Shown here: in pieces, positions 1 to 64,000 of the stretch
How positions within the stretch are numbered: position 1 is the first letter of the stretch
Layout of the letters: every line of letters starts with the position of its first letter
From: Dipodascopsis uninucleata var. uninucleata
Taxonomy: Eukaryota > Ascomycota > Lipomycetes > Lipomycetales > Lipomycetaceae
Assembly: GCA_030568195.1 (NCBI GenBank)
Contig: JAJLTO010000006.1
Span: 434,001 to 498,000, forward strand
Direction of reading: 5' to 3'
DNA length: 64,000 nucleotides
Notes under the pieces: model-generated
Databases searched by the model: none
Told to the model about the DNA's origin: nothing
Seen by the model: only the letters and a program-made list of their open reading frames with translations
Program-made: the position numbers and the translations under genes

Positions 1-968
1 CCATTCATTAGCCAAGTACGTCTAGCAGATATATGACTTCATTTGACGACAATTATACCATACAGCGGTTAAAGGAGTAACCATCATTATATCGTATAGC
101 TGCAGTTCACAGTATTAAGCAGGCATATTCTGATTTGCTCGAGACCTACGGACTATACAAAAGACGACAATATAGTATTTTTTATCAATAAGGAATTTTA
201 TAGGGGAGAAAACGTTATGCCCGAATCAGTGCCAACTCAACAAAACATCTAAACTAATATAATCACTATGCTTATTCCTTTGTGGCTCCGATATGGGGAA
301 TGCTCATTGAATAAATACTAGCGGCTATTATGTAGTATTATTGTAATACCGAACAATTTCTTGATCGTACAACGATATTCAGATTAGGGTTTATGCCGTT
401 AAATTAAAAAATCAGTCCACTCGGTTGTGGCTTATGGTCTATGCTTAGCCACCAGAAATATCAGCCCACAAATTTGTTACATGTCCATTTTAGATCGCTC
501 ATTTCCATTGCGTCTCGAGTTAACAGTTGCAACATTTTTTTTTCGGAACTTCGTTTTCCTTTATATCTTTCTTCCTATATAGTCTATAAGAACGTCAGAG
601 GTCAGGTATTACTATAAACGTGAGATCCATAGGACGGCGGTGTTATGAATATATAACGAAAGATACTATCGAACCGAAATCAATGTAAGTGGTAAGGACT
701 TTTGCCAGTGCCTATATTTGTGGAGCATTTGCAAGTACAGAAAAGCGCAAAACTGACATATGATGATAAGATATTGAATAAATACCAATACTCTAATCTC
801 AAATAATGAGCATTAGTGTCTGGTGATTATATATAGACAATAACTAAGGTAGTCAGACCAAAGGATACTCACTTACTACAGACGGTGATATTTGATTCAA
901 GCTTAATTGACGGTAATATCGCACAAAGCATACAGCATATATAGAATACTAGTGGTGGAATAGACGCT
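1..968. other. Upstream region of SRE1, no gene seen
   Basis: AT-rich DNA with no reading frame or RNA gene that I can support. It presumably carries the SRE1 promoter and leader. I could not pick out a convincing regulatory site by eye. Confidence 0.5.
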
Positions 969-3929
969 ATGGACGACTTTCCCCTGCATACGAATTCTAA
1001 CACAGGCGAAGGAGGAATGATGTTTGACTCAGCAGACTGTGAAGATTTCCTTGCCAGACTGGAGGCGGAATTTTCTGCTCCTTCGTCGTACACATCATCT
1101 CATTCTTTTTCACCCGGAGAGTTACTGTCTTCAGGGAACGGATCTTCTCCACTATCATCACTTTCACCACAAACCGATGATAATGGAGATATAGGCAACT
1201 TCAATTATGATGCTGGTTCTCTCTTCATGTTTGATCCTTCAAATCCTCAACAGCAGTTTATGCAGCCAATGGCGCAACCTCAACTACTGCAATCTCAACA
1301 TTATATCAAGTCAGAATATGGCAATTCAATAGAGCCCTCTAAATTTCTCAACGAGCCAGATACTCCTCCTTACGGCTCCATGGATTATGGTAAAGTTATG
1401 GGAAGCAATAACAGCATGAATAGCAACTGCTCAGCTTCAGTCTCGCCCATATCGACCAGTTCCACACAGAATTTTGTTGCTCCAGGTAGCATTTCTCCAA
1501 ACACGGATGATGCTATGAATATGAGGAACGGATTTATTCCTTCGCCGCCGATGGAGAATTCTGTATCTCCAGATCAAAAGGTTGCTAAAGGTGGTTTGAG
1601 TGATTCTGTATTTCACAAGCGAGCTACTACTGCTAAAGATAGCATCTCTCGCTCATCATTTTCGCACGGCACGTCTTCAACGGAGAACTCTCCTGAACAA
1701 AATGCACAAGGCGTTAAAGGCGGAAGGATAACGAAGCCAAAGAAGACTGCTCATAATATGATTGAGAAGCGATACAGAACAAATCTGAATGACAAAATTG
1801 CTGCTCTTCGTGATTGTGTTCCATCGCTGAGACGCGCTGTTAAGGGTAGCTATGCTGACAATGAAGCTGACGATCTTGAAGGACTGGAGCCAGCTAGTAA
1901 ACTCAACAAAGCAACGGTCTTGACGAAGGCAACGGAGTATATTTTTCATTTGCAACAGCGAAATTTGCAGTTGCAAAGAGAAAATAAGGCTTTACTTGAG
2001 CGTCAACAAGCTGCCGGATTAGGACCCCTTAATACTCATATTGGTAGCATGGGCAGCATTCCTGGTGATCAATCTATGATGGATAACCTGGTTCCGGGTA
2101 CAGTAAATTCTGGTACAAATAGAAGGCTCGGTACTAGTGGCATAGGTACAAATGGCTCAAATCTTATGGGCAAAATTGTTATGGGATCAATGGCTGGTCT
2201 CATGGTTGCTAATTCGTTTGATAATGTGGATGGTAATACTAGAGGACTTTCTGCCTTACCATTTATGGTACGAAATTACGCTTGGAGAGCTTTTGGATCA
2301 AATTCTCCAGCTATATTTGCATCGCTCAAATTGTTTCTTTTCCTTGGCGCTTTACTCTTTATTTTCTACCCATCTTTCTTTGATAATCAGAAGCCACAAA
2401 AGTCTAAAGGCTCTACCGGTAAGCAAATGGTCAGGCAATCCGCCACTTTGCCATCTTTGTCGTTAAGTATGCCATTAGAGGTTCGCCAGCAGGCTTGGTT
2501 GACTGCAATGCAGACTGTTGATGTTCCCCCGAGAAGTACATTATTGGAAGCCTTTGCTATTACACGAAAGCTTTCAAAGCTGATTGTTCGAAGAGTTTTT
2601 GGTTATGAGTTGTACAAGATGCTAACTCAAACTACTGATGAAGAAGATTTGGCACGCATTTCTGCCTGGCAGACGGCTATTGATGCCCAGCTTGGTGGAG
2701 GTGATTCTGAGTGCTCTCGTGTGCGACTTCTTATAACCCTTCTGGCAAGTATGATCGCTCCGTCTACTCCTGTTCGTGTCATGATGCAGACTCTGCATGT
2801 TAAGATCCTGTTACATGATATGCCTTTGTTTCAAGGTCTTTCACGCCGACTCCAGCAAAAACTTTGGGAAGATGCTCGTGAACTTCAGCGCGAACAAGAC
2901 GCATCTACTACTACTTCGCAAGAGGAGCGTTCTCCAGAGCACATTGTTGGTCTCTTAGAATGTGATGACTCTGAAGTTTTCGACAATGATATGGTTACTC
3001 GTGCTTATAATATGACATGGAATAGGCCCCTTGGACAAGGTTGTGTGTCATCGTTATATCGTGATGAAAGTATGGATTTTACTGTTGAAGATCCTGCTAT
3101 TAAATCGCCTTTAGATGTTCTGGCAGCTTGGTATGTATGCCGCAAGCTTCGTCAGGCCTTGATACAGTCGCTTGATGGGGAGCCAGACGTAAAGCTCTTG
3201 TCAGCTGCTGTCAAGATTGCACCACCTAATTCGGTTGTCGGTCGTCGTACAATCATTGCTCGTTCAATGCTTGTTGGTGCAATTCATCCAGAATACAGCA
3301 AGGAAATGATGGAGACTCTTCGTGATGATTTAAATGTGTCAAATCAGAGGAAGCAAAATCAAAAAACACACGAGGATGAAGGAACCACCTCTTCTGATGA
3401 CAATGTTACTGTAGTTGACAGTGATCGTGAAGATGTTGAAGACGAGGAACTCGAATCTGTAGATGATGTTGTCTCAACAACTTCTTCTACCGCATTGTTA
3501 ACAGACAGCGTCAACGATCTCATTATAGCGCCTTTTAATTCTATCAAGATGCTATCTCTTATGGATATCAGAGTTGCAGTCAGATGTGCTCTTGTTCAAA
3601 CAGTGCTACCTTCTCGGCCTTATATTGCTGAAAAGCTTTACAATGGCGTGGAAGTATATGAGGCCAGTGACCTTGGTTTATTGGGCTTTGTTTCATTGCT
3701 TAGAACAGTGCGTAAGATGGAGAGAAGAAGGCCAGTTGAAAAGATTAGCGAGTCTCTTGTTGGCAAAGTACGTATATGGATTGGTGGAGATGAAGGTGAA
3801 GCAGCTGGCATTGCCACCGAAACCCGGCGAGCGATTGTTCAAGAATGTGTTCGTATGGGAATGAGACTCGGAGGTTATGACGATTTGATTGTAGAAGAAG
3901 ATGACGAGGGCTATGCTACTGGGGAGTAG
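969..3929 (+). CDS. SRE1: SREBP-type bHLH membrane-bound transcription factor
   Basis: An intronless gene of 986 residues. Residues about 258-340 form a bHLH-leucine zipper. The basic region reads HNMIEKRYR, with His262, Glu266 and Arg268, and Tyr269 marks the SREBP class, since other bHLH proteins have Arg there. Two hydrophobic segments follow, near residues 398-418 and 448-472, as expected for a hairpin membrane anchor in the endoplasmic reticulum. The long C-terminal part (about 500-980) matches the fungal SREBP C-terminal domain (DUF2014), with an acidic Ser/Asp-rich insert near 800-850. The N-terminus is a Ser/Pro/Gln-rich activation region. In fungi such as Schizosaccharomyces and Aspergillus, this protein is released from the membrane by proteolysis when sterols or oxygen fall, and it then activates sterol genes. 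That role here is inferred from the family. The start is the first ATG after an AT-rich leader. Confidence 0.96.
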
Positions 3930-4649
3930 TATTTTTTCAGAGAGGTCGAATTAGACTTATCGGTTGTATTTTAACTTATTGTTTTGAATTGGTTTTTTGT
4001 GTAAGCTGGCTTCAATGAGGAAGCTTTAATGTGTTCTTTAGTATTCGTCGAATTTTCTATTCATTTTTCCCTCACATATATGTTATTGAGCAATGCTCAT
4101 AGATCCTCACCACTTATGTTTTCTATTACAAGTAATGGCTGTATGATGAATAAAAATAATTGACGATGAAAACGTAAATTATAAGAAACTAACAAGCCAA
4201 TAGCGTATCAGTAGCAGCTAGGAACCTATGGTAGATGTAATTTAGATCTAGTTATGTAACTAAATATTTCCCAAGGAACGATAACTACTTATAGCTAATT
4301 TCTTATTTTCAAGAAATGAAATTGAGTAACAGGTATAGCTGTCTGCTCTGTTTCTATATGCCACTAAGTGTAGCGAAAGCAACAATGAAATAGCGTGGAT
4401 TAAATCAAGCAATGTAGTAAGATGAATTTTTGCACCGTCTCGGCTAATTTCCATTCCATACCTCCGGGCTAAATACTTGAATCGTTCTTATGTTGGTAGA
4501 ATAGCTCGAGACGAGTGGAAAAGCAGAAACAAGACACGAGAGTCATACTATTTTAGTGGAGTTTAAACGAAAGCCACAAATGTTAAAACCACCTAAAATA
4601 TGTTTCGACGAGGCACGACGCGAAATGACAATTGCTATAAGTATAATTC
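3930..4649. other. Intergenic, SRE1 to tRNA-Lys
   Basis: The 3' flank of SRE1 and the 5' flank of the tRNA. I see only short chance reading frames. Confidence 0.5.
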
Positions 4650-4737
4650 ACCCTGCTAGCTCAATTGGCAGAGCGTGAGACTCTTATACAGAAAGCCTGT
4701 TATCTCAAGGTTGGGGGTTCGAGACCCCCGTGGGGTG
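4650..4737 (+). tRNA. tRNA-Lys(CTT) with 15-nt intron
   Basis: Folds as a complete tRNA. The acceptor stem pairs ACCCTGC with GTGGGGT (two G-T pairs). The D arm is GCTC/GAGC, the anticodon stem TGAGA (4676-4680) pairs with TCTCA, and the T arm GGGGG/CCCCC encloses TTCGAGA. The loop starts CTCTTA, so the anticodon is CTT (4683-4685). A 15-nt intron (4687-4701) sits at the canonical position after nucleotide 37. The discriminator base is G4737. Boxes A and B are intact. Confidence 0.95.
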
Positions 4738-4738
4738 G

Positions 4739-4746
4739 TTTTTTTT
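4739..4746 (+). terminator. Pol III terminator of tRNA-Lys
   Basis: Eight consecutive T residues begin one base after the discriminator, the usual RNA polymerase III stop. Confidence 0.8.
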
Positions 4747-6333
4747 AAAAAACTTTTCTGAAATTTTTTTCAGGTCGCTATAATTTAACGATGTAGATCA
4801 ATAATTTCTAGCCGGTGGTAATCGCCATAAATATAGGCGTAACTTTAGTCTTGTACGGGACATAATTCGATTGCGGCACTGTAGCCGTCCCCTGCTGTAT
4901 GCACCGCACCTTTCTTACAGATTCGCTTACAGATTGACAACTTCGCTGATTAACAGTATATTCCTTAATTGCGACCTATAAGAGTCGTAATCTAAGGATA
5001 GCACTAAGCATAAGGGAAAAGATACTATTAGATTTATGCACGTATAGTTTACGAGATATTGGCCGCGCGCCGAGATATACCCTAGTATATAGCCACCGGC
5101 GAAAATCGGACACGCGACCTTCTTAGGACTGGCCGAGAACATGCTTTATTGTAGCTCACCCAATCTCGTTTGGCTGCATGGCTTCTTCGGTTCCGCCAGT
5201 GCGGATACAACTAGTCACATGAAGTTTAGATCACTCAAAATCTGTACATGTATATGGCTAGAGTCCTTCAGAGGACTGGCTAAAGATTTTCATCATATAA
5301 GAATAGAACCAGTAGAGGCTATTTGACAAGTCCAAGCAAGGCATTTAGATCGTTCCATATTTCCGATACTGTCGGGATACCCATTGTTGGTAATATGTTA
5401 TATAAGCAAGCCATTTGTTCGTGTAGCAATTTGATATAGAATTTCATGTCACGTCATCTGCACTCTATTATAGTAATTCATGAATCATCTTTCACGTTTG
5501 TGACGGTGCTAAAAAGCGCCTTCGGAAGTTTATTATATAGCAGCTGTTACTCCGGGGCAGACGTTACAAGGTATTAAATATAACAACCAAAAAAAAAAAA
5601 AAAAAAAAACCTGAAAAGGGCTGACCCGAGCTATACCCAACATCCGTTAAGATAGGTCTCAACTAGATATTTAGTTGATAGCTGCTATCATCTAAAGACT
5701 ATATAGAGAGGAGTGAAGTGTGAAGTGCATATAAGTGGCATGTTAGTGGAATAGGACTCCCTAAAAGGAAAAATTCGAAATAGGAAATCAAGTCTCGTGG
5801 TTGTCAACAGCAACTTATACAACCGTGAAAGGTTCTCTTTTATTCTCGATTACTTATTAATACCTCTTCGCTGCTAGCAGCTGCAGCCACTTTTAGACGC
5901 ATCTCACTTTGACAGAAAATTGCTACTTCCTAGCAGTTACTAAGACAAATTATAAAAAAGTGCCTACTGACCACTTTTTGTCCTCAGTGCATCCGATCGT
6001 CCGTATAGCGAACTTGTGTGTATAATAATTTTATTAATAATCCGCATAGGCACATAGAAGTATATACGTAGCCTCTCGGCAACAAACATCTATCATCAAT
6101 TTTTAGAGAGGCTAATTGAAGTTGCTCATCTCAAATTTGCGGATCTAGAGGCAACGCACTATAACAAAATTTGTGTTCTACCGATTTGTGCTGATAATTG
6201 CAGGACTGCAAAAACACGTCGAGAATTGTTCTTACACTTACGAGTCCGTATTACTGGCTATCAAACTGACTACGGCGCTACTTCGTCACTCAATACAACC
6301 TACACAACTGACACATCATATAACTTGTGCAGA
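4747..6333. other. Intergenic, tRNA-Lys to BNA2
   Basis: About 1.6 kb with no supported gene. It contains a run of 21 A (5589-5609). Short frames here look random. An in-frame extension of BNA2 back to 6226 is possible but has no family support. Confidence 0.5.
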
Positions 6334-7815
6334 ATGCTGCCTCCTATCCCGCGCCCCGAAGACTACGATATATCGCTAAAAACTGGATTCGTTCCACCGA
6401 CGATTCCTCTTTTGAGGCTCCCAGATCAATACTACAGTCCGTGGGAGACGGTTGTGTCGGATCTACCATTCTTAATCATGACCAGACAAGTCCAAACTGT
6501 AGTAAATGGAGGAGGCGCATATAAACAAATGCCGGTACTCTCGGTCGATAGACTAAAAACTGTTGAAGAACAACGAAGGGCTTACTCTATTCTAGGGTTT
6601 ATTGCACACGGCTACATTTGGACTAGTACGCCGCCAGCAGATCACTTACCAGAGCAAATCGCGCAACCACTGCTACGTTTATCTGATATTCTAGAGGTTC
6701 CTCCAGTTGCAACATATGCTGGCCTTTGTCTATGGAATCACAGATCACTCTTCGGTGATGACATTGATCCTTCTCAGCTAGATCTCTCATCCCTTGCCAC
6801 CTTACACACTTTTACAGGCTCTATAGACGAATCGTGGTTCTATCTTGTCTCTACTGCAATTGAAATTCAGGGTGCTGCTTGCCTGCGACATCTGCTTTCT
6901 GCTATGCAATCATGTAGAGACGACTCACCTCACGATGTTGTCATGAATTTGCAAAATCTGGCTCAGTCGATTGATAGTTTGATACCTACTTTAGCTAGAT
7001 TCCCGGAACAATGTGATCCTCATACGTTCTATTTTAGAATCAGGCCTTTCTTGGCAGGCTCCGAGAATATGGCTGATGCTGGTTTGCCCTATGGTGTTAA
7101 GTACGGCTCTGAGGACCACTACCGACAGTATGCAGGAGGGTCCAACGCCCAAAGTAGTTTGATACAGGCGCTCGATATTGCTCTCGGCGTTTCTCATAAA
7201 CCAACTTCAGGTTCCGGTGGAGACGGTAAAAACTTCATCCATGAAATGCGAAAGTATATGCCAGGTCCTCATAGGCGATTTTTACAAGACTTAGAGTTTG
7301 TCGCGAATATTCGTGAATATGTACTCACTCATAAAGATTTCTCTTCGGCATTAACTTTGGCATATGATGCTTGTCTAGCAGTGCTCAGAGCATTCAGAGA
7401 TAAGCACATACAGATTGTGTCGCGTTATATTATCTTGCAAGCCAAAAAGAACAACGTTAATAATGCTGCTGGTCCCTTGATTAACAGCCATTCAGGGCAA
7501 CCTTCGAGTCAGAAAGTCAGAAAAACGGCTTCACAGCCCACTAGTACTGTAAAAGATGGACTCGCTGCGGTTGGTATTGCTGATAAGAAGCCTGTTAGAG
7601 GTACTGGTGGCAGTGCATTGATTCCATTTCTCAAGCAAGCAAGAGATGAGACTGGAGAGCCTGCAGCAGGTTCTTGGGCTACCCGTCTTCTTCGAGATGG
7701 TGGACATATTTCGTCGCCTATCTCACCAAAGGATGTCTCATCATTCGATGGTTCAGTTGGCCTTGCAGGTAAATGGTCAGTTGGTGATGATTATGGTGGA
7801 ATATGCCATTGGTAA
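6334..7815 (+). CDS. BNA2: Indoleamine 2,3-dioxygenase (tryptophan to N-formylkynurenine)
   Basis: A haem enzyme that opens the indole ring of tryptophan, the first step of the kynurenine route to NAD. The 493-residue product is intronless and shows the IDO signature blocks in order: YFRIRPFLAGSEN, then a GGSNAQSS segment, then MRKYMPGPHRRFL, then AYDACLAVLRAFRDKHIQ with the probable proximal haem ligand His358. I chose the ATG at 6334 (MLPPIPRPEDY) because family proteins begin close to the PPIPRPEDYD segment; the frame is open upstream to 6226 but that part looks non-conserved. The C-terminal about 100 residues are low in conservation and Ser/Lys-rich, as is common in fungal IDOs. Soluble cytosolic enzyme. 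No neighbouring NAD-pathway genes are seen. Confidence 0.95.
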   Translation: MLPPIPRPEDYDISLKTGFVPPTIPLLRLPDQYYSPWETVVSDLPFLIMTRQVQTVVNGGGAYKQMPVLSVDRLKTVEEQRRAYSILGFIAHGYIWTSTPPADHLPEQIAQPLLRLSDILEVPPVATYAGLCLWNHRSLFGDDIDPSQLDLSSLATLHTFTGSIDESWFYLVSTAIEIQGAACLRHLLSAMQSCRDDSPHDVVMNLQNLAQSIDSLIPTLARFPEQCDPHTFYFRIRPFLAGSENMADAGLPYGVKYGSEDHYRQYAGGSNAQSSLIQALDIALGVSHKPTSGSGGDGKNFIHEMRKYMPGPHRRFLQDLEFVANIREYVLTHKDFSSALTLAYDACLAVLRAFRDKHIQIVSRYIILQAKKNNVNNAAGPLINSHSGQPSSQKVRKTASQPTSTVKDGLAAVGIADKKPVRGTGGSALIPFLKQARDETGEPAAGSWATRLLRDGGHISSPISPKDVSSFDGSVGLAGKWSVGDDYGGICHW

Positions 7816-8538
7816 AGGAAAAAATTGTGATTTTTTCATGAACTACTGCTAGTTAGATTTGATTGGCAATTTTTGTTTACTGGATAGTGAAGGCAAAGCA
7901 CCAACAGGCTATGGTGATAGCGATATTTAATACATCCAGTTCATTATATACGCAATCTTTATTTTATAAATATTTTCTATAGGTTTATAATTCGAATATG
8001 GATACAACTATTCTATGCTATATAAAATGAAATAAATGATAATTTGCATTACTAGCCTTGCAGTTCATATAATAAGCTATATATATGCAAGAGTGCTATT
8101 TCTCTGTTATTTAGGAGAACCAATCCGAAATTGAGGCGTTTTCTTTGTTATTTCAGCTCAGTTCTCTTTTTAAGTACGTAATTAAAAGACGTCATTATTA
8201 TTAATAAACGGATCACAAAAAAGACAAAATAATTCCAAAGAAGTCAAGTATAAAACAATTGTGTAAACAGTAATAGTTATTAAACTGAATTGAACTGATG
8301 TAATCTGTCGTTGTCAAAAAATGAGCTTATTTAAAGAACCTTAAAATTTAGGAAATGAAATACTACTATGATTGAGCTCTCCTAGAACTACCAATCAAAT
8401 AAATACATGTCTATACTTATAAACGACTTCCAAGCTGTATTTAAATATCATTCCCTTAGATAACATACAACGTATACTGAAATGTGCTCTCAGAAACGAT
8501 ATAGTAAACAAACCTAGCTCAAGAGAGATTATGCCCAT
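7816..8538. other. Convergent 3' flanks, BNA2 and golgin-like gene
   Basis: AT-rich convergent intergenic DNA. Nothing further is seen. Confidence 0.5.
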
Positions 8539-9820
8539 CTAAACTTCAATAATCTCCCCTATGCCACCGACAGACCCTCCAGCCCTTACAAGATCAAGCT
8601 GATATCCTTTCCATTTCTCCATTTCAGTCTTTATCCATTCCTGTCGCTGTCGAGATTCCTCTTGTAGTTTCTGTATAGACTTTTCCCTTTCGGAAACTCT
8701 TTCATCAGTAGAAGTCAGACCGCGTTCATATGCTTCATCGTCGTCGTCCTCTTCTTCCTCGCCTTCTTTACTTTCAAAAAGATCCACATCAGCATATTCG
8801 GATGCGCTCACACTAAGACCTCGAGAATTTCTACGATTTGTAGTTACATCACCGATGACAGCGCTTGCACTCCCTGTAACTCCCTTGACTACAGCAGCTG
8901 ATAGTCCCTGAGCAGTCTTAAACAGAGAACTAGTTCCAACTGATAAACGAGATCTAGTTTCGCTCGAAAGGAAAGGCGGCGGAGGCGATGTAGGCATCGA
9001 AGTAGCTACACCCAGTTGTCTCAGTTTCTCCTCTGCACCAAATTGGGTCTTTAAGGCCTCCATCTGAGAAACCAAGTTTTGATGCGACTGTAAAAGCTTG
9101 TTGTGTGTCTTCTCTAAAGCAGCATAATCTTTTTCGAGGAGATAACGTTCCTGTGCTTCTCTCGAGAACTTCTCTTCTAATGATTTATAAAACTCTGCAT
9201 TCTTGTTACTCCCATTAATTCCGCTATTAGAGCCATTAATCTTCAGAGAAGCTATTTCTGATTCCAAAGCAGTTATGGTTACAGCATCTGCTTGTATTTT
9301 AGCGTTTGCAGTAGCAAGTGAGTCTCTGAGAGCTGCATTCTCAACTCTCACAGACTGCAACAGTCCCGCTAATTCATTGTCGTCATTTGACCTGAGTTCT
9401 TTATCTCCTTCTGTTTTCCCTACCGAAGTAGCCGAGCTTTTTGCATGGGCTTCAGCGGGAACTGTTGCCGCTGCCGCTTCTTCATCGGATGCATTATTAG
9501 CATCTCCTCCAAATTCTGCCTTCTCTTTGTCTGTCTTTTTCTTTTTAGCTGTAGTCGTCTTCTTCTTTGCCGTGCCAGTTAATGTAGAGCTGCCACTCGC
9601 TTGCTGTTGCTTCTTCAACTGTTCGAACTACATAAATTAGATATTAGATATTTGAAAGTTCATATAATGATGATTTTCGATCGCATATCAGTATGCAGAT
9701 AAATCGCCCGGCATCCTGCTGTGGCACTATTCTTCACGGCTCAGTTATTACACTTACTCGCTTACGAGCGGCAGCTAGCTTCTCAGCCTTAGCTGCTTCT
9801 GACAATTCGTCTTCAGCCAT
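8539..9820 (-). CDS. Coiled-coil golgin-like protein (GM130/BUG1-like N-terminus)
   Basis: Two exons, complement(join(8539..9627,9758..9820)), give 383 residues. Exon 1 encodes MAEDELSEAAKAEKLAAARKR. It ends at a GTAAGT donor, and a 130-nt intron ends in TAG before FEQLKKQQ. The joined motif KLAAARKRFEQLKKQQ resembles the extreme N-terminus of the cis-Golgi golgin GM130 and of related fungal coiled-coil proteins. A Ser/Lys-rich segment follows, then heptad-rich helices (about 80-220), a low-complexity acidic tract, and a last coiled coil (REKSIQKLQEESRQRQEW) before a short Gly-rich tail. A role in Golgi tethering is inferred from this N-terminal motif only; another coiled-coil family is possible. 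It diverges from the ubiquitin hydrolase gene. Confidence 0.75.
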
Positions 9821-10330
9821 TTATCCTTCAAGTTGCGACCTCTAGCGCTGCAGAAAGTGGTAGTCTTAAAATTAACAGTTTACCGTTCTTAAGCTCTGCT
9901 TCCTTGACCTTATGATACACTTGTTCAGAACCTAGATGTCAAGTTGATAAATTACTCTTAAGTGCCGATACTATTAGAGAAACCAAATAACAGCACTTCT
10001 TGACAAGCAGTCGTGGTTTAATATGATTAAGTATGATATGGATATATATATGACATGAAACCAGTCTTACTAAGTATGATGCAAAGGACACTAAAATATC
10101 CAGTCGCAATGACAACTTCGCCTATTGTCACAATCAGTACAAACACCTTAAGTTTCACCATGGGCTTAATATGTTAAATGCACGACTGACAGAATGTCCA
10201 CAGACCATGCATAGTTGTGAGATAGACGCACAAACTCCTGCGCTGCGCGTATAGTGAACGAAATTAAAGATATTATACAATAGGCTTATTATATTTCGAG
10301 GTATATTTATATTATTATAGGAAAGAAAAT
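9821..10330. promoter_or_regulatory. Divergent promoter region, golgin-like gene / YUH1
   Basis: A 510-bp AT-rich spacer between two divergent start codons, so it must hold both promoters. No specific factor site is evident. Confidence 0.5.
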
Positions 10331-11074
10331 ATGGTCAATGCGTTTGTGCCGTTAGAATCAAATCCTGAGGTCTTGACTCAACTTGCTCACACAATTGGAC
10401 TAGAACAAGATCTTGCATTTCATGATGTATATTCTCTGGACGATCCAGAGCTTCTAGAATTTATCCCGCGACCCGCGTATGCGCTGTTATTTGTATTTCC
10501 TATATCGGAGACGTACGAGAGCTTTAGACGGGAACAGGACGCGGGAAAGGAGACTTATGAGCCAACCAAGCCAGAAGAAGCGGACGTGATCTGGGTTAAG
10601 CAGACGATTAAGAATGCCTGCGGCACTTACGCTTTACTGCATTCAGCTCTGAATGGTCCTGCATTTGATCATGTAATTCCAGGGTCACTGTTATCTACTT
10701 TCAAAAAGGACTTGGTGCCACTGTCGACAGCTGAAAGAGCTGTATATATTGAATCTTCTGTGGACTTAGAGAGAGCGCATGCGAGTGTCGCCAGCCAAGG
10801 TGAGACAGCTGCGCCTGACGCGAACGATGATGTTGAGTTGCACTATGTAGCATTTGTAAAGGCTTCAAGCGGCATATTGTATGAGTTGGATGGTCGAAGG
10901 GCTGGACCTATCGCGCTGTGTGAGCTCAGTCCACAGGAGGATGTACTATCACCCTCATCCACAAATTATATTAAAAAATTTATGGACAGGGAAGCAAAAT
11001 CTGGTACCGATTCTGCCATGTCTCCTTCTTATCTGTCATTTTCATTGTTAGCTCTTGCACCGTCTATGGATTAA
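10331..11074 (+). CDS. YUH1: Ubiquitin C-terminal hydrolase, UCH (peptidase C12) family
   Basis: A 247-residue thiol protease that releases small adducts from the ubiquitin C-terminus. The complete catalytic set is visible: Gln91 (oxyanion hole) and Cys97 in QTIKNACGTYALLH, His171 in ELHYVAFV, and Asp187 in ELDGRR. The N-terminus MVNAFVPLESNPEVL is the normal family start, and the length is near that of human UCH-L3 (230) and yeast Yuh1 (236). The variable active-site crossover loop lies about residues 145-168 and is Ala/Asp/Glu-rich. No introns. It acts in ubiquitin recycling and, in yeast, Rub1 processing. Confidence 0.96.
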   Translation: MVNAFVPLESNPEVLTQLAHTIGLEQDLAFHDVYSLDDPELLEFIPRPAYALLFVFPISETYESFRREQDAGKETYEPTKPEEADVIWVKQTIKNACGTYALLHSALNGPAFDHVIPGSLLSTFKKDLVPLSTAERAVYIESSVDLERAHASVASQGETAAPDANDDVELHYVAFVKASSGILYELDGRRAGPIALCELSPQEDVLSPSSTNYIKKFMDREAKSGTDSAMSPSYLSFSLLALAPSMD

Positions 11075-11872
11075 TAAGATCCAAAGAACCTTATATCTAG
11101 GTGGAAAATAAGTCACACTTCTTTACCGATCTGAGATTTAGTTTACTAGTAATTTTGCTCATATTGCTCACGGGGATACAACACTATAACTAGACTGAAT
11201 CTGAAAGTGCTATTCTAAGTGCGTTGGGCAGCTGAAGCGAGCTATTTTAGATTGTTGTGACATATATAGTGTTGCGGCTGCTGTGCTACATTTAACAAAT
11301 TCAAACTGTCCTGTATGTTATCTAGTAATATAAGAAGCATTCAAGGTCATTTTTAATAGTATGGAGGTCGCAGTAGTAAGAAATATCACGAAAGCCTGGA
11401 TATTTTAGAATTGCATAAACAAACAAGAATTTTGGAGAGCAATAGTAATGGGCTGGCGCTTCAGAGAATGACGGTATAATACAATGATTTCTCGCCAAGA
11501 TACAGTCAAAAATATCTATATTTCTTCTTAGCTGGTAATTCCAACAATTTCATAGTGTTCTTCTTGAAAAGAACTTAAACAAGGTCTCTTATAAGTTACA
11601 AATTTGTTAATGTACAACATAATTAGTATTGCCAATTTTTGATCGTATTATAATCCTATTTAGTAAAATATTCTAATCTTTTTACGCTTTCTACCAAATA
11701 GTATATAATAACTCTAACTCTAAGAGCATACAAAGAGATGAAAGGTCCCTTCTGTAACTATCATATAAAATACAAATATATATCGGTAAATTAAAGTAGC
11801 CAACACCAGAATGCTGATTTACTTCAAGACGATTTGCTAACTTTTAAATACTGCCAGAGAGTTAAAAGCTAC
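11075..11872. other. Convergent 3' flanks, YUH1 and SCC2
   Basis: About 800 bp of AT-rich sequence. No gene is supported. Confidence 0.5.
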
Positions 11873-14800
11873 CTATATAGATGTGTCATCCACTGCTGTC
11901 AGTATTTCCCTTGTCTGCTCGATTATAGCAAGACTGCTTTCGTCGTCATTAAACTGATGGATATCTTCACGCAGACAGAAGTCTTCCAAATATAGATGCT
12001 CATCATATCCTGATGCACGGACAGCTTGCTTTAAATCTTTACTATTACCACGACTTGACGCGCTGAAAGTACGACAGTTTTGTTCTGATAAGTTATAAAG
12101 CCTCTTGATGTGTTGTCTAATTTGCCAAATGGTATACAATATGACACATAGCACAGCTACTTCTTGTATGGATTGCATTGTGGTTTTAGCATTACCTTGC
12201 TTCTCTGCATCACTTCGTTGATCTAGAGAAGACTGACCCTGAATATCAGAAATCATATAAAGAACAGACATTCCTGTTCCTGATATAATTTTATCTAATC
12301 CATACACAATTAAATGAGCATCCTCTGTGGTTGAAAGTTCAAGCGTAGATATATTTACTCCCACAAATCTTACAAATTTCAGATGATGAATTCCAGCATC
12401 GCCAACTGTAAGCTTTGCAGGGTCAAAGTCCATTGCTCTAGTAATACCAAGAAAGAACTTCTTTCTAGTAGCTCTACTACCCTTTATGACCGAAAATAGT
12501 GGATCTATACAAGTGTCTTCAGAATAGTTCTCACCACGCTGCGACCTCATTGCTTCTCCGTATTGAACTGCCTTCTTAACTCCGTCCACGTAGCTTCCTT
12601 CAATTAATGACTCGTGCTTTTCATGTAGTTTTTGATGCATTTCAAGAGCAATACCTCGGATAGCGGATTGTTTTGAGGTTTCTAATGCGATAATGGTCGG
12701 AATGCAACTTCTTGGATTGGGATATCCTTGACGAACAATTTTTTCAAGCAATAATATAGCCGCGAATGCGTACTCATCTTCTGATCCCAGAGCAATACTT
12801 AAGATGTTGTCTAGATATCTCTGGACTAAAGACGCACAAACGCCATCGTTGGCAAATTTGGTGGTACTGCCTTGTAACACTCCAATATCTACCTCTAAGT
12901 CAGTTCCTCCCCTTTCTCTTACAGCATCATCAGCCTTCTTTTGCTCATATGTTAAAAACTCAGAGAGCACTTTCACGACAGTATCTCGTAAATCCTTGTC
13001 GCCCTTATTCAAAACATCATCCAAAACATTGAGAGCCATTGGAGATACAAATATTTGTGGATGAGCGATAGATATTATACCTAGATTCCTAACAGCAATT
13101 TTTCTGATAGGAGTAATAACACTAGGATGCGCAAAAACTTGCATAGTGTTAACGATTATTTCAGTAACAGACCTGCCTTTTACTCCTGGAACTTGCTGAA
13201 ACATTGAGAAGTACTGTTCAAGATTACAATAGCGTCCAAAGTTGCCAAGAAGATGCAGTAGTCTCACAAGTTTTGGATCTGCTACTTTGAGCTCTCCTTT
13301 CGCTACTTGCGATTTAAAAGGCGCTAGGACTTTAAGACAAGATATGGCTGTGACTGCTAGTCTTCTTGTATCTTTCAAAAGTGAGCTCGCCTCCCATAGG
13401 CACGGCATAGCCTCCGATAGTTCTCGAAGATTAAATTTACTGAGACGCTTAAGAAGCACCTGTTGGACTTCGGCAATGAATTTCGTTCGCATGGCACCCA
13501 CTAAAGGAAGCAAATTGCGAAATATAACCAACACATAGTAACTTGTCATGTCACCACTAATTTTATCATCCTGTAAATATATGAGAAGAGATACTAACTG
13601 ATCCGGTTCAAAAATAGAGGGATAGGACATTGCGAAAGTCGATAATAACCCAAAGAGACTCTGTAGCGATATTTTAGACATATCGGAACATTCTATTATC
13701 ATCTCAAACAACCTCTCTACCATTCGCTTGCAAATTGAAGCATACTGCTTAATCGTTAAATTATTGTGGTCATTTTTATCAAATATGTTCTCAATAGTAG
13801 TTTGAATAAGTCTTGCTGCCTTTTCAGACCTGTCTCTAGTCTGCAGTAAGATATTTACACGCATGTCAATTTCTGAGCCTCTTGGAAGATCGCCATCTTC
13901 GTCTATAGGAAGATGGAACCATATATCTTCTATCGTCTTTTTCGCTAGGTTTTCTACTCCAGAATCCTCATCCTCCGTTCGACGTAATAAACGCTCCGCG
14001 ATTTCGATTTTTATAATAGGATCTATGGTTGAGAGATAAATATCTTTGAGTAGTTTCAATACGCGTCGCCTAACACCAGTTCCAGTGTCGCCTGATCTCT
14101 CACAGAGCATAGGGTAGAACTTTTCAGTAACCTCTGGCTTTATAAGGATATATTTGCCGACAATATCAACAGCAGCATCTCGAACTTGGGCTGAACTGTC
14201 GACAAGTCTACCAGATACAGATGCCATTACACTAGGATCGGTTAGGATTGATGGATCTTTGGCTAACAACTGATTCAGTACCCGTAGTGCTTTACTGCGA
14301 GTAAGAATCTTTGAATTATCTAAAGATCTAAGTATCTCAGATAATATTCTGTCGTACAACTTCGATAGAGGTAAGGTCAAAAGTATCTGAACATACTGCG
14401 ACTTAATAGTAGAGTCACTATCATCGTTGAAACTATTTATAAAATCTATTAGTATTCCAAAATTAAAACATACGAACATAACATACTTTTCCTTCAAAGT
14501 CCACGACTCGTCGATCGCAGAAAATATCAACTTTCTTATAGCTTTGATTAAGTCATTAGAAAGATATTCAATATCCAAGAAACCCGAAAATATCGATATC
14601 CACTCTGTAAGCGTATATCCGTGAGCTGTGCTAACTGTAGGCTCTGAACTTATTCGCTTATGGAGATGAAGTAAGACATGATTGAGAGTTTCTATTGTAT
14701 GATCAAGTTCTTTTTTCGTGACTGATGAAGTAATTCCAGCAAGTTGATTAGGAGCCTGTCGAACTGTTATCAGCTTGGAACCCACAGTACCAAGGACATC

Positions 14801-17642
14801 AAGAGCCATAGAGTTTACTTGTGCGCCATGGGTATCAGGATCAGCACATCCGATCTGAAAGAAAAAACAATATCAATCAGTCAACATACAAATATACTAA
14901 TATTATCATGCTTACCATGTGCATGCTAAGGCAACGAAGTAAAAGTTCAGCTGATGGCCATTCAGGTAGTTCCAGAACTGCGATGAAGTCTTCAGTAAAC
15001 ATATCTAAAAGAACGCGGTACGGTGATTCTCCACCCGTTTTAATTGATTTGACAGTTCGTTCCACAAGGAAGTTGGCAACATCATTCGCACATTTGATAG
15101 CTTGATTATGGCACTTTTGACATTCTTTGATGAACTATAACATATACAATTAGAAAGTCACTCTCATTAGAGGTACCATATTTCAACTTACATCGTCGCG
15201 CTCATGTGCTTCAGCCTCGCGATCATCCAATGACATTATATCGATGTTCATACCAAAAGAGCTACTCTTCGGCACTAATTTCTTGTCAAACGTTCCAGCA
15301 GTCTGTGTAAGACGTAATATAAGAGCTGTTACCAGTTGTATACTGCTGCCTCCTGTAAGTTTGAATTGCCTGGCAGAAATACGTCCAATCGGTAATTTTT
15401 CTATACTAGTTAGAATTTCGCCAAGGATAAATGTTCGCTGGTCTGTGTATGACGCAAATATCTGCGCAAGAATATCCATGCTCGCAACTCGCAAATTTTC
15501 AATATTTAAGTTACCAAAATAAGACTCTTTCTCTTTGATAGTCTCAACAAATATCACATTAGTAGCCATAAATTCTAGTTTAGTTATAACAGACTCATCC
15601 AAGTCATGACCTTGCAAGACGAGATAAGTGGTATTAAGAATGCGAGTGGTCTCTTGGAGAATACCGATCATTAACTTCCTAAAGGTTAAAACATCATTCA
15701 TATCACCTACGGACAGGACATTATTAATTAGTATAGTGATTTGTAGAAGCACATTCATATAAAATGCATGCTTACTCATCGGTGACACTAGTGGTAATAC
15801 TAACGATTCTAATAAAGAATTAATGAGGTCTACAATATCTTTCATCAGATCCTCCGAACAGATCTATAAATGATCATCTTTATTAGAAATTGCAAAAAAA
15901 AAGGCGGGGCGAACAATGAGCATACCTGCTTCTCTTCACGTGAGCCTAACATTGTCCTAAGAACTGTTTTACAGGCTTTTAAACCGCTATCAAGTAAAGA
16001 TAAGTTATTAATGATTTCAGATTCGTCTCCTTCAGTAAGACCTTCACGTCCTCGCCAAGATAAATCTAGTGCTTTTCTTATTGTACGCCCGCATATTTTC
16101 TGCAGCCTTAAAATCGAATCCAATGGAAGATTGTCGTACAGATTAGCAGAAAAAACTCGCCGTAGGGCACCTTCAACGCGAATCTGGACCTCGTTAGACA
16201 GTAAAGGCTCAGTATCCGAACGACCAACCATCCATATACTTGATATAGTTCCTTGTGTTCCAGACGTATCACTTTCCAAATTATCATCTGCCTCAAATAT
16301 TGAGTCCACAATGGATTCAAGTGCTTCCCAAGCAAGTTTGGACTTTGACCTAGGTGTATCAATAACATAACTAGTAGTTGCTCCAGGAGAATCAACATCG
16401 TCCGTCTGCTTACGTTTTCGTAATAACGGACTGTTATTTGAGCCAATATTTATTTTCATGGGAGACAAACCACTGGACGAGGTTTCCGAAGATGGATAAG
16501 GCTTAGATGAATACGAAGTATCGGACATCAACATATTAGGAGTCTGAGGATGAGAAGCCTTCGCCATCATATTTATATCATCTGATCCCATGAGAGCAGC
16601 ATTCAGCTGTCCTTCTTGGGACGTTACAGGATTCGTGGTTTGCATGCTATCTTGTTTTATTCGCTTGCCTGGAGGCTTCATTTCCAGAACGTTATTTTCC
16701 ATTGCTGGTGATTGCATGTGCGCAGTATTTCCTTGTTCCCTACTGATATTAATTTCACTTTCAATGCTTAATTGAACAGCACTATTATTCCAAGGCACCT
16801 CCTGTTGTTGCTGCTGCCGGCGAACACTAGACGATCCAAATGTTGGTGCGTCTCGCAGTGTACTCCACAGCGCGTTCACGGGAATAAGTGGGTTGTAGGA
16901 GGAAGAGTGCGACTCTGAAGATACTAGATTGACCGAAGTAGAGAAAATATCTAATTAGCTTAAATTCATCTGCAAAAAATAGCAAATCTATTGCTGTCCA
17001 AGATCAAATAGACAATATGGCGTACATGTGAATGGCACTTCCGTTCGTTGAAAGATCTGTTCTGCGAAACTACCAAGATGGAATGATCTAACGATATCGT
17101 TCAGCTGCGCATTAGTTGATGGTAAACTAGCCTGCTCACGACTCAATTGAAACGAACTAAATACAGCGTCAGTAGAATTCAATTGGAAATGCCATTAATT
17201 TATTTGCAGGCAGCCAAGCTGGGTCATTCGTAGCCAATTTAAAAAATGACTGTGTACATACAGAGGTGTGTTATCGTTCTGTGTCATGAGCACTTCGCGA
17301 TATCGCTCTACTCTCTCGGCTATAAATCGTGCGTGCTCATCGCTAACAGTTCGTGCATTCAGAGTGTCGTAGAGCTCTCTGGATTGTTGTTCCTCTATCT
17401 CTCCTAACGTGAAAATTGACGTTCTTTCAGTGATCTGTGGTATGCTAGTCAACGATGTGACTGTCAGCAATTACATTAGTATTTCACATTTCCCCATTTT
17501 CAGCAATAAATATCTTAGAGCTCTTCTCACTTCCAGTTGTTGGAATCACTGAAGTCAGTGCCGTAAACTGCAATGCTTCATTGAGGCTCAACGGTGCTGG
17601 TTGCCGATGGTGGCCATCGTCAGTGTCGGAGTCACCCCCCAT
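11873..17642 (-). CDS. SCC2: Cohesin loading factor subunit SCC2/Mis4 (NIPBL)
   Basis: Seven exons, complement(join(11873..14854,14916..15134,15192..15863,15926..16923,17026..17156,17262..17460,17531..17642)), with phases that agree at every junction, encode about 1770 residues. The N-terminus has the Scc4-binding motif region (SLNEALQFTALTSVIP, the usual start of this family). A disordered Ser/Gln-rich segment with a basic patch (RKRKQ) follows. The large C-terminal exon encodes HEAT repeats, with the diagnostic GVRRRVLKLLKDIY and AERLLRRTEDEDSGVENL segments. With Scc4, Scc2 loads cohesin onto chromatin and stimulates its ATPase. The exon 3/4 junction is the least certain: an alternative acceptor about 16 nt upstream keeps frame. 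The gene diverges from HIS2. Confidence 0.95.
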
Positions 17643-18098
17643 CAGAGCTACTCTGTCACTTTGCTAGCCACACAGTCTAGACACTGCTTGTCGTTGCGTT
17701 TTGATTCCAGGAATGTTGCTGGCCTATATTTAATTATTCGTGATATTATATCTTATTAGTCAATATATTAGCCCTAGTTCCCTTCTTTACGGTCTTTTGT
17801 CATAAAACTGTTAAAAAAATCTTTTGTGCTGACAGTCTGATTTCAGAATTTCCTACTCTTGTAATTATTGTCCTAGCGCAATAAAAGGATCGTAAGATGA
17901 GCTTTATGGCGCGTGGAGTTTCAAAAGTAAGTTACATTGGAACACGCCGCAGGCTCCGATTCTTTTGATATTTCTAGTCATACCCAGCCAAAGTCAAAAA
18001 TTGAGAATTGCGGCCGGCTTGCTTACATTGTGGAATCCAGGACTCATTCTATAAAGACAAATCATCTAGGATATTTTGAGAGACCAGATTAGTTAGAG
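17643..18098. promoter_or_regulatory. Divergent promoter region, SCC2 / HIS2
   Basis: A 456-bp spacer between divergent start codons. It contains a short ATG frame of ten codons ending in a perfect GTAAGT donor (17897-17926). That could be a 5' leader exon of HIS2 with an upstream reading frame, but no partner exon is recognisable. Confidence 0.45.
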
Positions 18099-19254
18099 AT
18101 GCACAGTCACCATTCTCACAGCGGTGATTATATCCTCCATGCCAAAGATCATCTGGATGATATCATCCAGCATGTCATTGATATGGGATTTGAAACTTAT
18201 TGTTTAACAGAACATATGCCACGAGATAGCCTTGCAGATAGATATCCTGAGGAGGTGAGTCTACCATTTCTTGTATTTCAAGAGAATATCGTTGCTGAAC
18301 ACATATCGAAATATACATAATAGTGAATGGTGAGCAAGATATTGATGTACATGGATTGGAAGTAAGAGGATGGTGTAATTACTAAGACACGAGGAAAGAT
18401 ATTTCTTCTTTATAGGATAATACTAACGATGGAACCAGAGTCAACTTAGCATTATGGATCTCGAGTCAAACTTCGATAAATTCTATAATCATGCCCGCCA
18501 ATTGCAGAAAGAATACGCATCGAAAGTACGATTACTAGTGGGATTCGAGACTGATTATATTAGACCAAACTACCGGGAACTGATTTCCAGATTACGCTCT
18601 AAATATGAGTTTGATATGTTTGTTGGTTCTGTGCATCATGTCAAAGAGATTCCTATTGATTTTGACATTCCTTCATGGGAGCTAGCAATGAGTAAATGTG
18701 GTGGATCACCGAGGGAGCTTTATGCGGCGTACTTTGACGAGCAATACGATATGTTGACTGACCTGAAGCCCCCAGTAGTCGGCCATTTTGATCTGATTCG
18801 ATTATTCTCCATTGAAGACTCACAGAAACCAATAGAACAATGGCCAGAGGTCCTTGAGAAGGTCGAGAGAAACCTCGATTTTATCATATCCTATGGTGGT
18901 CTAGTTGAGCTTAATTCTGCTGCTATCCGGAAAGGATGGTCTGAGCCATATCCTCGAGCAGATATTTGTAAGGTAAGAGCTAGTCAACAACAGTAAATGA
19001 GTTTTTAGGAATACACTAATATTATACTATAGTTAATCATGAAGAAAGATGGTCGTTTTACTCTATCAGACGATAGCCATGGGATTGCTCAAGTAGGCTT
19101 GAATTTCCACAAAGTGCTGGCCTATATTCAAGCACTGGGAATTGAGACTATGTACTACATTGATTTAGACGACAATGGATCATCAATTGTGGTTCCTGAA
19201 AAGGTTGCCGATATGGCTAGAAATTCATTTTGGAAGCAATATGAGCAGTTATGA
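18099..19254 (+). CDS. HIS2: Histidinol-phosphatase (PHP family)
   Basis: Four exons, join(18099..18254,18335..18361,18439..18972,19033..19254), all phase 0, encode 312 residues. It removes phosphate from histidinol phosphate, the penultimate stage of histidine synthesis. It begins with the canonical metal-binding MHSHHSHSGDY, has TEHMPR as the second motif, and has GSVHHVKEIPIDFD, VVGHFDL and LSDDSHG as later metal-ligand motifs of the PHP fold. Exon 2 is only 27 nt (QDIDVHGLE). I placed it because it restores phase between YPEE and the SQLSIMDLESNFDKFY segment, and because it is flanked by an AG and a GTAAGA. The next intron has an ACTAAC branch. Length agrees with yeast His2 (335). Confidence 0.93.
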
Positions 19255-19346
19255 AATAATGTACACTTGCTTACATTAAATATCCTATTCCTTTGTATTT
19301 ATCTCGTGAACTATATATGACTATTGACGAAACTATCAATCCATGC

Positions 19347-22300
19347 TCAAGATTTGATGTCCGATAGAACTTCTTCAATAATACCTAATATTTAATAATA
19401 GATGAATTTTGTTAGCTTTGTCATCGTATGACTTGAAACATGACCTGACAGCGAAAACATACCTGCTGCAACTGTATTGCCCTCTTGACGAAGGACGATA
19501 CGACCTAAATCCTTGTTCTTCTTGAAGGATTCAGTCGGAAAGCACTTATTTAGAACTTCAATTTCTATGAGAGCGGATTGACCACTGATCAAATGACGGG
19601 GCTTATTCTTTATTACTTTGCCTGCTTTGTCCAAAGTCGAAATAAGCTTTGAAATCTTGGCAGCTTCAGAAGTTCTTCCGCGATAAATGATGACTGTGGA
19701 GCCCTTTATCAGCGGAATTCGAAGATCAAAGACAATGATTCTTGCCTTAAGAACCGTGGCACACCTCACTGGCTCCTTGATACTGCAGAGAATATCACCG
19801 GCTCTCAAATGAATTATATCAATATTCGTAAGACCAATTTGAACATTATCTCCTGCAACTGCCCATTGCGATGGTTCAGTTCCAACTATAATATCCTTAA
19901 CAACAGCAGTTTCATTGCTAGGAACAGCCAAGATTGTTTCTCCCACTTGGACGTTACCCCCATTTATTCTACCCGTAATATTCACAACGTTCGAAGTCGT
20001 ACCTTTGAAAACATCCGTTAGAGATAATCGAAGGGCGCTCCTTATATCGCGCTTTATTGTTGACAAGTTTTCTATAGTATCAAATACTGTTAATAGGAAT
20101 TCGTGAATCACAGGATCGTAGATATGCTATCATTACCTAGTTCTCCAAGCAGAGTCTTTCCCGTGTACCACAATAAACCATATTGATCAGACTGCTTCAC
20201 AATATTATCACCATTTAATCCACTACATGGAATGAAGACAGTCTGGCTCTCAGCGAAGCCTGCAGTAGCTAAAAAGGGTAATAATGTGTCCTTTATCTCG
20301 TTATATCTTGTTTCGCTCCAATTAATCTAAGACAAAATATGTAAGTATGAAAAACAAGTAAAATGATAGCAAATTTCTTACATTATCAAGCTTATTTACA
20401 GCCACGATAAGTTTCTGAACACCTAAGCTTCTGACTAAAAATACATGCTCTCTAGTCTGACCAGATTGATGAAATCCCGCCTCAAATGCGTTGGCAGACG
20501 CATCAATCACCAGCAAAGCAAAATCGGCCTAATTATTCAATTAGAAAATATAATGGTTGGTATATTACTGCTCCTCTTACCTCTGAAGCGCCAGCAATCA
20601 TATTTGGTACAAAATCCTTGTGTCCTGGAGCGTCTAAAATGGTGAATGAAACCTTTTCGGATTCAAACATATTCATTGCAATATCCATTGTCACACCCCT
20701 ATTATTTAATATTAGTATATCTATACTTGTGAACCTATAAATTATTCCTGAGCTTAATACCTTCTTCGTTCCTCTTCGCTTTGATCTAAGATCCATGCAA
20801 AAGCAAATGATCCTTTACCAAGACTAGCAGAATCTTTCTTGTATTTCTGCATAGTTCGCTGGTCGACTGCGCCGATGTCAACTAATAGCCTACCCATAAG
20901 AGTACTCTTTCCCGCGTCGACGTGACCTAAAGTGAAAATACAAGTTAGAGCAGGCTCTAGAGTAACTTTTTAATATCAATTTCGTTGAAATTCAGACGGT
21001 ACATACCCACAACGACAAAGTTAATTGAAGGCTTTCTATTGGAATTTTCGAACTCTTTAATCACATCAAGCTTTAAATTCTTGTTGATATTGTCCTTCAT
21101 AGAAAGATTCTTCATATCTTTCACAATACTGCTTTGTGGCGCAGTTCCTTTATTCATATTTTGCGCATTCTTAATAGCATCATCCGGACTTGGCTTTTCG
21201 AATGTTTTCGTTATCTGATCTGCCTGCTTACTTGTAACTGATAAGTAGAAATATTTTTGGTTAGTTATAATGTTCCATGCTTGCTTATGAGATGTAAAAT
21301 AGCGTTCATGATTAGACGATGGATCGCAAAGCGACATGGCAAAGCTGGAAGGACTATCCGATGAAAATGATCCCGAGTATTTCTCAATATTTATATCTTT
21401 TCGCATCTGTTCAGAAATACGGGTCTCAGCTGGATAAATCTGCGGCGGTGACGACGATAGCAATGATTTGTGCTTCGGTTGAGGCTCCTTTGGTGGAGAA
21501 ACTGTCTCCTCAACATGCATAACCTGTGCTGAGATAGACCCTTCTGGTGAAAGCGATTTGGTTGAACGTTTCAGGTTACGGTCTGCAAGTAATTCTTCAA
21601 GACGTTTTGACATCGTAGATCCACGGATAGAGTCCGAAAGGTCGCTATCATTAGTCCGCTTGATACCAGAAACTGGCGACTGCATCTGTGACGTTGCTGA
21701 AAGAGAATTTTGCTCGGCTTCTTGACGCTTAGCAGCTCGAGCTTTCGCGAGTGCTGCCAACTTCGATCCGCCGAGAAGACCAATTCTCGAAGGCATCCGA
21801 CTGCACCATATCAGTTCTGACTTTTGGCTCTCATCTAACGTCCACGGTATACCAATAAATGCTGAATGTCTTAACTTATGCACACATGTATGATGAACTT
21901 TATCAGATAGCCGCTGTCTTTTTGGATTACAGAAATCTTCATCAAGGATAGCTTTCCGCAGTTTCATGGATTCTGCATATAATCGAATACCAGTCGCTTT
22001 AATAAAAGAAACAAACGTCTAAGTACATATCCAGGCAGCAAATAAAGTCTTCTATAAATAAATAATGAAATAGCAAATCACAAACCTCTTTCTTGCTTCT
22101 TTTGCTGAGATTTCTTCTCCGTCTTTTTGATTTGATCTGATATCTCTATATTAGCCTTTACCGAATAGATATTCCAAAAAAAAATGTACACTCACCTTGC
22201 AAAACATTTACAGACTTGTCGACATCGAAATAATATTCCCAAACTGTATCTCTGATCTGCGAATCTGTGACCGGCTTCCCTTTCAGAATCGATTTCACTT

Positions 22301-22613
22301 CTCGAATCGCATTGGTGAAAGCCTCTTAAGTCTTCGGTTAACTAGCGTGATATTGCCAAATTTAACAACTTCATTGTAACCAACCTTGATCCTCTGGTGA
22401 TAAATCTAATACCAATAAGTTAGTATTTGATAACATTATATTTAGGTCTCTCTAGCATTCTTCCAGTCTAGCATCTACTAGCGAATTACTGTTGATGCTT
22501 TGGACAGTAAGTTCTTGGGAATCATACCTTCTTCCTGTTGTGCATACTCTTCTTCGTCATAGAAGTCGTCATCTGCAACAATATGTTCAGTAAACTCATC
22601 TCCATCGTACAAC
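19347..22613 (-). CDS. HBS1: HBS1-type translational GTPase (eRF3-like, ribosome rescue), 5' exon not found
   Basis: At least eleven exons: complement(join(19347..19384,19463..20086,20137..20326,20382..20528,20581..20698,20761..20926,21007..21972,22086..22145,22196..22324,22385..22405,22528..22613)); the first coding exon upstream is unresolved. It partners Dom34/Pelota to dissociate stalled ribosomes. An acidic N-terminus leads into the HBS1 N-terminal domain ([16 protein letters not shown]). A long, largely disordered linker exon (21007-21972) contains [15 protein letters not shown]. The EF1A-like GTPase core follows: P-loop [17 protein letters not shown] (switch I), DAPGHKDF and NKLD. Barrel domains end in [16 protein letters not shown]. 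One exon is 21 nt. Many fungi encode Hbs1 and Ski7 functions from one gene by alternative splicing, so the long linker could serve both. It converges with HIS2. Confidence 0.93.
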
Positions 22614-25600
22614 CTAAAAATACGATATGCATACCATCATATCCTGAATATTTTGACATGACTCATCTATATCGTTCACAGAAATACTTATGCTGATGAA
22701 ACTAAACACAAAAATGTTGATTCTAGCTCAAATGAGTTGTTTATCAATTGGTAACAGGAAATTTCATGCAATTCGTATATTATACCATTACCACAACCCC
22801 ACTAGTTTTAGCTGTCGAGAGTAATTGCGCTGCCCCCCATTAATCTCACCGGCAAGAACCAAGCTCTCACTAGATTCAACGTACGAACAGTACTTACGCA
22901 ACTCATTTCTTGTTTACTATATGTTAATAGTTACTCTTAGTCATATATTAAAATAACTCATATATTTAAAGGAAGAACTACATAGGTACAGACAACAAAC
23001 TTCATTAGACATCTGACTAATGGGTAACCAAAGAAACGATTAAGGGACAGCAAACTCCTTAAAAATGAAAAAGGCCTTAGTTTTTCTTATTCATCGAAAA
23101 GCTTTTCATCATACAGACCGGTAAAATGTATAGAGAATGTGAGAGTTAGAAGCTGAGGCGGAACAGATCCAGCATTTCTACAAGTATGACTTGTATCTAG
23201 AAATAAATTCGCACAGCAGCAAATATCACCCTTACGCTGCTCAAAGACATTAGGTCCTCCCTGCGTCTCAGAAGTGTTCACTGCCAGATAAATACTGACG
23301 TTCTACTTGATTCTAGAGAATAAATTCGCCCCATCAGAAGCAATGTGCAACATATACCGTTCATGTTTGTTACTATTTAATCTACGAGAGCTTCCGCTGG
23401 GTACACTTGTGTAAGCATTTAATGTTGTCCTGTTAGCAAACTGCTGTGTTGCATACAGATAGATATATTCGAGTTCCATCGCTTGGAGGTAAAAAGGCTC
23501 ATCAGATCCAACCTCTTACAGATAGATCTAAAGCGTATCCATATGATATTGTGGTATAGGGTGTACGGAAAAAAGATAATACGACATCATAGAAAACAAA
23601 CTTAAATTTACAACAGGTCAAAATTGCTGATGTCGATTTTGTCTACCCGATGATCAGGGATGCAATGAACAGAGGAAATCAAAGATGACATAATATAGAC
23701 AAAAGTAAAGTTTGTTCATCATTACCCTACGATACATTTGAGTAATCAACAACTATTAAAACAACTCGTGCGAAAGGAAGCTCATTTGTAGATATATGAT
23801 CGACAGATCCGAATCACAATCCGACCAGTGAAAGTCCTTAATGTATAGAATATCTACCCTGCGATCTTAGGATTATTTTCTAGTGTCGTTAGCATATACG
23901 TCCTTGCCACGGCAAGTAATCGGAATGTGAAGCAAACTTTGGTGATGAGAATGAGGACATTAATAGGAATCGATTGATGAGCCTTATAATCAGTACAGTT
24001 TGGAGCTTATTGTTACAGTCTTCTACACTATTCTGACAGATGAGTACCACCATGTCTAAAAACGAGCCGCATGGCGCTTTGGATAAATGAGGCGTTGTCA
24101 TCCAGCGGCTCACCTAGTAGTGTAAATATGCAAAGGCTAGCTATCTGCACAAAATGGCTTGTAGCTACATAAATTACATAAGCTGCACATGCCGCATTCC
24201 CTTGAACCAAACTAGCAGCTATCCTTTTAAAATGTCGTCAGTGCCAAAATCCCGTTCGGAAGGATGTCATCGGCAATTATTAGCTTTTTGTGCCTTGAGC
24301 AGCAACCGGTATCCTGTTGCCGCAGCAGCAGCTCTTGCTCTATCCAACAACATTGTGAAGCGTCGCGCATCATAATAATCTGGCTATCTGGATAAGGGTA
24401 AATTGGACACGATACCCTTAACCATTTCCAACATTACTCCTTGTTTGTACTTGACATCCACGTGTCTCGAATACACTTGCCTAAGAGCGAGAGCTAATTC
24501 ACATGAGTAAGAAGGTGATCCGTGAGAAGTAAGCTGGAAGACATGATAGATCGCAATATTTGGCAATCGTTTTTTGCAATTAATAAACTGTCTCTGACAT
24601 TACAATTTCTTCGTTCTTGTGACAGAGGTGCTATTAAGAGTAAGCACATATTCAGACGTGTTGTCTGTCTATAAGGTTTAAGTGTATCCGAGCTTGTTAA
24701 ACAGACCACCTCTTGTAGTCCGTGCTCCTTAGTATTAAGACAAGTCAAATATTCTTGTTAGGTTTATATAGTGTTTTCGGATTAATATGTGTTAGCCGAG
24801 CTAGACAATCGTACAAGCGTAAAAATACTCTTACTTTACCGCACATTTCCTCCAATAAATTAACTTTGCGTCACGGTCCGCCGACGGCCAGTGCTTCGGC
24901 GCGCGTATACAGTAACAGAATATACTTGGCTGGAAAGTTTGACTAACCTATTAAGGTTAATAGTGTGCTACAGAGCGACCCACAGTCCATCTAGGCACAA
25001 ATTATTTAAACATCTCGCATTTAGCACCAGAATGTTTATTACATTTGTTTCCTTATGCCATGCTTATATACTAAACTAAGCATTCTGGTTCTGGTTTTGT
25101 CTTGCAAATACCTCCAACCCCATACAATATCTCCGTATCTCTGCACAGTCCATGCTTAAACCTGCTTTGGCTGCATCTTTCTAAATTCCCTGACAGATAT
25201 CACAAACCGTACCCTGATAACGGGACATTATTTTCTTAACACTACGCCTGATCGCTCTCTTTTCTAGTTGCACAGGTAGGAAACTTGTATTTTTTACATT
25301 AACATATCTTGAGCTGCAGATTGAAGTGGTATATTTGTGTAAAGACGCGTAATCGGCGTTTAGATAACGAAACAGAGGTAATACCTCGTATGCGAGTGTG
25401 GATTACAATCCTAGTTATCAAGAGCAAGATTTCTGTGGTATATGCAATAGGAGAATAGGGCTCCGTAATTAGGCAGTGCAGAAGGGATACTGGAATATTT
25501 TTACCACCAGCGCCGGTTATTACTATTAACAACCGCAAAATTCTCACTACGATCCTGTTTCACGTTGGAGGTGTTCGTGTGCCGTGGATACAGTGTCCTT

Positions 25601-25786
25601 AAAGCTCTAAAGCCACTCGCGCTGAGCGAATTGAAGTTCATTAAGCAGCGCTGCAATTCTGCCAGTTATTCGGCTTCGACCCTAACTACGACGACGACAC
25701 ATTGAGCTCAAGTCCTCGAAGGTATAGAGTATTGTACTATTCCTATCACTATTGTTTGGCATCAGCGTTAGTTAGCATTTGTGATA
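22614..25786. other. 3.2 kb gap, HBS1 5' region and Zn2Cys6 upstream region
   Basis: It must include the missing first exon of HBS1 near its left end. I found no other recognisable coding sequence. Several frames of 60-85 codons occur on the minus strand (for example 23087-23281 and 24028-24210), but they lack convincing starts, splice context or family motifs. The right end is the long upstream region of the Zn2Cys6 gene. Confidence 0.5.
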
Positions 25787-28060
25787 ATGTCTTCTATTCA
25801 ATTTTATGATGCCTCGCAAGGCATCTTTAATGATGTATCTTTGTCGATGACCGCTGATACTAGCTCTCTAGTAGGGCTTTCATCTATTCAACCAGAGATG
25901 CAACAACAACCACCGCAATTACAGATGCAGCATACTTCTGATGAATTGATGCTACATCAATATGAGCCGAAGGCAAAGGTGGACAATAGTGTCACGTCAC
26001 GAGTATCTGTGTCCACTGGCAATCCTCAACAGCCTGTTCAACAGAATAAGATCGTGCGAGTACGTAGCGGCTGCTGGACGTGCAAGGCCCGTCGACGCAA
26101 ATGTGACGAGACGAAGCCAGCTTGCATGAATTGCGTCAAAAATAATCGTGAATGTGAGGGTTATGATATCAGATTGTCATTTGATGTCGACGACAGCCGT
26201 CATCATGCGAGCGGAATTCATTTTGATGTCAAGGGTAGACCTGTAGTTGGATTCAGGCGACGTCCTAGACTTAAAGAGTCTCTTGCAGCTCGTAAGAAGG
26301 AATCTTCTTCGTTAGGAATGACCCCTGCTACGCCCGTCGACGTCACAAAACCTCAATTATCAGTGAATCCACTCAGTTCGGCACCGACTGGTAAGGAGCT
26401 GAAGTTTGTTGTGCAGAGTAACTTCGATAATTCTAGAAGATCGCGACGACGGAAGTCACAAGAGCAAGATGGCACTACCAAAAAGATCAAAGCTGAATTT
26501 ACAGATTCTTCTTCTGCGAGTAGTATTTTGGACTCCAATGTATCGTCAACCTCATCATCAGGCCTGTCTACTCCCGAATCTGCTATCGCCACAAGTGTAC
26601 AACAGATGCCTTTGGCGCCAAAGCATGTGTCTAACTCTGGAAATAGGTCGCATGCACAAGATTTTATTAAACAGGAAAGCGATTGTGATGACTTCATTGA
26701 AGACTTGACGAGTATTGATAATATTGTGAAACCACAATGCGAGAGCATTTCTAGTGGTCAAAATAGTGCGGGGATGAGTCCACAGCCTCTATCACAGCAC
26801 GCAAGTGGTCCGTCATCACCTGAAAAATATGTTGGACCAGGAATGCTATGGAATGTGAACAAAGAGGAGCAATATTTGTTACAATATTATTTCACAGAAG
26901 TTGCACCTCTCCTTGACAACAAGAATAATGCGCACCTGGCAGGACTCGCCATCACTTTTTGTACGCATGAACTATCGCTTTCTTCTTTTTTGTGTCTGGC
27001 TTGCCTGCATTTGGCAAAGAAGCAGAATAACGATTCGTATTACGCAATTGGTTTGGAATATCATTCTAAGACTATCAATTTTTTGGGAAAAGTCCTTAGT
27101 TCAGTTTCCTTTAATCGTGATTTAAATGGTACTTCGTTTACCATATCTCCAATAAGTATGATACCAAGTCAACGGCCGGCAAATCAGCGACCGGCAAAGA
27201 TGGAACGAGGATATAGTGTTGCTGCTCTTACAGTCATTTATTTTTTGATCACTTTTGAAAAACTAGATACCGGACGATCATCCACAGTTCGTTCGCATTT
27301 GGCTGCTTTTGCTTCGATAATAAAGGATCGTGAGCTTGCATCCGAAGTGTTGATTGCGCCAAATGGAAGTGTTCTTTATAAAATATTTGCTTGGTATGAT
27401 ATTCTGTTATCTGCATGTTCTAAGGATTATCGAAGTCCTTTGATTACAGGTAACTATTTTGCACCTGTGGATCAAGTAGATGATGGACTCGAATCTCTCA
27501 TGGGGTGCCCTACTGATATTATGTTTGCGATATCTGAGATATGCCAGCTGCGTCATACGATGAAATATAATCCAGAAAGACTTTCATTAGCAGACATTCA
27601 AAATCAAGTTTCCATGATTGAAACTAGAATACGGAACTATTCCAGTTCGAATGCATGGAATGGTCGTGAGTCGTATAACTATGTTCAACAGGTCATTGGA
27701 TCTCAATGCTGGGCACAAGCAGCTACTGTTTTCCTTCTTAGGTCTACAGGTACTGATCCTTCGGGAAGACGAATCAATAAATCAGTAGAGGAATATCTGA
27801 AGTTATACTACATCATGCAACCTGGGTCTGAGATTGATCGACATATGATTTGGCCTTTGTTTGTTGTTGGCTGCGAGTTGAAGGTACAACAAGATCAATG
27901 TAAGATCAGTGACCGAATTGATAATTTGTTTAATATTACGTGCTGTGGAAGTTTTCGAACTCTCAATAGTATTCTTTCTGATGTATGGCGAAAGAATTGT
28001 TCATGGGAAGAAGTTCTTTCTCAGAAAGAGTGGGAGCATATTGATTTTCTTGCGCTATAA
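25787..28060 (+). CDS. Zn2Cys6 fungal transcription factor
   Basis: An intronless gene of 757 residues, starting at ATG 25787 (MSSIQFYDASQG). The N-terminus is Gln-rich. The binuclear zinc cluster has all six cysteines (96, 99, 106, 113, 116, 123) in the order CWTCKARRRKC then CMNC then C. It is followed by a region like the fungal-specific transcription factor domain of the PF11951 type: helices from about residue 350 on, with LWNVNKEEQYLLQYYFTEVA and LACLHLAK. A Ser-rich linker with a basic patch (RRSRRRK) lies between. The C-terminal WPLFVVGCEL segment is typical of this group. It binds DNA in the nucleus. The regulated pathway cannot be told from sequence, and no metabolic cluster is adjacent. 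The long upstream and downstream spaces suggest complex regulation. Confidence 0.93.
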   Translation: MSSIQFYDASQGIFNDVSLSMTADTSSLVGLSSIQPEMQQQPPQLQMQHTSDELMLHQYEPKAKVDNSVTSRVSVSTGNPQQPVQQNKIVRVRSGCWTCKARRRKCDETKPACMNCVKNNRECEGYDIRLSFDVDDSRHHASGIHFDVKGRPVVGFRRRPRLKESLAARKKESSSLGMTPATPVDVTKPQLSVNPLSSAPTGKELKFVVQSNFDNSRRSRRRKSQEQDGTTKKIKAEFTDSSSASSILDSNVSSTSSSGLSTPESAIATSVQQMPLAPKHVSNSGNRSHAQDFIKQESDCDDFIEDLTSIDNIVKPQCESISSGQNSAGMSPQPLSQHASGPSSPEKYVGPGMLWNVNKEEQYLLQYYFTEVAPLLDNKNNAHLAGLAITFCTHELSLSSFLCLACLHLAKKQNNDSYYAIGLEYHSKTINFLGKVLSSVSFNRDLNGTSFTISPISMIPSQRPANQRPAKMERGYSVAALTVIYFLITFEKLDTGRSSTVRSHLAAFASIIKDRELASEVLIAPNGSVLYKIFAWYDILLSACSKDYRSPLITGNYFAPVDQVDDGLESLMGCPTDIMFAISEICQLRHTMKYNPERLSLADIQNQVSMIETRIRNYSSSNAWNGRESYNYVQQVIGSQCWAQAATVFLLRSTGTDPSGRRINKSVEEYLKLYYIMQPGSEIDRHMIWPLFVVGCELKVQQDQCKISDRIDNLFNITCCGSFRTLNSILSDVWRKNCSWEEVLSQKEWEHIDFLAL

Positions 28061-28823
28061 TAATACCTGTCTCAATTATATTATTTTCTGCTCTTTAATA
28101 ATAATTTGCTGGAATCTTGTGCTGTAGATTTCCCGGTAGATATATATTGGATTTTGTTAATTTTGTATATGAGGTTTTATTGCGTGTGTTCGTATATATC
28201 AGGTCTTTTACGATAAATTTGGATATAGTTTGGAATGTAACAGAGCTGTCTTTAATTGGGTTTCAATTATCTGTTATTGTAACAGGTTTATATCTTCTAC
28301 ATTATATTATTAGTTTGATTTTTTGTTATGGTAAAGTAATTTCAATCCATTTTTCTAATTCTATGCTACAGAATGTCCATCACCATTACTATATTTTTTA
28401 TGTTACGATTGGATTGATACCAGTCTTATATGTAGTAATATGTCGATCTTTTTAGCAATTCCATTTGTATAATTATTTATCTCAAGATTTGGTTAGACGC
28501 GTTTGATAGAATTTCTAAGAGTGCTAATTCGCGTTTTTGATGATTGGGAGTAAATGTTGAAATAATAAAAATCAAATATATTCTTGTCACGTTAATTGAA
28601 AACAACCGTGAAATTTGAACGTATTTGTATGTATAGGTGTTTTAATCAATCTCAGAGCTATAATATTCCGTCATTATATTCGCAGCATATAAAAGTCATA
28701 ACGCTCATCAGAATAACTAGAAAGCAGCTGCAGCTGCATTATCCACTGACTAGACAGGCCGCCTCGAAATCGTTGGTTGGCAGGATTATCATATCGTCGC
28801 GAATTTTAACATCCCCGCTAGCT
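28061..28823. other. Intergenic, Zn2Cys6 gene to DNA ligase
   Basis: A T-rich 3' flank, then the DNA ligase promoter. An apparent 112-codon hydrophobic frame at 28117-28455 reflects T-richness and is not a supported gene. Confidence 0.5.
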
Positions 28824-31543
28824 ATGTCATCATCGCAGTCTACTCTAACGTAAGGTCATAAGAGGGGAATCATTGATACTATTTGCTATAATTGATAAAT
28901 GCTGCTAACACTATATTCTTGATAAAAGACGTTTTTTTTCGCGTGGGCCTGGATCTAAACCTCCTCCAAAGCGACAGTCTACGCTACTTTCTAAAAGGCC
29001 CAACAAAAAAGCCTCTTCTGCGTTATCCAATACTGCGGAAGGTAGTTCGGAGAATAGTAGTCAATCGACTGGTCTAGAATTACTATTCGACGATGACAAG
29101 CCATCCAGCATAAAAGAAGAAGATTTTGAAAATAGATCAAAGGAGAGTTCGTCTCCTGGACCTGGCGAGGTTGAAAACAATGTATCTAATGCAATTGAGT
29201 CACCCCCATCGTCGCCACTAACCGTGAATAGTGACACGAAAAAGAGAAAAGCGAACAGTATTTCCCAAATTAAAGGGCCTGAGAGTGTACCACATAAAAA
29301 GAGTAAAGATGCCGAAGACAGCGAAGCGCCTGAGAATTCTAGTGAGTCGGAAGTGCAAAGCGAGACCGACATACAATCTGAACTGTGAGTATCTTCATGA
29401 ATTTTTGACTTTCGCCTCGTTTACTTATAATATTACAGGAAGCTTTCGAAGAGTGTGATTGAATCGGAATCAAAGTGGCCCAAAGGCCAACCAGTGCCAT
29501 ACGCGGCATTATGTGAAATGTTTCAAAAGGTGGAGGCCACTACAAAGCGACTAGAGATCATATCTTTATGCTCATCATTTTACCTAGAGGTTTTAACTCT
29601 GACACCAGAAAGCCTTCTGCAGGTTGTTTACCTATCAATCAATAGACTATGCCCTGATTATGAAGGTATTGAGATTGGTATCGGAGAGTCGATTTTAATG
29701 AAAGCTATTGCTGAATGTACCGGACGATCAATGCACCAGATCAAATCTAGCTATAAGGATATCGGCGACCTCGGAACAGTAGCTCGCAATGCCAAAATGA
29801 ATCAGCCTACAATGTTTAAACCCAAACCACTTACGGTACAAAGAGTCTTCTCCAGTCTCAAAGAGATTGCATTGATTACTGGCTCACAAAGTCAGAACCG
29901 AAAAATTATAATAATCAACAAGCTGCTTTCGGCTTGTGTTGGTGATGAAGCCAAATACCTAGTTCGAAGTTTGGAAGGAAAGCTGCGTATATCACTAGCT
30001 GAAAAAACTGTTCTGACTTCTCTGGCACAGGCTGCTGTATCTTATGAAGCAAGTAAGAGCGGTAAATCAGTCGATCCTACTGCCGTAGCGGCGGCGGAAA
30101 ATCTTATACGACAGATATATAGCGAGATGCCTTCTTATGATGCGATCGTCCCTGTTATTGCGAATAAAGGAATAATGAGACTGAGAGAGGAATGTAGCTT
30201 GACTCCTGGTATTCCTTTGAAACCTATGCTTGCAAAGCCTACGAAATCACTCACAGAGGTTCTTGACAGATTCCAGGACCAGAAGTTTACTTGCGAATAT
30301 AAATATGATGGCGAACGTGCACAGATTCACTACAGTAATCACGAGACTCATGTATATTCTCGAAATTCGGAGGATATGTCTGCTAAATATCCTGATATTG
30401 TTTCAGCCGTGCAAAGATTTGTAAAGACTGATACAACTAGCTTTGTGATGGACTGCGAGGCTGTTGCATGGGATCGTGAACAGAGCAAGATTCTTCCTTT
30501 CCAAATCTTGTCAACGAGAAAACGAAAAGATGTGCAAGAAGGCGACATCAAAGTTCGCGTCTGCATATTTGCATTTGATTTGCTTTATTTAAACGGAAAG
30601 GTAAGCATATTGTAGCGACATTATTAAGGTACCATTATGTGCTAATAACTTTGACCTATTCACCAGAGTTTACTACAAACGCAGCTCTCGGATAGGAGAG
30701 CGATGCTTCATGAAGCATTTAAAGAAGTTGCTGGCGAATTCACTTTTGCGAAGGCTATGGACACGTCAAATGTTGAGGAAATTCAAGAATTTCTGGATCA
30801 AAGCGTGAAGGACAGCTGTGAAGGTCTAATGATTAAAATGCTCGAAGGCTCAGAAAGTGGTTATGAACCAAGTAAGCGGAGTAGAAATTGGCTTAAGGTA
30901 ACTAATGTAATTTTGTGTGTCCTAAAGCATATTCTAACTATGCTGACTATTACAGTTGAAGAAAGACTACCTCGATGGTGTTGGCGACTCGCTTGATCTA
31001 GTTGTGATCGGTGCATACCATGGACGCGGAAAGAGAACTAATGTTTACGGTGCATTCTTACTCGCATGCTATAATTTTGATACTCAAGGTATGAACTTAT
31101 AGAAATATTGCGTAGCATGCGTTTATCTGGTGATCTAACTTGAAATTATTATAGAATATGAAACTATTTGCAAAATCGGCACAGGATTCAGTGAGGAGGC
31201 ACTTGATACATTTTATCAGCAACTTTCTAAGACAGTAATTAGCCAACCTAAGTCATATTATTCATATAGTCAAGCGGGAAGTAATGCTCCCGATGTTTGG
31301 TTTGAACCTACTATGGTATGGGAGGTACTTGCAGCGGATTTATCTCTTTCGCCTGTTTACCGAGCGGGCATATCAGATTTGGGAAGAAACAAAGGTATTT
31401 CTCTCAGATTTCCGCGGTTCGTTAGAATCAGAGATGACAAGAATCCTGAACAAGCGACCACTTCTGAACAAGTATGCGAATTTTACAACAGCCAGATAGC
31501 CACTTCTTCAGGCAACCAAGATGCGTTCGAGGATGACTATTAA
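28824..31543 (+). CDS. CDC9: ATP-dependent DNA ligase I
   Basis: Six exons, join(28824..28849,28929..29384,29439..30600,30667..30897,30956..31088,31155..31543), encode 798 residues; all phases agree. It seals Okazaki fragments and repair nicks. The first intron splits a PCNA-interacting box: QSTL and T end exon 1 and RFF begins exon 2, giving QSTLTRFF at residues 5-12. A disordered basic/acidic tail runs to about 165. The DNA-binding domain follows ([11 protein letters not shown]). The adenylation site is [10 protein letters not shown] with Lys449 as the AMP acceptor, then [17 protein letters not shown], and the NWLKLKKDYL motif split over exons 4/5. The OB-fold carries [12 protein letters not shown]. 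Length matches the family. No mitochondrial presequence is evident in the form annotated. Confidence 0.97.
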
Positions 31544-32058
31544 TTGCGTAATATATGAATTATGAGGTTGACAGGCATCATTACATTCGATGTACACCGT
31601 TACACATCTTCCCATTATTATGTAAATACAAAATATTTCTTATGTCATTCTCTATTGTATTCACTTCTTTATTATTGAATACTACGGAATCTTTATCTGT
31701 ACTAATCCTCATAGTTTCATTTCTCTTTGTATACCAATCTACGATGTTATGTACACTTTAATCTTGATAAAGGACTCGAAAGTCAGCGAAGCATGCCCTC
31801 CATTATTTACTTCAGGATTGAAGTACGCGAAACTTAATAAATTTAGATATGCTGGTCTCTAAGCTAATATAAACGATTTGTTACATATAATAACCATTGT
31901 CTTTCGCGCCAGCTACAGTTATGACATTAATGGTCTCATGTGCGTAGCCTTCATATAGTGCAGTCGCTCATCTAGGTTAGAAACTGCAGATAGTAATTAG
32001 ATCACGTGATCGTTTATTGACTAGATAAGTCTTATAATTGTCCTGTTCTTCTAAGTCT
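31544..32058. other. Intergenic, DNA ligase to tRNA-Ile
   Basis: A T-rich 3' flank of the ligase gene and the tRNA upstream region. No gene is seen. Confidence 0.5.
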
Positions 32059-32236
32059 GCTCTAGTGGCGCAGAGGTTAGCGCATCGGTTAGTATTTCAT
32101 AAATTACTGTTATCATAGATATAGAACTCCAATTAACGAATTAAATAGTGCTTATAGCTGTATTACGGCATCTATACTTGATGTCACGGTCGTGTGAGGA
32201 ACGCGACGGTCGTGGGTTCAATCCCCTCCTAGAGCA
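32059..32236 (+). tRNA. tRNA-Ile(TAT) with canonical intron plus an extra GT...AG insert
   Basis: A 178-nt gene that yields a 73-nt tRNA if two segments are removed. The acceptor stem GCTCTAG pairs perfectly with CTAGAGC (32229-32235), followed by discriminator A. The D arm is GCGC/GCGC. The T arm 32212-32228 has one T-T mismatch and loop TTCAATC. A 44-nt intron (32157-32200) sits at the normal position 37/38. The 3' anticodon strand is CGCGA (32202-32206). Its partner TCGTG is split: TCG at 32085-32087 and TG at 32149-32150, with loop CTTATA after it (anticodon TAT, 32153-32155). The 61-nt insert between tRNA positions 29 and 30 begins GTTAGT, has an ATTAAC motif, and ends TAG. Without the insert the anticodon arm is like yeast tRNA-Ile(UAU). 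Whether it is functional is unknown. Confidence 0.85.
32088..32148 (+). other. 61-nt intron-like insert in the tRNA-Ile anticodon stem
   Basis: Starts GTTAGT and ends AATAG, with AATTAAC 12 nt before the end, which is spliceosomal-intron-like. It lies between nucleotides 29 and 30 of the tRNA, not at the eukaryotic intron position. A G is repeated at both edges, so the exact boundary can shift by one base. Confidence 0.7.
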
Positions 32237-32238
32237 TC

Positions 32239-32246
32239 TTTTTTTT
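32239..32246 (+). terminator. Pol III terminator of tRNA-Ile
   Basis: A run of eight T residues three bases after the discriminator, with a second T-run a few bases further on. Confidence 0.75.
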
Positions 32247-33323
32247 CTATTTTTTTTTTTCCCCTCTGGTTATATAGCATTTCGTTCTGGCATTTTTAGT
32301 TTCTCAATTATTAAATTCCGTAAACCTTATGCAACAGGGAATTAGTAATATATATTAGTGTTAATTACTCTATTGGCGAGATGTGCTGGCATTATTATAC
32401 TTTAATATCTTGTTTACGCCTATTTGTTGTTTTGCTCCTGTTCGTCATTTCACCATTTTAGTGATCTCTGTAATTAAGACAGTAGGCTTAATTCACCAAA
32501 CACACTGAAAGGAGTATATACGCAGGCTCAAATTTGGTTGAAAGGTATATAACTTGAATAAGCTCTATAGATAATAGAAAATCAGCATACACAAGAGATA
32601 AGGGCATTGGAGAAAGGATGAAACAGCAATACTTCCTGTGTAAATAACTGTGAAATTTGCAGAGACGAAGGGGGGGCGCGAATCTTAAGAAAGAGTGGGT
32701 ATAGTGCAGGTCATAAGAACGTCAGATATAGAAAGCAAAGGATGTTAATACTTGTATGACGTACTAAATAGATATATAACGTTAAATATGAATACACAGA
32801 ATAGTCGATCAGAAGTAAAGAATATCAGACCAGTCCAAACGAGCTCTTTTAAAGTAATAGTATATGCTTGAGTGGTTATGACCTTGGCTTGTATGGCTGG
32901 ATCTACATTACATCGCTAAAGAATCGGCGGGGATATCTCTATATACAATATATGTGAATATATAGCGCAGATACGTGCTATGTCTACTTGGTGATATCTT
33001 TTATGAACGATTTATTGATTAATATATTGGAGATGTCTACTTACCATTGTTGACGCGCTTTATACCTAGAATATATTTCTAATCCTTTGAAGTTGTTTAT
33101 CTTCAGCTGTATGTGAGATTGTTTGTAGTTCTGCTTCTGATCATTAAAGAGTCGCCAGAGATCGAAAAGAAAATAGGAGCTGAACAACATTTCGCGACAG
33201 CCGTCTATCTGCTGTAAAACAAGATATCCAACTTCACAGAAAGGATTGAAGGTTAAATTGGCATAACGTGTGTGGTAGTGCTCATTTTATAATAGCCTCT
33301 ATTGGAGGTAAATCACTGGCATC
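32247..33323. other. Intergenic, tRNA-Ile to GH35 gene
   Basis: About 1.1 kb of AT-rich DNA including the GH35 promoter. I see no supported gene. Confidence 0.5.
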
Positions 33324-36300
33324 ATGATGCGCAAACCAAACAAGCATGTGGCTGCTCGAGACCATGTAATACCACAGTATGGAATCAGTAGATTAACGAT
33401 ACCTCGATATTTCTTCTTTCGCAGAAGAGGGATTCTGACGACTATGCTAGTTCTATTCCTTGTTTTATTGTTTATACAAGGCGAAGTTAAAAACAACCAG
33501 TCAGATCTGGATCAGTCACCAGAAATAGGCAGTCTGACAGGAGGCAAATCGAAAATTCCAATAGTATCTGAGATAAGAAATACCGGAAGGACGGAGATAG
33601 TTCAATGGTATGAGATTACATATATGAATTTGAATGAATATTTCAATGAATACTCTTGGTCCTTGACTATTTACAGTATCGTTTTGATCCATCTTGGATA
33701 ATTGCTAATTTTTATTTCTCCGTTTAAATAAGGGATGATAATGCATTACATATTAGGAACAAACCTGTTTTTATAATCGGAGGAGAATTTCACTATTGGT
33801 ATGTATCTTTCAATTTATATCTTTTGTATTCTGTCAAGTTACGCAAAAGATGTAACCAATCTCTTGTAACAGTGAACAATTCAAATCTGACTTTAAATCA
33901 GGAGGCTTCCTGTTCCTGAACTATATCTGGATGTCTTTCAAAAGATGAGAGCTACTGGTCACAATACCGTCTCCATTAGCTTTCACTGGGGATACCACTC
34001 GCCAAATGAGAATACTATTGATTTTTCATCGGAAAGCGGAAAAGATATACAGTACATGTTTGACGCCGCAAAAAAGGCTGGTTTATACGTGATTGCCAGA
34101 GCTGGGTAGGAAACCATTGATATATTGATTAGTATGTGAGAGTCTATTCTGTATACTAACGATATGTTATATATCGACAGGCCCTATATTCATGCAGATA
34201 CTACTGCGGGAGGACTTCCAGGGTATGTAATCACATGTTTATGATTGGAAAATGCGATTTATATCAAGTTTCTAATTGATGCAATAGATGGCTACTGCAC
34301 AAGAATAATTTAGAAGCTAGGTCAGGAGAGAACACATATACTCAAGCATGGATACAATATTACGCAGAATTAGTTCCTATCATTGCAAGGAACCAGCTTG
34401 ACCGTGGAGGGCCCGTTATCGCATTTCAGATCGAAAATGAATATAAAGACAGTGATATTTACCCGTTCTCTATAAGATACATGAAGGATCTGGCTGACAC
34501 GGCCCGCCAAAATGGTATCGTTATGCCAATTGTAAGGATAATATGGGCGAATGCTCTCATTGACTTGCTATATACTTGATAACTAACTGGTATCTTAGTT
34601 CCATAATGATGCTTCATTAATTGGCGCTTTTCTTGGTAGCAAATTCTCTGGAATCCTTGATCTTTATGGTGTAGATTCTTATCCTCGAGTAAGTTGTGAA
34701 AGAGATTCTTAAAGCTGATTTGGAGATTTTATTTACTAATGTTCGATATATAGGGATTCAATTGCTCGCATCCAATGGAAAACTTCCATATCAAGACTGA
34801 TTATAGAAGCTCGTTTAACAGGATAGCCAAATATACTCCAAAATTTAGTCCTGCATTTCAAGGAGGGGCAGCCGATTCCTGGGGAGGGTATGGCTACGAA
34901 TCATGTGCAGATATGTTTGGATCAGAGTTCGCAAATGTGTTTTACAGAAACAATGTCGCACAAAAGTTCACTATGATGTCCCATTATATGACAGTTGGTG
35001 GAACAAGCTGGGGTCATCTGGCATCTCCAGATGTATATACGTCTTATGATAATGGCGCGGCTATATCAGAAACTCGCATTCTAAGAGACAAAGCAAATGA
35101 AGTCAAGTTGCTCTGGAAGTTCTTACACGTGTCCCCTTCGCTACTGAACGCCAATTACATAGCGGACAGTAATCAGTACGCATATACAAATAATGCTGAT
35201 GTGTTCGTAACAGAGCTACGCGACCCGGATACTCTAGTAGGCTATTATATCGTGAGATCCACAGATACTAACTCATTGGATGGAAAGGCTTATCGTCTGC
35301 GTATCAGGACTTTGGAAGAGGGTGAAATAATGGTGCCTTATAAAGGATGGTTAACTTTGCAGCACAGGGAGTCGAAAATAGTGGTCACAGACTATCGAGC
35401 TGGTCCATTGTCATTCGGGTACTCCACTTTGGAGATATACACTTGGTCCATCGTAAATGAGAAACCCATTCTAGTGATGTACGGCAGTTTTGAAGATTTA
35501 AATGAAATGTCAATTAGGAACAAAGGCATGGTCCCTCATAGCTTTTTCAAAGTGCGTGGTGACGAAGCATATGAAAATACGAAATACAGGGCTTTCGTTA
35601 CTCCAGATTCCAATGATTTGCGCTTAACGTTCCTTCTCAACGGAGAGGAAAAAGCAGTTATCCAATCTCATGATTATATTCTATTAATGATAAACCGTCC
35701 TGATATTTATAAAGTTTGGGCTCCATCTATAGGTAGTGAGCATGACCCCGATACCCCCCCAGAAAGTCAGATTATTATCGTGGGACCATATCTTGTTCGA
35801 AATGTTTCTGAGACTGATTTTGGTTCTGCTCTTGATATATATGGTGACATTGATCTTGAGGAAAATGGAGGCGACGTGGTCGAAGTATTTGCTGATGATA
35901 AATATCGTATCATTAAGTGGAATGGAGTTCCTATGAAAACCGTTAGATCAAAATATACATCCAGAATATTTAGAGTTCCTACCCCTGAAAGTACAGAAGC
36001 CAAAATAGAAATACAGCAACTGGCCGATGTCCGCTGGAGAGCTCTAGATTCTGTACCCGAATCATCAAGAGACTATGATGACTCTCTATGGACAACTGCA
36101 GACAAGGGAGAGTCGTCGAATAAGTTCTACAAACCCAAGACTTCACCTGTTTTATATCCTGGCGAATATGGATATCACACTGGACCAGTAATCTATAGAG
36201 GCCACTTTATAGGGTCAGCTGCGCGCGGCGCAAGATTATCTATATTTGGTGGTTCCGGATTTGCTTACACAGCATGGATAAATGGAAGATATATTGGATC

Positions 36301-37102
36301 TTTCGAAGGCAGACCAAACGTTGAAAGCATTGATGAAATTCTCCATTTTCCACCCGGAGCTCTTTCAGAAGTTGATGATAATGTACTAGTAGTTATAGCT
36401 GATAACATGGGATACGAAGTAGATAAAGGAGCCAATGGACATGATGCACACTCAATGTTAAAACCGCGTGGTATACAACTTGCAGCTCTAATTAGTTCAG
36501 ATAAAGATGAAAAGCTAGAATTCTCAAGGTGGACCATCCAAGGAAATGCAGGTGGAGAGACGTTTGACGATAGGCTACGGGCACCTTATAATGAAGGAGG
36601 TACCTACGCACAGAGAATAGGAGCTCACTTTGAGACTTTCGACGACTCCTCATGGCCAATACAAAGTCCGCTGATTACCATGGAGCTTGGATCTTTCTAC
36701 TCGCATGAAAAAGGCGCCGGAATAAAGTTTTATAGAGCACATGTGAGCATTAAAGTTCCCAAAACTATGGATGTTCCTCTAGGAATTCGAATACAGGCAC
36801 GACCCGGTGTTCGCGCGGAGATATTTATCAATGGATGGCAGTATGGCCGTTACATCAGTGACATTGGCCCACAGGACGAATTTCCAGTTCCGCCCGGTAT
36901 TCTGAATATGAGTGGTGACAATGTGATCGCAATTCAAGTCTGGGCAGTTAATGATAGGGCCACTGCCGGGCTGGAAAGCTTAGAATGGGTTATGTATGGT
37001 AAATATCTAAGTGGATACGGCCAAGTCTCTCATAATAACTATGGTCGTCAATTTGGAGTTGATAGACTTGGCTATTACTCTCCTTTACGAGCAGTGTATT
37101 GA
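33324..37102 (+). CDS. GH35 beta-galactosidase homologue, membrane-anchored, nucleophile replaced
   Basis: Seven exons, join(33324..33607,33733..33798,33902..34105,34181..34222,34288..34531,34599..34688,34754..37102), give 1092 residues in consistent phase. A basic cytosolic tail and one hydrophobic segment (TMLVLFLVLLFIQG, about 41-54) suggest a type II membrane anchor or uncleaved signal. The catalytic barrel is clear: GEFHYWRLPVPELY, HWGYHSPNENTIDF, RAGPYIHAD, FQIENEY with acid/base Glu250, and GGTSWGHL. The later beta-sandwich domains are present, and the length fits fungal GH35 enzymes (about 1000). The position of the nucleophile, normally Glu in the EFQxG segment, is Ala344 (SPAFQGGAADSWGG). 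Unless sequence error explains it, a normal hydrolysing enzyme is unlikely. A second ATG directly follows the first. Confidence 0.92.
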
Positions 37103-37763
37103 GTAGACGTTAAATGTCTGGCTGCACACACGGTAAGTAAGATGATGCTACTGTTCTGAATAACAGCGTATTATCGAAAATTTGTACATTTAGTTGCTGT
37201 CGCGAGACAACTCTGTTATAGCTATCGTTTAATTTATCACATGTTGTCTGATATGATTCGCTAATCTTGACTGCAATATGTTCTGATGCATTTTCGTAGC
37301 AATGTATGTGAATATGCCTTTATACTGAAGACTATCTAGCAAATTTATAATTATTCATTTCATTTTATGATCACTATGCATACATAATAACCTAGTATAA
37401 TTACTATGAATTAGCATATTTTCTACTTTAATTAGAGTGTTTACATCTACCATGACTACGCGTATCAATAACGAAATAAAGACACTATTAACATAAAAGC
37501 ATCCGCTCAATCAAGCTTCTCTCTATATCTTGGAGGATGAAGCTTAGCGAAATCCAGTATTTGCTCTTATTTGGACGTTTTAGAACAGAGATTAAAATCA
37601 AATTTTAATATTCAAAATAGTATTAATGATAATATTGGCGTTAAATCGTGTCAATTTCAGCAAGCGGAGTAAAAGTAAGAGAACAAGTGAAATCTCAAAC
37701 GTACTAAAATTGATAATCCCATAAATAGTAATCACAAGTAGTCACTCGAAAAGAATCATATTC
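37103..37763. other. Convergent 3' flanks, GH35 gene and cyanase
   Basis: AT-rich convergent spacer. Nothing else is seen. Confidence 0.5.
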
Positions 37764-38549
37764 TTAATACTTGACGTAAGGAAGGAACTTTCCTCGGAGG
37801 GTGATCTTAACCCAGGTTCCTTCGTCATCGACCTCCTTCTCAATCTTGGAAGTAAAGCAGATAGCAGACATGATACCATCACCGAATTTCTCAGCAATAA
37901 TGGACTTGAAAGCATAACCGTAAACAAGGACAATTTCGTACAAACGGTAAATGGTAGGATCACGAGGAGGAGTCTCCATCAAACGAGCACGATCGGGTTG
38001 GAAGCCAACCTCTGGTGAAATAGCCTTGATGGAAATAGGATCAATTTCAAGAATTTTGATGAGAGCATCAACGTCTTCCTGGGCGAAAGGCATGTTTCCG
38101 TAGAAAGCAGCCGCAACCCAGGTCTCGGATCTGCCCATTCTATCGGCGATCTCAGTAAAGCTATAGCAAGAAATAACGTCAATAAGCAGCTATGTTTGTT
38201 ATTCGAAGTGGTGGAAAAGAAATAGAACGAAACAAGTCGCTTCGTCGTGCATGCGTGGACATAAACCAACGTTGCTCCCAATCTTACTTACCTCATCTTC
38301 TTAGCAATCTTGGCTTGAAAGAGTGCCTGGTTAGCGGCTGGAAGAGTTGAAATGTAAGCAAGCTACATAGAGTTGTTAGTATGAGCTCAAACTGAGGAAG
38401 CTGAGGACCATTACTCATAATATGATGAGCAAAAAGCAGCTATATGTTCTGTAAAGCGCAAAGCGGAGAAAAATGGTAGAACACTGTTCTACAGTCGCAA
38501 GCAATGACGTCGTCTTATCGTCGACCAATCGAGCACTTACATCAGCCAT
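37764..38549 (-). CDS. CYN1: Cyanate hydratase (cyanase)
   Basis: Three exons, complement(join(37764..38160,38292..38362,38541..38549)), give 158 residues, the usual length. The first coding exon is only 9 nt (Met-Ala-Asp) before GTAAGT, and its intron has a perfect TACTAAC branch site. The protein converts cyanate and bicarbonate to carbamate and CO2. A helical DNA-binding-like N-terminal domain (KKMSFTEIADRMGRSETWVA) precedes the catalytic C-terminal domain. The catalytic triad is conserved: Arg99 and Glu102 in YRLYEIVLVYG and Ser125 in FGDGIMSAI. It forms a decamer in known members. The last residues KFLPY and VKY match the family end. Soluble cytosolic enzyme. Confidence 0.97.
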
Positions 38550-40847
38550 TGTTATAAAACTTTTCGTTGAATATATTAAATATTATGTATTGGAAAAATA
38601 GTAATACTGAAACTGTCAATTGATAGTGAACTCGGTGTAAAATTCTTCGAGGAAGGTGTACAGGAAGAGACTAAAAAATAAAGCTGTGGAACGAGTGGAG
38701 TGCTTGCAGTTTGCAGGCCTCTGGTCCGGCCAGTCACTGATAATCACTGATAGTCAAGATTCTGTTATTCGCCAAGGGTTTCTTCTATCAGGATTAGGCT
38801 CTATTTCTGGTGGGCGGATTCATAAGTATATACCCTTATAAAAGATGATTAGCCTAACCCTTAATCCACTTGCCAGCTTCTACAGACAGGAACCCATCGG
38901 GACCGGTTTGGGTTATTTACAAGAAGATCAGATACAGGTATGAAGTGTGTTCGGCACCACGATATTGCAATTGGATTCCTAAAAATCGATTTGCAGGATC
39001 CTGTGAGGCACTTGCATGGGTTAGGTCCCGAAATGACTAAATTGCTCTTTTTGTGTTCCTCTACCAAGGATTAAGACAGTTGCGCTGCGACACAATATAT
39101 GCAATGTCGGATAAGGACAGGGCACCAGAGATACGAGGCGTTGCAGCGTCGACATCGGTGTCGACACAATAATGTATAGGGAAGCATTATTATAATAGTT
39201 GTAAGCGCTTACAAAGACGAGTCACAGATCTTCAAGCCGATGGTGGGGTGGCTTTGCTGCATGACTGTTCTCTGCGGTACCGTAATGGCTCTGTAAGCAG
39301 CATGACAGTCACCAACAATAGGAGCATAGGTCTATTCTCTATGGTAAGCACATTTCACATAGACAAAGAAAGAACAAAGAAAGTCCAACAAAGAAGCCTA
39401 ATACTAGTCTCGTGAATGATAATCTCGCGCTGACCGATATCTTTATCAGTGGTCTCTCAAACCAGCCAATGGGTATTCTCCTGTTATCGATTATTCGCGG
39501 ATGTTCCGTTCTACTACTGAGAGCCTATGTGCCAGTCCCAAGTAGGGATAGCAAATGTGCATATCAGCATTCTTGCATGCTCTAATCCCAATATCGTTTA
39601 GAGTACACTAGCTTTTATGTGTATTAGGGCTTGTCTATAGGACCTCGGATGCTGCTTGCGACCGGCCAGTCTTTATCGTGCTGAGTTGTTGCCCGTCTTA
39701 GCTGTTTTGATCCTGCTAGAAATTAAATGGACGGTGGAGGACTTGAGTACGATTGGAGACTCGCGGGCGTACGCGTAAGGCTACGAATCTGTGTATGGCA
39801 TGCGCGGTTGTGTAAGAGATAAACAATAAAATTGTAGAGTTTCGATAAGAGGTTAGGGTAATCATAATGCAAGGAACCAAAGTTGTCATCGCGAAACAGA
39901 CAATTAGCAATAAAGAATGAAGAGCCACTACAATGTGAATGCATATCTACAATGGTAGTAGTCTTACTATCTATCTGTGTAATAGCCGCTTCTATCAGGT
40001 TAATATTTTAAAAAAAATTAAAAAGCCAGCTAGCTCACCGATAACAGTCATCTCTTTTCCTTTTAACTTGTCTTTACAGAAATAATCGAAAAGTATTTTT
40101 TTTATTTTATCAAGAGAAATTCATTTATAAGACCCTGTCCACAGAAGTTGCTGAGGTATGTGTAGAGACAAGAGACGCTTTTGTTGTTTTGTTCCTGTTT
40201 TGGGTATCGAGCTTAATGATAATAGCGTAAGGGGCCTGTAAACGACCCGAAGGAATTTTCGTTACAGCTACGCTTTTTTCAAGAAAATGCTAACATAGTT
40301 CTCCCTTTTTTTTTCAGAACAAGGGAAATAAATTTATACAGTCTGTGGTCTGTTCTTCGACGATCTGGAACTCTGGTTGTTTGAAATTAAGAGAGAAAAA
40401 CGCGATCTCCAAATTGATACACCAATTAACTCGTGCTGATATCGAGGTTCTACTGGCTACAACGTCATTTTGGAGGAGGAAAATTAATTGAAGAAGATCG
40501 ACATTTTCGAACGCTATTTGTTGCCAATACGTAACAAGTTCGCCTCAAAGAGCTTCTGATACATATTTCTGAGGTTTTATTCGAAGCAGTAACGTTATTT
40601 GGTGTGCACATATATTTATGTTTATTCGTCGATACAACTTGTTTGTGTAAACTACTATACCCGCAGCACACGAATTTTTACGTACGAACATATATTATAT
40701 ATGAACTGAACATATTATGAACAAAAAGGCACAGTTCAGTTAATGATAAACATTTTGAAAGCAAGAAAAGATCAAAATTACGAAATACCAAGGAATACTC
40801 TTAAGAGCATATGCATAGCAGGCTAGGAAAATTATAATATATAAACT
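38550..40847. other. 2.3 kb gap, cyanase promoter and upstream of orphan gene
   Basis: No supported gene. Two short inverted repeats lie 33 bp apart: a 7-bp-arm hairpin with TCGG loop (39148-39165) and a perfect 16-bp palindrome (39199-39214). Confidence 0.5.
39148..39214. repeat. Pair of short inverted repeats
   Basis: GTCGACA/TGTCGAC arms enclose TCGG (39148-39165). TTGTAAGCGCTTACAA is a perfect palindrome (39199-39214). The role is unknown; they could be protein-binding sites or chance. Confidence 0.4.
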
Positions 40848-41828
40848 ATGCGTTTAAGGCAATTCATCATAATCACGTCTGGCACGCTGGCGAGCGTTGT
40901 CAGTGTGCTTATGGTTCTGAATGGCCAAGCGGCAGCAAAAGAAGCTGTTGGTTTCTTCCAGGTTAACAAAGGAGGTGACGATTTGATAAGCTTAGATGAT
41001 CAGATTTACAAAATTAGAGATAGCGTTGATCTAGATATCGGACTGGTACAACAAAAGCGATATGAGGCAGAAATGATGCACCTTTTTAAGAATAGAAGTT
41101 CTATTGGTGCTACGCAGGCTTTAAGGAATGATCAATTTCTTCCTCGTCCCAGTCGAACAGAAACGATTGATTATACCAAATACAATAGTAACAGTCATAA
41201 TAGAGATGACAAATTGGCCGTACGAAATCCTAGTGATGCAGACACTGTTATATACAGATTTCCAATCGAGACGATCACGAGTGTCTATAAGGAGACTAAA
41301 GAGAGTAGAGATAGTATTGGAAGTCATGACGCTGTAAGTTTGCGATACACTGCTGGTCAGAACTACAAATACAATAAAAGGAGCAGAAGCTCACCACGAG
41401 CACTTCCAGCGTATGAGACGGCAAACAGTCTAAGTTATTATCACGACAATGAAGATGGTGTTGTGACTTTCGACAGAGGTTCAGTCATAGTGGCTCAGGT
41501 AGTGAGGCTGCTGATGCTGCTGAACTCATACACAGAGCAAATTGCGGAGCAAACACATGAAATAATTTCTAACTTCATGTGCGGTCTAAAGCGAGATAAA
41601 GACACGCTGAAAAAATATTTAATGTCAGCTGCTTTATCTCTAGCTTCACGAAAGTCATTCACCACTTCAGCGGTGGTGGCATACCACGAGCAGACACAAT
41701 TAGAGATGCGATCTGTTGACCATATATCTCTGATAGAGGCATTCGGCCAATATGTTATTCTTATGGCGTATGCTTATCCAGCGAGTGTACTACTATTGGT
41801 GTTTGCTTGCGTCATGTATATGATGTAG
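40848..41828 (+). CDS. Orphan membrane protein, function unknown
   Basis: An intronless frame of 326 residues starting MRLRQFIIITSGTLAS. I do not recognise a family. A hydrophobic N-terminus (about 5-25) looks like a signal peptide or anchor. A hydrophobic C-terminal segment (about 300-325, ending VFACVMYMM) looks like a membrane span at the very end. Between them is a charged, Ser/Arg/Tyr-rich region (about 95-215) and a helical stretch (about 220-265) with IVAQVVRLLMLLNSY and possible coiled coil. Only one cysteine lies outside the C-terminal helix (MCGLKRD). The length without stop, an ATG in an AT-rich upstream context and the ordered hydrophobic ends make a real gene likely. A lineage-specific secretory or membrane protein is my inference. 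Confidence 0.65.
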   Translation: MRLRQFIIITSGTLASVVSVLMVLNGQAAAKEAVGFFQVNKGGDDLISLDDQIYKIRDSVDLDIGLVQQKRYEAEMMHLFKNRSSIGATQALRNDQFLPRPSRTETIDYTKYNSNSHNRDDKLAVRNPSDADTVIYRFPIETITSVYKETKESRDSIGSHDAVSLRYTAGQNYKYNKRSRSSPRALPAYETANSLSYYHDNEDGVVTFDRGSVIVAQVVRLLMLLNSYTEQIAEQTHEIISNFMCGLKRDKDTLKKYLMSAALSLASRKSFTTSAVVAYHEQTQLEMRSVDHISLIEAFGQYVILMAYAYPASVLLLVFACVMYMM

Positions 41829-44800
41829 TGACGAACGGGTGACGCGACATACGAATTTGTATCTCTATCATTTGAATTTGAATTTCGATTTGTATCTGGT
41901 AATACAGCGATACTTATAAACGTGAGAACTTTACTAGCATCTAGTGAGGTACTCACGTAGAATTGTTAAGCATACTATGCATATTTGTTTAGTTATATGC
42001 ATATGCGACAGATATTTTCTAGTCAGTAATTGTTATTATAGTTGGATCTGGAGTTAGTTTTTCATTGTACGTATTAAAAGATTTATTCTTGATAACATCT
42101 AATTCTCTTTTTTATTAAACTGAGAAGCATGTCATGTCAGTCAGTATATTTCTAGATGCTTTTTGTATTGTACGAAGCTGAAGGTGTCAAGAATCAAGAT
42201 TAAAATAATCTAATAAGGAGCAAGGGGAGTAGAGATAGAGATTTCATTATACTATTTAGATATATGAAAGAGCTGGAGTGAGCGAGTTGGTGGAATACAC
42301 AGAATGACGACGATATGTAATTTTTAATATAAATTTAACTTATATTTCTCACATGTATACATTTTCTTTCTATTTTGTAGTTCTCAAATGCCTGAAATTT
42401 TCTTTTCTTTATGAGTTTAATCGGATTTACTCAATCCGTTTCAAATATTCTGCTGACATCTACATCATTTTCTTTGTGACGCCGTTAGTATGGCCTGGTG
42501 CAAACTTCTGTACTCGTTGAGGGCAAGCGCTACTACGCACAAATGGCTGTTTGTGATTTTCAGCTTTAGTCTCCAGAATTTAAGCATTATCCGCTGCATG
42601 ACTATTACCTAAGGAAGTAAAACGCTTACCTGCGATCCTGCTAGATAAGCATGAAACTAGTATTATCCGCTAACTCTATATGGATACTACCATTGTTGAT
42701 ATGGCCAACTGACTGGAAGCTACAGCGCACTAAGCGAGAATATATTCACGTGATACTTGAGTTGCCTAACCTGTTATGCTTACTCTTGTTACTTGCGCCA
42801 TTCAACGTTTTCGCAAGGTCAGGCACTTACACCGGCAATAGCGTCCTATACTGTGCACAGTCGTAGGCGACTTCTGTCATATATTGTGTGTAGACTGCTT
42901 TGTGCTAAACAAGAAGTACGCGAGCGCCCGTACTTAGATAACCAACAAGCAAAACCAGTCAGCTCGGTCCCATACGGTGTGTTTCAGACATACGCTGAGC
43001 GTGCTGCAGACAGGCAAGCACGAGGGCGACACAACAGACGCGTATTCCAACCGCCGATAATACTTTGCGTCGTCTCTCAACAGCAGTAGCCACTTTATCG
43101 CCTCGCTTATTAAACCTTATTCAGAAAAGAATGGCTCTCAGAAGTCGGATCAATTTGCAATGCACTGCGAAGATCATATTAATTAGGCTGTCTTGCGATA
43201 AATCGCTGAAACTACAATTAGCAGTCATAAGCAGGACAACGCCAGAGCGGCCGGCGATTGCAAGGCATGAGCCTACCGCAGGCTCTTTTTGGGCAGTGGA
43301 TACACTACATGGATTATAGTTTTGGATGAGCAAGAGCTATTAAATTTAGTCGCATATTAATTATGTCTAAGGTAAAAATAATCTTACACAGAGAAATGTT
43401 TGGAAATTAATTTTTAGCTATAATATCATTATGGCACTTACATATTGCCGCTTATGCCATAAACGTAATGAAACCGAAATATTTCGCTATGTGCACGAAG
43501 AGAGAGCGTAGAAGAGGACGACCTGCCAGAGTAAATAGGATACGCACTTTGCTCTTCTAAGGCTGATCGAGATATACTGAAACCCATTCTCGAATTCCGC
43601 GGCGAATGGCCGGCTCCTGGCCAATATAACGTGCTGAAATGATCCTCACAGAAGAAAGTAGGTGCGTTTGCGGTGAGATTCTGAGCTTTACGCGTGTGCG
43701 TCTTGTCGAATGAATATTGCTGCACTATGCTGCTGCCAGGGAATCGACCACTTCTATAGTGACTACGCTGGACAGAGTGCGAATTTGCAAGACTCTCACT
43801 AAGCTTACTAGGCCAGTACACTTATGCGTGCATTATAACCCATGTAATTTGTTTGTCTCTCTGCTTGTCTTATTGCACTCGCAGGGTTACGCATACTTCC
43901 AGATGACTAGCAGCTACCAAGCCGCAGGTATATGCGGGTCACAACTGTAGTCGCAAGTCTGGCATCAATTCAGTCAGTCCATGTGTGCAGATGGCATACC
44001 ATGTGAAGTTTCAAAGCTTGAATAGCGATTCTGTTATGAAGGAGCAAGCGCGAAGGATAGTACAAAGGAAGCTCAGAGCCAATGGTAAGCCCCCCAAAAA
44101 AAGAAAAGAGCGACTAGCTCCGCGCACGCTTAAAGAAAATTTAAAATTAAAAGTGAAACTGGGAATAACATAGAATAAGGGGAATTTAAAAACACATTGC
44201 TCACGAATTAATATATTCGACATGCATACTTCTCGTTTCGTTCGTTTTTCCAGGCCCTCTTTCTAGTTCCCACCGTGCTTTTTCTTCGCGGTACTCTACT
44301 ATTTTTGGTCCCTTAATTCTCATCTCATCAGATCTACTGTCTGCACATCTTTCGCGTTCTAGCGAAGCGTATATCCATATTTACTCCTGCGCTCGCTATC
44401 TTCTTCACTACGCTGTACTGCTAATGCGTATGAGCCAGACACAAGGACTACCGCGGGAATCATACTGGATTAGCGCTTGTTCCTAGAGCTCAAAAGCTAT
44501 TCATCTGACTGGTACTGCGGTAGAACGCGAGTGCTAACTGGCTATACCGCATTCCAGCCAGAGACCTAGCTGCGAGACATGCTTTTAGAACTAGCATGTT
44601 AAATATGCCAAAAAAAAGAAAAACTACTGCTCTACTGTTACCCGCACCCACACCTGCCCGCTCCATCAGCCCTCCAGCAAGCATTTACTACCAGACCTGG
44701 ATCACTGTCTCTTACTAGCAAAGCACCAGCAAAGCCTAGCATGGTCTCTGTTTCTCACAGTGGAGCAGAAGTGTAGGTCTTCGCTTTTGCCACGAGATTA

Positions 44801-46321
44801 CAGAAACAAATGTCCGCTACTGTAAACGGAGCGTGCATCTGCATACATCAACACACAGCATATGGCTTAGATTGACTGGCATAGTTTGAGTTTTTATTTA
44901 GTTTTAATCTGTTTGAATCTTTGTGATTACGATCTAAATGGTGGTAGAAAAGTAACGAGTAAAAAAACTTACGGCAGCTGACAGTATCGGCTCGTTCGCA
45001 TAACTAGTCCTTGCTTTTGTAGTAATGATCCTACTTGTAGATGCCAATAACCTTTCTCTATGTTTCTGGGCAAACTAGTTATCTGGTTAGCAACTTAGTA
45101 ACCCGGTTACCTGTAGAGATTGTTGCGATGGCAGTTCCTAAAAGTAAATAACAGTAACTAAGATAACTAACTATTAAAAACAAGATTTACCATTATTACT
45201 TTAACTATCTACCGCTACACTCCAACATTTTTATCGCCGGCACAATTTTTGCTTCCTAAGATTATCCAACATAGCGTGCGATTCTTACTCCATCAAACCA
45301 GTTGCAGCCGGCTGTCGAGAGGATAAAAGCATTCTTCAACTCCTTTGACGTCTGAACTGTACTTCACGCAGTAGTCTGCACAGGAAAGATCATACGTTTA
45401 GCTGGACATAGTATCCTGACCACTACGTCTGGGCAATAGTTAACCATCTGTATTTTCGTTTCTTTTTTCTCAACATTTTAGTTTAGTCAGGTTCAGCTTT
45501 CCTGTCTTTTATTTTTTATTTTTATTCATTTACTCAGGGAAATCAGGCTTAAGAAAATCCCTTTTATTTTTCACTCGAATGAAGCGAACGAAGTGAATGA
45601 ATGAGCTGCGTGAGCGAAAGACAGTGGATGGACTAAAATACAGGTAGCTGAAGCATTTTTGAAGAGAGTATCGTCTTCTCAACCTATCGACTTATTCTAT
45701 CAGTACCTATCACTCATATCATCATCGCCTGCCACCAGCATCACCATTATTATCTGTAGCTATTATTCTAGCTGTTCAATTCATTGTGGGCCCCAGACTT
45801 GATGGGCCTTTCCGAATGAGGACTCATCATTGATCTCATCGTCGTTCAACTATCTGTCCTAGTCGTACTTCTCGCTCCTATCATTCATATTTTTCGTCTG
45901 CTTCTCAGGAATCCGCTCGATGCAGAATTTGGTCGTTGCTGGCAGAGTACAACATCTTCATCGGCAGAAGCATCAATATAATTTAGGCTGTTCTCACTTT
46001 CTTCATCATCATCTATATCAGTGTATCATCTCTCGCAAGCAACTTTCATCTACGCCGTTGTCGGCATCTTATCCACTCTCTACAACTAGTGCGCTGTATC
46101 CACTTCCTGACTATTCAACAGACAGCAAGCTGATTTTAGAGCAGTGACATTTCTTGACAATATCTGGAAGAGACGTTGGTTTATAGAACACCTCCACCTT
46201 AGACTGAGGCTGACAATAAGTCTTATACAGAGTGAAACTCTTAGAATACTCCTGTGTTTGACTCTTGCTGATATATTTTGTTTCTTTGCGGACACCGTCA
46301 AGGTTCATACCTGATGTCATT
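41829..46321. other. 4.5 kb gap upstream of AZF1
   Basis: The longest gene-free stretch. Many frames of 60-130 codons occur on both strands, but none has a recognisable motif or sensible exon structure. A short Lys/Arg-rich frame at 43985-44173 is A-rich and probably chance. The right end (about 45.7-46.3 kb) is CT/CAT-rich and is likely the long 5' leader of AZF1, with several upstream ATGs. Confidence 0.5.
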
Positions 46322-46607
46322 ATGTCGCATTCAATGCCTTTGTCGTTAGCCATGTATCATACACAGCAAGGAATACAACAGCAACAGCAACATCAACAGC
46401 AACATCAACAGCAACAGCACCCACAACATCAGTCTATAGCACAGCAACAATTTCACCATCAACAACCAGTATACCATCAGCAGCAGCAACAGCAGGTACT
46501 CCATGCACAACAAGGAATGAGACATGGCTTACAACTTCCTCCAACAACCTTACAACCTTCACCACTTCAGTTTGGCTCTCAACCACAACAGCAGCAACAA
46601 CAACAGC

Positions 46608-46665
<58 letters not shown>

Positions 46666-47957
46666 GCAGCAGCAGCAGCAGCAACAGACCCAGTCACAAC
46701 AGCAACAACAGACATCCCACCAACATCAGCAGCGTTCTGAAAATGGCAATCTACCTCGCCTGCAAATGGAAAACAATTATGATATGCATTGGCAAACTAC
46801 TGCTGCTCATGTTGTAGGCCCTCCCGTACCTGTTTCTCATCCTGATAATACTGGTTTATATTCAACCTATGGTATAATGGGGTTTCCAGCGCCAGCAGGT
46901 GGTAACAGTGCGAGTGCCGTTGGTTTATCTGCCAGTGCCGCATCCACACCACCCCCATCTTCTTTTCATTCGCATTTCTCTTCCCCTCGGCTCCAAGTAT
47001 CTACTCAATCGTCTAGCTCGTTAAAATTGCCTGCCCATCTCGGATCATCTAATTCGATATCTTCAGTATCCTCTGCAAATGGCGTGGTCGCAAATTCATC
47101 TATCGATAATACGAATTATAACTTTTTTGCGCATGATCGGGCCTCTCAAATTGCAACACCATCGTCACAGCTGAAATTGTCTAGTAACCCAAGTGGAGGT
47201 TATCAGGTGGTACAAGATTACTTCGATCCTTCACAGAGGCAAAATCAGCAGCAGCAAGCTCCACAGCAGCAGCAACATCAACAGCAGCAACCACAATCTC
47301 AGCCACAACAACAGCAGCATCATCATCATCATTCGTCCGTAGTAGTTAATCATGGACCAAACCAGTCATCTTCTACTTCCGGAAATGGTGTTAATACTAT
47401 CCCTCCGTCTGTATCACCAACTTCACCGACAGACTTGCATCAATATAGCAGTACTGGCAGCGCAGGTAGTTCTCTCAATAGTAATAGTGCATTGGCTGTT
47501 AATGTTAATGGTGGCCGAGCTTCTGCAGGCGTTATGGTTCGACCTTCAGTCTCTTCTTATTCATCCAGTTCTTCTATTTCGTCTAATTCTGCCCCTTCTT
47601 CTGCTTCTTCTGCTTCCTCTCTTGGATATTCGGCTGTTGATCCTAGTGCTACTAAAATTATGTCGTCTGGTCAATCTTCCACTATTAATCTAGGCGGTTC
47701 TTCTAATTTTGGACATATGACTAGGCCTACATCTTTACCACCGCCTCCGACGTCGATGAATGGTAATATACATCAACAGCATCTTCAGCAGAAACTCCAG
47801 CAGCAGCAGCATCCTGGCAAGCATCATATGTTACAACAGCAGCAACATCACCATCAACAGTTGCAAGCACAAGCACAAGCACAACAACAGCACCAACATC
47901 AGCACCAACAACATCAACATCAACAACAACAACATCAACATCAACAACAACAACAGC

Positions 47958-47991
<34 letters not shown>

Positions 47992-49498
47992 GCACCAGCA
48001 ACCACAGCCACAGCAACAACAACATCCGCAATCTTCACATATCTCACTACAGCAGTCACATCAACCTTTGCAGCACCAGCAACAATCGCAACAGTCTCTA
48101 GAACAACAGCAATCGCCTCTGCCAGTGCAGGCTCAGCGGAATAGGCAGCAGCATACACAGTCGCCAACTCAACAGGATGGAATTGTGCAACCAACACCAA
48201 TTAAAGTGGGAGAGAAACTTGGTGCTTTATCTTCTCTTGGACCACGCCGATCTAAAAGACAGAGTCCAACTACTTTTGATGATGGTACTGCTGTACCTGT
48301 TGGTGCAACTCAAGTTGATCATTTGATGCTCATCATTCAACGTCGTGAAAAGCTACGAAAGGAGCGTACTAATGGCATGGCTGATAATACTGACGTCAAC
48401 ATGATGATTCCTGTAGGTCCTACTCAGGGAAATTCCGTTAGCATGTCGTCTGGTACTAGCGAAATGAACTCTGGAAATCACAGTTCAGTTCCTGCGAAAG
48501 CAGGAAAATATGCGTGCACAGAACCCGGATGTGGTAAAGTGTTCAATCAGAAAACACACTTAGACATTCATGGAAGAAGTCATACCGGATCGCGGCCATA
48601 TGTTTGTGACGTGCCAAACTGTGGTAAAAGATTTTCGCAGCGAGGAAATTTGCGCACGCACAAGAGAAGTCATACAGGTGAAAAGCCATATGTCTGTGAA
48701 ATGTGTAACAAGAGATTTGCTCAGCGTGGAAATGTTCGTGCACATCTCTTAATTCATGAAGACTTCCGACCCTATGCCTGCAAACTGGATGGTTGCAATA
48801 AGTCTTTTACACAGCTAGGAAATTTGAAATCTCATCAGAACAAGTTCCATACAGAGGCATTAGAGTTACTGGCAACAAAATTTCAGTTATATGTGGAAGC
48901 AGACTATGATGAGAATTCTATTCCAGAGGCGGACAGAGAGTTATTTTTCTATTTTGCAGAACTATATCGCAATTCGAACAAAGGTATAAAGGGTCGTGGA
49001 AAAAACTCTACTCGTCTTGTTAAGCTAAAAGATTCCAGCGAGTTTGAGAATGAGCGTGCGGCAACTATTGTCCGTAATGATAGTAATTACAGTGTTTCCA
49101 GCACTACTAGTAGTAATATGGGTAACGGCATTAACAATAATATTACTGGAAATACATTTACGAACAGTCTTTCTGGACAAACTACTGCAAACGTGGCGTC
49201 AGTTCGGGGTCGTAAGCGCAGCGTTGCGTCAAGAGATCAGGTTCAGCTTCCGCCTTTTGATTTAACTGGAGGTTCGAATGCATTTGCTGGTCAGAGCTTG
49301 CCTCCGTCTGCCGTTAATAGTTCTAGTGGCTCGCAGTCTCTAGCACTTCCACCGCCTCCCCCTCCTCCTCAGATGGTTATGCAGCCTAACAATGCACAAC
49401 TTCCACCGCCCCAGCAGCTACTTCCACCGCCGTCATCTGCATCAGTCAATGGTGGGGGTCTGGGACCTGACGGATTTGTTGGGAGATTTTCGCTCTAA
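46322..49498 (+). CDS. AZF1: AZF1-type C2H2 zinc-finger transcription factor with polyglutamine
   Basis: An intronless gene of 1058 residues from ATG 46322 ([13 protein letters not shown]). The N-terminal two thirds are Gln/His/Ser-rich, with pure runs of 34 Gln (46586-46687) and 17 Gln (47942-47992). Four C2H2 fingers follow at about 730-843: [48 protein letters not shown] and [19 protein letters not shown]. The segment after the fingers ([22 protein letters not shown]) is also conserved in yeast Azf1, which supports orthology beyond the generic fingers. In yeast Azf1 binds an A-rich site and controls carbon- and cell-wall-related genes. The targets here are unknown. The C-terminus is Pro-rich. 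The frame is open upstream of the chosen ATG but lacks another ATG start. Confidence 0.93.
46586..46687 (+). repeat. CAA/CAG codon repeat, 34 Gln
   Basis: A CAA-dominated trinucleotide run inside AZF1, ending in several CAG codons, encoding an uninterrupted 34-residue polyglutamine. Confidence 0.95.
47942..47992 (+). repeat. CAA/CAG codon repeat, 17 Gln
   Basis: A second uninterrupted polyglutamine run of AZF1, within a wider Gln/His-rich region (about 47820-48130). Confidence 0.93.
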
Positions 49499-51338
49499 TT
49501 GACTAGTGGGTAAATGGTTATCTACTGTTGTTTTGGTTTGGAATATTCGATTTTGAATCATTCTGGTTTTTTAGATTTACCTTTATTAAGGAGTATTATT
49601 ACCATATTATGTATGCTAAGCTATGGCGTACAACTGTTTGTTTGATAGGACACACACTTGTACGAAATGATTTTGTCGTTTGTCATTGTTCATATATACT
49701 ATTTTTATGTTATCGTTATCATTGTCATTATTTTTGATTTCATTTCTTTTCTATCAAATTTATATAAAATGTTTGGTATACAACTGGGACCTATTAGTTT
49801 TACTACTAGAGCCATTATACATTGATCGCTGAATTTTTTTCCTTTTTTTGGACGGCGATGCTTCTTTATTATCATTTATATTATTCTTGGATTACTACAA
49901 TACACGATATCTGCAAATGACAGAATATTGCAGATAGAATAATTTAGAATCGTGCATAGCTTATATATACAATGATATACATCAGGACGCAAGAGTGAAT
50001 TGCTAATTCTTAATCGAAGGATGGAGCCAATCTTCTCGTCCAAGCTGATGACTTCTGATGACAATGACACTTTTTGATATTCATTAATAATAGCAGTAAT
50101 AATAAATATCATACATAATGATAACAATACAGATCATTTGATATCGATCATAAATTACATATGCTATTGAAGACAAAACCGGTTGCTAATATGAACCATC
50201 GATAGTGTTTTGTTCATAATAAATTATTTTATTCTCTTTTAGAAAAAAATATTTTCGGCTCTGTAATTGGATAATGCCAAAAGAATGTGATAGTACCGTA
50301 CTTTATTCTTTTCTCCTGCTGATTCGTGTTAACATATAAATATTGGTGCTTGCGAATATTCTTGCTGAGTATTCTATTATATGTCAACTATAACAATTCG
50401 CTAACCTATCCAGATCCAAGTTCAGAAATGATATAATTAATTCAATTTGGTTCTAAAAGAATTAATTAGGTTGTACTTCGTGAGAAGTGGCTAAATCAAG
50501 CTACCACTCTATGATTAATTGACTATAAAGGATCAGATACTCTTTGTAAGTTAGACTAGAAACTATAGAATTGCGAGTAAAAAGTACAAGAAATAGATTT
50601 AACACGAAGTGACCACAAAGTAAGAAGATCCTGTAACTATAGAAACATACGCAGATTTATGTTACCGCCTGTAATAGTCAAATTACTCACAAATTCTAGA
50701 CTGAGATTTGCTAATTACACACGCTATATGATTCAATACATCGACAACGCTTTGATGGCTCTGTGCGATTAAGACATCAAGATCGTTATAAAATACTAAT
50801 AGTAATAATAGTAAATATACTAATGGAGACAACAGAACTAAGTATGATAATGATAAAAATGTAATAATATATAGTAAAAAATATGGACGGTTTAAAATAA
50901 AAATGAAACAATACATAAACTTATCAAATTGTCAAGATACAGTTTATACGGAAGTTCATATTTTTGCAGGAGCCACGAACATTCCCAAAAAAGAGAGAAA
51001 AGAGATAGGCAGAATATAATAACTAGGTTGTGACAAATTTTGAAGAGGACTAATAGTAATAGTAATATAATAATAGTAATAAGAGTAATAATAATAAGAG
51101 TAGTGTAAAAGGAGTAATAACACTAATGGTAGAAGTAAAAAAGAAAAGAAAATATATAATATAATCAACAAACGAAACAGTTAGTAGTAACAACAAGAAA
51201 AACAAGTAAAAACAGGAAAATATATAAAGAGATATATAAATATATATAAATAGTCTCACACAAATACTTGAAATACAGGTCAAATTAAATCATAGAAAAC
51301 CTAACACAACTCTTGCGGTGAAAATTCACATTTTTACA
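49499..51338. other. Convergent 3' flanks, AZF1 and TUP1
   Basis: T-rich near AZF1. Near TUP1 (about 50800-51240) it is full of TAG/TAA trinucleotides, which on the TUP1 mRNA would be a U/A-rich 3' UTR. No gene is seen. Confidence 0.5.
51050..51130 (-). repeat. Imperfect TAA/TAG trinucleotide tract 3' of TUP1
   Basis: Tandem-like AATAGTAATA units read as TTA/CTA triplets on the TUP1 sense strand, probably within its 3' untranslated region. It resembles the tract 3' of the WOPR gene. Confidence 0.6.
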
Positions 51339-54245
51339 TCACTGACTCCCATTAACACTATATCTCCAAACTCTAGCACGACAATCACCAGATCCAGTGG
51401 CAAATAACTTTCCAACAGGGGATGGAGCAACAGAAATGACTGAATTCTTGTGGCCCTGGAGCATGAGCTGAGCCTGGGCAGTACGTGGATCCCAGAATTG
51501 AACTCCACGATCTTTGGATCCCGACATAACCCACTGTCCATCTGGCGTGAGAGCGACAGACAACACAAAATCTTTGTGACCGGTGAATGTCTTCACACAA
51601 ACTCCGCCCTTGTGAGAAGAGTTAAGTCCTCGAGCAGACTGCAACTCCCAGAGCTTGATAGTCTTATCAAGGGATCCGGAAACTAGATCCTTGCCGTTAG
51701 GCGCAAAAGCGACACTATAAACAGAATCTTTATGTCCATCAGGAGCTTCCAGACGCTCAACAAGAAAACCAGACGTAGCATCCCATACACGTACACTTTT
51801 ATCTAACGAGCCCGCAGCAACAAATCTTCCATCAGGTGAGAAGGCAACAGTAGTAACCCCGTCTTCAATTGTCAACGTCAGAACACACTGGCCAGTTTCC
51901 ATATCCCAGACGCGGACAGTGCGATCTCCAGATCCTGATGCAATATGACGGCCATTTCGAGCAAAGTCAAGGGAATAAATATCCTGCTCATGACCACTGA
52001 ACATGTGACGAATTGTTTTAGTCTTGATATCCCAGACGCGAATCTGCTTATCCTCAGCACCAGTGGCAAGGTATCTTCCGTCAGGTGAAAAACAAACGGA
52101 TCGAATGTAGAGATCACCTTCACGTTCAACAGATTCATCCTGTAAATGACATATTCTTTGACCGGTCTGAACGTCATAGATCTGTGCTGATCTATTGCAA
52201 CCGGTGGCAACGTACTTACCGTCAGCAGAGAATCTCACACAGCATACAACAGAATGATGATCAAGAGTGTGGACAAGATCAACATCGAGAATACGAGGTG
52301 CCCGATCATTGTATATAACGAACCAATCGTTTGCCTGCTTCTTGTATTCATTTGGCACACGATCGAAGTCGAGATCAGCAAGATTATTACCAGCTGGTGG
52401 ACCTGGGCTTGCACGAGAGATGTGAGGGGAAGAGCGAGTATCAACTACTCGGCTTTGGCTCATTTGAGCATTGGAAGCAGCAGGAACACCAGCTTGAGTG
52501 GGGTTATGATAACCATTCATGTAACTGGAAGATCCATAGCCTGCAGGAGGTTGTGCCTGTGGAAGCATTCCCTGTGGTGGCACCTGTCCCATTCCTGGTG
52601 GCTGTCCACCAGGAGCATTCTGCTGAGACTGCTGGTGAATACTGGAATCCTGCTGTGGCGGTGCAAGGGCGGATGAAGGTTGACCTGACATGATACCAGA
52701 AAATACACTGTTTGATGAGTGACTCAATGAAGGTGGCGGAGGGACCTGACCAGACTGTGGAACGGGCCCACTCTGCTGGGATGGGGGGAGAGCAGCTGGC
52801 ACATGTCCTCCACGAGCTTCAAGTTCTCTCTTGAGTCTAGCAATCTCCTCTTCATAGTGTTCTTTCATCTTGCGGTGGTTAATTTCCAGTTCGTAGACAT
52901 TTTGCCGTATTTGCTGCATCTCAGCGGCTTGTTGATTATCTGCAATTGAGTTAGTAAATTTCTAGTACATCAGTTGATCTGGCTGGATATCAGTAACGTT
53001 TAGTAAAAACATCACTAGAACAGTAATATCCGCTAAGCCAGTGCTATGTGATCCGAACAATTCAGTAAAATCAGTCTTTTTCCTTCTATCCAACTCCTCC
53101 AGCCAACCACTCCAGAGCGAGAGGTATATTAGGGTTATGTGCGGCGCGCGATTGACACACTCGAATCCCAATATGATACTAGGGTATATGTAGTGGAGCA
53201 AACTTGGGCTCCAGAAACGACGAAAAACAAGAATACGTGTCATTAGTCAAGATATACCAAGAAGAGCAATACAATTGTAACGGTTTCATGTGCAACAGCA
53301 AATCAAAGCAAATGCAAGCACAAAAATCATAGCAGATAATCATTTTGTATATTGCAATCGTGCCTGAAGGGCAAGCTGACTGTCCTCTTCTAACACAAAA
53401 CTGTAATATTTGAGAGACATCGTAGCCTAGAAAGTGCAAGAAATCACAAAGATTATTGATGTAGTTGATGAAGAGGTAGCTCGTTCTTTTATTAATTCCA
53501 GATCAAATCTGAGTGATACGCTGTTCGTCAAATACATCATGATCGATTCGATGCCGTAGACTGTGAAGGTCCCCCGATCATGCTCATGAAGTGTGGATGC
53601 CTCAGATATGCAGCCACGCACGCCCATTATTATAGAGTTGTAGATTACTCCCTGACCACTCCATTCGCTGCAAAAAAGTCCTCGTTTTACAAACCCAACG
53701 GACTACTAACATTCAATAAAAGGAACGGCAACTAAAATATGAATAATAGACACTTTAATCACTCGGCGAGAAAAGCGTTCAGAGGGAGCTTGAATGATCG
53801 AGCAACTGACTTCACATATTTTAAAAGTGATTTCGCATGAACCTCCATTTAGAAGGATAGACCTCGTCGAAATACAGTCCCCAATGACTCCAAACATTAT
53901 TAATAGTTATGAAGGCATATAAAAATGAGAAAACATCGAAAGCAGTTCGCCGATTCTGCATCCAGAAGAAATTGTGACGATATTAGGTATATGTTTGACG
54001 CCGTCTTAGTTGGCCGGTCGACGAAGAGAATTGCGATCGAAATAAGGAAGGATAAAAGGCAAGACAACTCACGAATTGGTATATCTTAAATAAAAAAAAA
54101 TCCACTTACATTTGTGATCAAAATCATCTTTATGCATCCGATATAACGAAGCCTCGTTTGTGACGGTCTCAAACTCCTGCTTGAGAGCCTCGAGAAGTTC
54201 GTTAATACGTTGAGTTGGTGGCATTATTGCTCGTTGATAGCTCAT
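51339..54245 (-). CDS. TUP1: General transcriptional corepressor TUP1 (WD40)
   Basis: Two exons, complement(join(51339..52939,54110..54245)), encode 578 residues. Exon 1 starts MSYQRAIMPPTQRINELLEAL, the standard Tup1 tetramerisation helix, which continues across the junction into QQAAEMQQIRQNVYELEINHRKMK. A Pro/Gln-rich linker (about 90-220) follows, and then seven WD40 blades with repeated VRVWD, IKLWE and ARVWR motifs to the C-terminus. Tup1 works with Ssn6/Cyc8 to repress many gene sets. The length matches filamentous-fungal homologues (about 585). The single intron is 1170 nt (donor GTAAGT, ACTAAC branch, TTGCAG acceptor), about ten times longer than the other introns in the window. The 5' flank is also long. 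Confidence 0.97.
52940..54109 (-). other. 1170-nt intron of TUP1
   Basis: Bounded by good splice signals and fixed by codon phase (AAA T | AT AAT). I found no conserved ORF, tRNA or box C/D-like snoRNA inside by eye. It may hold a regulatory element or non-coding RNA. Confidence 0.85.
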
Positions 54246-57200
54246 TGTGAATTAATTAGACAAAGCGAAAACGGTACTGTGGAATACTGTAGAATATAGC
54301 AATAGTAGCAAAGAACAAGAATATTAGGCAACGATTCTCCTCTATGCGATTCTTATGCTGGTTCTTCCTGTTAATTCCGGCTCCTTTATTTTTCTTTTTT
54401 AAGAGAAATCAAAACCTCACTCTCCAACGCAGTTAAGAGAGCTTTCAAGCGAATGTCGTATGTATAGAAACAGAAGGCTCGTTTCTTTCAATTGTGTTGT
54501 ACGTAAAAATCAGATCGGTGCTTCGAAATCTACATATAGCTGTGTCTCTGACTAGTTTTGTAGCTTACCGTTCTCAGCTGCCAATGTAACACGCGACCTG
54601 TACCGTAAGCTCAACAGAAAAAATTTCCAATTTGCGCAAAATTATCTTACTGTATACCCGAATATGCGCTGAGCAAAACGATCAAAAACGTTCAAAGTAA
54701 AACGAAATAAATAGAAGTGACGGTGAGAAACAAGAAAACACTAATTGATGCTGATGACGTTACCGACGACAATGATTCAACAAAAGCTAGCCGACTTCAT
54801 AAACCAATACGAACGAAAGTGAGCAGGAAACCAGAACCGCGGAACAATTGCCGGAAATCCAAACAACAGCGACAGGAAGTGATGATCGATGGGCTGCGCT
54901 TAGCTAGTCGCAAGCAGTATAACAAGATCAGCAGCAGTAGCTATATGTGAACACAAGACGGTCGAATGCAGCCGAAAGACGCTATACCCACCGAAACGTC
55001 GTTGAATTAAATAATGAGCACTACTGCGCGATTGATGCGGGCCACTGAGGATGCAATAAATAGCGGAAGTAGAGTGTAAAAAGCGCTCCTAGCGGTTGTG
55101 AGAAAAACCTGCCCGGACCTGTCGCCTCAGCTCCGAAATATTCAAACCGATAATGTTTGTGTGCGGGCTGCTGTGTGAGCTTGCAGACACATATATTTGG
55201 GCAGCGTTAATAAATATATAGGAGGATTGATAGTGATGGCCCGTTTTGCTGATTGATAAAATGTAGCCAACGAGGAAAAAGGATGAAGAGAAAATAGAAG
55301 AGGTAAAAAGAGAAAAGGGAAAGGCGTAAAAGGAAGCAAAACAAAAATAAAATAAAACCTCTATTACTACTAGTAGGGCGACGGTGAAGCCAACAGAAGA
55401 ACAAACAAGCAAGGCAGACTCGATCAATCAATCCACACAGCCAAGTCAATCGATTAAATAGCGGTCTGTATTTATTGTTGACTAGAAATTTGCTTTGGAG
55501 GTTGTCAGGATTTTTAGTCTTTAGTTTGTATTTTGTGTTTTGGGCTGCTTAGTCTGCCTATCTGCACTTTTTCCTTTTGGGCGACTGGGTTATAGAGAGA
55601 GATCTGTAGTTCCGTTCTGTAATAAACGAAAAGGAAAAAGAGGGAAAAGGGAAATTCAAAGAAGAAAAACATATCGTATCGAATCCACCTAAAATACCAT
55701 AAAGTACAAATTCTAATTTCTGGTATTAGCCTCTAGCTTTCCTTTTTTTTTTTACTTTTTTTTTTGGGCTTTCCTAAACCCTCAAACGCTGTTGCACTCG
55801 GGCCTCCCATACGACTATGCAGCCATTTTGTGCCCTGACAGATATGTCTGATTAGTTTTTCTATCATCGGCACCGTCGTCATCGTTCCTCTAGCTACCAT
55901 CACCACTTTTTTATGACCTGTAATTGCTAAACGCTGCGAAACCACATAACCTCCCGCATCCACTGCCGCCACTCACTACCATCACACTCACAACGGCAGC
56001 AATAGTAATACATCTAGCGGCCACCTATGCCTGCTTTTTTTTCTGGCCCTCTCGCACACGTGCGCTATGACTCACTGGCTTTCCCGCGGTATCTTCCAGT
56101 GCATTCTAGTGTACTGCAGTGCGCTGCCAGTGGCCACCAGCATGCAGATGTAGTTGGCGGTCCACCGCCGCATAGCCAGCACTGTGCGTGCCGCACAGTG
56201 TATCACGTTGGTCGCTGTCGTCGGCAAGCTATCTACTACTAACTACACAGACTGCAAAGCCCTGGCTGGCCGTCTGCTCACGCTGCAAGGCAGACCAGTG
56301 GCACCGCGCACGTCAGCAATCACTGTAGCCATCAGGCAGTCTGGCACCGTGCTCTCTTCTCACTGCTCGGCGTCTTATTTATCTAGCTATATGTTTCGGC
56401 AGCGCCCTGCCCATCTACGTCGCGTAGGTCGCCATAGAAGTCCGCGACCTCAAATAGCCCCCTCCCTCCTGCGTACCCTTGCCACCACAGTAGGCATGCC
56501 CAGGCTCGCACCCGCTGCCTCTGCTGCAGTCGCCGGCCCCACCTCGCATAGCTGCGCACCGCGCGAGACAGCACAGAGCAACAAAGCTGCGCTATACGAC
56601 CTGTCTATGTGCAGTCGATCGGGCAGGAAGCTACAGTCCGCCTGTCGTAGAACGAAATAACCAGCAGCCAGCAGCAGCCCCCCTGCTCCGGCCGACACGT
56701 CCAGAGCACCGAGCTGGGCATGGCCGTAAATTAAGCACGACCTTAAGAGAAAAAGAAAAGAAAGTAAACAGAGCAAAACAAGCAAAATCATTTTTAAAGT
56801 AATACTAAAAAGGAGCGATCCAAGTCAATCCAGAACGATTACTAAGCCTGGTCTATGCAATACTAACCAATCTGCATAGCCAGCCACTATACTATGCGGC
56901 AGCTCACAGTGGTCACGTTAATCCACAGATTCCGGTGACTGCTGCCTGCCAGTGGGCGCCTGCTGTTTAGCCTGCCCGCGGTTCGGCGTCTACAGTACAT
57001 ACGAGCAGACCCGAAACGGCCAGAAAAGCAGAGCAAATATAAAGTGAAAAAAACAGGCTTGTACAGCGGGAAGAAGCGCGAGCAGCACACAATAGAACGC
57101 CATTGAGCCTGGCGCACAACCAGTTCGAACCTGCTCACAGCGTCCTCCGCGATGTCGGCTCGTCCCTGGTCTCACTGCCGCCCGTACGGGCGTCACTCTC

Positions 57201-57400
57201 ACGCACGACGCCCGCTACGTCTCAACACGCGCATCGCGCACACACACCCCCTGCTACATTGTAACACGCTCCAGTGCATCTAGACATACTACTCACGAAT
57301 GCATTTCTCCACCATCGCCACTATTTACACGTATCATTATCATACACTCGCCCATCCTGGCCTCGTTCAACGCCCGCCATGGGCCGGCGGGTACTCTGGA
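54246..57400. other. 3.2 kb gap, TUP1 upstream and GC-rich stretch
   Basis: The left half is the AT-rich upstream region of TUP1. From about 56000 to 57300 the sequence becomes visibly GC-rich, unlike the other intergenic DNA. Long open frames there (for example 56154-56660) follow from low stop density and show no recognisable protein. Confidence 0.5.
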
Positions 57401-58612
57401 TCATGGATCCGTGTACAGAAACTTCCAGTCTTCAACCTCCTCTATCACCTGGCGCAGCCGATCCCGCATCGTTTCTACCGCATCTGAACCCAGTAGTAGG
57501 CGCATCGGCGGGTGGCGGCAGTGTGCCAGTTCAATGACAACGCGCCCTACCTTGTCAGATTTCGTAGAGTTGTTAGCGCTCAACCACAGAATCAGCCGCC
57601 GCCCATATTCCGCCGGGGTATCTTGATACGGTCCTAGTCGCGGCTTGACAACAAAGTGCCGCCACGGAGGCACCGTCTGTCCATCCTCGGTGCTCGCAAC
57701 GCTAGCTACAGGTGTGCCAGAGGCCCGCACCTGCTTTACCAGCCCACTCTGTTTCTGCTGACTACTCCCATACCCATTGCCATCCCCGCCCTCGTCCACG
57801 CTTGCTCTGTTACCTGCAAACTCCAGATCCATTCTGCCTGCTGGTACGTCGCTACCTACGGCCGTCGGCGACAGGCGCAGGTATGAAGCATCGTCAACTT
57901 CCGGGTCGCTCTCTTCTGTCAAGCTGGGCGGTGAGCTACTGTAGGGCATTCCCGGGTAGATAATTGACACTGTGACTCCCGCGCTCTCTATTTCATATGC
58001 CAGAGACTCAAACAATCCCTCTATTGCCCACTTCGTCGCTGAAAATCCGCCCATACCTGGCACGCCAAGGATCCCGGCCACTGACGAGAACGCAATGTAG
58101 TGCCCCCGTCCCCTAAGTCGGAGATATGGCAGAGATGTTTGCACGACATGCATCAGTCCGAAGAGGTTGATTTCAAACTGCGCCCGTAAGTCATGCTCGG
58201 TCATGTCTTCGCATGGACAGATTACGCCGAACGACACTAGATACACTACCACGTCAATTCGGTTCCACCTTTCCACCGTTCGCTCCACAGCCTCCTTCAC
58301 GTTAGCTCTTGACCGGACGTCAACACCTACTGTCATCAACCGGTCGCTCCATTCATCTTCCACCAAAACCGTCGTTTCAATATGTCGCGAGCATGCCATC
58401 ACAACGTCTCCTCGGGCAAGTGCTGCCTTACATATTTCACGCCCAAAAGCTCCAGTCGCTCCAAAGACAAGCCAGACCTTGCTCTCATCTCCCTGTTGTG
58501 TTTCACACCAGCTTGGCCACGCTAGTCGTTCGGATCCCGTGCTGCCACCCGACGACAGGCCCGTAAATGACGTTGCCGCACTAGGACTTACACTTGGTGT
58601 TAGCCGTATCAT
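57401..58612 (-). CDS. Short-chain dehydrogenase/reductase homologue lacking the catalytic Tyr
   Basis: An intronless frame of 403 residues in GC-rich DNA. The Rossmann nucleotide-binding motif is GATGAFG (51-57), Asp98-Val99 follows the fourth strand, and Asn149 (INLFGLM) and Ser177 (FSSVAG) match SDR active-site positions. The YxxxK position reads FSATK (Phe190, Lys194), so the catalytic tyrosine is replaced. The NNAG motif is also altered (LVSFG, 125-129). The SIIYPG and RLLLGSDAVE segments match the retinol-dehydrogenase-like fungal SDR group. An acidic, Gly/Ser-rich insert (about 230-310) extends the C-terminal half, and a 40-residue Ser/Thr-rich leader precedes the domain. It may bind NAD(P) without normal redox activity. 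Composition unlike its neighbours raises transfer as one possibility. Confidence 0.85.
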   Translation of the reverse strand: MIRLTPSVSPSAATSFTGLSSGGSTGSERLAWPSWCETQQGDESKVWLVFGATGAFGREICKAALARGDVVMACSRHIETTVLVEDEWSDRLMTVGVDVRSRANVKEAVERTVERWNRIDVVVYLVSFGVICPCEDMTEHDLRAQFEINLFGLMHVVQTSLPYLRLRGRGHYIAFSSVAGILGVPGMGGFSATKWAIEGLFESLAYEIESAGVTVSIIYPGMPYSSSPPSLTEESDPEVDDASYLRLSPTAVGSDVPAGRMDLEFAGNRASVDEGGDGNGYGSSQQKQSGLVKQVRASGTPVASVASTEDGQTVPPWRHFVVKPRLGPYQDTPAEYGRRLILWLSANNSTKSDKVGRVVIELAHCRHPPMRLLLGSDAVETMRDRLRQVIEEVEDWKFLYTDP

Positions 58613-59234
58613 CTATGATATCTGATAGTCTGCAAATTTCTCTTCCTGACACGATGCTGGTCTTTCTGCAGAATCACTGCATACTTGTGTCGAGGATGCA
58701 GAGTGCTATATTATTGTTTTGTTGATGGGAGGATTGAGCGTTGGAGTTGCGTGGGCGTTGTGCACAACATAAAAATTTGAGCTACACTGAGAGACTGTCA
58801 AATTCGAACATAGAACTGAACGAATTTTAGAGTAGTTCAAACCTGTGGGGATGGGACCTAAACATCCATAATCTTTATTTTTTTTTTATAAATATACAAC
58901 AGCTCAGAAAGATTCATGTGCCAGCAGCAACATCGCTCGAATACTATTCGTGCAGGGCATCAAAATGAACAATTCGATAATTCGCAACTCATTTTTCTTC
59001 ATTCTCATGTTAAAAACTACGCATTAGATGTAAAATATTCTACTCGATATCCTCTCATCGCGCCATAATTTCAAGTCTAAGGGCATACCCTTACATTTTT
59101 TTGACAAAATTGCATATCCAAAGTATTAAAAAACCATAGAACAGAATACTGGATATTCTAGCACAAACTGGAATAGACATTAACATCAGTTGTACAGACC
59201 TTGCTCCTCCTATATATATAACACCATTGAGCGC
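58613..59234. other. Intergenic, SDR gene upstream and ADI1 3' flank
   Basis: The SDR promoter at the left, then AT-rich 3' flank of ADI1. No gene is seen. Confidence 0.5.
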
Positions 59235-59756
59235 CTAGGCTAGCAAAGATTGGACATATTGCTGTCTGTAAGAATTGTTGTCGCATGGACGGTTTAGCGG
59301 AGTCCATTTAGGCTCGTCCTTGAAAAGACGCATGGCTTTAACGTAGTTCTTCTCGGTAGTGGTGAATCGGTGGTAGATACCAGCTGGCAAGATGATCAAA
59401 TCGCCAGCTACGAGCTTCATTCTAATCCATCGATCCTCTTTATCACGGACATCGAAAAATCCCTCACCATCAATAACGTAACGGATTTCCTCGTCCTCAT
59501 GCAAGTGCTCCTTGTAGAATGCCTTGACCTTGTCCTCATAAATCTCGCCCATAGCTTCGGGTGAAATAACAATGACATCTTGATTCTTGTAATCACGCTG
59601 CTTGGCGAGATCATTGACACCCTTGAGTGCATTCTCGCCCTTATACTGATAAGCAAGGACGCCGAGCTTTCCGACATCGCTCAAGGAGATCTCTGTTCCG
59701 CTATCGTGATCCTCTCGCTGGTCAGCGGCGCTGTTGTCATGGAAGTATACTTTCAT
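59235..59756 (-). CDS. ADI1: Acireductone dioxygenase (methionine salvage)
   Basis: A 173-residue cupin enzyme that oxidises acireductone to the ketoacid precursor of methionine and formate (Fe form). All four metal ligands are visible: His84, His86 and Glu90 in [12 protein letters not shown] and His129 in [10 protein letters not shown]. The N-terminus [17 protein letters not shown] and the length (yeast Adi1 179) are normal. The coding region is intronless. A probable 65-nt intron (59763-59827; GTAAGC ... TGTAG) lies in the 5' leader just upstream of the ATG. Cytosolic, and nuclear in some species. Confidence 0.96.
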
Positions 59757-59762
59757 TTTGCA

Positions 59763-59827
59763 CTACAATATTATCAGTCCCGCGTCTTTCTGTATAACTG
59801 TTAATACTACGGTCATTTATAGCTTAC
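59763..59827 (-). other. Predicted 5' UTR intron of ADI1
   Basis: GTAAGC donor, an ACTGATAA branch-like site, and a TTGTAG acceptor ending six bases before the start codon. Confidence 0.5.
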
Positions 59828-61954
59828 CAAAGATAAGTGTTAAGTCCTCTGGGTATATATAATTTAGTAGAATTATATATTTACATATAAATATATATAT
59901 ATATTTGTGTTATTGCTGACAACTTGTATTCGACTATGATTCTGCAAATTTCCAAGTACTTCGGCTTGTCCCACTAATTATTGCTTCATTCGAATAGCAA
60001 ATAACATAATTTGTCGAGTCACGTTTTTCCAAATAATACAAAACCCTTACAGCATATGAACCTGCTGTTATGTAATCAGACCCGATTTGGGTTAGAATTC
60101 CTTTGGCAAGAGAATAGCTAACTAACAAACGTACGCTAAATTATACCACTGGTTTTATCGCTTCGCGAAGAATCAGGTCGATGGATGTAGCAGCCATGTT
60201 AGTATTTGTGTGATGCCTTCTTGGAGTATTGTGGATTATTTATTGTATGCTCTACTGTAAAAGGGACATGGCGTACTCATTACACTGTGATGCAAGCGAG
60301 CATCCATATTCTCGATACTGAGACAGCATTCTACTATATACCATTATATAGGTATGTTCGCAGCAGTATGCGCAACTCTTTTAATAACTGTATAAACTAA
60401 TATATATAGTTCAAGTTTTTAAGTCCAAGTATTGTGTAAATCTCGACCAAGAGAAAATTTAGAGTGGCACCATGAATCTCGTATACTGGAAAATAATTTA
60501 TTGTTCGAAAACTACGTAATAATGCAAGGACGAGCAGATAACAAAATAAAATAAAATAAAAGCCATATGACACAAATATATACGAATGTTTATTTATTGA
60601 AGTCTATATATATGTAGTATATAAACTTAAGAAGACCATGAACCAAAAGAAAATTATGACATTTCGAATGGACATACTTTAATTGTTTATAGTCTTATTA
60701 TGACTTTTCCCTGATAAAAACCCAGAAGCTAGTCTTGTATAAGCATAAAAGAATCATATGGCTCGTAGCCCATCTATGAAATCTACATCTTATCGAATAG
60801 AACTATAATTTCATATCCACCAAGGCTAATGATGATGTTCGCGGATGTTTATAAAATAATTAGTCAGAAACCCGGCAAGTCGAGAAGATGATATATAATA
60901 AAAAAGGATCTGATTTTTCTTTTGAAAAGAAATCATATTTCGATCCACATCATCTGCTTATCATTCTTTCTACTCTTTGCCGCTATTACGAGAACAGACT
61001 CTTGAATCCAGTCAGACCATATACCGTGGTAATTTCGTTCTACATCTTAGTGACAATTCTATCCCGAGAACTAGACACTGTAGATCTTGTGTTCTCTTGC
61101 TTTACGTAAACATCTCAGCCATGAATCGATGTAGTCGAATGCAATTCATGAGATCATTAGTTGGATACAAATCGAGGGCGAATCACTCATGCAAGTTCTT
61201 TATCTCTGCAGCCTTCAGACGTCATCCGTCTAGAGTAATGCAAATGAACTGGACGTAGATGGGAGTAAATAAGTTACAACCGTTTCTATTAGATATCTTT
61301 TCTGCATGCTCTCGTCCTTTCATAGAGAGCATAAATATCACACTGGCCAATAAGACACAAGCCCATAGTAGTTTAATAACATAAACATGCAACTCAATAA
61401 CATTACTAGAGGAATTTGATATCATAAGATTTGTATGAGCTGTGATTCGACAGGGACAATTAAAATCAACATTATAAACTCATCTCTTTAGTCAACAGAC
61501 CGTGCTTCATTACGGGAACATAAAACAAATGGATAACACAAAGGCTCTTCATAGTAACACAATAACTACAACACAAACAGTGATAAGTAGTAAATAAAAG
61601 AAACTGAATAACAGAAAACAAGAATAACAATACCAATAACGCTAATAATATAAGAATACTGTAGCATACTAGTGAATACCAGCGCTAGGTAATTATAGTA
61701 AAAGTTGTACAAGCGAAAGCTCAATTAAGCTACACAAGATATATCAATCTACACCATTAATATATCATTAATTTTCAGTTGACCAGCAACAGTTCTCCAA
61801 TGCAACTGGTCTTGTAAGCTCGGAAACACGATACTGAACGCAAAGATGTCAGTAATTATCATAATATAACAATAATATCAGTAGGAAATATAATAATACT
61901 AGGAACAACATAATAGTAGTAATAACACTAAAAATAATAACAGTAACAGTAACA

Positions 61955-61990
<36 letters not shown>

Positions 61991-62211
61991 TAATAGAAAT
62001 GAAGTAATAGTGATAGTAATAATAACCCAAAGGTGTCCCACCCAAAATACTAGTGAAATAGTAACACGTTAACAAAAAAGTAACGAAACTGAAACATGGT
62101 AAAAAAAGCTGTATAATGTACATTAATCATACATAAATCCACCCAAATTTTTAACAGCAAAAAAGCTATTTGGTGGAGTATCATGTCGTCATACCCAAAA
62201 AATCATATCTT
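59828..62211. other. 2.4 kb gap, ADI1 upstream and WOPR-gene 3' region
   Basis: AT-rich, with AT dinucleotide repeats near 59890 and a TAA repeat at 61956-61988. No gene is supported. Confidence 0.5.
61956..61988 (-). repeat. (TAA)11 microsatellite 3' of the WOPR gene
   Basis: Eleven perfect TAA units (TTA on the WOPR-gene sense strand), within a broader TAA/CAG/TAG-triplet tract (about 61850-62030) that is probably its 3' UTR. Confidence 0.9.
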
Positions 62212-63702
62212 TTACGATCGGTAAACTGATTGTGACATCTGTCCTGGCTGACCGCTCTGTTGTGAAGGCTGTTGTCCTTGACCATGCTGATAATCAGGAT
62301 GAGAAGGTGGTTGAGAACGAGGAACAGATTGCATCTGGTGAACTGGTCCAACATTAACTGGTTGCTGCATGTGGGATGGTGGTGGTGGTGCAGGCTGGTA
62401 TTGTGGTGGCCATGCGTATTGAGCAGCTGCTTGGGGATGTGGATACATCTGTCCATAATCTGGACCAGTTGATCCGTAGTACTTCTGATCTTGTCCACCC
62501 GCCCCATGTGGAGGAGCAGGAGGCATGTAGCTGTACGGTTGTCCATACACAGGCATTCCCGGATACGGTCTATAAGCACCAGCCTGCATATAGTGCTGAC
62601 GATAGTAAGCATCGTTAGCGTTATTCATCACTACTGATCCATGATCATCAGTAGCGACAGATCCATCCTGCTGTCTGTAATATGGATCATTTCCGGCGGC
62701 GGCAGCAGCAGCAGCAGCGTGCTCTGGATCGTTCAAGTCTTTTGTGTCAGCAGCAGCAGCAGAAGGATCGTTTGGCATGGGCATGCCATACATTCCCATA
62801 CCAGATGGAATGATGCTACGCTCGAGACCATTTGACCCATCTGGTGGGATGCGAAAGTTCTGTCTTTGCGTTAATTCAGGCGATATAGGAAGATCGCGCA
62901 GAATTGGGTTGGCGGAAGGAGTAGCAAAATTACCCTGTAGGACATCCTCTGGCTTATAGTAAGAAACCAAGTGGTGAGGACTGCCGTTGATGAGAACTGA
63001 CATAGTCTTCTTAATCAAACCACCATCTTTGAATCCGTAAGAATCGACAAGTGAGCCAACAAGAGCACGTTCTGCTTCCGGATCAAATAAAGATGAACCT
63101 TTGCCTGCATGTGCACCACCTGCAGCACCTGCACCTGCACCAACACTCTCATGAACCGGTGATGGACCTCGACGGTCATCATAACCATCAGAAGTGGAGT
63201 GGCCATTGGCAGCAGCGGCAGACGCGTATGGGTCAGAAGACGCGTGTTTCTTACGACGATTTCTCTTAGCAGCGCGTTTCTTCTCACCAGGTGCAAATGG
63301 CTTCTCTAGTTGACGGTAAACCAAGAAGTTACCTAGGATACGCGAAGGAGACCACGCGATTCCATCAGTCCAGCGCTTGATACCGGAAGTTCCTTCGTTG
63401 AAAATAAAAATATTTCCGGAACGAATAAGGTCCGCACGTTCACGATCATGTGGACGTCGCGAAACATAATGTAAAAGTCCCTGCATACAAGCTTGGAATA
63501 AAATGAGCGCGTCATGAGTCGTAGACACGTATCCGGTATAGGTAGCTGAGAGGCCCTGTGGAGGGCCAGACCCAGCAGTGCCGGAGACGTGGTGAGCACC
63601 CTGGTGCTGTGGTTGTGGTTGCTGTGATTGTTGCATGTGTTGATTCTGAGCAATGGCCTGATTCTGCAAGTCTGTACGCTGACCAACACCTAAAGTTGCC
63701 AT
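62212..63702 (-). CDS. WOR1: WOPR-domain transcriptional regulator (Gti1/Wor1/Ryp1/Sge1 clade)
   Basis: An intronless gene of 496 residues. The bipartite WOPR DNA-binding domain is clear. Block A (about 54-150) has TYTGYVSTTHDALILFQAC, RRPHDRERADLIRSG, and GIKRWTDGIAWSPSRILGNF followed by FAPGEKKRAAKR. Block B (about 226-285) has GGLIKKTMSVLING and HHLVSYYKPEDVLQG. The SPSRILGNFLVYR and PGEKKRA segments place it with Wor1/Ryp1/Sge1 rather than Pac2. The C-terminus is Gln/Pro/Tyr-rich and low in complexity, as in its relatives. Known members are master switches of cell type: white-opaque switching in Candida, dimorphism in Histoplasma, conidiation and effectors in Fusarium. Its role in this fungus is unknown. 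The long flanks on both sides suggest extensive regulation. Confidence 0.95.
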   Translation of the reverse strand: MATLGVGQRTDLQNQAIAQNQHMQQSQQPQPQHQGAHHVSGTAGSGPPQGLSATYTGYVSTTHDALILFQACMQGLLHYVSRRPHDRERADLIRSGNIFIFNEGTSGIKRWTDGIAWSPSRILGNFLVYRQLEKPFAPGEKKRAAKRNRRKKHASSDPYASAAAANGHSTSDGYDDRRGPSPVHESVGAGAGAAGGAHAGKGSSLFDPEAERALVGSLVDSYGFKDGGLIKKTMSVLINGSPHHLVSYYKPEDVLQGNFATPSANPILRDLPISPELTQRQNFRIPPDGSNGLERSIIPSGMGMYGMPMPNDPSAAAADTKDLNDPEHAAAAAAAAGNDPYYRQQDGSVATDDHGSVVMNNANDAYYRQHYMQAGAYRPYPGMPVYGQPYSYMPPAPPHGAGGQDQKYYGSTGPDYGQMYPHPQAAAQYAWPPQYQPAPPPPSHMQQPVNVGPVHQMQSVPRSQPPSHPDYQHGQGQQPSQQSGQPGQMSQSVYRS

Positions 63703-64000
63703 TCCTTTTAAAGCGAAATTTTGTAGCTGAAGTACAAAATCAATTAAAAAGAGTTGTTCAATGTATGATTATTCTGTCAACAAAAAACCACTGATATTTG
63801 TGATAACCGTTTGTACACGTATTGTTGATTGTTTAGTTAAAATGAACAAAGGTAACAAAACAGTTCGATTTTGAAGTTGGAGATTCCACCAAATTTAATT
63901 GATAAACAGCAATTCCACCAAAGAGTAGAATTGGTCGTGATATTGATAGGCTAGAGCGTGCGCAATTTAAACAAATAATACCAACGGAAGAACCTTCAAA
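63703..64000. other. Upstream region of the WOPR gene
   Basis: The start of its AT-rich promoter/leader, cut by the window end. Confidence 0.5.

Follow-up and report, generated by a model that had tools for sequence, protein, structure and literature searches.

Introduction

Introns of the mRNA type in RNA made by Pol III and tRNA-Ile(UAU) genes with several introns are each known, and their combination would be new. The first case is represented by Schizosaccharomyces pombe, in which the gene of the Pol III-made U6 snRNA holds an mRNA-type intron (PMC10484740). The second is represented by Cyanidioschyzon merolae, whose tRNA-Ile(UAU) has three introns, at 12/13, 37/38 and 53/54, provided with bulge-helix-bulge motifs, and in which the two non-canonical introns go before the one of the anticodon (PMC9602550). 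Two further systems are of interest for comparison, namely the archaeal tRNA introns at 29/30 (PMC4090602) and a verified internal U2 intron of 61 nt in the reticulon-like gene of Lipomyces suomiensis (PMC7138796).

In this work we describe a tRNA-Ile(UAU) gene of Dipodascopsis uninucleata var. uninucleata that contains, besides its canonical 37/38 intron, an intron-like insert of 61 nt in the anticodon stem. The gene lies in the window, i.e., the whole stretch of 64,000 nt that was analysed (C6:434001-498000), of a 16.2-Mb genome assembly formed by 25 contigs. Downstream of the tRNA, at a distance of 2.5 kb, lies an ORF that shares 100% identity with a D. uninucleata glycoside hydrolase; its next best matches are from Lipomyces.

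The locus shares something with each of these systems. As with U6 of S. pombe, a short yeast RNA transcribed by Pol III would carry a spliceosomal-type intron, but the host here is a tRNA, an endonuclease-type intron follows, splicing is inferred, and the organism's own U6 gene is intronless. The isoacceptor, the nuclear location and the presence of a canonical intron plus an extra one elsewhere are in common with C. merolae; whereas the introns of the latter carry bulge-helix-bulge motifs, the 29/30 insert has none above chance and shows the marks of a U2 intron instead. The archaeal 29/30 introns, which the preliminary description of this DNA had mentioned, interrupt the anticodon stem at the same position, but they rest on bulge-helix-bulge motifs (PMC4090602). 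The statement in the same description that eukaryotic nuclear introns are essentially restricted to 37/38 has to be qualified by the exceptions in nucleomorphs and red algae (PMC4090602, PMC9602550). Finally, the L. suomiensis intron resembles the insert in its 61 nt, its 6-38-6-8-3 spacing, its TAG end and its DYURAY-type branch, although it belongs to a protein gene and its donor, GUAGGU, has a purine at +3, where the insert has U. Searches of an open-access library, by title and opening of the abstract, gave no precedent for spliceosomal introns in tRNA genes; as most subscription papers lie outside their reach, the result offers a lead rather than proof.

Judging from the sequence, we think that there is a slightly better than even chance that the insert is a U2-type spliceosomal intron, hosted by a working single-copy Pol III tRNA-Ile(UAU) gene and removed before the tRNA splicing endonuclease acts.

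Anatomy of the Gene

The Rfam tRNA model RF00005 gives 37.5 bits (cut-off 29) over exactly 32059..32236 of the forward strand, the span of 178 nt that had been proposed for the gene. Five segments, all on the forward strand, can be distinguished. Exon 1 (32059..32087, 29 nt) comprises the 5' strand of the acceptor stem, the D arm with the A box and positions 27-29. It is followed by the 61-nt insert (32088..32148) and by exon 2 (32149..32156), whose 8 nt are positions 30-37 with the anticodon TAT. The canonical 37/38 intron of 44 nt (32157..32200) separates the latter from exon 3 (32201..32236, 36 nt), which runs from position 38 to 73 and includes the T arm and the B box GGTTCAATCCC at 32215. 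Two runs of T, 8 T at 32239 and 11 T at 32250 (32239..32260), are likely Pol III terminators. The gene has no internal TTTT, which, together with the B box and these downstream runs, fits transcription by Pol III, but the lack of TTTT is weak evidence: among 3,333 window segments of 61 nt with matched AT content, 1,832 do without it as well.

The identity of the tRNA depends on which of the two inserts is taken out. With the 61 nt removed, ARAGORN reports Ile(TAT) with an intron, and with both the 61 nt and the 44 nt removed it reports a clean Ile(TAT) of 73 nt, whereas removal of the 44 nt alone gives Val(AAC). Gene finders can misname such genes: on the full gene the intron mode of ARAGORN calls Thr(AGT) with a 90-nt intron, and its bacterial mode calls no tRNA at 32059-32236. 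Thus, the anticodon stem TCGTG/CGCGA requires removal of 32088-32148, as the preliminary description had maintained. The product without both inserts folds into a cloverleaf with the anticodon UAU, as is proper of a functional tRNA-Ile(UAU). Its acceptor, D and anticodon stems are fully paired; the perfect arms that had been claimed are confirmed for the acceptor and D stems, but the T stem contains U50-U64, the only non-standard pair of the cloverleaf.

The edge of the insert is ambiguous by one base, since excision at 28/29 (GGTTAG...ATA) or at 29/30 (GTTAGT...TAG) yields an identical product. The 29/30 site that had been assigned is therefore one of two equivalent phases, and it is the only one with GT-AG ends, as in U2-type introns. 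Being at 29/30, the 61-nt insert does not belong to the canonical 37/38 class of tRNA introns.

The 44-nt segment, on the other hand, is located where the 37/38 intron had been reported and looks like one. When the 61 nt are removed and the cloverleaf is imposed, base pairs form between the intron and the anticodon loop, and a bulge of 3 nt remains at the 3' splice site, as has been described for human pre-tRNA (PMC10539383). The imposed fold should be taken as compatible rather than preferred, because the unconstrained minimum is lower (−45.0 versus −37.8 kcal/mol, 61 nt removed). A 9-mer of exon 3, ACGGTCGTG (32206-32214), recurs in the canonical intron (32186-32194), 20 nt upstream, and may offer an alternative fold.

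Intron-Like Layout of the Insert

The insert is arranged as GTTAGT-38-ATTAAC-8-TAG, which is the arrangement of fungal U2 introns, and the three motifs mentioned in the preliminary description are all in place. The published fungal consensus consists of a GURWGY donor, a DYURAY branch and an HAG end (PMC7138796). Compared with it, the candidate 5' splice site GTTAGT (32088..32093, forward strand) has one mismatch to GTRWGY, at +3, while the candidate branch motif ATTAAC (32132..32137, forward strand) fits DYTRAY and lies 8 nt before the candidate 3' splice site TAG (32146..32148, forward strand), a normal distance to the first YAG.

The frequency of this layout was evaluated in both phases, allowing one donor mismatch (a rule chosen after the insert had been inspected), a branch-to-HAG gap of 4–17 nt and no earlier YAG. 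With the gene excluded, it was matched by 60 of 510,210 deduplicated genome segments (~1.2e-4) and by 10 of the 48,531 that were AT-matched (~2.1e-4). If nothing beyond GT is demanded of the donor, keeping the HAG end and the branch motif, the counts rise to 236/510,210 and, for AT-matched segments, 35/48,531. These counts replace those of a null that included overlapping loci and the gene itself (68/575,628; AT-matched, 14/54,912). Markov resamplings of the insert matched in 50 cases out of 200,000. The whole intron-like layout is more than chance.

The preliminary description had compared the insert to the mRNA introns of this genome. The likeness holds for branch motif, spacing, TAG end and length, as judged by eye against a small ab initio list of candidate introns; the best coding-supported ones have ATTGAC, ATTGAT, TTTGAC, TCTAAT, ACTAAT or GCTAAC as branch, at 7–15 nt from the last three bases. 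It fails for the donor, which departs from GURWGY as used in the genome by its U at +3, a change that would lower use of the donor and still leave it possible. When coding-like stretches were delimited by their hexamers and the GT-AG gaps separating them were collected, there were 250 distinct donor sites (deduplicated, and many of them surely chance sites), none of which is GTTAGT, the commoner donors being GTAAGT (6), GTGAGT (4) and GTATGT (3). The genome-wide pattern GTTAGT-25..55-YTRAC-5..11-TAG occurs 90 times versus 193 for its reversed control, and the same pattern with GTAAGT, as positive control, occurs 361 times versus 215, the reversed controls not being dinucleotide-matched; introns are thus visible by this kind of test and GTTAGT introns are not. 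In the window, GTTAGT followed by [CT]TAAC was found 3 times against 3.2 expected, and in a decoy-set comparison the figures for GTTAGT were 2 versus 4. Consequently, the donor failed as evidence for an intron. GTTAGT is moreover able to pair with the branch motif, and a competing TATAG is found 9 nt downstream of the insert's TAG, within the anticodon.

Other properties of the insert were considered. A stable fold was discarded, as its minimum free energy of −2.9 is weaker than the shuffle mean of −4.3. A repeat is rejected by the genome search described below. GGTTAG does recur in the D loop, at 32075, as had been noticed, but beyond this hexamer a local duplication receives no support: the insert was aligned with its flanks, the exons and the canonical intron (5 targets, both strands), and none of these 10 alignments was better than those of shuffles, the lowest fraction being 0.158.

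Copy Number, AUA Decoding and the Possibility of Decay

An intact tRNA-Ile(TAT) copy elsewhere, which would speak for a dead gene, was sought across the assembly by several patterns and was not found. With the 221-nt locus as query against the 16.2 Mb and an E limit of 10, the single match was the locus itself; the 3' half (25 nt, ≤3 mismatches) also matched only itself; the spliced 73-mer had one match, which is the 3' half of the same gene; and the uninterrupted 29-nt 5' half across the insert site, with ≤3 mismatches, had none. A complementary scan looked for TTATA upstream of a B box taken as GGTTCRANNCC, with a gap ≤71 nt. At 10-40 nt there are 4 places, two being Lys(CTT) genes with introns and two being without an ARAGORN tRNA. 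At 41-71 nt there are 10, namely the tRNA-Ile(UAU) gene, four places without tRNA and five sites of other tRNAs, in which TTATA directly precedes Glu, Gly, Ala, Thr and Gly genes. According to ARAGORN, no Ile(UAU) gene is present at these 14 places besides the copy in the window. Within the patterns searched, therefore, the assembly appears to lack a recognisable insert-free tRNA-Ile(UAU).

The codon is in use, as AUA accounts for 146 of the 466 Ile codons in 15 long ORFs of the window, read in frames from stop to stop, of which a few codons may be non-coding. Decay of the gene is less likely because no second or insert-free copy was found and AUA is in use. Nevertheless, a recent pseudogene is the first alternative to be weighed: the insert would have killed the gene, and AUA would be read either by tRNA-Ile(AAU) in its inosine form or by a tRNA-Ile(UAU) that is missing from the assembly. 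At least four tRNA-Ile(AAU) genes are in the genome, and with inosine they might read AUA; the U50-U64 mismatch and the atypical donor point the same way, as does the tRNA inventory of the genome, which is incomplete: its candidate scan scored 63 of 689 and missed the tRNA-Ile(UAU) gene itself, and its list of B-box places covers 100 of 176. However, the other stems, the B box and the T runs are intact, the canonical intron still fits the fold, AUA is in use, and a random insert would rarely show such a layout. We consider a pseudogene unlikely. Between the novel processing route and the pseudogene that had been put forward, the route is favoured because no intact copy was found, the gene is intact bar one mismatch and the layout is unlikely by chance; the atypical donor tempers this preference for what is still a putative route.

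Less Probable Readings: A Second tRNA-Type Intron or an Artefact

Another explanation is that the insert, too, belongs to the tRNA type of introns but occupies a non-canonical site, as in red algae, nucleomorphs and archaea; tRNA endonuclease and ligase would remove it, and its spliceosomal look would be due to chance. The precedents are the same isoacceptor of C. merolae (PMC9602550) and the archaeal introns at 29/30 (PMC4090602). In the 28/29 phase a bulge-helix-bulge with 3/4 inner and 3/4 outer pairs can be drawn, but 20% of shuffles equal this fit (6/8 pairs) and the motif would use bases of the D stem, while the GT-AG phase reaches only 1/4 and 2/4 pairs. In its strict form, with two 3-nt bulges round a 4-bp helix, a bulge-helix-bulge at the edges of the insert is not above chance. 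The canonical intron itself scores 2/4 and 2/4, so this simple test is weak for eukaryotic introns. Also against such an intron is that the endonuclease, as known for the human enzyme, reads a mature body including the anticodon stem (PMC10539383), which the insert breaks, and that the U2 layout would be left unexplained. This explanation seems to us quite improbable.

An artefact of the assembly or of the strain is very improbable. The evidence does come from one assembly, but the contig measures 1.23 Mb, the window is without N, and no other place in the genome matches the insert, so that it is not a misplaced repeat.

Other Loci

Several other loci came to light during the analysis. At window position 4650-4737 (forward strand) there is a tRNA gene with a 37/38 intron (L083), which ARAGORN names Arg(TCT) in bacterial mode and Lys(CTT) in intron mode. 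Positions 179-277 of L094 (C1:1532578-1532676) are called tRNA-SeC(TCA) by the same program; by eye Leu(CAG) is the better reading, the gene then having an intron, a long variable arm and a single mismatch in its stems. L101 (C3:394500-394760), L102 (C3:663880-664120) and L109 (C4:755750-756000) share their exons when aligned with Rfam and differ in the length of their introns, and their ARAGORN names conflict, Arg(ACG) and Glu(TTC). A piece of 18S rRNA (230 bits to RF01960) is found at C3:14650-14900, 14.7 kb into its contig. Within the window, a long ORF at 46262-49498 (forward strand) has very long glutamine/histidine runs and, by eye, C2H2-like zinc fingers.

Proposed Order of Splicing

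Under the spliceosomal reading, maturation would proceed in two splicing steps. Pol III would transcribe the pre-tRNA, and the nuclear spliceosome would then use GTTAGT, ATTAAC and TAG to join position 29 to position 30. In silico, the anticodon stem forms at this point, and what results is a usual pre-tRNA interrupted at 37/38. By analogy with the family, the tRNA splicing endonuclease would excise this intron and the ligase would join the halves. In yeast, tRNA introns are removed once the precursor has left the nucleus, and a step carried out by the nuclear spliceosome would therefore precede their removal. The same order is expected from the known eukaryotic endonuclease, the human enzyme, which recognises the mature tRNA body, including its D arm and its anticodon stem (PMC10539383): as the insert breaks that stem, it should go first. 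Whether the series is obligate, with the spliceosome excising a U2-type intron of the anticodon stem and thereby creating the substrate of the tRNA endonuclease, is in our opinion evenly balanced.

There are points against a spliceosomal intron, namely the atypical donor, its possible pairing with the branch motif, the competing TATAG, the U50-U64 mismatch and the U6 gene, which gave one full-length match without intron among the 48 candidates scored out of 1,445. The locus suggests, short of proof, one tRNA that would need two different splicing machines for its maturation.

Conclusions and Perspectives

If the spliceosomal reading is true, the wall between the introns of mRNA, removed by the spliceosome, and those of tRNA, removed by the endonuclease, would be crossed in one gene. 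A tRNA precursor would be shown to be able to serve as a substrate of the spliceosome, and the locus would be a natural example of intron gain in a tRNA. For the organism, the supply of the tRNA that reads AUA would depend on the activity of the spliceosome.
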